Origin: Actinomycetes bacterium
GTDB taxonomy: Bacteria > Actinomycetota > Actinomycetes > Nanopelagicales > Nanopelagicaceae
Assembly: GCA_023252155.1 (NCBI GenBank)
Contig: JAHEXJ010000016.1
Coordinates: forward strand, 1-34,786
Direction of reading: 5' to 3'
Length of the DNA: 34,786 bases
The notes beneath the pieces are model-generated. The model was not told where the DNA came from. It worked only from the letters and a program-made list of their open reading frames with translations, and did no database searches. Below are positions 1-34,786 of the stretch, piece by piece (position 1 is the stretch's first letter; every line of letters starts with the position of its first letter). Made by a program: the position numbers and the translations under genes.

Positions 1-23
1 TAGCTCCATTAACATGAATGAAG

Positions 24-111
24 TGTCAAGGATCAGCCGGATATGGTGTCAAGCATCAGGCGAATACCTGTCAAGCATCAGCCGAAGCTCTTATGTCAAG
101 GATCAACCGAA
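24..111 (+). repeat. Four 18-nt direct repeats beside the attachment core
   Basis: Four imperfect copies of TGTCAAGSATCAGCCGAA start at 24, 47, 69 and 94, so the spacing is 22-25 nt, about two helical turns. Differences are limited to single bases (G/C at position 8, C/G or C/A inside the CAGCCG part, last bases of the first copy). They lie directly beside the tRNA-derived core at 129-178 and across it from the integrase gene. Direct repeats in this position are typical of arm-type integrase binding sites. An alternative is the end of an IS21-type element, whose ends also carry repeated motifs, but with this orientation such an element should extend rightward, where none is present. Confidence 0.6.
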
Positions 112-128
112 GTAATACAAGTACAAAG

Positions 129-178
129 TGGGGCGAGTCGGGCTCGAACCGACGACGACGGAATTATGAGTTCCGGGC
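129..178 (-). other. attachment-site core: 3' half of a tRNA with CAT anticodon
   Basis: Read leftward, the sequence gives an anticodon stem CGGAA / TTCCG around the loop CTCATAA (anticodon CAT), a 5-nt variable region, a T arm GTCGG-TTCGAGC-CCGAC, then the acceptor half TCGCCCC and discriminator A. The matching 5' acceptor half (GGGGCGA) and D arm are absent: the bases where they should be (about 180-201) cannot pair. This is a fragment, not a working tRNA gene, and fits the phage-carried 3' half that rebuilds the host tRNA on integration. It sits next to the integrase gene, as expected. Whether this is attP or an integrated junction cannot be told from the window: if integrated, positions 1-128 are host DNA and an intact tRNA lies beyond the right edge. 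Confidence 0.72.
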
Positions 179-248
179 TAAACTAAATCCGTGAGCGCAA
201 CTCCAAAAAACAAGCGTGAAATAGTGTCTTTTTGCGGTATGTGCCACG

Positions 249-254
249 TATACT
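249..254 (+). promoter_or_regulatory. possible -10 element of the integrase promoter
   Basis: TATACT lies about 47 nt before the preferred GTG start at 301, so a transcript would begin near 261 and include the good ribosome binding site at 290-294. The -35 region (about 225-230, TGTCTT) is weak, so this is only a candidate. It would agree with 301 rather than the upstream TTG at 232 being the true start. Confidence 0.3.
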
Positions 255-300
255 ATCGTGGGATAGGCTACAGTTAGACTACGAAGAGCGGAGGAAATCC

Positions 301-1479
301 GTGACAGAGCGGAAGAAAGAATCTAAGCCCCGTCGAATTCGAGGCGAAGGCGCTCTCTACCAACGAGGCGATGGATTATGGGTCGGAACGATCGATCTTG
401 GTTGGCATGGTGGCAAGAGAATCCGCAAATCCGTTACTGCCAAGTCTAAAAAAGCGTGTCAGGCGAAATTTATCGATCTAAAGAAGACCGTCGAAAAGGG
501 CGGCGGGTTAATGAAAAACGTCACCGTCGCTGAATGGCTCAATCACTGGTTGGAGTACATCGTCAGCGAACGCAACGAAGCCAGCACCCTTGAGAGTTAC
601 ACATCATGGACCAAAACTTGGCTGATCCCATATTTGGGGCATCATCGGCTCGATCGATTGTCAGAGGACCACATTCGATCGATGTTGGCCGAGATGAAAA
701 AACAAGGGCGATCGGACGGGACTCGACGACGAACCTACGCAGTTCTTCGCCGGGCATTAGTTGTGGCCATGAGAGAGGGTCGAATCCAACGCAATCCCGC
801 AGCCATGATCGATGCGCCCTCGACCGATGTGACTCACCGACTTCCGCTGACCGTTGCTCAGGCGAAACAGATCCTCGCGCATTTAGACGGCCATCCACTA
901 GCTGCGAGATGGGTCGCTTCGTTGCTCCAAGGAATGAGGCAAGGAGAGTGCCTGGCACTGAAATGGAAGGACATCGATTTCGTCAACGAAGAGATCTCGA
1001 TCAATCAGTCGCAGGTTCGATTGACTGGCCAAGGGATGAGCACCAAAGCCCCGAAATCCAAGTCCAGCACTCGAATAATTCCAATGACTTCGCTAATGCG
1101 GTTTGCCCTTGAAAATACCGAACATCGAGGCGACTTCGTTTTCTACGGAGAACCTAGAGATCGGCGTTCTGACTGGAAAGAGTGGAAGCAGTTGCTCATC
1201 GATGCAGGGGTTTTCCCTGAAGGAACGCCTCTGGGCGAGATGCCAGCCCTTGCATGTGGGCGTCCGACAACTGGCACTCTTCTTCGAGATGCAGGAGTGG
1301 CGGACACGGTAATTCGCGACATCTTGGGCCATTCGCAGGTGCAGGTCACCCAAGAGTCCTATCAGCGAACCGATCAGCCAACGAAGAAGAAGGGGATGAA
1401 GGCACTCGAAGTATTGGTCTCGCCTTCGACCAAAAAAATGACCAAAAAAGCACTTCCCCAAAAGAAGCCTAAGAATTAG
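301..1479 (+). CDS. int: tyrosine-type site-specific integrase
   Basis: Recombines the phage attachment site with the host tRNA site. The start chosen is GTG 301, six bases after GGAGG (290-294). The frame is open further upstream (TTG at 232) but without such a site. The product is about 392 aa. It has an AP2-like arm-binding N-terminus (about residues 10-65, basic, with a YQRGDGLWV stretch), a SAM-like core-binding domain (about 75-165) and the catalytic domain (about 180-365). Counting from GTG 301, the catalytic residues seen are Arg 213 (GMRQGE), Lys about 254 in the SKSSTR hairpin, Arg 321, His 344 (LGHS) and nucleophile Tyr 354 (ESYQR). The box II His that normally precedes Arg by three is Ala here (A-C-G-R). 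The C-terminus is Lys-rich. It lies beside its presumed core and arm sites and is transcribed against the rest of the phage. Confidence 0.93.
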   Translation: MTERKKESKPRRIRGEGALYQRGDGLWVGTIDLGWHGGKRIRKSVTAKSKKACQAKFIDLKKTVEKGGGLMKNVTVAEWLNHWLEYIVSERNEASTLESYTSWTKTWLIPYLGHHRLDRLSEDHIRSMLAEMKKQGRSDGTRRRTYAVLRRALVVAMREGRIQRNPAAMIDAPSTDVTHRLPLTVAQAKQILAHLDGHPLAARWVASLLQGMRQGECLALKWKDIDFVNEEISINQSQVRLTGQGMSTKAPKSKSSTRIIPMTSLMRFALENTEHRGDFVFYGEPRDRRSDWKEWKQLLIDAGVFPEGTPLGEMPALACGRPTTGTLLRDAGVADTVIRDILGHSQVQVTQESYQRTDQPTKKKGMKALEVLVSPSTKKMTKKALPQKKPKN

Positions 1480-1500
1480 GCTCTGCGAAATGGAGGAAAT

Positions 1501-1992
1501 ATGAGTGCAAGAAGCAAAGCACGTAAAGAATTCGCGAAGGACCAAGAACTCGCGAAGTTGCACGCGAAAAAGGAAGCGAGCGAATCCAAGCTCGCTGCGA
1601 TGAGTTCCGAGGAACGCACCAAATACAAGAAGCGATCTCGGCTAATCAAAGTGTCGGTTATCGTTGCTGTCATCGCCTTCTTCGCGATCGCCGCGACTCA
1701 AGGTTCCAAGTCGGTAGCCGCTACATTCACAGGCACTGTAGATTCAGTGAAAGTAGTTAATCCGGCAACCGTTAACGTCACCTTCTCAATCACCAACACG
1801 AGCAAGGTCGCGGGCAAGCCTAATCACTGCATGATTAACGTCTCCGACACTGGCGGGGCATACACGGGCTTCGATTCTCCAATTTATGACACGGAACTAG
1901 CGGCAGGCAAGACTCTCACCAATAGCCTCAACATCGTGGTCACTAAGCAGGGCGCTCAATACGTCACGCAAGGAACTGTTACCTGCTCCTAA
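1501..1992 (+). CDS. membrane-anchored protein with extracellular beta domain
   Basis: 163 aa, not recognised as a named family. Residues 1-48 are highly charged and helical (Lys/Glu/Ala rich, coiled-coil-like). Residues about 49-68 form one transmembrane helix (LIKVSVIVAVIAFFAIAATQ). The remainder is Thr/Val/Ser-rich with an Ig-like or FxLYD-like pattern (TVDSVKVVNPATVNVTF, ITNTS) and two Cys that could form a disulfide (CMIN and the final TCS). So the N-terminus is probably cytoplasmic and the beta domain outside. A clear ribosome binding site (GGAGG, about 1492-1496) precedes the ATG. It follows the integrase by 21 nt, in the only rightward unit, so it may be expressed in the lysogen; a surface or exclusion role is inference. 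Confidence 0.72.
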   Translation: MSARSKARKEFAKDQELAKLHAKKEASESKLAAMSSEERTKYKKRSRLIKVSVIVAVIAFFAIAATQGSKSVAATFTGTVDSVKVVNPATVNVTFSITNTSKVAGKPNHCMINVSDTGGAYTGFDSPIYDTELAAGKTLTNSLNIVVTKQGAQYVTQGTVTCS

Positions 1993-1994
1993 AC

Positions 1995-2040
1995 GCAAAA
2001 AACACCCTGCCCACCTCGGAGGAATGAGGTAGGCAGGGTG
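1995..2040 (-). terminator. Rho-independent terminator of the leftward late operon
   Basis: A 15-bp inverted repeat with one mismatch (2003-2017 against 2026-2040, 8-nt loop) is followed, in the leftward direction, by TTTTTTGCG (the A run at 1997-2002 on the top strand). It stands after the last lysis gene and between convergent transcription units, so it may also slow rightward readthrough from 1992. Confidence 0.88.
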
Positions 2041-2082
2041 CGTTGCGTGGCGGAAACTATCGCCGACGACTCGGCGAATGAG

Positions 2083-2373
2083 TTACTTGACGGCTGGTAC
2101 TTTTTTCGCGAACTTCGCCTTCAAAGCAGGCAGAATCTTGTTCGCCCAAGGCTTAAGGAGTGGGTACTTGATTGCCAGGGCCGAGTACATCGATGCGATT
2201 CTGCGAGTCACGGGTGCGGCTATTGCACCAACGGCGGCGTAAAGAAACGTCTTTACCGTCCAATGCTGACCGGGGTTTGAAAGGAACTGGAACAGAAAGC
2301 CCATGAGACCGCCGATTGCAGCATGGACCCACGACTTGATCGCCAATCTCTGTTTTGCACTGAATTTGAACAT
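2083..2373 (-). CDS. small membrane protein, holin candidate
   Basis: 96 aa with two hydrophobic segments (about residues 14-32, VHAAIGGLMGFLFQFL, and about 41-60, TFLYAAVGAIAAPVT) and a strongly basic C-terminus ending in several Lys. Size, two helices and a charged tail fit a class II-like holin, and the gene is the last of the lysis cassette, just after a cell-wall hydrolase and before the operon terminator. I do not recognise a specific holin family. A second membrane protein (3924-4244) opens the same cassette, so either could be the holin and the other an accessory or antiholin. Confidence 0.68.
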   Translation of the reverse strand: MFKFSAKQRLAIKSWVHAAIGGLMGFLFQFLSNPGQHWTVKTFLYAAVGAIAAPVTRRIASMYSALAIKYPLLKPWANKILPALKAKFAKKVPAVK

Positions 2374-2382
2374 GTTTTCTCC

Positions 2383-2865
2383 CTAGATGTAAAGCAACCT
2401 GTAGATCAGGTCACTCGGTGAGATGAAGAAGTCGGGTCGTTGGCCTTCGACAACAAAATCACAGGCGCGGTAATCCCTCGCCACGAGTTCAGAGCAAATC
2501 TCATTCTTCGATTTGGTCAGACGCTCGCGCATCCATTTAGGCGATTTGATGTGAAGAATTCGCATCCCGATCGCGAGGAAGGCTAGGAATGAATAGTGAT
2601 CGCCAAAGTGGGTTAGGGCTTGGGCTACAAGAGCCTTGCGCTGCTCGTCCGTCTTTGGTTCATGCTGATTCCACGCGATGTTTGTGTAATTCGTGACGGG
2701 GCTGATGATGACGCCATGACGGGGAGTCGCCTCGATGATCTTGCCGTCGCCTAAATAGATGAAGGCGTGGTTGTACTTGGTCAGCGTGCCAAGTTGAATT
2801 AGAAAGCCCACGATGCCGTTGGTCTGGACGCACCCATAGTCGCCGAGTTGTGGCTCGTACTTCAT
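2383..2865 (-). CDS. permuted papain-fold (NlpC/P60-like) hydrolase
   Basis: 160 aa. The order of motifs is circularly permuted relative to ordinary NlpC/P60: a His-containing strand near the N-terminus (YNHAFIYLGDGKIIEA, His 33, Glu 45) and the likely nucleophile Cys 124 in EICSELV towards the C-terminus. This is the pattern of the YiiX/YebB-like permuted papain enzymes that cut amide bonds in peptidoglycan peptides or lipids. There is no signal peptide, so export would depend on a holin. It overlaps the upstream HNH gene by ATGA and is followed by a membrane protein, so a lysis role is the natural inference; it would complement the amidase at 3407-3913 by cutting a different bond. Confidence 0.75.
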   Translation of the reverse strand: MKYEPQLGDYGCVQTNGIVGFLIQLGTLTKYNHAFIYLGDGKIIEATPRHGVIISPVTNYTNIAWNQHEPKTDEQRKALVAQALTHFGDHYSFLAFLAIGMRILHIKSPKWMRERLTKSKNEICSELVARDYRACDFVVEGQRPDFFISPSDLIYRLLYI

Positions 2866-3305
2866 TTAGTCTCAGCCTTCCCGATTAGCCCCTTGACGTA
2901 CTTCTCGGCTTCGTAATCACTAGCTGCTGCGTGATGAATCCCGCCTTGGCTTCGATGATGAAACTCGCAGAGCCATTCGAGATTGTTCGCTGACTCAACC
3001 CATGCGCCCACTTCGTCAGGATTGGAGACTCCTGGATAATCCACTTCGAGCCATGCAAGATCGACCCCATTTTGCAGGGAGAACTCGATATGGGAGTGGT
3101 GAAGTTCGAGGGGTTTATCGAGGGAACACTCCGAGAAGTCGTTGCGATGTTCGCCGATGGAGCATTTCGCCGTATCTTTTGTGATACGCCTGTAATGGTT
3201 AAAGTCGACGTAATGTGGGTCGGAAGTTCGCTCTGGGTGAGGCGGATAGTGCATCACATAGCGATTAGAGGCGATCTGATCGTGTGCGTCGGTCACTTGT
3301 GCCAC
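2862..3305 (-). CDS. HNH nuclease inside the lysis cassette
   Basis: 147 aa from GTG 3305. A GTG at 3296 (144 aa) fits the AGAAGG ribosome site better because 3305 leaves no spacer. HNH features are LELHHSHIEF (about residues 67-76) and the later ANNLEWLCEFHHRSQGG, with the N and second H in the expected order, plus two Cys in the N-terminal part (KCSIGEHRNDFSEC). It is most likely a stand-alone homing-type nuclease that has settled between two lysis genes. It overlaps the hydrolase start by four bases, so it is translationally tied into the operon. No function in lysis is implied. Confidence 0.8.
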   Translation of the reverse strand: MAQVTDAHDQIASNRYVMHYPPHPERTSDPHYVDFNHYRRITKDTAKCSIGEHRNDFSECSLDKPLELHHSHIEFSLQNGVDLAWLEVDYPGVSNPDEVGAWVESANNLEWLCEFHHRSQGGIHHAAASDYEAEKYVKGLIGKAETK

Positions 3306-3313
3306 CTTCTCTA

Positions 3314-3407
3314 AATCGGCAGTATCGTGCCGTTTGCTATGATGAAGAATTATTTACACGCTCAGTTTTATTTTTTCGTTGTACCAATCGGCAAGATTGT
3401 GCCGATT
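3314..3407. repeat. pair of similar CGGCA hairpins between amidase and HNH genes
   Basis: Two look-alike dyads lie 72 nt apart in the gap: 3314-3335 (AATCGGCA, 6-nt loop, TGCCGttt) and 3386-3407 (AATCGGCA, 6-nt loop, TGCCGATT, 8-bp perfect stem that overlaps the amidase stop codon). Neither is followed by a clear U run on either strand. They could be transcript processing or stability elements, or protein-binding dyads. Confidence 0.5.
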
Positions 3408-3913
3408 TACTTAATCCCCGCCAATATCTGTTTGATCTCTGCCTCGCTGATTGCGTCCGTATGTCCGCCTTGGATCGAATATGCGCGTGTCACATCGACG
3501 TGGTTGCCCCAGCCAGAAACTTTGCGGAGTTTGATCTCGCCGAGAGTCAAGCGATGATTGGCAATTCCCTTGGTGGCGCGGTCTGCCTTGATATCGGCGA
3601 CGACGGCTTTGATCTGTTTGGCAGTGAGAGGCGACCCGTTGAGACCGCAAAATTCATAAGAGAGCGACATCTGGTTTTCATCCCATTGGTCAGTTGCCCA
3701 GGCCGCGTCGGTCGGCAGAACCGATTGCACGATGTTGCCGTCCAAGTCGATGATCTTGTACCACGACGCCTTGACGCAGTGATTGTGGAAGTAGTTAGCT
3801 TCCCCGATTGCCGTGTCGCCTTTGACGGCCGTCCTGTGGAAATATCCCCGCGTGATCTTGTGACCGTTGCGACCCTTGGAGAAGTTGCCGATGTTGCTGA
3901 GAATGAACCTCAC
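3407..3913 (-). CDS. N-acetylmuramoyl-L-alanine amidase (endolysin)
   Basis: 168 aa from GTG 3913, with AAGGGG seven bases upstream. The fold is Amidase_2/PGRP-like: FHRTA (zinc His 26), the strand SLSYEFCG that matches the usual S-I-G-I-E-F, and GWGNHVDVT with zinc ligand His 138 and acidic Asp 140. Enzymes of this type cut the bond between muramic acid and the first stem-peptide alanine and need zinc. There is no extra wall-binding domain, so it is a single-domain lysin; the length fits the catalytic domain alone. It follows a membrane protein and precedes the second hydrolase, so it is the principal endolysin candidate of the cassette. Confidence 0.85.
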   Translation of the reverse strand: MRFILSNIGNFSKGRNGHKITRGYFHRTAVKGDTAIGEANYFHNHCVKASWYKIIDLDGNIVQSVLPTDAAWATDQWDENQMSLSYEFCGLNGSPLTAKQIKAVVADIKADRATKGIANHRLTLGEIKLRKVSGWGNHVDVTRAYSIQGGHTDAISEAEIKQILAGIK

Positions 3914-3923
3914 TTATTACCCC

Positions 3924-4244
3924 TTACTTGCTCGCCCGTAACCTTCGCGGGGCCGGTGTATTGCCGTGTTCAACGATGTGCTGATCGAACTTGCCGGAAA
4001 GCGTCGCCATCTCTTCAGTGAGACCGTCCAGTGAGTCTTTAACCGATGATCCGCCGTTGTTCTGGCTCAATGTCATGTGAATCTTCATAATGATGTCCTT
4101 GACGGGGATTTTTTCGTTTTCCACTACCACCGTGTTCTGGTCGATCACAATGTCCTGCACCCACTTACGGGTCGCATATAAAACCAAAGCGATAAATAAC
4201 GGAACGGCAATCGAGGCAGTAATGAGCCATTGGTCTGAGGACAT
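3924..4244 (-). CDS. small membrane protein opening the lysis cassette
   Basis: 106 aa. One transmembrane helix near the N-terminus (about residues 7-25, ITASIAVPLFIALVLYAT) is followed by a long soluble part with coiled-coil character (SLDGLTEEMATLSGKFDQHIVEH). That topology is seen in phage membrane proteins beside lysins in actinophages, and in some holin-associated proteins. The gene lies 10 nt before the amidase start and directly after the structured gap 4245-4513, so it is the first gene of the lysis unit. Holin, antiholin or spanin-like helper are all possible; the sequence does not decide. Confidence 0.7.
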   Translation of the reverse strand: MSSDQWLITASIAVPLFIALVLYATRKWVQDIVIDQNTVVVENEKIPVKDIIMKIHMTLSQNNGGSSVKDSLDGLTEEMATLSGKFDQHIVEHGNTPAPRRLRASK

Positions 4245-4264
4245 GGGGTTCCTTATTGGGGAAG

Positions 4265-4281
4265 TTCCGCTGTCAGCGGAA
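4265..4281. promoter_or_regulatory. perfect 17-nt dyad upstream of lysis genes
   Basis: TTCCGCTG-T-CAGCGGAA is a perfect inverted repeat around one central base, 20 nt before the start of the lysis membrane protein. It may be an operator or a small hairpin in the leader. A second perfect palindrome, ATAACGTTAT (4299-4308), and a third, GCACAA-TCT-TTGTGC (4314-4328), follow within 50 nt. Confidence 0.5.
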
Positions 4282-4330
4282 AGTGGGGATTAACGGAAAT
4301 AACGTTATGAAACGCACAATCTTTGTGCCT

Positions 4331-4358
4331 TTGATAGCACTTTTACGCTTTAGTGAAA
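4331..4358 (-). promoter_or_regulatory. candidate promoter for the lysis cassette
   Basis: Read leftward, TTTCAC (4358-4353), a 16-nt spacer and TATCAA (4336-4331) resemble weak -35 and -10 boxes. The -35 lies inside one of two exact 14-nt repeats (4353-4366 and 4376-4389), so an operator function of those repeats would be logical. The match is weak. Confidence 0.28.
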
Positions 4359-4389
4359 TCTGGGTATCGAAAGCCGTGAAATCTGGGTA
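4353..4389. repeat. two exact 14-nt direct repeats upstream of lysis genes
   Basis: GTGAAATCTGGGTA occurs at 4353-4366 and 4376-4389, 23 nt apart, about two helical turns, which would place both on one face of the DNA. The repeats lie in the longest gap of the leftward genes and outside any credible reading frame. A tandem operator is the simplest reading. Confidence 0.6.
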
Positions 4390-4419
4390 AATATGTATGT
4401 GAGACATAAGGTTTTGCAC

Positions 4420-4451
4420 AACTTGGAATAACCCACTCGCTATTCCAAGTT
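4420..4451. terminator. 11-bp perfect hairpin after the tail module
   Basis: AACTTGGAATA, a 10-nt loop and TATTCCAAGTT form a perfect stem in the gap between the last tail gene and the lysis cassette. Leftward it is followed by GTGCAAAACC, not a U run, so it is not a textbook terminator; it could be an RNA-processing or stability element. Confidence 0.45.
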
Positions 4452-4513
4452 ATTGAGCGTGAATGACAACCTATAGTTTGCTTTTTGGTGAAGAAAAACC
4501 AAACCGTGGTATG

Positions 4514-5179
4514 TCAGACCTTGATGGACTTGCCGAGCAAATTACGCCAAAACCCATAGCCCGTCTTAACGGGAATCGTGAACGGTGCTTTGACTGCACC
4601 TGCAAAATCCCAAGGTCCAGTTGAACCAAGTTCGTAGTAGTTAGGGAACACGAAGTCGCAGAAGATAACTTGCTTGTCGTCCACCACCTGCATATCGAAT
4701 ACACCATCCACAGGGTCGGCAGGTTCTACCAGCCAACGATGACCGTTGACATCAGGACTTGAGAGATTCTTGATAAGTGGGTCTGCCAGCATCTCTACGG
4801 CCTCATGCTGGATGATGTCGGTCAATCCGCTTTTGAGTTTGGCGGGGTAGAGAATCTTGCCCTTAAATCGTAGAATCCTTGACAGGATTGGTGCGGTATA
4901 ACTGCCGAATAACTTGTTAAGACTTGCACTAGGTGAGCAGAAGGCAGTTGGAATCCCACTTATATCTACGCCGTGATAGCCCTTGGCTCCTGTGTGCCTG
5001 AACTGGTCTGTTACCCGTATCTTCATGTCGCACTTAATCGTGGCATCTTGGGTCAGAGTCACCGTTCCAAGGTTCCACTTGGTAGCGAAGTCCGAGACTC
5101 GTATCTGGACGGCTTTGACGATTGTTGCGAAGACGGAAGGTGCGATATTTCGTTCGTTAGAAATCAGTATCGTGGTCAC
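4514..5179 (-). CDS. metallopeptidase-like phage protein at the end of the tail module
   Basis: 221 aa from GTG 5179, overlapping the preceding stop as GTGA. A zinc-binding HExxE-type motif stands at residues 125-129 (QHEAVEML) followed by Asp 133 in LADP; further on, a WLVEPADPVDG segment repeats the pattern I associate with phage proteins carrying H-E-x-x-E-M-L-x-D-P. There is no signal peptide or membrane helix. Its place, last after the fibre genes and before lysis, suggests a virion-associated or receptor-facing protein, but cleavage activity and substrate cannot be read from the sequence. The N-terminal 60 residues look like a separate beta/alpha part. Confidence 0.66.
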   Translation of the reverse strand: MTTILISNERNIAPSVFATIVKAVQIRVSDFATKWNLGTVTLTQDATIKCDMKIRVTDQFRHTGAKGYHGVDISGIPTAFCSPSASLNKLFGSYTAPILSRILRFKGKILYPAKLKSGLTDIIQHEAVEMLADPLIKNLSSPDVNGHRWLVEPADPVDGVFDMQVVDDKQVIFCDFVFPNYYELGSTGPWDFAGAVKAPFTIPVKTGYGFWRNLLGKSIKV

Positions 5180-5445
5180 GGGAACATCGCCTCTGCTTGG
5201 GCTTGGGTGAAGCCGAGGGAGAGTGCGTGGGTGATGCCAGAGGTGCGGGCATCTGATATTGCCTTATCTGCCGCCAAATTATCTGCCACTCTCTGCTCTG
5301 CATCCAGTTGCGCCTGCGCCCATTGAGTTATTGTGGCGTCATAATCGGCAGAGGAAAGGTCGGTGTATCCCACTTCATCGCCACCAATTTTCAAGGTTGG
5401 GTGTTGGGTCTTTAGTGCGCTGATTGCATCTGCGAGTGTTGTCAT
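5176..5445 (-). CDS. small helical tail-associated protein
   Basis: 89 aa. The second half is Ala/Gln-rich and helical (QWAQAQLDAEQRVADNLAADKAI), ending in a short segment with spaced Ala/Phe (GFTQAQAEAMFP). The start overlaps the fibre stop as TAATG and its stop overlaps the next start as GTGA, so translation is coupled on both sides. Size, coiled-coil character and position right after the fibre gene resemble tail fibre assembly or XkdW-like proteins; I cannot name a family. Confidence 0.68.
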   Translation of the reverse strand: MTTLADAISALKTQHPTLKIGGDEVGYTDLSSADYDATITQWAQAQLDAEQRVADNLAADKAISDARTSGITHALSLGFTQAQAEAMFP

Positions 5446-6791
5446 TAGTTTGCCAATCCATAGACTGTGACCGTTCCTGTAATAGTTCCCGCCGTTGCGG
5501 AAAAAATTAGACCGTCAATCGTTGCGTTGGTTGCGTAATTTCCGCCGATAGTTACGGCGGCTGTCTGGTATCCGTCCCACAATGTACCGTGAAACTTTCC
5601 GCGATTTGACGAGTTACCAACGTTGAAAAAATTAAGCACTGCGCCAGACGAACTGTTGATGTCGGTTCCCAAAATTGTCATTTGAACTGATGTAGAAGGA
5701 TTGACTCCTGTATTGACTAGCGTGTTGGCGGGTTTGTATCCAAACGCTTCGGCATAATATGTATTTGCCGATTGCGTTGCGCCGCCAACCCTGTATTGCA
5801 TAAGTGACGTCGCGCCAACGTTTGAACCAAATAATCCGTCGATAACTACCATATATTTTTTATACGTGTTCGTGAATATGCCGTCGAATGTTGTTGCCGT
5901 ATCAGCGACCGCGCTGAAAGAGGCTGACATGACTTTAATAAGGGCTGGTGCCGTACTTGACGGCACCGCACTCGCCCCCACGTAACTGTTCGACCATGAA
6001 GCCGCAGTAGTCCCAGTAATCGCGTTACAGGTGAATAGCCAGTCAGTTCCAGCAGGGACGGTAGCGATGAGGTTTCCGCCAGAGGAATTGACCGCGATGG
6101 ATTGGGTGGACTTGTTGGAGATGGTTGATTGCCAACCGATAGAAAGAGTCGAGGTAACGGGCATCTGTACTACCTGTGAAGCAGTAGTTCCCGTGAATTC
6201 CTGCTTCGCGTTGCTATTAGCAGTAAGAATGAGAGTGGAAGCCGCAGTTGCCTGAGTCGTGAAGCCAAGGGACATATTGGGAATGACAGGCGTGCCGTGC
6301 GAGGACTGAGCGAGGACTCGCTTATCCGTGATGTTGGCATTGACGATTGTTGTAGCCAACGCGGCTACTGCGATCTGTGCAAGGACGATCGAGTTTGCTG
6401 GCGCTGATGGCGCGACAGGGGAACCCGCAGGAGTCCCGGCAACAACGGTGAAGACAACGGTATTGGTCGCGCCTGAATAGAAGGCGTCCTGCACCGCGAC
6501 GACAACGAGGTCGATGCGCGGGTTGGTCGGATCGGCAGTTGTCACTGTCAATGTTGTCGCCGCATCGTTGTAGACCTGATAGGCACCCATGTTCGCTTGG
6601 AACGTGCCAAGAATTGCGGCCCAACCCGAGGCAACCGACACCGACATCGCAGGAGTCCCCGATTGAGTGACGGCAAGATCGGCAGGTGCGAGAATGCCCG
6701 AGGTGCGAAATATTCCTTGCACCGTGAGACGGTCATTCTCAGCAGTGTGCGAGCCGTTCTGCAACCAACTTGGCGGCGTGCGTAGAGCCAT
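5445..6791 (-). CDS. tail fibre or receptor-binding protein
   Basis: 448 aa. The first 150 residues (PPSWLQNGSHTAENDRLTVQG, then a region with NPRIDLVVVAV and ANSIVLAQIAV) match the N-terminal adaptor commonly seen in minor tail proteins of siphoviruses of Gram-positive hosts. The rest is rich in Thr, Ser, Ala and Gly with beta-strand periodicity, as in trimeric fibres, and ends with a compact C-terminal domain (from about residue 290) that is a candidate host-binding tip. It is preceded by a 60-nt gap and followed by two overlapping genes. The specific receptor cannot be inferred. Confidence 0.78.
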   Translation of the reverse strand: MALRTPPSWLQNGSHTAENDRLTVQGIFRTSGILAPADLAVTQSGTPAMSVSVASGWAAILGTFQANMGAYQVYNDAATTLTVTTADPTNPRIDLVVVAVQDAFYSGATNTVVFTVVAGTPAGSPVAPSAPANSIVLAQIAVAALATTIVNANITDKRVLAQSSHGTPVIPNMSLGFTTQATAASTLILTANSNAKQEFTGTTASQVVQMPVTSTLSIGWQSTISNKSTQSIAVNSSGGNLIATVPAGTDWLFTCNAITGTTAASWSNSYVGASAVPSSTAPALIKVMSASFSAVADTATTFDGIFTNTYKKYMVVIDGLFGSNVGATSLMQYRVGGATQSANTYYAEAFGYKPANTLVNTGVNPSTSVQMTILGTDINSSSGAVLNFFNVGNSSNRGKFHGTLWDGYQTAAVTIGGNYATNATIDGLIFSATAGTITGTVTVYGLAN

Positions 6792-6851
6792 GAGTTATCT
6801 CCTTGGTGTTTTTTACGTCTGCGGAAAAAATTGAAAATGAAACGAAAAGAA

Positions 6852-7067
6852 TTAAGACCAGGTAATGGTTTTTACAACGCCGTTCTTATCTACGATCTTG
6901 GCGAGGTTGGTCGTTGTGTTGAGCCACGCGTCACCGATACGAGGATGGGCGGGATCGCTGGTGACATTAGGAAGAGTGAACCGCGCACCGTTTTCCAAAC
7001 GGTCGAGACGCTCCTTGAGTTCTTTAAACATCGCGAAGAGATCGGGATTCTGGTTGATGTATCCCAT
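6852..7067 (-). CDS. small tail protein with coiled-coil start
   Basis: 71 aa. Residues about 8-25 (LFAMFKELKERLDRLENG) form a short heptad-like coiled coil; the rest carries the pattern HPRIGDAWLNTTTNLAKI seen in small fibre-tip or collar-like repeats of phage fibres. ATG overlaps the hub stop as TAATG. It is probably a minor fibre or an adaptor between hub and fibre. No family name is secure. Confidence 0.66.
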   Translation of the reverse strand: MGYINQNPDLFAMFKELKERLDRLENGARFTLPNVTSDPAHPRIGDAWLNTTTNLAKIVDKNGVVKTITWS

Positions 7068-8185
7068 TAGATGCTCGTCCCTGCTTGAGCCAAAGTCAGG
7101 CTCACTTGCTCTGGCATCTTCTCTCCCGCTTGTACGGTGAGTGCGACCAGTCGATATATCGCATCCGAGGTGTCGGGAAACCTCTGGTCGGTCAGACGAA
7201 CGCGAATGTCATCGCCTACTCGATAGGTGCCGAACATTGGATCTTGATACGGCGGCGCGACGACTTTGAGAGTGGTCGGAGGATAAGAAACGGAATTGAG
7301 TTTGCCTGTTGCGAGATTGGCCAGGACGCCCGTATCGGTGATGTTGCTGTAAGAAACCGAGTCTTCCAACAACGGCCAACCCGCAGCCAGTTTCGTGGCA
7401 TCGGCTGCGGTTGCGATCAACTTGCCCTCATTGCTTCCCGCGCCTTGGACATAGACGGTGTTCGCCGCGATCGAACCGTCCTCGGGATAGTCGTACTCGA
7501 CGATGTTTCCTGCAGGAAGTTCGAAGACCGGAATGGACGCCTTCGATGACGAGTAAGCAATACCTCGGCGTGTGTAGTAGGTGTTGAAGGACTTGGCGAT
7601 ATTTCCACCGCCGTCGTAGTAGCAGTCGATGGCGTAGTCGAATCCGCCGGATTGCCTGGATAAATCCTGAATGGCGGTGAGAACTGCTTTGAGTTCATAG
7701 GAGTAGTACGTCTGTGTGACGGTGACGCCTGATATCGAAGTCGAAAGTGGGTCGACGTTGAAGAGGCAACCGACATTTCCCGAGGCCACGGATTGCGCAT
7801 TTGCAATGAGATTTTGCGCGATGAAGAGTTGATCCTGCGCGGTGTAAACCGTCGTCGCGGTGATCTTGCGACGCTCGAAATAGGAGAGCCATTCGCGGGC
7901 GGTGATCGTGAGAATCTGCGTCTTTGAGTTGTAACCCCTTGCCCAGATAATTCCGCCCCAGATGATCGTGCCGTTGCGGTCGACATAAACTGCGCAACGC
8001 ATCGGAATTGTGGAGGCCGCGACATTGAGGCCCTTGGCATCGACTCCTGAGAGCAAAAGATGAGCATTGAGTGTTCCAGCGGTGTTGAGTTGCTGGGTGA
8101 AGTTCACGCCCGTAATCGGCAATTCGCCGATGATGGAACCAGTGAGCATGTCCGTAAAAAGGAAACGATACGAAGTGGCCGACAT
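7067..8185 (-). CDS. minor tail protein, baseplate hub / Gp37-like
   Basis: 372 aa. Its N-terminus (YRFLFTDMLTGSIIGELPITGVNFTQQLN) and the following RCAVYVDRNGTIIWGGIIWARGYNS are typical of the siphovirus hub family I know from ReqiPepy6 Gp37-like tail proteins, in which a two-beta-domain hub caps the tail tube. It follows the distal tail gene with an HNH gene between them, the usual Dit-then-hub order interrupted by an insertion. The C-terminal third (FGTYRVGDDIRVRL, then PEQVSLTLAQAG) closes the domain. There is no sign of an enzymatic tail lysin. Confidence 0.8.
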   Translation of the reverse strand: MSATSYRFLFTDMLTGSIIGELPITGVNFTQQLNTAGTLNAHLLLSGVDAKGLNVAASTIPMRCAVYVDRNGTIIWGGIIWARGYNSKTQILTITAREWLSYFERRKITATTVYTAQDQLFIAQNLIANAQSVASGNVGCLFNVDPLSTSISGVTVTQTYYSYELKAVLTAIQDLSRQSGGFDYAIDCYYDGGGNIAKSFNTYYTRRGIAYSSSKASIPVFELPAGNIVEYDYPEDGSIAANTVYVQGAGSNEGKLIATAADATKLAAGWPLLEDSVSYSNITDTGVLANLATGKLNSVSYPPTTLKVVAPPYQDPMFGTYRVGDDIRVRLTDQRFPDTSDAIYRLVALTVQAGEKMPEQVSLTLAQAGTSI

Positions 8186-8817
8186 CAGATCACAAAACTT
8201 TTCTTAATATTGCATTTCCCATGAGAAGGTTTGACGTTTTTAATAGTGTCGACGCCGCCTTTGGAGATCGGGATAACATGGTCAAGATGCAGTCCCTTCT
8301 CCCAACCCAATTCGCCTATTTTGCGAGTGGCGTTTAAGTCAATGGGTTCGCCACAAATGTGACAATCAGTCCCGTAAAGTTCTAAGACTTGGATTTCCGT
8401 ATACGGCTCAAAACCGTTACAAAGTTTTCTAGCGCGACGACGCCGAGAGTTTGCCGCACTTGTGGTCTTGCCTTTTACGGTTTGGTTGTGACGTTTCCCA
8501 TATTCCGATATTTTCTCTCGGTTTGCTTCTCTCCATGCGCGGTGATACTCACGCTCATTCTCCATATTTTTAGCACGCCATTTATTCGTAGACTCACGCT
8601 GCTTTTTAGGATTTCGATCGTATTTAGCTTTAGCCCAAGATTGAACCTTCTCAGGATTCTTCTCGTTGTATCCTTTGTGATATTGGAGTTGGTCGGCGTT
8701 ATAGATAATCCGACAAGCATCACAAGGCTTTTCTTTGTACCATCGGTGGCTTCGATAGCCTCGCAGGGTTCCGCAGAATTCTCGGATGGAGGTTGCAACA
8801 TCCAGAGTTGCGCTCAT
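8185..8817 (-). CDS. HNH homing-type endonuclease between tail genes
   Basis: 210 aa. The N-terminal part carries a Cys pair (PCDACR, 32-35), then a long basic region with repeated W-R-x-x-N and E-K-I-x-E-Y patterns (about 60-115) typical of DNA-binding linkers of homing endonucleases. The HNH core is C-terminal: Cys pair (DCHIC, 152-155), Asp 179-His 180, Asn 194 and His 199 before the CN pair. All core residues are present. It separates the distal tail and hub genes and overlaps the hub start by TGATG, so it is inserted without breaking either neighbour. It has no known tail role. Confidence 0.9.
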   Translation of the reverse strand: MSATLDVATSIREFCGTLRGYRSHRWYKEKPCDACRIIYNADQLQYHKGYNEKNPEKVQSWAKAKYDRNPKKQRESTNKWRAKNMENEREYHRAWREANREKISEYGKRHNQTVKGKTTSAANSRRRRARKLCNGFEPYTEIQVLELYGTDCHICGEPIDLNATRKIGELGWEKGLHLDHVIPISKGGVDTIKNVKPSHGKCNIKKSFVI

Positions 8818-8820
8818 GGC

Positions 8821-9684
8821 TTACACATACGCAGATCGGTAGGCGACCGTGGCGTTCGTAGTGCCCGGTGTTGTGCCAGTTCCAGTTAAATAGAATTGAG
8901 AAGTACCAGCAGGTGCGTTGAACCATTTAGAAGCGCCCGTGACGAGGTTGCGAGCCGTGGCCCCATTGACGGTGACTAATTTACTGGCCAGATCAACCAC
9001 GATGACGTCGGTGGAAACAAACGTCCCGGTGATCGTGATTGATATTCCCGTCGTGAAGTTTCCGATAGTCGGATTGATGATAGGGCCGTTGATCGTGATG
9101 ACGGGATAAGACGTTGCCCATCCTGTGTTCGCAACGGCGGTGTAGGAAGTGTTGCCACCACCCGCGCCGTAGACCAGTGGATATATGCGGTTGTAGGAGC
9201 GGCCAGTCGGGGCATTGAATGAGAGTGTGGAAGTAAAAAGGGTGTCGTCGTAGAACTTTGGATCAGGACAGAAGAAGGTGAACTGCGAATTGATCTGGCC
9301 GAATGTGTAATTGGCATCGATCGGGATCAGGGCGGTGCGGACCCGGGCGTTGATTCGTTGCAAACTCGATCCCGGCAGTTGAAATTGCAACGGCGCAGTG
9401 CCAGAGGATTGGGGCAGCAATGCGGCTTTGAGGAGAAGGAAGTTCTGCCGCGCCGTATTGCCCCCAGCAGTGGCGTAGGTCGCCAAGGTGAAAGTAATCG
9501 TGCGTCCACCAAAGAAGTCGTTGCCAGAGAACATCCCGTCGGAGTAGCCCTGATCGTCGTCCTGATTCCTAATCTGGGGCAGGTCTTGAAGGCCGTCGAC
9601 TGACATCAAGACATGGGGAGTACCGTTGCCAAAGAGAAAGTTGTTCCATGCGAATTGATAGTTGAGAAGGGAGGAGACAGTCAT
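8821..9684 (-). CDS. distal tail protein (Dit-like)
   Basis: 287 aa. The first two thirds have the features of the siphovirus Dit family: an N-terminal strand-rich part with ending pattern DDDQGYSDGMFSGNDFFGGRTITFTL, a region of tube-like beta strands (INARVRTALIPIDANYTFGQINSQFTFFCPDPKFYDD), and the C-terminal Thr/Gly-rich galectin-like part. It follows the tape measure gene with overlapping TAATG, which is the classic place for Dit. The protein links the tail tube to the hub at the tip. An HNH gene lies four bases downstream. Confidence 0.82.
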   Translation of the reverse strand: MTVSSLLNYQFAWNNFLFGNGTPHVLMSVDGLQDLPQIRNQDDDQGYSDGMFSGNDFFGGRTITFTLATYATAGGNTARQNFLLLKAALLPQSSGTAPLQFQLPGSSLQRINARVRTALIPIDANYTFGQINSQFTFFCPDPKFYDDTLFTSTLSFNAPTGRSYNRIYPLVYGAGGGNTSYTAVANTGWATSYPVITINGPIINPTIGNFTTGISITITGTFVSTDVIVVDLASKLVTVNGATARNLVTGASKWFNAPAGTSQFYLTGTGTTPGTTNATVAYRSAYV

Positions 9685-12293
9685 TAGTTTCCTCTCGAAG
9701 ATCCAACGGTCGCCATTCCTCCATACTTGATCGCGGCAACGGTGGCTGCAGCAATATCGGCTGGAGCAGTTGAGCCGTCTACTGTGATTGCTTGGTGCAA
9801 GGCAACAGTAGGAACTTGGCTGTTATAGGCATTAGTTCCATTCCAGCCGTTGAGATTGGGTGAGGCAGTGGAGTTGGAAGAAGAGTTTGCCGTGGCGACC
9901 GAAGGGGTAGCCGTGGCCAAAGTCGAGGCCGAAGCCATCGCGGCCTTGAGGGCGCTGATCGCAGCAATGGTGGAGGCGACCGAGGTCTTGACTTTGCCCA
10001 ACTTGTCGTCGAACTCCTTCTGGATGACGGCTAAGGAATCGACAATGACCTTCTGTGCCGCATTCTGCGCGGTGACGAGAACATTGTTGGCGGCGCGCAT
10101 CGTCTTTGCGTAGGCGTCGTTGGCATTGGAAATCGCCGTGTCCCGAGTTGCCTCGGCAGTGCCAATGTTGGTGTTGTAAACGGTGAGTGCGTTAGATGCG
10201 GCTTTGTCGTAAAGAACTTTCTGCGCCGCTAAGTTGTCGGCCAAATCCTGCTGGGATTGGGCGTACGACTGATTCAATGCGTCTGTTGCGAGAGATCCAG
10301 CCTTTGACATCGAGGCGGCGAGTGCATCGACAGAGTGGTTGGAGGTTTGTTCCATTTGCGCGTAGAGGTCGCGCAACTGCGCCTGTTGTTCAGGGGACGC
10401 GCTGAGAATGGATTGCGCCATCTTGTCGCCGAGGTCGGAACCCTGTGCGACGATCTCCTGCACGAAAGTTTGAGAATAACCCTTGCCTGCCAAAGCAGCG
10501 GCATCGGTTGCGAGTTTTTTCGCTCCCGCGAGATTGGTCGTGAGCTGAGTAAGGACATCACCTACACCGCCGCCGCTACTTGTAAACAGTTTCCCGATGT
10601 CGACCTTCGTCGCAGAGGAAAACGCTCCCGTGAGGAGGGCGATCGACTGCTGGATGATCGCTTTGAGTTTGTCATTGCCGGCCTTGTTGATCGCTGTGAT
10701 CTTGTCGGTGTTGTCCTGTGCGAGCTTTGCCTTTTCGTCCGCGTACCGCTTGTTCTCCGTGAGCATGAAGTCGTTGAAGACTTTTTGCGCATCCTTGATC
10801 GTGGTATCGCGTGTGCTGGTCGCGGTGATGTACTTGGCATCGTAGGCATCTTGCGCCTTGGCCAATGCGTCCTGATATTTCTTGGTATCAGCGGCAATCT
10901 TGGTGTTGAGTTTGTCAACCTCTGCCATCACTTTATCGGCTACGACTTTATGCGCCTTGAGGGTGTTACCTCCGACAATTCCACCAACGATTCCTGCCGC
11001 ACCTCCTGGGCCTGCGGGCGAATCGGGGATGACAGGAGCCTTGAGGAAATCCATATTGAAGGAAAGTTTCTTGCTCGACAGAGAATCCAGATGTCCAGCA
11101 AAGCCCTTTACTTTAGTTGCCGCTGCGTCAAAAAAGTTGCCGGTCACATCGATGGCACCCTTGAGGTCATTCAGTGCGGCTTTGGCACCCGGGACATGGA
11201 TGAACGCCAGCCCCTCAAGAAAAAGTTTCAATGGACCCGTAGCGACTTTCATGAACGCAGTAGCCAAATCTCCGATGACTTGGATGAGGTAGCCGATCGC
11301 CGTGACTGCGATCTTCATTACGTCCACGATGACTTGACGGAAAGTCTCCGAGCGGTTCCAAAGCCAGACGAATCCTGCTCCGACTGCTCCAATGGCGAGC
11401 AGTATTAAAGTGAGTTCCCAGTTTGCAACAGCCCATGCGGCAGCTTGTTCGTAGAGTTTCTTCGTCAGGTTCACGACGGCAGCGGCCAAAACTGAACCAA
11501 TGATCGTTGCCACTGCGACGAGAACAATTTTATGCTGGCCGAGCCAGCCCACACCTTCTTTAATCTTGTCGATGAAAGTAATCAGAATCGGCATAAGAGT
11601 GGTACCGATGCGATCAGCGAAATTCTTCGCCTCGGCGGTGAGGGCGCTGACCTCTCCGGTGAATGTGTGGACGTAGGCCGTGGCCTGACCACCGATTTTT
11701 GTATGAAGTTGGTCAAAGGCTCGAGCGATTGCCTCGTTCTTGGGGATATGAGTGTCGAGTGTGATACCCAATTCCTTAAACGCCCTCGCTGAACCCTGTG
11801 TCCCACGAGCAAGAATCGTTGAGGCTTCCTCAAGAGAGATGTGCTTGTAACGGGCCAAGTCTTCGGCCATCATCAAAATTTTTGTTGACTGCGACTGCGA
11901 ATTCGTGGCAGTGAGAAGTGTGCCGTAAGCATTCGCCGTGTCTATGGCCGAGAAACCGAGTTTGGCTTGCCCGTCAACGAGTTTGGCGACTTCTTGGCGA
12001 TTTGCTGCGCTGGAGATGCCTTGGTTGGCCATCGCCTGTCCGAGGCGGGCGTAGGAGACTTCGGTGTCCATCGCAGATTTCACCGAGAGTGCGGCGACCG
12101 AGACGGCAGCAGCACCCAGCATCATCAGACCAGCGGTACCAATACGAGCAGCACGGTCGATCTCGGAGACGGAGCCGCCAGCCTTGAGGGCTTTGGTCTC
12201 CATCTTGCCGAGTTCGTTGTTGACCTGTTGGAACTTGGCAATGGCCTCAGTGGCCGTGGCGACGATCGCGATGTTGATGGGGGTGAAACCCAT
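9684..12293 (-). CDS. tape measure protein
   Basis: 869 aa from ATG 12293, which overlaps the preceding stop as TAATG; an open frame extends further upstream but inside the previous gene. Residues 1-70 contain a helical, Ala-rich start (TEAIAKFQQVNNELGKMETK), residues about 256-345 three hydrophobic segments (256-276, 292-312, 321-345), and the C-terminal half long Ala/Lys/Asp helices with heptads. It sets tail length and is ejected ahead of the DNA; the hydrophobic segments probably enter the host membrane. It is the longest gene of the window, after the chaperones and before Dit, as expected. Confidence 0.92.
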   Translation of the reverse strand: MGFTPINIAIVATATEAIAKFQQVNNELGKMETKALKAGGSVSEIDRAARIGTAGLMMLGAAAVSVAALSVKSAMDTEVSYARLGQAMANQGISSAANRQEVAKLVDGQAKLGFSAIDTANAYGTLLTATNSQSQSTKILMMAEDLARYKHISLEEASTILARGTQGSARAFKELGITLDTHIPKNEAIARAFDQLHTKIGGQATAYVHTFTGEVSALTAEAKNFADRIGTTLMPILITFIDKIKEGVGWLGQHKIVLVAVATIIGSVLAAAVVNLTKKLYEQAAAWAVANWELTLILLAIGAVGAGFVWLWNRSETFRQVIVDVMKIAVTAIGYLIQVIGDLATAFMKVATGPLKLFLEGLAFIHVPGAKAALNDLKGAIDVTGNFFDAAATKVKGFAGHLDSLSSKKLSFNMDFLKAPVIPDSPAGPGGAAGIVGGIVGGNTLKAHKVVADKVMAEVDKLNTKIAADTKKYQDALAKAQDAYDAKYITATSTRDTTIKDAQKVFNDFMLTENKRYADEKAKLAQDNTDKITAINKAGNDKLKAIIQQSIALLTGAFSSATKVDIGKLFTSSGGGVGDVLTQLTTNLAGAKKLATDAAALAGKGYSQTFVQEIVAQGSDLGDKMAQSILSASPEQQAQLRDLYAQMEQTSNHSVDALAASMSKAGSLATDALNQSYAQSQQDLADNLAAQKVLYDKAASNALTVYNTNIGTAEATRDTAISNANDAYAKTMRAANNVLVTAQNAAQKVIVDSLAVIQKEFDDKLGKVKTSVASTIAAISALKAAMASASTLATATPSVATANSSSNSTASPNLNGWNGTNAYNSQVPTVALHQAITVDGSTAPADIAAATVAAIKYGGMATVGSSRGN

Positions 12294-12721
12294 TACACGG
12301 TCCTCCCCAGATTCTTGGCGATGATGGACTCGGCTATCGGTGCGAACTCCTTGTAGGAAGGCTCCATGAAAGCGTGACGCCATGAGCCGTTCTTGGCTCC
12401 GTGTTCAAGGATGTGGGCGTAAAACACGCGATTAGGTCCAACGGAAGCACCGTAAACAGCAGTTCCCTTGCTCCATTTTTTGCCCTTGATCGAGCGGAAA
12501 AGATTGCCGGTGCGCTTGTGCGGTGGCGCACCGGCTTCGGTCTTGAGGTATTTCTTGTTGGCTCCGCGACCTGTGTAGGCACGCTTGGAACTGATTTTGG
12601 GCTTGATTATGTCCATTGCGGTGACGATCATCTCGTCACGAGTGGCTTTGACGTCAGCCACGAGTTTGACTTTGTAGGCGTCGAGTTCTTTACGGACGTT
12701 CGGGAGGTTTGTTGTTATCAC
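12293..12721 (-). CDS. HK97 gp10-like tail or neck protein
   Basis: 142 aa from GTG 12721, preceded by AAGGAGG seven bases upstream. The motif APPHKRTGNLFRSIKG followed by FYAHILEHGAKNG and HAFMEPSY is the signature of the HK97 gp10-like family (neck or tail-completion protein, in which R-T-G-x-L and Y-A-x-x-L-E-x-G are conserved). It is unusual in that this family normally sits before the major tail protein, whereas here it lies between the chaperone pair and the tape measure. Its first bases overlap the end of the frameshifted chaperone product. Confidence 0.78.
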   Translation of the reverse strand: MITTNLPNVRKELDAYKVKLVADVKATRDEMIVTAMDIIKPKISSKRAYTGRGANKKYLKTEAGAPPHKRTGNLFRSIKGKKWSKGTAVYGASVGPNRVFYAHILEHGAKNGSWRHAFMEPSYKEFAPIAESIIAKNLGRTV

Positions 12722-13258
12722 TCTCGATCCTCCTTACCGTTGAATGAATGGCCAACAACCAATCAAGGAGGTAGGCAGGTTGCTCATCCACCACAGAGGG
12801 CGGCATGTGAAAATCCTTGAGCATCGTGTAATAGAGAAATTCCTCGTCTGGATAGACCAGATCGTCGTGACGTCTATTGCCTCGAAGCAGGTTGCCTAGT
12901 CGCTCGATTTGGCGAAAGGGGAGGCATCACCGGCATCAGTGCCTTTAGCCTCAGTTACTTTGGGGAAGAGGACGGGGATCATGTCGGAGGCTTTCTCGGC
13001 CAACGCGTCATAATCGGGAATTTCGAGCTCGCCTAGAACTTCAATGTCGAAGTTGGGAAGGCTCATCGCTAAATCCCACGCCTTGACCATCATTGCAATA
13101 ACGCCTTCGGTCATGGAGATGGATTGAAGAAGTCCCGTCTTGTCGTTCGAGACGGTATACATCATCTTGCGGTCCTTCTGACGAATCGACTTAGGATCGC
13201 GCAAAGTGACAGTTGCTCCAGAAGGAAGCGTGAATACTTCCTCGTTTTCATTACTCAT
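12690..13258 (-). CDS. tail assembly chaperone GT, -1 frameshift fusion
   Basis: A reading of the G frame until CCCTTTC at 12914-12920 and then the -1 frame gives a second open frame to TAA at 12690-12692, about 76 residues beyond the slip. It contains EEFLYYTMLKDFHMPPS and QPAYLLDWLLAIHS, the sort of sequence that terminates T-type extensions. Without the slip the G protein stops at 12896. A small fraction of ribosomes would thus make GT, the standard pair needed to load the tape measure on the tail tube. The extension overlaps the gp10-like gene by 32 nt. Confidence 0.83.
12896..13258 (-). CDS. tail assembly chaperone G
   Basis: 120 aa. The N-terminus (SGATVTLRDPKSIRQKDRKMMYT) and middle (MVKAWDLAMSLPNFDIEVLGELEIPDYDALAEKA) fit the small helical G-type chaperones encoded between the major tail protein and the tape measure. 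It normally covers the tape measure protein before the tail tube assembles. It ends with SPFAKSSD just after a CCCTTTC slippery site that would let ribosomes enter the T frame. Position after the major tail gene supports the call. A 114-nt gap with a nested hairpin precedes it. Confidence 0.85.
   Translation of the reverse strand: MSNENEEVFTLPSGATVTLRDPKSIRQKDRKMMYTVSNDKTGLLQSISMTEGVIAMMVKAWDLAMSLPNFDIEVLGELEIPDYDALAEKASDMIPVLFPKVTEAKGTDAGDASPFAKSSD
12914..12920 (-). other. slippery site CCCTTTC for -1 ribosomal frameshift
   Basis: Read leftward the heptamer is C-CCT-TTC in the zero frame, which re-pairs as CCC-TTT after slipping, a textbook X-XXY-YYZ site. It lies six codons before the G stop, and the -1 frame continues through a long open T-like stretch. 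No obvious simple downstream hairpin was seen by eye. Confidence 0.83.
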
Positions 13259-13304
13259 TGATTGGTTCCTTCCATAGTGGGTTTCCTTCCAGAGGTTTCA
13301 AGCA

Positions 13305-13361
13305 GGTGGGGACGAAGACGTCGAGCGGGGAAGGACCACTGCGTCCTTGACGCCCCCACCT
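13305..13361. other. nested hairpin between major tail protein and chaperone genes
   Basis: The outer stem AGGTGGGG (13305-13312) pairs with CCCCACCT (13354-13361) and encloses an inner stem AAGGAC (13331-13336) with GTCCTT (13343-13348). It sits 12 nt after the major tail gene stop and has no U run. It may reduce the amount of downstream transcript or protect the 3' end of the major tail message. Confidence 0.5.
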
Positions 13362-13372
13362 ACAGCGAGTTA

Positions 13373-14353
13373 TCAGACGTACGTGTTTGCGGCCAGAGCG
13401 TTCTGCAGAGTGACGACCATCGGTCCATATCCGCCAGAGGCTCCGACATCGGTGACGTTGCCACGGGCTTTCCATGCAATCTGGATCTCGACGTGATCCT
13501 TGGTGCGTACTGGATCGGCTGGCTTGTAGACGACGGAAGTTGAGTGGAACTTGACCTGCGTGGATGCGTTGATCGTGGCTGGGAAATTGATGTCCAAACT
13601 GGGTTGCGTGTTATTCAAATAGCGCAGAAGTTCGGTTTCATCTTCAGCAACGACGAGCATGGTTCCCGAGACCGAAACCTTGCCGCTAAAGAGGGCGTAT
13701 GGGGATTGGACGGCACTGGCTCCATGAATCGGATTCACGGGACGACTGATCTTGACATCGCCTGACTGGACGTAGGTCACACCAACTCCACCGATGGTGA
13801 CGGTGGGTAGATAGGCCGGAGTTGGCAGGAGAGTGCCGAATGTCTTGGTCGGGGCCGAAGTCGGCACCAATGAAGACGGGAAGGCGAGGGTTTTGACGGC
13901 GTACTCAAGAGCACCCGCTGCGTCGTACTTGAAAGTCAGATCGGTTACGCCAGCGCCAGGGAAGTAACGAGCGCCAGAAGTTGCACCCAGACCCGAGTAG
14001 TCAGCGATGGAGTAGCCCTTAGGTTGCGCCGATCCTGAGTTGAGAACGGCGAAGGTGGTGGTGTACGGGTTGGATGCGCCAGTAGTGGCGACATCAGGCA
14101 GGATCGAAGCAAGCCAGAATCCGATGGAATCTGGGTAGACGTAACCCGTGCAGTCCCATGTTGACCACGCTTGAGCCGGCACGGCCGTGAAGAAATCCAC
14201 CATCGAGCCGCGAAGACCTGTGTCCTCGATAAAGGTCACTTCATCATGGGCGGCCACCGTCAGAACGGGAATGCTCATGGTTGGTGCTACTGCGGTACCG
14301 CGAGTGACCTCTTTCGCGATACCGATGTAAGTTCTACTACTTGGGATCGGCAT
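13373..14353 (-). CDS. major tail (tube) protein
   Basis: 326 aa. The start (RTYIGIAKEVTRGTAVAPT) is the conserved N-terminus of siphovirus tail tube proteins, and the body is beta-rich with VSGTMLVVAEDETELLRYLNN and KARGNVTD; the C-terminus is HVEIQIAW and a Gly/Tyr-rich tail (GASGGYGPMVV). At 326 aa it is longer than the minimal tube protein, possibly with an additional Ig-like domain. It lies just ahead of the chaperones. It starts inside the end of the small gene 14337-14564, overlapping 17 nt. Confidence 0.85.
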   Translation of the reverse strand: MPIPSSRTYIGIAKEVTRGTAVAPTMSIPVLTVAAHDEVTFIEDTGLRGSMVDFFTAVPAQAWSTWDCTGYVYPDSIGFWLASILPDVATTGASNPYTTTFAVLNSGSAQPKGYSIADYSGLGATSGARYFPGAGVTDLTFKYDAAGALEYAVKTLAFPSSLVPTSAPTKTFGTLLPTPAYLPTVTIGGVGVTYVQSGDVKISRPVNPIHGASAVQSPYALFSGKVSVSGTMLVVAEDETELLRYLNNTQPSLDINFPATINASTQVKFHSTSVVYKPADPVRTKDHVEIQIAWKARGNVTDVGASGGYGPMVVTLQNALAANTYV

Positions 14354-14564
14354 GATCTACTCCTTCGGAGAGTGCAGGAGCCGCAGGTACGGCGGTTGCA
14401 GTGGTGGTTTTGGTGGATGGAACGGGGGTGAATCCGCTTGCCGTGGCATGGTCGGAATCTGTGAAGAAATCTGCGGGCAAGTCCACGACGTCACCGAAGT
14501 GGACGGTGAGACCGAGGTCGGGAAGTTCAACCGTGGAGTCGATGGTTCTGGTGTATTTCGACAT
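14337..14564 (-). CDS. small acidic protein before the major tail gene
   Basis: 75 aa, not recognised. It is acidic with a low-complexity second half (PVPSTKTTTATAVPAAPAL). The first half (VELPDLGLTVHFGDVVDLPADFF) looks like a small beta domain. It is the first gene after the internal terminator at 14583-14612 and overlaps the major tail gene start. A connector or tail-tube accessory role is plausible from position only. Confidence 0.6.
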   Translation of the reverse strand: MSKYTRTIDSTVELPDLGLTVHFGDVVDLPADFFTDSDHATASGFTPVPSTKTTTATAVPAAPALSEGVDHADPK

Positions 14565-14582
14565 GAGTGGCGTCCTTTGGCA

Positions 14583-14612
14583 TAAAAAAGACCCCGATGG
14601 GGTATCGGGGCC
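14583..14612 (-). terminator. Rho-independent terminator between head and tail modules
   Basis: Leftward, the stem CCCCGAT (loop ACCCC) ATCGGGG is followed by TCTTTTTTATG, so stem and U run are textbook. It lies only 19 nt upstream of the next gene start and 20 nt downstream of the preceding stop. Tail genes must therefore be expressed by readthrough, or from a promoter overlapping it. Confidence 0.85.
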
Positions 14613-14631
14613 GGCTGAGAAAAATTGAAAA

Positions 14632-15108
14632 TTAAATGAAAGCCCAGCAATGAACGTTGACTGTCGACCTGGCTCTACGGCCCATGTTTTCTGGGTCCCA
14701 TTCGGAGATCATCGTCGAGGTTTCAGGCCATGCGTCCGGCACTGCCCCACCAAGGGTTCGATCTGCACGGATCGCGCTCTCTACGGCATTGATGAGGTTC
14801 CAGCATCGCAACTCGTGTGCGCTGGTGGTATCACCAGCATTGACGGTATCGCCACCACGAAAGACGGCGATCTCCACGACGATCACGTAATCCTCGCGCA
14901 AGGCTCCGACGGAATTGCCTGACATTTCATTGCGGGCAATGGTGCGATCCACTTTGGCGATGTAGATACCATCATCGACTGCCCAATTGTCGATCGGCTC
15001 ACCGCGCATGATTCCGAAGACGAAATTGTCTTGAGATTTTGCGGCAGATTGAGACTCGATTGCGGCGATCAGATTGGTGGTCGCGGCATAGGCAGTTGAA
15101 GTGCTCAT
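14632..15108 (-). CDS. tail terminator or head-tail joining protein
   Basis: 158 aa. Sequence features include a helical N-terminus (TNLIAAIESQSAAKSQDNFVF), a central strand region with DYVIVVEIAVFRGGD, and a C-terminal segment with TLGGAVPDAWPETSTMISEW and a final beta strand. The pattern of a helix, then a strand ending V-E-I-A-V, then a helix fits the tail terminator family (DUF3168-like or lambda U-like). It follows the connector gene and precedes the tail module, where such genes normally lie. Family is not certain. Confidence 0.6.
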   Translation of the reverse strand: MSTSTAYAATTNLIAAIESQSAAKSQDNFVFGIMRGEPIDNWAVDDGIYIAKVDRTIARNEMSGNSVGALREDYVIVVEIAVFRGGDTVNAGDTTSAHELRCWNLINAVESAIRADRTLGGAVPDAWPETSTMISEWDPENMGRRARSTVNVHCWAFI

Positions 15109-16061
15109 GCCACGCTCGGATGACGGCGGTTAGGTTCGAGGAGTTCGCGTACGACTCCGGGAACAAAGAATCCGACGGGTGGACCTTTAGGAAGCTCATC
15201 GTCGAGCGAAACGCCGCTATTGCCACCGCCGAAGGCACGACCTCCGCCGAGTTCCTGGCGTTGGAAGTGCAAATCCATCATGCGAAGCACGCCTTCGCGG
15301 ACGTTTCCAGGCACGGTCGCCTGACCAGCCGTGTACGTGACGAAGACCGTATCGGCACCTCCCGGGAAGGAAGTCATTCCTCCGCCAACGGTTCGACGGG
15401 TGATACGGCCTGCCGGTTCCCACATGTAAGAATAAATCTGGCCAAGGTCAGGGGTAGGAACCTGGGTCAAGACGTAGGGAATCGGGCCGCGATACTCGAC
15501 AACAGAATGAACTTCAACAATGGGGCGATGGCGAACAGTGATGAACCAACCACCGCCGTCGTAGGTCTCTTCTTGATAGATGCGCTGCAGAATCGGACCA
15601 GTGATGGCCTCGATCGTGGGAGTCATGGCATCCAGCAGACGAAGCAGACGAGCGTCGAATTGGCGGTCGCCTGAGGCAATACGCAAGTGGTCGCGGATTT
15701 CCTCAAGAGAGATGAGTCGCGCCCCGCCGGGAGTGGATAAATCCTCCTCGATGGATACGGATTGGTAGCCCTGGATGGGGAAGCGTTGGATGCTTCCGTT
15801 GTTCCAGGCGACAAGCCACTCCACGTCGTATCGGCCTGCAAGGTTGGTGTCCTGGGCGGTCCATGTGTAGGAGACAGCCCCAGTCGCGGGAGTGACGACT
15901 GTGGCAAGGGCTGAAACTTTGGGAGTGATTCCTGATTGAGAACGCATCACCATTGTCACGGTCGTTGCTGTGGTGAGGTTGACGGCAACGCCGGAGGCAT
16001 CAACGAGAGAAAACGTGAGAGCCGGAGTGGTATCGCCACGCTTGATTGTGGTCGTGGTCAT
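15105..16061 (-). CDS. head-tail connector (gp6-like) fused to a BppU-N-like domain
   Basis: 318 aa. Residues 1 to about 105 (KRGDTTPALTFSLVDASG through YTWTAQDTNLAGRYDVEWLV) match the Ig-like BppU N-terminal domain, a domain better known from baseplate proteins. From about residue 115 the sequence becomes a connector (LISLEEIRDHLRIASGDRQFDARLLRLLDAMTPTIEAITG), followed by VREGVLRMMDLHFQRQE, as in gp6-like adaptors. The two halves are continuous in frame. Position between head and tail genes supports the connector half. The fusion is not what I would expect from classical siphovirus models and deserves a check. Confidence 0.8.
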   Translation of the reverse strand: MTTTTIKRGDTTPALTFSLVDASGVAVNLTTATTVTMVMRSQSGITPKVSALATVVTPATGAVSYTWTAQDTNLAGRYDVEWLVAWNNGSIQRFPIQGYQSVSIEEDLSTPGGARLISLEEIRDHLRIASGDRQFDARLLRLLDAMTPTIEAITGPILQRIYQEETYDGGGWFITVRHRPIVEVHSVVEYRGPIPYVLTQVPTPDLGQIYSYMWEPAGRITRRTVGGGMTSFPGGADTVFVTYTAGQATVPGNVREGVLRMMDLHFQRQELGGGRAFGGGNSGVSLDDELPKGPPVGFFVPGVVRELLEPNRRHPSVA

Positions 16062-16071
16062 CTATCACTCC

Positions 16072-16302
16072 CTACTTGGCTTTGACAGGTGTTTTTGCTT
16101 TAACGACTGCGGGTTTGACCCGCGCAGGGCGTTGCTCGACAGCAACCGGAACTACCCTTTCAGGCTGACCCAGTGCTTCTTCCAAAGAGATACCCCAGCG
16201 TGAAAGTTGCCATTCGCATTCGCGGACCATCGATGCATCACCTTCGGCGAGTGCTTTGGCTCTGATTGCTAAGACGTTTCGCGCTGGGGCGCTGAGTTCC
16301 AT
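16072..16302 (-). CDS. small basic protein between head and connector genes
   Basis: 76 aa from ATG 16302. An open frame runs farther upstream inside the previous gene, but ATG 16302 lies just after its stop, which is the credible start. N-terminal half is helical (ARNVLAIRAKALAEGDASMVRECEWQL); the C-terminal third is Lys/Pro/Val rich (AVVKAKTPVKAK), like a flexible DNA- or protein-binding tail. I do not recognise the family. It follows the head structural gene by two bases, so it probably belongs to the head module. Confidence 0.62.
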   Translation of the reverse strand: MELSAPARNVLAIRAKALAEGDASMVRECEWQLSRWGISLEEALGQPERVVPVAVEQRPARVKPAVVKAKTPVKAK

Positions 16303-16304
16303 GT

Positions 16305-16913
16305 TTAACTCAGGACGACAATCGGTGTGACTGCCTGAGCAGTGGGTGTGGCGATTGTTGCAGGAGCGGTTGCGGTGAGGGCCGATCCGTGAGTGACCGC
16401 GCCCATCTTGAGGGGAGCGTTGGCGTACCACTGGTAGGCAACCGCTGTGGCGATAGTGACCGATGCCAAGGTTGGCGGGGTTGTTGCCTTGATCATCACG
16501 GAGGCGTAGAGGAAACCTTGTGGGGCATTTGCCGCGGTGACCATGATCGGCGATGCGAGAGTGAAGGTGGCGATGCCTGATGCTGCGACTGCAGCATTCG
16601 TGCCATCGGCCGATTGGGCGAGCAAGGCGGGAACGGCGATTCCTGAATAGAGAGCAGCCCACTGATTGACCGGCGTTCCAGCAGCAGTGGCACCGACGAA
16701 GACGGAAACCTTCGTGATGATGTCGCCGATTTCGACGGGGATTGGGACGGCGGTGCAGACTGCAGTTGTCAGCGCAGCGCCATCGGTGAGTGCTTGCAAA
16801 CCGAGGACTGTCGCGTTGGTGCGGACGGCAAGGTCAGACTGAGTGGCGTTGGCGGGTTGGCCAAGATATGAAAACAGTGGGTTTGTGGCTGAGTAGCGAC
16901 CTCGGATGAGCAT
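16305..16913 (-). CDS. head structural or decoration protein
   Basis: 202 aa from ATG 16913, preceded by AAGGAG six bases upstream; an upstream open stretch to 17021 lies inside the HNH gene and is not used. The protein is Ala/Thr/Val/Pro rich and beta-strand-like throughout (ATQSDLAVRTNATVLGLQALTDG, later KVSVFVGATAAGTPVNQW) with no catalytic motif. Its position after the major capsid gene (with an HNH gene in between) suggests a capsid-associated protein. The many short hydrophobic repeats fit a surface decoration protein, but no family is certain. Confidence 0.6.
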   Translation of the reverse strand: MLIRGRYSATNPLFSYLGQPANATQSDLAVRTNATVLGLQALTDGAALTTAVCTAVPIPVEIGDIITKVSVFVGATAAGTPVNQWAALYSGIAVPALLAQSADGTNAAVAASGIATFTLASPIMVTAANAPQGFLYASVMIKATTPPTLASVTIATAVAYQWYANAPLKMGAVTHGSALTATAPATIATPTAQAVTPIVVLS

Positions 16914-16923
16914 GGAGAACTCC

Positions 16924-17589
16924 TTATTGAGAGATTTGGACTGAAAGTACGAGCGAGTTGCCCTTACGTAAGTTGCAAAGCAAGTGAGCAATTTGAAGAT
17001 TGCTTTCATCATTTGATCCACCGTTTGAGAGTGGAACTATGTGGTCGATTGAGCCGTAAGCGGGATCAGGATGCCTCTTTGCGCGGTCGACGGGTTCTCC
17101 GCAAATACCGCACATCCAGTTTGTGCGTTCAGCGATTAAAGCTCGGAAAGTTAAACGATCCGGCCTTGGAGTCATGCAGCGACTTGCGTTCTGTCGGGTC
17201 ACTGCATGGGCGGCAGAATTACATTTTTCAGAACAAAAAGCAGCATCGATACGCATGCTCTTCAACATTTGAGTTCCACAGTGAAGGCAGGAGCGGTCGG
17301 GCTTAGAGGCGATCAGATTGGCTTTCTCGGTTGCGTTTTTTGCACGAAATTTACAAATCCGAGAACAGTACTTATTTCCTGTCCGCGGATCTGCAAACCC
17401 CGGTCGGTATGGCTCTTTACAGTACGAACAATTTTGGAAAGGTAGCGGTACCGAGGTGTCTTCGCCGCGATGGAAAGCGGCGAAGCACCTTCGACACCAA
17501 GTGCCCGATCTCCCACGATAAGACAACGCGTAGTCGTCTAGGGGAACTTTTAATCGACAACGACCGCACATTTGAGAATCTATATTCAT
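16924..17589 (-). CDS. HNH homing-type endonuclease with multiple zinc ribbons
   Basis: 221 aa, inserted between the second capsid gene and the head structural gene. The first 125 residues hold three groups of paired Cys (8/11 with 32/35, 54/57 with 75/79, 101/104 with 119/123), a zinc-ribbon array that probably provides DNA recognition. The HNH core is C-terminal: Cys 160/163, Asp 182-His 183, Asn 197, His 202, with the CN pair that follows. All core residues are present. A ribosome site (GAGG) stands seven bases before ATG. Confidence 0.88.
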   Translation of the reverse strand: MNIDSQMCGRCRLKVPLDDYALSYRGRSGTWCRRCFAAFHRGEDTSVPLPFQNCSYCKEPYRPGFADPRTGNKYCSRICKFRAKNATEKANLIASKPDRSCLHCGTQMLKSMRIDAAFCSEKCNSAAHAVTRQNASRCMTPRPDRLTFRALIAERTNWMCGICGEPVDRAKRHPDPAYGSIDHIVPLSNGGSNDESNLQIAHLLCNLRKGNSLVLSVQISQ

Positions 17590-17621
17590 TTAGAACCTCA
17601 AAAGGCGAAAGTTGTTATCGA

Positions 17622-19118
17622 TCAAAATGCGGGGGCAGCAAGTCCGGTATTTCCAGTCAAGATGGAAATTGACGGAGCGAAACGGTTAGGCATGAATGCG
17701 GAGTACGCGTACATCTGGTAGCGAATCTGCAAGGTCCCCGAGAGGATTTCTGGCAGTGCGCGGAAGCGCGGTGTGCCTTCCCAGAGGATCAAGTCGTCCT
17801 CTTTCAAGACCACGATTGGGTCGGCAGTTCCGCCAGTGACTGCGCCGGCGTTCATCGTGGTTGGCATATTGCCGTCCTTGATGACGGGAAGTCCTGAAAG
17901 GACTCCAGCAACGCCTTCGGCGATGTTGGGATTGTCGATACCCAGTGCATTGAATGGGGAGTAAGGCACGAACAGTGGACGACCTGTGGTGTCTACTGCC
18001 GAATACTCCCAAGAGTTTGCGCGGCGAGGATTGACCCAGATGCCGGTAGCGGCGGCAATACGCAGAGTTTCAATCTGGTTCTTGCCGTTGAGGATTGAAC
18101 GGAACTGCGTGTTTGCAGTGGACGCATCATGGAAGACGATCGAGCCGACAGTGACGGCACTTGCCTTAGTAATGTCGGTGTTCGATGTGGCACTCGTGAC
18201 GAGCAAAACGCCTAAGTGTTGGCCATTTGCGCCAGTTCCGTAGAGGATCTGTTGATCCAATTGAAGGTCGTAATCGCGGGAGAGATCATCAAAGATCACG
18301 CCATCGAGTTGGAGAGGTGACTGCTCCAAAAGCTGCAAGGAAATATCTTCCTGGCCTGCAATCGTGCGTACCGAACTCGAAATCGTGCTCGTGGTGATGT
18401 CGCGAGATGTGACACCGGCGGCGTTAGCCGTCTGGATGCCTGTCTGCGAACCCAAGGTGATCTTAGGCAAGTTGATGACATCGATGCCACCAGGTAGGAA
18501 TCGGTTGGTGACGCGATTTGCGCACGTGCGCGTTGCACGTTGGAACGGAACGTACTGAGCGACGAGCCACAATGGCGGAACGAATTCGCCGCCGGTTCCG
18601 GCTGTGGTGTTTGGATTCACACGCTTTTCGTACGAGCCGCCCTCTTCATCGAGAAAGCGGGCAAACTGCTTGCGCTGCTCTGCAGTGGCGTTGCGAGTTT
18701 GAACATCGACCTCTTTGGCGTTGCGTTGCATACGCTCAAGGGCGGTTTCGATGGATGTCGCGGTTGCGCCCATGCGGGCAGCACCGACGGCCAATGTGGC
18801 GAGGTCTTGGAAGTAGGAACCTCCGCGCTTGTTGTCGCGATCGTAAACTCCTGGCTCGGAGATGATCTCGACGGATGGCCTACCGGGGGTCGCAGCGGAT
18901 GCTGCCTTCTCTTCACGTTCGATTTGCTTGCGGAAATTCTCGATCTGGCCGTCGATTTCATCGAGGGAGGTTGAGAACTCTCCGAAACGTTTCTCTTCGT
19001 CTTCATTGAGCACCTTGCGGCCTTCGGCAGTTGGAATCGCCAGCAATGCGTCAAGGTCTTCTTGCATCTTGACGCGACGCTTTTCTGCGGCATCAAGAAG
19101 CGGGGTTACTTGGGACAT
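17622..19118 (-). CDS. major capsid protein 2, HK97 fold, with delta/scaffold domain
   Basis: 498 aa, start preceded by AGGAG. Residues 1-100 are charged and helical (delta domain, about 8-72: EKRRVKMQEDLDALL, NEDEEKRFGEFSTSLDEIDGQI, FRKQIERE). The HK97-fold body begins near SYFQDL (101-106). Key points: GGEFVPPLWLV, GTGANGQ (294-300), GLPVIKDGNMP, then LILWEGTPRFRALPE and a C-terminal strand. The delta part would direct assembly and be removed by the protease encoded just upstream. It lies in the standard place after the prohead protease. It is clearly related along its body to the capsid protein at 20164-21294. Confidence 0.92.
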   Translation of the reverse strand: MSQVTPLLDAAEKRRVKMQEDLDALLAIPTAEGRKVLNEDEEKRFGEFSTSLDEIDGQIENFRKQIEREEKAASAATPGRPSVEIISEPGVYDRDNKRGGSYFQDLATLAVGAARMGATATSIETALERMQRNAKEVDVQTRNATAEQRKQFARFLDEEGGSYEKRVNPNTTAGTGGEFVPPLWLVAQYVPFQRATRTCANRVTNRFLPGGIDVINLPKITLGSQTGIQTANAAGVTSRDITTSTISSSVRTIAGQEDISLQLLEQSPLQLDGVIFDDLSRDYDLQLDQQILYGTGANGQHLGVLLVTSATSNTDITKASAVTVGSIVFHDASTANTQFRSILNGKNQIETLRIAAATGIWVNPRRANSWEYSAVDTTGRPLFVPYSPFNALGIDNPNIAEGVAGVLSGLPVIKDGNMPTTMNAGAVTGGTADPIVVLKEDDLILWEGTPRFRALPEILSGTLQIRYQMYAYSAFMPNRFAPSISILTGNTGLAAPAF

Positions 19119-19215
19119 GGTTGTCTCCTCTTAGGGTGAGTGGGTGGAGTACTAGCCCAGGTGCAATGCTGAAAAGAAGCAGGTGAATCCTCAGAGAAGG
19201 GATTCGGCGTGCGAC

Positions 19216-20154
19216 TTACGCGATGCGGCGTGGTTTGGTGCGAAGGACGTATGCCCTCGCTTTCGCAAAATCGAGGGAAAGGGCTGAATTAGCCTGATCG
19301 GTCTCGTCTGCGACATCTGGGTTGGCAACGCCAAGGAGTTCGGCGAGGACTTGCTGGGCGGTGTCCATCGCGGAATCCGAGGTGGAACACAGGCTTAGAA
19401 CGTGCTTGAGCGTTGCTTCGGTGGCGGCAGAGAAGGTCGCACCGGCACGAAGTTCGGATAGTGCTGCGGAGAAATTTTCGACTGTTGGCAAGAGAACGAG
19501 TTGTCTCACCGCGCCCATCACACTGGCGTCGGCGCGAAGTTCGATAAGTTCTTCTTCGCCTAATTCAGGCAAATTCGTGAATATCGAGCGCATGACGACG
19601 GAGGTTTTGGCATTCGCCCCATAATTGACTACTGAGACATCTCCTCGATTGAGGTCGATCTCAAGAATTTCGCGCTGGTCATACTCGTCCGTCCAGAGTT
19701 GACGTGTGACGCGGAAAGCGAAGGAGCATTGATCCATAAGACCCTGCTCGACTTTGCGGGCTGCGCGTTGCGCCTCGGGGTCTTGGTCATCAGCCGCGGC
19801 ATCGTATTCAAGACCTTCGTCAGTCTCCCGCAAATCGAGTGTGCCATTGGTTGTTCGGGCTAGCGGCAAGCCCTCATGGTTGAGGAGGAACTGGACGTCG
19901 GGATTCTCGCTTAGGGTCTTGGTGAAAGCGCCTTGCATAACACGCTCGGTGTACCAGCCCATGTCATAGCCGTTATCACGGATCAGGGTCGAGGTATCGT
20001 CGCCAAGTTTGCCGTTGCGAATAGAGGTCGAGGAAGCAAGACCGTGGAAATGGAATTTCCCACCTGCGGCTCTAACTTCGACGTGGTTGGAAACAAGGAG
20101 TCCTCTACGGACTTCACGACCTTTGAGTAGTTGAACGCGGGCTGCGCGATCCAT
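19216..20154 (-). CDS. HK97-type prohead protease with long C-terminal extension
   Basis: 312 aa; start preceded by AGGAGG. The protease domain (about residues 30-200) has the serine-protease core of the U35 family: HFHGLASS near the start, LLNHEGLPLART (His 93), and the QCSFAFRV segment with Ser 144 as nucleophile, then RGDVSVVNYGAN. It trims the delta domain of capsid proteins after assembly. A further C-terminal stretch (about 200-312), rich in helix (ELIELRADASVMGAVRQLVL, ATLKHVLSLC), is larger than the minimal family and might be a scaffold-like extension. It stands between the two capsid genes. Confidence 0.87.
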   Translation of the reverse strand: MDRAARVQLLKGREVRRGLLVSNHVEVRAAGGKFHFHGLASSTSIRNGKLGDDTSTLIRDNGYDMGWYTERVMQGAFTKTLSENPDVQFLLNHEGLPLARTTNGTLDLRETDEGLEYDAAADDQDPEAQRAARKVEQGLMDQCSFAFRVTRQLWTDEYDQREILEIDLNRGDVSVVNYGANAKTSVVMRSIFTNLPELGEEELIELRADASVMGAVRQLVLLPTVENFSAALSELRAGATFSAATEATLKHVLSLCSTSDSAMDTAQQVLAELLGVANPDVADETDQANSALSLDFAKARAYVLRTKPRRIA

Positions 20155-20163
20155 GTCAGCCTC

Positions 20164-21294
20164 CTAGAAGTTCGACGGCGCGGGCAAAGCAGAGAGCTTC
20201 GCGATGGCCGATGGGTAGCGGGAGCCGATGAAGGCCACGTAGCGATGCATGGATAGACGCATCTGCAACGTGCCTGCCAGTGGGTTTTGTGCGGTGATGT
20301 AGCGAGGAGCCGATTCCCAGAGGAACATGTCCGAGGGGCGAATGGCAAAGACATCATCTGCGGAAGTACCTGCGGGAATCGCACCATCGAGATAAACGGG
20401 CAAGCCCTGGACAGGACCGAAGGTGGGTAAGCAGCAGCAGGCCATTTCAAGATCGCAGCTGTGTGCCCCATTGTTGCCAGGGGAGGCGATTGGACGATTG
20501 GAGGAATCCACGCTCGAGGCGATCCAGAACCAACGACGAATGGCCATCAGAAATACTTCGGGAGGGAGCAGGCGGTTGTTTCCGACGGAAGCGCCGATTT
20601 CGCCAAGGAGTGGCCAGAGTGCGGCGATGGTGGTTGTCCCTGCACCGGAGATCGAGCCGATGCCCGTTACTGCATTGATCCCTGTGAGTTGGCCGTTGGC
20701 CCCAGTTCCGTAGAGAAGTTGGGATTCGAGATTCTTGTTGTAGGCCAAGGAAAGGTCCATATACCACGCGGCGTCCAGGCCGATCGGGGAAAGGTCGAGG
20801 AGTTGCTGGCTCACGTCGCCGTGTCCAGCGATGGTGACGACATTGGAGGAAGCATCAGTCGTCACGACATCCTGACTTGCGACCGCGCCGCCGTCTGTCT
20901 GCGTACTAGTCGTGTTGCCCGTGGTCATGCGAGGCGTGTGAATTGAAGTGACTCCCGCAGGAAGAACCATTGGATCAAGGAGATCGCCAAAGGGACGTCC
21001 TGCACGAGCTGATGTTGCAAATTTATCGATCAACCAGAGAGGGACGTCAAACTCTCCACCGAACCCAACGCCTGACGTCGGATTAGTGCGATATTCGATC
21101 GGAGCACCCTCGGCTGTCTGCTCAAGACGCTTTTCGTCTTTCGGTGCTTCCACGAGCATCTGACGTTGGTGAAGTTCGAGTCGGGCCGTGGCCTCGGGGT
21201 CGTGGAGGAGTTGTGCGCGCACGAGGTCTTGGAAGAACGAGCGCCTAGCCTCTTCGGCATAGACCAAAGGTTCTTTCACTTGGAGATTTGTCAT
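20164..21294 (-). CDS. major capsid protein 1, HK97 fold, lacking the delta domain
   Basis: 376 aa. It follows the portal and precedes the protease, where a protease gene is normally first. The body aligns by eye with the second capsid protein from RSFFQDL (residues 18-24) on: VPLWLI, SQLLYGTGANGQ (192-202), GLPVYLDGAIP, DMFLWESAPRY, GTLQMRLSMHRY and the final strand. The N-terminus is short, and there is no helical region equivalent to residues 1-90 of the second protein. It may be a vertex or minor capsid protein, or a second shell protein. No frameshift or stop breaks it. Confidence 0.87.
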   Translation of the reverse strand: MTNLQVKEPLVYAEEARRSFFQDLVRAQLLHDPEATARLELHQRQMLVEAPKDEKRLEQTAEGAPIEYRTNPTSGVGFGGEFDVPLWLIDKFATSARAGRPFGDLLDPMVLPAGVTSIHTPRMTTGNTTSTQTDGGAVASQDVVTTDASSNVVTIAGHGDVSQQLLDLSPIGLDAAWYMDLSLAYNKNLESQLLYGTGANGQLTGINAVTGIGSISGAGTTTIAALWPLLGEIGASVGNNRLLPPEVFLMAIRRWFWIASSVDSSNRPIASPGNNGAHSCDLEMACCCLPTFGPVQGLPVYLDGAIPAGTSADDVFAIRPSDMFLWESAPRYITAQNPLAGTLQMRLSMHRYVAFIGSRYPSAIAKLSALPAPSNF

Positions 21295-21316
21295 TTAGGT
21301 GTCCTTTGCTCGTTCG

Positions 21317-22588
21317 TTAAGTCGTAGGTGCGCCGGGGGCCGGAGCTTTGGGAGATTGGTCGATGCCGCCACCTTGGCCGCCACCTCCCGTGGGGACGAG
21401 AGTGCCGTCAAGAATCTTGTCGATGGGTCCCATGTTGAGCGGTCGCCAGAAGTACTGGCCCATCCCATCTGGTAGTGGAGGCTGGTCTTCCAACTCGCGA
21501 ATTTCGTCTTCGTTCATCCAGCCGTTGTTGACGGCCATCGCGTACGAGGCGAAGCGAGCGGCTTGGTCGCCACGCAAACGTCCGCGCAAGTCGAAACGAA
21601 CTTCGATCTTGGGTGGAAGTAAGCGCGAGAGGTAGGTCTCGATCTTGGTCAAGTAAGGGCGAAGAGTGTTGATGACGAAGCCAATTTCCATCTGCTCCAC
21701 GCCAGTGCCCCAAGACGAAGTGCGATCCTGTTGACCCATGAGGTGAGCAGGAATGCGGAAGAAGGCCGCGATTTCCTCGCGTTGGTAGGACTTGGTATTG
21801 AGAAATTGAACGTCCTCGGGTTTGAGTGAGAGGACGGTGAATTTAGCCCCGCCTGTAAGAACGGCCGGCATACCTGCATTGCCCAGACCGCCGTGACTCA
21901 TTTTCCAACTTCGGGCGAGTTCGAGAGTTTCCTCTTCTGAGAGGTCTTCACCGACTTCGATCACGCCTTGAGGAAGGGCTGAATTCTGGAAAAATTGAGA
22001 ACCGTACCGCTCGGCAGCCAGGGAGAGCGCCCAGGATTGGCGCATGTACTCCACGGGATTGAGTCCGATGAAGGCCCCAGGCATCAGCAGATTGGGAATA
22101 TGCAGGACGTCGGCGGTATCGACCTTCTTGCCTTCGAACCAATAGGCGCGCTTGCCATCCGATTGGCGTCTAGCCATAACCGAGTCAGGATGGATTGGGC
22201 GGACCATTGTGGCGTAGCCCTTGTCGTCACGGTCGCAAATCTGGCCGTAATAATTGCCGCGCAAAGTCAGGGAGAACATGGCCTGACCGAGCCAGTCTTG
22301 CAAAGTTCCCTCAGGCCAAGGGTCGGCGATGAGAAGCGGTTGGTCTTGAAGCGTCTTGCTAATGTCCCCGCGCTTGAAAGTGCGGAGCGGAAGAGTGGCT
22401 ACCGAGTCGGAAAGAATCGAGACGGCGGTGTAGACCGAGGAGATCGACATCGCCGAGTCGTCGTTGAGCGCCAACCCTGCCGAAGTCAAGCCCGTTTCAC
22501 CGTTGCGAGGAATGTACGAGTTTCCCCACGGAAGTGTCGGGTCTGCCCCTCGGCGTTCTTGACTGATCGCTCGGCGTATGAGGCTCAT
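21317..22588 (-). CDS. portal protein, HK97 family
   Basis: 423 aa. Typical features are SISSVYTAVSILSDSVATLPL near residue 50, RGNYYGQICDRDDKG, PVEYMRQSWALSLAAERYGSQFFQN, and the conserved RIPAHLMGQQDRTSSWGTGVEQ around residues 275-300, followed by a helical wing and a Gly/Pro-rich C-terminal tail. It forms the dodecameric ring at one capsid vertex through which DNA enters and leaves. Start ATGA overlaps the stop of the small membrane protein. The order terminase, small genes, portal, capsid is as usual. Confidence 0.93.
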   Translation of the reverse strand: MSLIRRAISQERRGADPTLPWGNSYIPRNGETGLTSAGLALNDDSAMSISSVYTAVSILSDSVATLPLRTFKRGDISKTLQDQPLLIADPWPEGTLQDWLGQAMFSLTLRGNYYGQICDRDDKGYATMVRPIHPDSVMARRQSDGKRAYWFEGKKVDTADVLHIPNLLMPGAFIGLNPVEYMRQSWALSLAAERYGSQFFQNSALPQGVIEVGEDLSEEETLELARSWKMSHGGLGNAGMPAVLTGGAKFTVLSLKPEDVQFLNTKSYQREEIAAFFRIPAHLMGQQDRTSSWGTGVEQMEIGFVINTLRPYLTKIETYLSRLLPPKIEVRFDLRGRLRGDQAARFASYAMAVNNGWMNEDEIRELEDQPPLPDGMGQYFWRPLNMGPIDKILDGTLVPTGGGGQGGGIDQSPKAPAPGAPTT

Positions 22589-22791
22589 GGATTAGCAGGC
22601 TTCCGCTTGGGGATGAGCCGCTTGAGCAATGCCACGAAGGATCGGAGAACTACAAGAGATTTGTCGTCCTCGATCAGGAAGCCAATGAAGAGCAGAACTA
22701 GGCCGGTCACGATCAGGCCAGCGATCAAGCCGAACTGCCAGCCAGCGACTACAAGAAAGGCAAATCCGAGAAGTTCGATGAGCGTGCTCAC
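22585..22791 (-). CDS. small two-helix membrane protein before portal
   Basis: 68 aa from GTG 22791, overlapping the previous stop as GTGA (a start at 22800 would be inside the previous gene). Two hydrophobic helices (about residues 4-20 and 22-40, IELLGFAFLVVAGWQFG and AGLIVTGLVLLFIGFL) are followed by a basic C-terminus (LLKRLIPKRKPA). The gene overlaps the portal start by ATGA. A membrane protein inside the packaging module is unusual; function unknown. Confidence 0.68.
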   Translation of the reverse strand: MSTLIELLGFAFLVVAGWQFGLIAGLIVTGLVLLFIGFLIEDDKSLVVLRSFVALLKRLIPKRKPANP

Positions 22792-23159
22792 ATGAACCAC
22801 GCAGTCGCCGTGCCTACGACAGTGGAGAGGATGACGAAAGAGGCGGGGGCTGTGTCAAAACTGATTAAGGTCGGCCATTTGTTCGAAATTGCCACGCCCG
22901 TATCACCAGAAATGCCTTTGAGAGTGAGCGTTCCAGCAAAAGCAGGGTTCGGAATGGGGTTTGCTGCATTCGGAGGAAAGATCACGACTGCAGTTGCACC
23001 ACTAGGTACCGTGACTGTGGTCGCGCCGTTAATGAGAGCGACGGCTAGGGTCTGAGTGACCGCAGCATTGGCCGTGATAGTGACGGGGCCGAAGGTTCGA
23101 GACCCGTCAAGCCCGCCAGTGACGTTTGCTGCCAGTGTAATGTTTCCAGTTGCGGCCAT
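22788..23159 (-). CDS. beta-rich protein between terminase and portal
   Basis: 123 aa. Almost wholly short beta strands rich in Thr, Val, Ala and Pro (GNITLAANVTGGLDGSRTFGPV, TVTVPSGATAVVIFPPNAAN, TLTLKGISGDTGVAI). The pattern looks like a small jelly-roll or structural domain as used in fibre or capsid decorations. It abuts the terminase stop and overlaps the membrane gene start. No known packaging function fits. Structural role is an inference. Confidence 0.65.
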   Translation of the reverse strand: MAATGNITLAANVTGGLDGSRTFGPVTITANAAVTQTLAVALINGATTVTVPSGATAVVIFPPNAANPIPNPAFAGTLTLKGISGDTGVAISNKWPTLISFDTAPASFVILSTVVGTATAWFM

Positions 23160-24610
23160 TATGAAGGCTCCTTTTCAGCATCATTGGCCGCGTCCAGCAC
23201 GGCTGAAAGATTGATCGCCCGAGACCGGGCGCTTTTGTTGGAGACTCCCCAGAAAGCCACGGACGTTGCAACAAGTGGCGCGGTGTCAACCAGACCGGCG
23301 CGATTCCACGCCCAGAGGTCACCGATTCGACGTTTTTGACCGCCGGTAATCGCGATGTCCAAAGTCGGCTGACCTAAGTGGCGAAGATTGCCTTGATGCA
23401 CGGCGTCATAGAAAGCACCGCATGCCTGAGCGAATTCGCGCATTCCGACCAATTTCGGACCGATGTGGAGGTCTTCCAAATCCCGCAAGAGCGATCCGGC
23501 GGGTCCGCCGGCATCGAGGAGCAATTGTCCTGGACGCCAACGTTTGACGAGTTCTTGCAATCGGGGAATGACCCAGGAGGTTCCCTCGCGGTGATCGATC
23601 ACTTCGACGTGGATCAACCCGTCAGCACGACGACCTGCCACGGCGATGGCCGAAGATGAGCGATCCAAACGCATGTCGATCGCAAAAGTGAGACGACCTT
23701 CGATCTTGGAGGATCGATCACGACAGGCATCCCATTGACCGGGAAGGAATACCGACTCGCCTTGCATCTCATCTGGTATTGAGGGACGCTCTCGGCGAAA
23801 GACCTCGGAACCCAACGCCTGAAACTCGGATTCGATAAATTCCTCATCGATGCGATACCCGAGTGCTGGGTTGGCCATCGCCCATGCTTGATGGTCGCCA
23901 TCCTCGCAGTCATCGGGTGCCGACCACTCAAGATAGGCAAGACGCGAACCTTCACCAGCAAGAGCCCGCTTTCGAACTTTGTGCATCTGCTCGGACGTGG
24001 ACATGGCAGCCGATGAGGCGTACCAGACTTGAGGGTTGGGACGAGCTGAAAGAGTCGGCAGGAGGGCGGCCATTCCCTCGGAAGTGAGTTTGAAAGCCTC
24101 ATCCAAGATCGCGCAATCGGCGGTATAGCCGCGACCTGATGTTGAAGAACGGGCGATGAAACGGAGGCGCTGACCTGAATGCAGGTCGATCCCGAATTCA
24201 CTGGGGTTGCGTGGGTAGGCAGCAACACGGGCGGCAAGAGTCGGAGTGGACTGGATCAGACGGCAGACTCGGTTGTACGCCTCTTTCGCGGTCTTGAATT
24301 CGTGAGCCGAGTGGAGGATTAACTCCTCGTCAAAAAGGAAGAGACCTGCCAACTCGCGGGCTTCTAGGATCGAACCTTTGCCGTTCTGTCTAGCCACGGT
24401 CAGATCGACTTCGAAGGCCGACCATTGACCGTCAGCACGTTCGCCGAGGGCTACATCAAGAGCGAATTGCTGCCAAGGATCTAAGAAGAGACCGGCTGAG
24501 GCCGCAAGGTCGACGGCATCTTGGCCGGAAGATGAGATTCGGTCGGGCTTGACCAGGATGCGAGGCTCCTGCACCCCGATCAGCGGGGCTAGAACTGGCA
24601 CGGCATTCAC
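23159..24610 (-). CDS. terL: terminase large subunit
   Basis: 483 aa from GTG 24610, right after the small-subunit stop. ATPase motor: Walker A ARQNGKG (73-79), Walker B CAILDEA with Asp 170 and Glu 171, and SSAAMS as coupling element. Nuclease domain: FAIDMRLDRSS with Asp 312 and QLLLDAGG with Asp 366. It powers DNA into the head and cuts the concatemer. Length is within the usual range, and all motor and nuclease residues seem present. It ends where the beta-rich protein starts. Confidence 0.95.
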   Translation of the reverse strand: MNAVPVLAPLIGVQEPRILVKPDRISSSGQDAVDLAASAGLFLDPWQQFALDVALGERADGQWSAFEVDLTVARQNGKGSILEARELAGLFLFDEELILHSAHEFKTAKEAYNRVCRLIQSTPTLAARVAAYPRNPSEFGIDLHSGQRLRFIARSSTSGRGYTADCAILDEAFKLTSEGMAALLPTLSARPNPQVWYASSAAMSTSEQMHKVRKRALAGEGSRLAYLEWSAPDDCEDGDHQAWAMANPALGYRIDEEFIESEFQALGSEVFRRERPSIPDEMQGESVFLPGQWDACRDRSSKIEGRLTFAIDMRLDRSSSAIAVAGRRADGLIHVEVIDHREGTSWVIPRLQELVKRWRPGQLLLDAGGPAGSLLRDLEDLHIGPKLVGMREFAQACGAFYDAVHQGNLRHLGQPTLDIAITGGQKRRIGDLWAWNRAGLVDTAPLVATSVAFWGVSNKSARSRAINLSAVLDAANDAEKEPS

Positions 24611-24988
24611 TTACATCCCAGCGGCTGTGCGACGGTTTTTGCGGCGTTCGCCGAGTTCATCCACCGAGTCGCGAGAATCCAGAGCATTTGCCTTGGCGAT
24701 CTTGATATCAGCCAGGACGGCACGAAGTTCTTTGGCGAGGGAAGCAGAGTCGCGAGCGGCTGTGGTCTGGGTAAGGATGTCGGCCAGGTGGATCGCGGTC
24801 AGGGCTAGGGCTGAACTTTGCAAAGATAAGGGAAGTGCGTCGACTTCTGCTTTAACTGCAGCCGCTACCGATTCAGGTTTAGGCATATCCAGTGGCTTGT
24901 CTAGTTTCTCTGGCTCTTCGACGATTTTCTTTTTACGAGGTGAAACCTTCTTTTTGACGATCGAACCTTTACGTGCGGTGCTGGCCAT
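24611..24988 (-). CDS. terminase small subunit-like protein
   Basis: 125 aa. Strongly basic N-terminus with runs of Lys (KKKVSPRKKKI), then a helical region ALALTAIHLADILTQTTAARDSASLAKELRAVL and a C-terminal DSVDELGERRKNRR. This resembles small terminase proteins of actinophages, where the RDSASxAKELR helix is typical. It directly precedes the large subunit with no gap. It probably binds the packaging site that lies upstream, near 25000-25180. Confidence 0.72.
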   Translation of the reverse strand: MASTARKGSIVKKKVSPRKKKIVEEPEKLDKPLDMPKPESVAAAVKAEVDALPLSLQSSALALTAIHLADILTQTTAARDSASLAKELRAVLADIKIAKANALDSRDSVDELGERRKNRRTAAGM

Positions 24989-25114
24989 TTGACAGCCTTC
25001 CTTGCAAATGGGCGTGCAGAAATTTTGAAGAGTTATCTGGTCTTGGATGGAAATTCAGTTAGAGAGTGCTTCAACCACCGCAGTTTGAGCGTGTCTTGGT
25101 GGAATTCCTGAGCG

Positions 25115-25178
25115 AAAAAAAGGGGCATATGGAGCGCGGGTTTTGCAGCGGTCCGCCAGCCTTTCGACCCCCTATGCC
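25115..25178 (-). promoter_or_regulatory. candidate packaging or attenuator region behind the HNH gene
   Basis: Leftward, GGCATA (25178-25173) can pair with TATGCC (25129-25124) across a loop of about 43 nt, followed by CC and then TTTTTTT (25121-25115). It lies between the HNH stop and the small terminase gene. The U run suggests termination or attenuation; the place suggests a cohesive-end or terminase-binding site. The two cannot be separated by eye. Confidence 0.38.
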
Positions 25179-25438
25179 TACCAAGCCTGAGAGTTGATCG
25201 GCGGTTGTCCTCCGCGCCAGCGACGAGTTCTGTTGCCACGAGCTGTGTTGCATGACGTACAGGCAGGTCTCACTCGGTCGATATGCGGGAGGTGTGTGCC
25301 GAACCATTGCACAGGATCGAGATGGTCAAGGGAGTTCGCGGGTTTGCCACAGAGATAGCACTTCGAACCGTACTTCTTAAATGCCAGTTTCTTGAGTTTG
25401 CGCCATGCTGGTCCGTACTGAGGTTTAGATGTGGTCAC
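25178..25438 (-). CDS. terminase-adjacent HNH endonuclease
   Basis: 86 aa. Cys pair CYLC, SLDHLDPVQ with the Asp-His pair, then VRPACTSCNTARG. HNH genes of this type next to terminase genes are a standard feature of many long-tailed phages, where the nuclease aids terminase cutting at the packaging site. It is the first gene of the late region, behind the terminator at 25463-25492. The second catalytic His position is A-C here as in many such proteins. Confidence 0.88.
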   Translation of the reverse strand: MTTSKPQYGPAWRKLKKLAFKKYGSKCYLCGKPANSLDHLDPVQWFGTHLPHIDRVRPACTSCNTARGNRTRRWRGGQPPINSQAW

Positions 25439-25462
25439 CGTAAACCACCTTCTCAGGGCATT

Positions 25463-25492
25463 AAAAAAGACCCAACCGATGAGGCGGGTCTT
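25463..25492 (-). terminator. Rho-independent terminator between early and late regions
   Basis: AAGACCC (12-nt loop) GGGTCTT in the leftward direction is followed by a U run (top strand A25463-25468). It lies between the stop of the early zinc/HTH gene and the start of the HNH gene. There is no space for a full promoter in the 24 nt that remain before the HNH start. Confidence 0.87.
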
Positions 25493-25558
25493 AAGGTCAC
25501 AACACTCTGACGAGCGAAGCGTACACTTCCGACTTGGACACCAGATGGATTGGGTAAC

Positions 25559-26365
25559 TCAACCCGTCGGCGTGTCGCGCTGACTGAGTGTGGCTCTAGC
25601 CTTCATAAAAGCATTAAGGCTGTATTTCTTCCCGATCTTTTCAATGCCATGCCTCTTGGCGAATTTGTGCACATATGTCAATTCCATTTCCAAATAACCT
25701 GCAAGTGCAATTGGCTCAAGAAGGATCTCGTTGCCAGGAGTGCTCAGTGCAACTGCTACCAATCGCAACGTCGTCCATTCGCGCTGACATCGTTTGCACT
25801 CCACGGGATCGAGCGGATTCTCGCCCAATGTCAACCATGCGCCGCAGTTCTCATAACCGATTTCGTCCTCAGTAATGAAGATTTCAAGACTGGTCGGACA
25901 CTTGATCCTCGTGACCTTTTCCAGGAATTGCCTTGTTGCGGCTAAGCCTTCTTTGTGAATGAGGGCGATCTCGTTGCACCAGTCGGCGGCTAATTCGTTT
26001 TCGGCCAACCAAGGCGAATGTCGGAGTAGGAAAGCGCAGGAATCTGTAACTCGATCTTCGATCGTCCCGCGCACGTTCGCCGGTGCCAGATCGCGTTCCT
26101 CAACAATGAATTCGACCCAAGCGGTCAGGATTCCCAGAAGATCGGCGGCTTGTCTAAATCCAAGAGCTGCCAGATTCACACCGATTGTGCGTTCCGATCC
26201 TGAACTACCGAATCCACCTTTACCCGGTATGAGAAACGCGCCCGCTTCGACGTACATCTGAGGAATCTGGGCCAACTTCGCCCGGGTCTCTCTAGAGCAG
26301 ACCTCGCAGATTTTCACGGAGTTAATCAACATCCGACGACATATTGGGCACCTGAATTCGGTCAT
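25559..26365 (-). CDS. zinc-ribbon and helix-turn-helix protein, possible regulator
   Basis: 268 aa. N-terminal Cys pairs (FRCPICRRM and ICEVC) make a zinc ribbon. A second pair lies in ENCGAWL and VECKRCQREW (about residues 173-198). The C-terminal part (LEPIALAGYLEMELTYVHKFAKRHGIEKIGKKYSLNAFMKA) has the look of a helix-turn-helix DNA-binding domain. The middle is helical with no known motif. It is the last gene before the early terminator, a place where a late-gene regulator would make sense, but no activity is visible. Confidence 0.68.
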   Translation of the reverse strand: MTEFRCPICRRMLINSVKICEVCSRETRAKLAQIPQMYVEAGAFLIPGKGGFGSSGSERTIGVNLAALGFRQAADLLGILTAWVEFIVEERDLAPANVRGTIEDRVTDSCAFLLRHSPWLAENELAADWCNEIALIHKEGLAATRQFLEKVTRIKCPTSLEIFITEDEIGYENCGAWLTLGENPLDPVECKRCQREWTTLRLVAVALSTPGNEILLEPIALAGYLEMELTYVHKFAKRHGIEKIGKKYSLNAFMKARATLSQRDTPTG

Positions 26366-26491
26366 CTAAGCCCCTTCACAGCCTCGCAGGAGATTGGAGT
26401 AAGAGTAACCCTCAACTTGACCGTTAAACAAAGCCCTAGCCCGTGTAGATGACGGCTTTGGGGGATTTCTGAACTCGGCATCAAAACCCAC
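26366..26491 (-). CDS. possible small ORF between replication and zinc/HTH genes
   Basis: GTG 26491 to TAG 26366 gives 41 aa (VGFDAEFRNPPKPSSTRARA and onward) and ends directly before the next start. A competing frame, ATG 26481 to TGA 26362 (39 aa), overlaps both neighbouring genes as TGATG and ATGA. Either could be translated. The first has the more protein-like composition. Only one can be right and neither is recognised. Confidence 0.33.
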   Translation of the reverse strand: MGFDAEFRNPPKPSSTRARALFNGQVEGYSYSNLLRGCEGA

Positions 26492-27353
26492 TCGCGGTCT
26501 TTTGGGACTCAGCCAGACAGGGCCATGACGACCCGCATTTTTGGCAGTACTCCTCGCCTGATTTGGGATCTGTTGTTTTGGCATGGGCAAGAGGTTTGGG
26601 TTTTACTGGACCGACAGGTTTCTTGAGCACGAGCTGATCGAATTGCTTTCGAAGTTTCGCCGGACTCATGATGTTGCTCGACCAAAACTCGTCGTGGATC
26701 GCCCACTCGATGATCTCCCTGACCTCATCGACCTCATGACCGTCTTTCTGGATTAAGAGCGCCATTTGCTTGAGCCAGCCTTGCGAGATTGTTGGTCGTT
26801 TAACCTTCTCTGGATTCTTGGACTTCTCCATGAGATTGACCTCAACGCCATCTGCCAGTTGTCCACAGAGATCAAAAACTTCTTCTCGTCCAACTGAAAG
26901 TTGGGGTAAAGAATCTTTATCTGCGTTTGCGTCTGTATTTGCGTCTGTATGGCTCTGCGAATGCTCGGCGTTCGCTCGGCGTTCGCTCTCCAAACGCTCT
27001 AGCGTTTGCTTCTGTATTCTGAGATTCTCTCGCTTGCGAACACCCTCAGAAGCAGCGTGAGACGCTTTCTTTTGCTTACTTATGACCCTTTCGAGATCAA
27101 ACTCAATTCGAGAATGAGTCCAAACATTATTTTCGATAGAAAAATATTTTTCTAAGTTTATTTTCAAATTTTTCCACTTTTTTCTGGAAACTCCGACGAT
27201 TTTCCCAAGTTTTCCATCAGTATCGTCAAGAGCTCTTTCAGTCTGCCAGTAGTGGAAGATCAAGAGAAGGTAGGCACCATGTTCCTCGGTAGTTAGAAAC
27301 CGAGTGTCCTTGAGATAATCGTCAATGCGAATTTGGATGTAGGGGAGAGCCAT
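26481..27353 (-). CDS. DUF1376-type replication protein
   Basis: 290 aa from ATG 27353, which overlaps the previous stop as TAATG. The first 85 residues (YIQIRIDDYLKDTRFLTTEEHGAYLLLIFHYW) are the DUF1376/YdaU-type domain found in phage replication proteins. The middle is a charged, Gln/Asn-rich linker with coiled-coil residues; the C-terminus contains GWLKQMALLIQKDG, LRKQFDQL and a Cys cluster (EYCQKCGSSWPC). Probably an initiator or helicase-loader equivalent. The DNA between about 27120 and 27180 (inside the gene) is clearly A/T-rich compared with the rest. Confidence 0.78.
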   Translation of the reverse strand: MALPYIQIRIDDYLKDTRFLTTEEHGAYLLLIFHYWQTERALDDTDGKLGKIVGVSRKKWKNLKINLEKYFSIENNVWTHSRIEFDLERVISKQKKASHAASEGVRKRENLRIQKQTLERLESERRANAEHSQSHTDANTDANADKDSLPQLSVGREEVFDLCGQLADGVEVNLMEKSKNPEKVKRPTISQGWLKQMALLIQKDGHEVDEVREIIEWAIHDEFWSSNIMSPAKLRKQFDQLVLKKPVGPVKPKPLAHAKTTDPKSGEEYCQKCGSSWPCLAESQKTASGF

Positions 27354-27778
27354 TAGATTCGCGCACCCTTCTTCGAATTGCACGAATGACAAAGTGTTTG
27401 GAGATTGTCCAAACTGTCATCCCCGCCTTTCGACACCGGCCAAATATGGTCAACCGTCAATCGCATGGAGGTACCGCAATTTCGACACATGAATGAGTCA
27501 CGGGCGAAGACCGTGTTAGCAAGCGTTTGGGGCATACGTCTCCGTGTTGTGTCTACGGAGATCAAACATGAATATGGTGATGTCGTTAGTTCCCTGATAC
27601 CTGCATCAACAAATTCACGAGTCCAACCCGAATGTCTAGTAATTCTGGCCGGATGTTTCGGGCCTCTCAATCCGGAGGCCATACAAAATAGGCCGACGAG
27701 CTGCGCGCTCGCGGACAGATCACGCCATTCTTGATCTGCCCAGATGTCGATACGGACGTTCGCACGGTCTCTAGCCAC
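27353..27778 (-). CDS. HNH nuclease fused to a replication-type N-terminal domain
   Basis: 141 aa from GTG 27778, overlapping the preceding TAG by one base; a longer frame exists but falls in the previous gene. Residues 1-75 (RIDIWADQEWRDLSASAQLVGLFCMASG, then GWTREFVDAGIREL) resemble the N-terminal winged-helix part of actinophage replication initiators. Residues 80-141 are a full HNH domain (Cys 98/101, Asp 110-His 111, Asn 125, His 131, CN pair). It seems that an HNH domain has replaced the rest of an initiator, leaving a short hybrid next to the DUF1376 gene. Confidence 0.82.
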   Translation of the reverse strand: MARDRANVRIDIWADQEWRDLSASAQLVGLFCMASGLRGPKHPARITRHSGWTREFVDAGIRELTTSPYSCLISVDTTRRRMPQTLANTVFARDSFMCRNCGTSMRLTVDHIWPVSKGGDDSLDNLQTLCHSCNSKKGARI

Positions 27779-28098
27779 TATCCCGCCTTCCTCTCCTGCT
27801 TGCTCGTCAGATGCCAGCCGTGGCAGTTCGGGTTTAGACACTCGTATGGGCGTCTTGGATATGTCTCCCGTTTCTGACCTTTTACGATGATGTGGGCAAT
27901 CGCATTGACCGCGCTAGTTCGATCCTTAAATCGAGTTTTACCAGTGCAGCCAATCCATACCATTTCTTGTGGCTTCACTTTTGGCGCAAGGAAATGGCTG
28001 TCCTTCTCATGCTGCTTTCTAGCCGGACGACTACTAAATTCTTTACCGCAGGTTTTGCATCGGAGGGCTTTGTTCCGGGGCTTTAGATCGGTTGTCAC
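27778..28098 (-). CDS. zinc-finger phage protein
   Basis: 106 aa. N-terminal C2H2-like finger (RCKTCGKEFSSRPARKQHEKDSH, Cys 14/17 and His 29/35 roughly). The second half (GKTRFKDRTSAVNAIAHIIVKG, then YECLNPNCHGWHLTS) contains another Cys/His set. It overlaps the coiled-coil gene start by ATGA and the HNH fusion by one base. DNA or RNA binding is likely; no process can be assigned. Confidence 0.7.
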   Translation of the reverse strand: MTTDLKPRNKALRCKTCGKEFSSRPARKQHEKDSHFLAPKVKPQEMVWIGCTGKTRFKDRTSAVNAIAHIIVKGQKRETYPRRPYECLNPNCHGWHLTSKQERKAG

Positions 28099-28664
28099 TC
28101 GTCCACCTCTTCGCCGTCTTCGCCGTCATCATCGACAGCCGCACCGCGTCCAAAGTGTTGCATCGGTTCCTCTTTGAGTTCCGCCGGCATCTCATCCAAG
28201 TTCTCAATCTTGATAAAGGTCGCCGAGAGTGTGTCCTCGTCGATGCCAAGCCAAGATGAGAAGTCCTCGGTTCTGCGCCAACGATTATTTTTGAACCAGC
28301 CGCCATTTTCTGCTTCGAGCCAATCTCCAAAAACGCGAATGTAAAGTTGCTCGCTGATTGAGATTTCTTTGTGATATTCCGATGAAGTGGTAAGTATGTA
28401 GAAACCGTTTTCAGTTGGCTCTTCAATCTTGATCGCTTGAAGTTTGCGCAGCTCTTTTTCGGTCTTGGCAATCTTTTCGCCTAGCGACTCAACCTCTTTA
28501 GCGACCTTCTTCGCCTTCTTTTCGACAGCCTTGAACTCAACCAGTATCGGACTTCCGGTCACCACTTCGAGTTCGGCGGTGTATTTGGCCAGTAACCCAT
28601 TCAGCCGCGCAATCTCTTCCTCCTGCGTGGGCGTGTAATCGAGCAGGGTTTCTTGGCCGGTCAT
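28095..28664 (-). CDS. coiled-coil protein with acidic C-terminus
   Basis: 189 aa, unrecognised. Residues about 15-80 form a strong coiled coil (EEEIARLNGLLAKYTAELEV, AVEKKAKKVAKEVESLGEKIAKTEKEL). A globular segment follows (NGFYILTTSSEYHKEISISEQLYIRVFGDWLE, GGWFKNNRWRRTEDFSSWLG) and an acidic tail (DDDGEDGEEVDE). The acidic tail suggests a partner for a basic or DNA-binding protein. It overlaps its neighbours by four bases. Confidence 0.68.
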   Translation of the reverse strand: MTGQETLLDYTPTQEEEIARLNGLLAKYTAELEVVTGSPILVEFKAVEKKAKKVAKEVESLGEKIAKTEKELRKLQAIKIEEPTENGFYILTTSSEYHKEISISEQLYIRVFGDWLEAENGGWFKNNRWRRTEDFSSWLGIDEDTLSATFIKIENLDEMPAELKEEPMQHFGRGAAVDDDGEDGEEVDE

Positions 28665-28921
28665 TTAATCCCCAACCCCTCGGTTATGTCGGTGGTGGTT
28701 GGACACGGATAATCTTTTCCCGCGTCGTAATGGTCTGCTTGTCCGCGACATTCCCTACACTCGTTCATCTCATCAGGCCCATGCCTTTCCAGCACCGCTC
28801 GATTGGCGCGGAGGGAGTTCATGTATTTCATGGCATTTGAGGTTGATGTTGTTGTGCCGATAGAACCAACGGCGTAATCAATCCACGCAAGGTTCCTCTC
28901 ATGGGTTTGTTGGGCGGTCAT
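28661..28921 (-). CDS. small Cys-containing phage protein
   Basis: 86 aa from ATG 28921, overlapping the previous tiny ORF as ATGA; a TTG start further upstream would fall inside that ORF. Helical N-terminus (THERNLAWIDYAVGSIG) and a Cys set CRECRGQADHY with C at PCPTT, a layout often seen in short actinophage proteins. No function recognised. Confidence 0.66.
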   Translation of the reverse strand: MTAQQTHERNLAWIDYAVGSIGTTTSTSNAMKYMNSLRANRAVLERHGPDEMNECRECRGQADHYDAGKDYPCPTTTDITEGLGIK

Positions 28922-29058
28922 GGATTCACCGACTTTGCTCCGCAATAAATGCAGACCGCTATTCCTTGCGCATTTGCTTGGAAGTAGTGATACCCGCGAA
29001 AACTGTATTGGGTTCCCATGCCTCTATCACAAGGATAAATCGGTATCGAAGTTGTCAT
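28918..29058 (-). CDS. very small ORF with a Cys pair
   Basis: 46 aa from ATG 29058 to TGA 28918, linked by ATGA overlaps to both neighbours. It carries CD and CIYCG (Cys 10, 36, 39) and several aromatic residues (QYSFRGYHYFQ), which could bind zinc. The unbroken chain of start-stop overlaps on both sides is the main support; similarity is unknown. Confidence 0.55.
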   Translation of the reverse strand: MTTSIPIYPCDRGMGTQYSFRGYHYFQANAQGIAVCIYCGAKSVNP

Positions 29059-29204
29059 TCCTTCATCTCCTTAATCGTTGCTAGGACTTCATCGCGGTCT
29101 AAATATCTACCATTTGATTGCAGTTGGATTTGCCATTCGCCTTTGTAGCGTCCACCCATAACAATCGCAGACCCATATCGTTGTAGTTTCGCAATCTCCT
29201 CCAC
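29055..29204 (-). CDS. very small ORF in the early chain
   Basis: 49 aa from GTG 29204 (directly after the preceding TAG) to TGA 29055. Sequence VEEIAKLQRYGSAIVMGGRY, later YLDRDEVLATIKEM. It may be a small DNA-binding or regulatory helical protein. Support comes from tight coupling with both neighbours and from protein-like composition. Confidence 0.52.
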   Translation of the reverse strand: MEEIAKLQRYGSAIVMGGRYKGEWQIQLQSNGRYLDRDEVLATIKEMKE

Positions 29205-29288
29205 CTATGCGTTCTTCGCCTCACGGATTGCCTCGCGCAGGTCGGACTCGGTGAACAACTTGTCTATGTAGTGCGTGTTCTCGCTCAC
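29205..29288 (-). CDS. 27-residue ORF in the early chain
   Basis: GTG 29288 overlaps the stop of the preceding gene (ATGTGA). The peptide (SENTHYIDKLFTESDLREAI, ending EAKNA) has a helical end resembling the C-terminus of the gene before (IIREAKM), which could point to a duplication of that 3' end. It is so small that translation is uncertain. Confidence 0.42.
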   Translation of the reverse strand: MSENTHYIDKLFTESDLREAIREAKNA

Positions 29289-29611
29289 ATCTTCGCCTCT
29301 CTGATAATTTTGACAAGTTCCAGTTGGTTGTCGTAGTTGGAGACAAACTGTTTGAATGGATAATTTCCAACCTTCACCGCAATCGCCTCGATGATGTCAT
29401 TGATATCTCCCGCACTTTTGTAGCCGAGTCTGAGCCACTCCTGCGCTGCTTCGTCTAGTTTCTCCTGCACTTGGGAGGTGGTGTAGGTGGGTTCGGGAAG
29501 TGGAACGTCTTTATGTTCTTCGCATCTCACGTATCCAGAGAATGAGCAACCGCAGTGCATTTTTGCCATGTCGCGCATAAAGATTTGGTTCTCAGTTAGT
29601 TCTTCGCTCAT
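29285..29611 (-). CDS. small early protein with Cys pair
   Basis: 108 aa. CGCSFSGYVRCEEH near the N-terminus (Cys 20, 22, 30) followed by a helical body (TSQVQEKLDEAAQEWLRLGY, DIIEAIAVKVGNY). It overlaps its upstream neighbour by four bases. Not recognised; metal binding by the Cys/His set is plausible. Confidence 0.62.
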   Translation of the reverse strand: MSEELTENQIFMRDMAKMHCGCSFSGYVRCEEHKDVPLPEPTYTTSQVQEKLDEAAQEWLRLGYKSAGDINDIIEAIAVKVGNYPFKQFVSNYDNQLELVKIIREAKM

Positions 29612-30015
29612 TCTCCCAACACCCCCTTAATGATGAGGTCATGGGTCGGACACGGTGCGTAGGCTCGGTATTCAGCGCCGTTTTCATTAGATACGCAATA
29701 GCCACAATAAATCGGCTCCCCACTTACTGAACCTGGCTGATGCAACTCCAACACAGCCTTGAGAGTTTGCCAAGCAGAGAGTTGGGACTTGGCTAGTTGG
29801 TCAGCCTCAGAGTCGGGAATTAGATCGGAGAATAGTTCAATATCCTTTCTCCAACGCGTTACTTCTTCCTCAATCCTCGCCAAGGCTTGTGCGTGTTGGG
29901 TGGGTTCTTCGACAACAGGTTTCGGCAACACTTCTTCCACACTCATTGAGTGACAATTACAAGTGCAAGGCTCGCCTTCCTTGCAAGTGCAAGGCTCAAA
30001 TATTCCGTGACTCAT
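29608..30015 (-). CDS. Cys-rich small early protein
   Basis: 135 aa. N-terminal cluster CTCKEGEPCTCNCH (Cys 8, 10, 16, 18, 20), then a helical region (QALARIEEEVTRWRKDIEL, LAKSQLSAWQTLKAVLEL), and a second Cys/His set (YCGYC, PCPTH). Two metal-binding sites around a helical hairpin look likely. ATGA overlaps on both sides. No name can be given. Confidence 0.65.
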   Translation of the reverse strand: MSHGIFEPCTCKEGEPCTCNCHSMSVEEVLPKPVVEEPTQHAQALARIEEEVTRWRKDIELFSDLIPDSEADQLAKSQLSAWQTLKAVLELHQPGSVSGEPIYCGYCVSNENGAEYRAYAPCPTHDLIIKGVLGE

Positions 30016-30248
30016 TCTGTCACCTCACTTTCGATTTGGTCAACTTTGTCTTGCGCGGAACAACATAAATCGTCTATCTGAACAACCTCGTCGGTATGGC
30101 AGGAGACGCAACAGACCGCGTAATTTACAAAGTGCGACTCTTGACATATTTTGCGTACCTCCGCAATACGTTCCGCCTTGCTCGTTCCAATACCACAGTC
30201 TTTGCAGTAAGTAACGGCATACGTTCCTTCACAGTCGCACTTGGTCAT
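30012..30248 (-). CDS. Cys-rich small early protein
   Basis: 78 aa from ATG 30248, preceded by GGAGGCAGGGGA, and overlapping the previous tiny ORF as ATGA. At least nine Cys (CDCEG, CKDCG, ICQE, CCVSCH, CC), a density that suggests two zinc ribbons. An upstream start at 30293 would be inside the previous ORF. Function unknown. Confidence 0.65.
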   Translation of the reverse strand: MTKCDCEGTYAVTYCKDCGIGTSKAERIAEVRKICQESHFVNYAVCCVSCHTDEVVQIDDLCCSAQDKVDQIESEVTE

Positions 30249-30400
30249 TCCCCTGCCTCCTTCCAAGGAGTTGCATAGATAGAAAGCACCCAAAATAGAA
30301 GCATGAATTGTAGATTGACATAGTTGAACTGCTTGGAAGAACTAAAGTCCACACCAATAGCAGAGTCACCTTTGTCCATCGCATAGAAACTAATCTTCAT
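30245..30400 (-). CDS. very small hydrophobic ORF
   Basis: 51 aa from ATG 30400 (one base after the preceding TGA) to TGA 30245. A hydrophobic stretch (VNLQFMLLFWVLSIYAT, about residues 28-44) could cross the membrane. It fills what would otherwise be a 150-nt gap in a tightly packed early operon and overlaps the next start as ATGA, so it is probably real. Confidence 0.55.
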   Translation of the reverse strand: MKISFYAMDKGDSAIGVDFSSSKQFNYVNLQFMLLFWVLSIYATPWKEAGE

Positions 30401-30401
30401 C

Positions 30402-30641
30402 TCAGCCCTCCTTCGGTGTGCAGGAGTCGGCGCAATACGGCATGGGGTTCCAGTTATTCGCCTCTGCCGTTACATCTGCCCGTACCTGCTCGCGGGTCTT
30501 TACGGAACCGTCGAGGTTTTGATTCCAAGGGTTGATGGTGTTGCTGAATGTCTTTGAGCGCGAGAACTTCTTTCCACAAGTCTTGCATGTAAGGCTTCGT
30601 TTTGCGGAAACTTTAACCTCCTCGAAAACTATTCTTGTCAT
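30402..30641 (-). CDS. small zinc-binding early protein
   Basis: 79 aa from ATG 30641, preceded by GAAGGAGGAAGC. Motifs LTCKTCGKKFSRSK and YCADSC give four Cys for a zinc site. The longer upstream frame (to 30674) is inside the next gene. It has the same CxxCGKxFSR pattern as other early zinc proteins here, perhaps a shared family. Confidence 0.65.
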   Translation of the reverse strand: MTRIVFEEVKVSAKRSLTCKTCGKKFSRSKTFSNTINPWNQNLDGSVKTREQVRADVTAEANNWNPMPYCADSCTPKEG

Positions 30642-30883
30642 GCTTCCTCCTTCGGTGTGATGAGGACGCGCCAAAGTTGCGGAACTTTGTCGATTTCGTG
30701 CATGAGTTCAAGTTCAACCTCGCCATTGTTGAGATGTGCGAAGAACTTTTCGGACTCGGAGAGGGGAGGGGTAAAAATTGGCGTTGGTACATGAGCATTG
30801 CGGAAATGCTGGTCTCGCTCCCATGAAGTCTTAAAGAACTCATGGCAAACATTGCACCTGTATGTTGGTACATTTGTCGCCAT
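30638..30883 (-). CDS. C2H2 zinc-finger early protein
   Basis: 81 aa from ATG 30883, which overlaps the preceding TGA. A canonical C2H2 finger (YRCNVCHEFFKTSWERDQHF, then RNAH) lies at the N-terminus. The rest (LSESEKFFAHLNNGEVELELMHE) is helical and acidic. A DNA- or RNA-binding role is likely. It belongs to the chain of small early genes. Confidence 0.7.
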   Translation of the reverse strand: MATNVPTYRCNVCHEFFKTSWERDQHFRNAHVPTPIFTPPLSESEKFFAHLNNGEVELELMHEIDKVPQLWRVLITPKEEA

Positions 30884-31707
30884 CACCCCACCTGCCCTTC
30901 GCTGAGGACTACGGGGTTGATGAGGTCAATAAATCTGCGCATTTCTCCCCGCTTGTTATACCAAAGCCCGTCAATGATTGATTTCTGCCAAATATGCTCG
31001 CCGCCATCATCTTCATCTTTGGCTTCAACGATTATCCCAAACCCCTTCGGTTCCTCTGGGCGCGGGGGAGTGAGAGGTTGCATAGCGTTGTAAACCTTCG
31101 CAATTATCTCTGCCAACGGAACAGGAAGTAGCATTGTTTTCATAGCGGTATCAACGTTTATCCTGTCGTACTCCGTCAGTTCAATCGTCACGGTTGGCTT
31201 GAAGTTCGCAATATCCTCATCTATTTGGCGTGACTGTTCCTCCGAGAAGTCCTTATGAAGTTTCTTGACCGCGTTTCGGACACGTTCTTTCTCGCCACCC
31301 TCGTTCTCCGTTGTCGCGCTTGGGGTGAGTTGGGCAACCAAGGCATCAAGTTTCATCTTCACGCCGATATAGCCCGTTCTTGAGCCGACAATGTTTGACG
31401 CGGCTTCAAGGATTTCTCGGACTGGGATAGCACCTACATTTCGTAAGACCGCATCTCCTTCCTCAATCACCACCGCGTCTTTCGGGACTATGGTGTGAGT
31501 CTTTGGGTCGTAAACCGAAACGTATTCGATACTTCCTAGGTCGCGCTCACTATAGGTATATCCATCAGACGGAAGCGTATTAAAGCCCCAAGTCTGTTTG
31601 CCTCCACGACTACTTGTGTAGCCAAACTTCACAAATACTTCGCGTTTTTCACCGCGACGACCATTTGCCGCGATAACTAAAAACTGCTCAATCTGATCAG
31701 GATTCAT
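30883..31707 (-). CDS. early protein of unknown function
   Basis: 274 aa, ATG preceded by AGGGAGACACAA. Contains a beta-rich N-terminal part (VFVKFGYTSSRGGKQTWGFN), a central helical, charged region (KERVRNAVKKLHKDFSEEQSRQID) and a C-terminal part with DGGEHIWQKSIIDGLWYNKRGEM. Nothing catalytic was recognised. It is the largest of the unknown early genes and follows the conserved 106-aa gene by a 46-nt gap. Confidence 0.66.
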   Translation of the reverse strand: MNPDQIEQFLVIAANGRRGEKREVFVKFGYTSSRGGKQTWGFNTLPSDGYTYSERDLGSIEYVSVYDPKTHTIVPKDAVVIEEGDAVLRNVGAIPVREILEAASNIVGSRTGYIGVKMKLDALVAQLTPSATTENEGGEKERVRNAVKKLHKDFSEEQSRQIDEDIANFKPTVTIELTEYDRINVDTAMKTMLLPVPLAEIIAKVYNAMQPLTPPRPEEPKGFGIIVEAKDEDDGGEHIWQKSIIDGLWYNKRGEMRRFIDLINPVVLSEGQVG

Positions 31708-31753
31708 TTGTGTCTCCCTTCGTCTGTCGCCGTGTATAACTTCGGTGTGGTCA

Positions 31754-32074
31754 TCATGTGCTCCTTAGATGTCGCAGCTCGAACGCCTCAGACCATTCCG
31801 GGTGACGATCCACGAGAAGGCGTGCGTAGTGGCTTCTGTAGTTGTTGTTTAAGAGAAATTCAGAGTTCGGGTCCTCGGTCTGCAAGTAGAAGTTCCAACG
31901 CAATACCTCGGTGAGCAAGCCAATCCCGATCTTCTTGCGACCTCGTTTGAACATCTGCTCAGCGAGACGTTCGAGGTCTTGGTAGACGTGCGGGTTCTTG
32001 GCATGAAACGCTTCGAACTGTTCTTGGCGGGTGACTGGCTTCGAATAATCCAAGGTGAGTTGGTCAGTCATCAT
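31754..32074 (-). CDS. conserved early phage protein
   Basis: 106 aa. The pattern QFEAFHAKNPHVYQDLERLA, then RGRKKIGIGLLTEVLRWNF and LNNNYRSHYARLL is one I know from many actinophage and proteobacterial phages, commonly beside recombination genes, and always without a known role. Its start overlaps the end of the recombination-associated gene by 11 bases. Confidence 0.75.
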   Translation of the reverse strand: MMTDQLTLDYSKPVTRQEQFEAFHAKNPHVYQDLERLAEQMFKRGRKKIGIGLLTEVLRWNFYLQTEDPNSEFLLNNNYRSHYARLLVDRHPEWSEAFELRHLRST

Positions 32075-32726
32075 TGCCGTTGGCCTTTGCCTGCTCGATG
32101 TCGCGTTCGAGGTAGGTAATGACTCGTGATGCTTCGTTCATCGTCAATTGAGCCGCGTTTGTCACTGGACGTTCGACTACATCACTCACGTAAGCGAGTT
32201 GAGCGGACGGATCAGTTAGGTGAAGTTTGCCGAACAGCGAGCCAATGAGATTCTTCTGCTTATCGCTCATTACGCTTCCAACGCCTTCACCGAAATTAGC
32301 GCCGGCATCCTTGAGCGATTGACGCGTGACGGGGGCGGAATCAGCAAGCGGTTGAACGATGAAGGGCTCCCTTCGACCTCTCGTCACGGTCAACGCGATC
32401 TTGAGTTCTTTGTCGATGTGCGAGAGATGACTTATTTTTATTCCTCCTACAGCGACTCCTCCGAACTTCACGGTTGGATCACCAAAGAGGGTCATTTTGC
32501 GACCAATGTAGACATCTGTTTCTTGTCCCCACGCCGCCACTAGAACCCGGCGCATCGATTTGGAAGGCTTGAATGGTCGGCCTGGAAACTCCACTAATTG
32601 AATATCTACGGGCTGTTCCGCGCTTCCTGCGCTCACTTTCGAGATGGTGACAGTTTTGGGTCCGCCAACGTAATCATCAAAGTTTTGCTGATCAGATTTT
32701 GGGGCTGTAGTTTGTGTGATGTCCAT
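32064..32726 (-). CDS. recombination-associated phage protein
   Basis: 220 aa from ATG 32726; a longer frame exists but lies in the HNH gene. The N-terminal domain (FDDYVGGPKTVTISKVSAG, VEFPGRPFKPSKSMRRVLVAAWG, RKMTLFGDPTVKFGGVAVGGIKIS) is a conserved phage domain usually next to an exonuclease; it may be a single-strand DNA-binding or annealing partner. The C-terminal 65 residues (MSDKQKNLIGSLFGKLHLTD, MNEASRVITYLERDIE) are an AS-x-x-I-type helical module also found attached to RecT/Erf-like proteins. I do not assign it to RecT proper. It lies two genes after the exonuclease with HNH in between. Confidence 0.66.
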   Translation of the reverse strand: MDITQTTAPKSDQQNFDDYVGGPKTVTISKVSAGSAEQPVDIQLVEFPGRPFKPSKSMRRVLVAAWGQETDVYIGRKMTLFGDPTVKFGGVAVGGIKISHLSHIDKELKIALTVTRGRREPFIVQPLADSAPVTRQSLKDAGANFGEGVGSVMSDKQKNLIGSLFGKLHLTDPSAQLAYVSDVVERPVTNAAQLTMNEASRVITYLERDIEQAKANGNDD

Positions 32727-32728
32727 TG

Positions 32729-33184
32729 TTAGATTTCCTGTTCTTCTATGAGGGTCGCGGCCCCTGCTAGCCGTTCGGTGTAGCGGGCGCGAGTACATGT
32801 CTTGCACTGGCGTCGCATAGGTGCGCCGTAGATGTTCTCTGCCGTGAGCGCGTGACCTTGTGGACAATGTGTTTTGCGCGAGTTGATTGCGGCGGGACCG
32901 TTGCCGCGCAGTGTGTTCTCCTGTTGGGTGACCGGCTCCATGTGAGACGGGTTTACGCAAGCCCGATTGCGGCACAGGTGGTCGATAACCATTCCTTCTG
33001 GGATGGCTCCGACGAGTGCCTCATAGGTGACCCGATGCGCGTAGCGTTGCCGCTGCCCTACCCACACTTGGTGGTACCCGGAACTTGTGGCACGGCCAGC
33101 GGCGTAGATCCAGCATCCGTGCTCGTCAATACTGACCTGGGCGTTGATCCGTTCGATTACAGGCTTTGGCGGACGTCCTCTCAT
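32729..33184 (-). CDS. HNH endonuclease in the recombination region
   Basis: 151 aa. The motif AHRVTYEALVGAIPEGMVIDH followed by CRNRACVNPSHMEPVT is the HNH_3 type; the second part carries CPQGHALTAENIY and CKTC, an additional zinc site. All core residues are present. It sits between the exonuclease and its partner gene and overlaps the exonuclease stop by four bases, so the insertion leaves both intact. It is likely a mobile homing-type nuclease. Confidence 0.88.
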   Translation of the reverse strand: MRGRPPKPVIERINAQVSIDEHGCWIYAAGRATSSGYHQVWVGQRQRYAHRVTYEALVGAIPEGMVIDHLCRNRACVNPSHMEPVTQQENTLRGNGPAAINSRKTHCPQGHALTAENIYGAPMRRQCKTCTRARYTERLAGAATLIEEQEI

Positions 33185-34029
33185 AGCACTAGCTCCTCGT
33201 CATAAGCCAACCAACGAGGCGGCCCAACTAAGTGCGTCACGACTTCGTAGCCTGGCCATTCATTTTTGTCTGAGCACTCTTTGAATAACTCGATAGCCCG
33301 ACGCATACGAGATTCGCCGCACATCACGTACTCTGCGTCCAATTCCATGACACTCACGAGGTACGGTGGCGTTTTCGAAACGACAACAAAACGAAACTCG
33401 ATGTTCTTATCACCACGAGCAAGACCAAGAACGTGTTGATAAAGTTCGGATTGGATGTCGTAACCGAATTCAGCAGCTGAGCGCCCGAAGTCGCGAGGGT
33501 CAGCCGATACAGCAGTTTTGAGATCCACAATGGTTCCGTCATCTGCCAGATAATCGGCTCGTGCGCGCAACCACACACCTGTTGTAGGGTCTTGAGCAAA
33601 GATCGATTGCTCTGCTTTGCCAGGTGCTTCAAGAAGACATCTTGCCAGTGGATGTGCGAGGACTGATTCGGTGAGCGCCTTGCATTCTGCGACCACATCA
33701 GCCTTGAGCGGTACCGTGCCAGCCTCGCGTGCTTGGGCGATGAACTCCTTGGCTTCTTTCGCACTCGCCGCACCATTCGAGGCGAGCATTGCCTCAGGAA
33801 TCTCAACCACAGCGAGACCAACGCCAAGCACCATCGAGTGAACCGCGTGACCAATATCGAACGTGGTTGTCTGGACTTGATTTTCCCGTTGCCATTTGTA
33901 ATGTGCAGGGGAGCGCAGGATTGCTTTTGCGCCGGTCGATGAGAGCGAACCGCCTGGAACTAACGTATCGGCGTGATACTCGTCGTCAGGTACATTGTCA
34001 TAAACCCCTGCGCCCGTCCAAGTTGTCAT
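33181..34029 (-). CDS. RecE-like PD-(D/E)XK exonuclease
   Basis: 282 aa. Key residues of the phage exonuclease family are visible: GHAVHSMVL with His 61, the Glu at AEQSIFA (140), Asp 159 in RARADYL, Asp 169 and Lys 171 in IVDLKTA, and the QSELYQHV helix. It would resect double-stranded DNA ends for recombination, together with the protein at 32064-32726. ATG overlaps the previous stop by ATGA. The length is close to that of the short RecE-type (DUF3799-like) family. Confidence 0.86.
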   Translation of the reverse strand: MTTWTGAGVYDNVPDDEYHADTLVPGGSLSSTGAKAILRSPAHYKWQRENQVQTTTFDIGHAVHSMVLGVGLAVVEIPEAMLASNGAASAKEAKEFIAQAREAGTVPLKADVVAECKALTESVLAHPLARCLLEAPGKAEQSIFAQDPTTGVWLRARADYLADDGTIVDLKTAVSADPRDFGRSAAEFGYDIQSELYQHVLGLARGDKNIEFRFVVVSKTPPYLVSVMELDAEYVMCGESRMRRAIELFKECSDKNEWPGYEVVTHLVGPPRWLAYDEELVL

Positions 34030-34786
34030 TTACCGCTCGCCTTCAACTCTTCCAGTTTCGCCTCAAGTTTCTCGATCTCGATTTGAGTTTCGGATTTCTG
34101 AACCACAATCGGCTCTCCGTCAATATCGACTTCGTAGAGAACTTCACAACTCGCGACTTTGCATTTATCTTCGAGTGGAATCAGATCGTCAGCGAGAACT
34201 TTTACCACGACGAAACGCGTTGCTTCTTGATAGAAGTTTTTGGCATGACGTGGGGTTATTCCAAAGTGAAGACCCTTGCCGCACTCTTTGGTCGGCTTGA
34301 AATCTTTGGCAACGACCGTGCTGCCAGGTGAGTAGGTCCATTCTTTCCCGCGAGTCGTCTGCCACTCGTCATTGACTGCCTTATAGACAAGTGCGCGGCC
34401 CTCTTCGTCAACTTTGACACCATGATAATCGAGCCAATCTGGCGCGCTTGTAAGATCGAGTTTTGTAAGGTCGATAAGAACTCCACCGGCAACAACTGCT
34501 CGCGATGAATGTAAATGAATCGCGACAAATTTTGACGCTACGACTGTCGAACTTCCCCACGCTTCGACTCTCGAACTTCCCCACGCTACGACTGTCGAAC
34601 TTTCCCACGCTTCGACTGTCGAACTTTCCCGCGCTACGACTGTCGAACTTCCCCACGCTTCGACTCTCGAACTTCCCCACGCTTCGACTGTCGAACTTTC
34701 CCGCGCTACGACTGTCGAACTTCCCCACGCTACGACTGTCGAACTTTCCCGCGCTACGACTCTCGAACTTCCCCACGCTACGACTG
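34026..34786 (-). CDS. octapeptide-repeat protein, 5' end outside the window
   Basis: Open from the right edge to TGA 34026. In the frame that runs on into the C-terminal domain, the array at about 34539-34784 reads as ten full copies of A-[WR]-[GE]-S-S-[TR]-V-[VE] (for example AWGSSTVV, ARESSTVE), then SKFVAIHLHSSRAVVAGG, a globular region with ECGKGLHFGITPRHAKNFY and KVASCEVLYEVDIDGEP, and a short coiled coil (IEIEKLEAKLEELKASGK). The C-terminal region resembles a conserved phage domain I recall as DUF7666-like; that name is not certain. In the competing frame the array reads GKF[DE]SRS[AV], but that frame ends after 123 residues with a poor tail. The gene ends directly before the exonuclease start (ATGA). 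Function unknown; the repeat looks like a beta-solenoid or binding array. Confidence 0.7.
   Translation of the reverse strand, partial: VVAWGSSRVVARESSTVVAWGSSTVVARESSTVEAWGSSRVEAWGSSTVVARESSTVEAWESSTVVAWGSSRVEAWGSSTVVASKFVAIHLHSSRAVVAGGVLIDLTKLDLTSAPDWLDYHGVKVDEEGRALVYKAVNDEWQTTRGKEWTYSPGSTVVAKDFKPTKECGKGLHFGITPRHAKNFYQEATRFVVVKVLADDLIPLEDKCKVASCEVLYEVDIDGEPIVVQKSETQIEIEKLEAKLEELKASGK
34537..34786. repeat. 24-bp tandem repeat array at the right edge
   Basis: About ten copies of a 24-nt unit (top strand CGCTACGACTGTCGAACTTCCCCA and close variants) run to the edge of the window. Variation is confined to four positions per unit: A/T, C/G, C/T and A/G, each with two states, so copies are mosaics of the same two alleles. 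The array is coding in one leftward frame that joins the protein ending at 34026. It may continue beyond the window; repeats of this kind also often terminate assemblies. Confidence 0.9.

Follow-up and report, generated by a model that had tools for sequence, protein, structure and literature searches.

Two paralogous HK97-fold capsid proteins, one with a full and one with a shortened pro-segment, in the head-gene block of a temperate phage: a candidate hexon and penton pair

Shells containing two homologous HK97-fold proteins have been described in two systems. In phage T4, gp23 and gp24 are paralogues encoded by the same phage; gp24 forms the pentamers, and its pro-peptide is much shorter, since it loses 10 residues while gp23 loses 65, as reported in PMC9958956. 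In the second system, the satellite SaPIbov5 encodes Ccm, a homologue of the phage phi12 capsid protein (CP) with a delta domain about 40 residues shorter; Ccm is described in pentamers and CP in hexamers (PMC8569155, PMC5052747), the capsomers are homotypic, and Ccm resizes the phi12 head by occupying the pentamers (PMC8569155). In HK97, by contrast, pentamers and hexamers are, as commonly held and as far as PMC10275583 describes it, built from one protein, gp5, the scaffold being its N-terminal delta domain; at least 30 scaffold domains bind the portal, and those at ordinary penton vertices have no substantial interaction with the penton subunits (PMC10275583). The nearest cultured relatives of the proteins described here include the major capsid proteins (MCPs) of the Cluster J mycobacteriophages (Baka, LittleE, Omega; genus Omegavirus), and a delta domain is common to both. 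The LittleE capsid protein is cleaved after E-Y-R, as established by N-terminal sequencing, and Baka, a single-MCP relative, is reported as T=13 (PMC3706429).

The window analysed here, i.e. the whole stretch of 34,786 nucleotides, contains a temperate HK97-type phage having relatives in environmental DNA. Its head-gene block, on the minus strand, runs from the portal through capsid A and an S78 protease to capsid B (Table 1), and the order, sizes and coordinates given in a preliminary description, made from the sequence alone, were right. Portal, terminase, protease, B and tail genes are all present, so that the window does not have the incomplete head-gene set of a satellite. The protease, of the S78 type like that of HK97, matches the family at residues 65-187 (Pfam) and extends for about 125 residues past the catalytic domain, which agrees with the long C-terminal extension previously noticed; in related loci the length of the protease varies. 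Small genes resembling the 123-aa frame were seen, as judged by eye, at the equivalent place in two related loci (L004, L005).

Table 1. Features of the head-gene block and integration region of the window, with the evidence for each assignment
Feature	Coordinates	Strand	Evidence
Attachment core, 54 bp, with the same sequence as the 3' portion of a tRNA-Met gene in this genome bin	126..179	-	
Tyrosine integrase	232..1479	+	phrog_1 7.9e-57; Pfam Phage_integrase
Capsid B (498 aa), major capsid protein of the HK97 fold with a complete delta domain; candidate hexon protein	17622..19118	-	Pfam Phage_capsid 4.7e-14; model matches; groups with single MCPs
Predicted pro-domain (delta) of B, residues 1-166, last residues E164-K165-R166	18621..19118	-	alignment column equivalent to LittleE cleavage site
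Proximal helical hairpin of B, residues 1-76 (helices 5-32, 39-76), not in A	18891..19118	-	AlphaFold model, block pLDDT 84-94 for residues 1-70; delta profile
97-nt spacer upstream of B, strong Shine-Dalgarno	19119..19215	-	coordinates; SD duplex -9.1 (B) vs -5.3 kcal/mol (A)
Prohead protease, 312 aa, S78 family	19216..20154	-	Pfam Peptidase_S78 1.6e-23
Capsid A (376 aa), paralogue of the HK97 fold with a short pro-segment; candidate protein of the pentons (vertices)	20164..21294	-	Pfam Phage_capsid 2.7e-11; blastp to B; model match to HK97 gp5; own clade
Predicted pro-segment of A, residues 1-69, last residues E67-Y68-R69	21088..21294	-	alignment column equivalent to LittleE cleavage site
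Portal protein, 423 aa	21317..22588	-	Pfam Phage_portal 1.7e-77; phrog_12 portal
123-aa protein between terminase and portal	22788..23159	-	ORF; no Pfam or PHROG match
Terminase large subunit, 483 aa	23159..24610	-	phrog_9 5.1e-76

A and B are paralogous HK97-fold proteins, and both the alignment and the structure models proposed as checks at the outset agree on this. The two align over nearly their whole length (blastp: 31% identity over 417 columns, 172 bits, E 2e-53), and match the Pfam family Phage_capsid with 43.8 and 52.9 bits, respectively, the curated cut-off being 24.2. AlphaFold models of moderate confidence (mean pLDDT 75.9 for A, 76.8 for B) match HK97-fold capsids of the PDB at E 1e-13 or better, with TM-scores by query length of 0.4-0.56. 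The best match is HK97 gp5 for A and the phiXacJX1 capsid, followed by HK97, for B; the T4 capsid is absent among the 50 PDB matches listed for the A model, and a phmmer search of B against the PDB sequences gave no match at E 1. As in T4, two paralogous HK97-fold proteins are thus encoded by one virus. The window differs in being an HK97-type temperate phage, in which the capsid protein carries its own scaffold as a delta domain, and A is a putative rather than a demonstrated penton protein.

The earlier claim that B alone possesses a delta domain stood for its proximal part, a helical hairpin found in B only, and failed for the distal one. On alignment to the LittleE site, an E-x-R cleavage motif is conserved in A, B and the single MCPs: the Arg equivalent to that at P1 in LittleE is present in 32/33 A, 26/27 B and 72/72 single sequences, and a Glu at P3 in 30/33, 26/27 and 65/72. 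Similarly, K or R precedes the cut sites of Ccm and CP (PMC8569155, PMC5052747). A complete absence of the delta domain in A had been considered, and was dropped once the LittleE site was aligned. In the window, 69 residues precede the motif in A and 166 in B, so that the extra N-terminal residues attributed to B amount to 97; B also has two confident helices without counterpart in the A model. In the frames as called, the median length before the cut is 91 residues for A, 201 for B and 171 for the singles. A profile of the delta domain, trained on 74 anchored rows of B and single proteins, matched none of the 33 A rows at E 0.01 (best 0.14), and matched 26/27 B and 62/72 single rows, most of which were training rows; the one B row missed is a fragment. 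B therefore has coiled-coil scaffold helices, a profile match and a predicted cut motif, as expected of a delta domain, while the N-terminal coiled-coil scaffold is missing from A, which is predicted to retain the distal pro-segment and cut motif without the proximal hairpin. Ccm is likewise an HK97-fold homologue with a shortened delta domain; it differs in being satellite-encoded and in resizing the head of its helper, whereas A lies within the phage's own head block in most of the groups described below. In four A groups an N-terminal extension of 113-134 residues is found, with no delta match.

The distribution of the pair was evaluated in IMG/VR relatives and the window, where 45 A-carrying loci, taken after removal of duplicate loci, were reduced to 35 groups by joining near-identical A loci. 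Portal through B are found on one contig in 24 groups, including two in which the contig end cuts the portal (L015) or the B gene (L133) and two with B in pieces (L130, L138). The order of the window, portal-A-protease-B, occurs in 6 of these and portal-protease-A-B in 18, which answers the search for the same order in relatives that had been suggested. Eight further groups, on incomplete contigs, are compatible with the pair; two loci with two capsid frames each (L078, L086) were left out of the dual count, as their frames resemble pieces of one interrupted gene. In a phylogenetic tree (196 rows reduced to 132 by dropping those under 280 aa or 140 bits and those at least 85% identical to a kept one), A forms one clade apart from B and the single MCPs (33 rows, SH-aLRT 98; in another tree 16 rows, SH-aLRT 100), and B groups with the single MCPs. 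The free tree sets two B groups apart, but a tree forcing the B rows together is not rejected (29 rows, p-AU 0.148). A separate origin of the pair in each gene order was set aside and, since A is one clade and the monophyly of B is not rejected, a single duplication possibly lies behind the pair.

Judged from the sequences, the duplication is old and specialised rather than recent, since within-contig identity of A and B is merely 33-41% over 356 core columns (25 representatives); the partly specialised duplication offered earlier as an option is in line with this. Both genes are under purifying selection, with dN of 0.17-0.26 and dS of 1.3-3.0, the latter partly saturated (window, L003, L004). 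In 221/300 pairs, conservation over these 356 columns is lower in A than in B. Duplicated capsid genes can be transient, and a decaying or recent copy, or an assembly artefact, was considered; the recurrence of the same pair on many separate contigs, the depth of the A clade and a dN far below dS make this explanation negligible. The same observations (24 of 35 groups, A clade, purifying selection), together with the delta profile, support the original suggestion of two paralogous shell proteins, probably with different assembly roles.

A adjoins the protease in both gene orders; in order-2 loci its start overlaps the protease end in 14/17, and a longer spacer precedes B in 25/25. This tight linkage, and the persistence of A with the protease in two groups without visible B, would suit a protein using the capsid fold outside the shell, as an assembly decoy, protease partner or anti-satellite protein. 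We regard such a role as quite improbable: A keeps the maturation motif, with its Arg in all but one of 33 sequences, and the core of the capsid fold, both of which a component of the procapsid would be expected to have, and it covaries with B more than with the protease (Mantel r 0.88 for A-B distances, and 0.53 and 0.48 for A and B against the protease; 25 representatives). The correlation partly reflects co-inheritance of adjacent genes. Ribosome-binding strength was tried as a proxy of copy number and dropped: the site is stronger for B than for A in 7/7 pairs of order 1 but in merely 13/24 overall, B starts in order 2 being uncertain, and therefore provides no general signal of stoichiometry.

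Searches of named records gave single capsid genes. Among 50,697 phage records, 57 matched A or B, all of them mycobacteriophages, at 28-36% identity and with one capsid place each; in the records inspected for gene order (Porcelain, prophiGD43A-5, Baka) this is portal-protease-capsid, unlike in the window. No Arthrobacter phage in this set matched. Four plasmid records matched, also with one capsid place each. Cellular genomes with a match, the own genome being included in each count, numbered 2/199 among relatives (E 1e-3), 16/394 in the class (E 1e-3) and 3/396 in the phylum (E 1e-10). Besides the own genome, three had two matches, corresponding to pieces of one frame (G396), two contigs (G385) or two short frames (G675), and two full capsid frames side by side were found in no other sampled genome of these three sets. 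In named genome contigs, a relative was found in 0/52 stretches in a first scan and in 4/72 in a second, with one capsid frame each in the stretch examined. The similar arrangements in actinobacterial prophages mentioned in the preliminary description were hence not recovered: at the sensitivity of these searches, each named record that matched, whether phage, plasmid or genome, has a single capsid gene. A search of the openly licensed literature brought up no description of paired capsid proteins in HK97-type phages, which is weak evidence. In Arthrobacter phage RazzB, one protein is termed 'major capsid hexamer protein' (PMC13014141), and a hexamer/pentamer split may therefore already be suspected in another actinophage cluster.

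A-type genes without visible B occur in L131/L132 and L129/L135, and in L124, where the contig is cut off. In L131/L132, on incomplete contigs, primase, terminase and protease are present, and portal and B were not found; in a cellular genome (G396), a single capsid homologue lies close to a primase of the D5 type. These elements are satellite-like, as far as incomplete contigs allow. They bear on the possibility that A is a switch of size or shape, its mixing with B altering the geometry of the shell to give a second capsid size for the phage or for an element that it helps; A might still occupy pentamers, as Ccm does in acting on phi12, with control of geometry as the selected function. This appears unlikely, although less so than the other alternatives, because in 24 groups A has a fixed place among the head genes of the phage itself, which suggests a constitutive shell part. 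Moreover, the contigs behind the satellite reading are incomplete, and the capsid of G396, placed beside A in the tree, scores nearer to the B/single profile (352 bits) than to the A profile (296 bits).

The reading that we prefer, with a probability of about 0.6, is that A and B co-assemble, B with its full delta domain forming the hexamers and A, an ancient paralogue, the pentamers of the 11 non-portal vertices, i.e. 55 copies per shell. The vertex role of A is argued from precedent (T4 gp24, SaPIbov5 Ccm), and it is on this ground that 'hexon and vertex', one of the options first listed, is retained. The common fold, core and cut motif would also permit A and B to mix in hexamers, or A to occupy particular hexamers around the portal or the vertices. 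This is improbable, more so than a size switch, as in the T4 and Ccm/phi12 shells described the pentamers consist of the paralogue whose pro-segment is shorter, the capsomers of Ccm and CP are homotypic, and A and B share only 33-41% of their core positions within a contig.

If A is the penton protein, assembly might start from B hexamers nucleating on the portal through their coiled coils, as suggested by HK97. A pentamers, themselves devoid of coiled coils, would be added next, since a vertex may not need scaffold contact (HK97, T4 and Ccm serving as models). The S78 protease would cut A after R69 and B after R166 at the common E-x-R motif, and the shell would expand. The motif was aligned here; the cut site is experimental in single-capsid relatives. 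Some observations count against a penton role: the four A groups with the long extension and the ribosome-binding result. Single-MCP relatives, including Baka, appear to form both capsomers from one protein, and a special penton protein is therefore not needed; from the A-type genes without visible B it follows that A may sometimes do more than form pentons.

A division of this kind is already known from T4 gp23/gp24 and Ccm/phi12 CP, and would here lie in the own head block of HK97-type phages. Tentatively, and at somewhat less than even odds, a lineage of HK97-type temperate phages, seen in IMG/VR contigs and one genome bin, may have split its shell protein, independently of T4, into a full-scaffold hexon and a tower-less penton protein. 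As tower-less relatives are also carried by satellite-like elements, satellites may have drawn their capsid-resizing proteins from a pool of dedicated penton proteins, or the reverse. How the HK97 fold chooses between pentamer and hexamer, and which part the delta domain has in each, is a long-standing question of capsid biology. In these phages the two jobs appear to be separated in nature, in two homologous subunits which have core and cut motif in common, and of which one bears the coiled-coil tower and the other does not. A penton role of A would mean that hexons and the portal vertex require this tower and pentons do not, and that each role is separately mutable; A would then be a counterpart, encoded by a phage, of the satellite's Ccm.

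The contig that makes up the window (C94, 34,786 bases) belongs to a 1.8 Mb genome bin of 114 contigs and is the genome of a temperate phage, with an integrase, an attachment core matching a tRNA gene and a G+C content of 53% (52% in two contigs sampled from the bin). Its minus strand carries terminase, portal, head and tail genes, the head block being arranged as portal, capsid A (376 aa), S78 protease (312 aa) and capsid B (498 aa). Features with defined positions, including side observations, are collected in the table; L-numbers denote the loci compared with the window, mostly from IMG/VR.

Positions of features in the window and in compared loci
Locus	Positions	Feature	Remarks
Window	1-110	short iterated repeats, TGTCAAG-type units	beside integrase; by eye
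Window	126-179	attachment core, 54 bp	identical to 3' part of tRNA-Met gene elsewhere in same bin
Window	232-1479	integrase	
Window	16924-17589	free-standing HNH endonuclease	directly after capsid B; Pfam
Window	17622-19118 (-)	capsid B	
Window	20164-21294 (-)	capsid A	
Window	about 34560-34786	short iterated repeats, units with TTCGACTGTCGAACTT	right end; by eye
L003	195-626	143-155-aa gene	between portal and A
L004	2028-2459	143-155-aa gene	between portal and A
L004	6167-6826	free-standing HNH endonuclease	directly after capsid B
L005	3422-3889	143-155-aa gene	between portal and A
L114	6178-7677	protease as called	long N-terminal stretch
L114	7677-9125	A-type capsid	N-terminal extra residues
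L129	808-3509	A-type capsid, 160-aa charged coiled-coil-like gene (by eye), protease	no B seen
L135	3878-6544	as L129	no B seen
L131	1318-4131	D5-type primase, HNH, small gene, terminase large subunit, HTH-like gene (by eye), A-type capsid, 147-aa coiled-coil-like gene, S78 protease	
L132	362-7630	as L131	
L201	1845-6895	lone capsid homologue, 403-aa frame, near D5-type primase	cellular genome G396

Homology between A and B extends over almost all of the length they share (31% identity over 417 columns, E 2e-53). Both exceed the cut-off of the Pfam family Phage_capsid. Their AlphaFold models, of moderate confidence (mean pLDDT 75.9 for A and 76.8 for B), match PDB structures of HK97-fold capsids, the top matches having TM-scores of 0.4-0.56 by query length. 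In comparisons between the window, L003 and L004, both genes have a dN of 0.17-0.26 and a partly saturated dS of 1.3-3.0.

The models differ at the N-terminus, where well predicted helices at residues 5-32 and 39-76 of B are absent from A. A profile of the delta region, the built-in scaffold domain of HK97-type capsid proteins, was built from 74 sequences of B-type and single (partnerless) major capsid proteins. At an E-value of 0.01 it matched none of the 33 A-type sequences (best 0.14), 26 of 27 B-type and 62 of 72 single ones; the sole unmatched B-type sequence is a fragment, while fragments and divergent sequences are found among the unmatched single ones. In four A groups (L114, L118, L126, L130) 113-134 additional residues, apparently beta-rich by eye, stand ahead of the conserved segment and give no delta match.

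The mature capsid protein of mycobacteriophage LittleE, a relative with a single capsid, is reported to start with DLDRNNGTGG (PMC3706429), which in the gene directly follows E-E-Y-R. This site was set on the alignment by eye through the shared GTGG, mycobacteriophage Baka being the aligned relative. Arginine is present at the equivalent column in 32 of 33 A-type, 26 of 27 B-type and 72 of 72 single sequences, with a gap in each A-type and B-type exception, and glutamate stands two residues before it in 30, 26 and 65 of them, respectively. From this conservation, cuts are predicted after R69 in A and R166 in B, both within low-confidence stretches of the models (64-82 and 159-191). The preliminary description had assigned a delta domain to B only: this holds for the coiled-coil tower, lost from A, and not for the distal pro-segment and the cut motif, which A has kept.

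IMG/VR scans, together with the window, provided 45 loci with an A-type capsid, forming 35 groups at 95% A identity; the loci were found by capsid queries, several of them A-derived, and these counts carry no information on prevalence. The region from portal through B lies within one contig in 24 groups. Six of these have the order portal-A-protease-B (window, L004, L015, L016, L017/L018, L019) and 18 the order portal-protease-A-B; the contig end cuts the portal in L015 and the B gene in L133, and B is in pieces in L130 and L138. Eight further groups are cut off, yet compatible with one or other order, and three (L131/L132, L129/L135 and L124, whose contig stops inside the protease) show A followed by the protease and no B. 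Four tblastn queries (A and B of the window, A of L021, B of L073) were compared with 50,697 phage records, and each matched 57, all mycobacteriophages, at one place apiece; none of these had a second capsid place by tblastn, which a strongly divergent second copy would escape. Gene tables around the capsid of three phage records show portal-protease-capsid with a single capsid gene. In LittleE the capsid gene is split by an intron, and the broken capsid frames of L130, L138, L078, L086 and L171 may likewise be due to introns.

In a tree of 132 sequences (33 A, 27 B, 72 single) the A-type proteins are set apart from all others by a branch with SH-aLRT 98 (100 for the 16 A-type sequences of an earlier, 81-row tree). 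B-type proteins lie among the single ones; a tree constraining 29 B-type rows together was not rejected (p-AU 0.148). A and B of one contig are 33-41% identical over 356 core columns (25 representatives), and A evolves faster over the same columns in 221 of 300 pairs. Distances correlate at 0.88 for A-B, 0.53 for A-protease and 0.48 for B-protease, all three values being inflated by co-inheritance.

Intergenic gaps were measured from the last sense codon. In 14 of 17 portal-protease-A-B representatives A starts before the protease gene has ended; in the window's order the protease begins no more than 12 nt after A in 6 of 8 cases, and the remaining two overlap by 184 and 8 nt in the frames as called. 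B is last in the block, preceded by a spacer of at least 27 nt, in all 25. Of the two capsid genes, B has the stronger Shine-Dalgarno sequence in 7 of 7 pairs in the window's order and in 13 of 24 over all pairs, B starts being uncertain in the other order. For the window's own group this is consistent with A being made in few copies and B in many, and is no general proof. The 143-155-aa gene found in L003, L004 and L005 contains the motif DGHHRLSAL, which we take to be ParB-like, the Pfam match being sub-threshold; portal-A gaps of similar size occur in L016, L018 and L019, and none in the window and L015. In the portal-protease-A-B order, the S78 domain of the proteases as called is often preceded by a long stretch, and the proteins reach about 500 aa, some starts being uncertain.

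By analogy with HK97, T4 and SaPIbov5, A would most likely be the penton and B the hexon protein of the shell. At least 30 delta domains touch the portal of HK97, and those at ordinary penton vertices are described as making no substantial interaction with penton subunits (PMC10275583). The T4 vertex protein gp24 is reported to be trimmed by 10 residues, against 65 for gp23, which forms the hexamers (PMC9958956). For SaPIbov5 particles, pentamers are described as made of the capsid homologue Ccm, whose delta is smaller than that of phi12 CP, which makes the hexamers; Ccm by itself is reported to form no shell (PMC8569155). Of the eight sites conserved in A and not in B, five are grouped at residues 235-249; since these residues follow the spine helix, the cluster probably lies, by analogy, in the A-domain packing at the capsomer centre, which is suggestive only.

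Some elements carry an A-type capsid and no B. In L131/L132 the terminase large subunit matches phrog_9 (7.9e-61), and no portal, second capsid or delta match was found in these incomplete contigs; genes past the protease gave, where tested, no Pfam family above cut-off and no PHROG family. In L129/L135 the 160-aa gene is a candidate separate scaffold. The G396 capsid homologue had no portal or protease match within 12 kb and no delta-profile match; in the tree it is sister to the A clade on a long branch, yet the B/single profile outscores the A profile. The L131/L132 and G396 elements, all incomplete, look like satellites and recall Ccm.

Two-protein HK97-fold shells are already known, and the term 'major capsid hexamer protein' is used for an Arthrobacter phage in one paper (PMC13014141). 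The unequal pair was not seen in the 50,697 cultured phage records at the tblastn sensitivity used, and no publication on such a pair was found in the openly licensed literature searched. What is new is an HK97-type lineage that divides the built-in scaffold unequally between two shell proteins, and the retention of this unequal pair, under two gene orders, in many environmental contigs.
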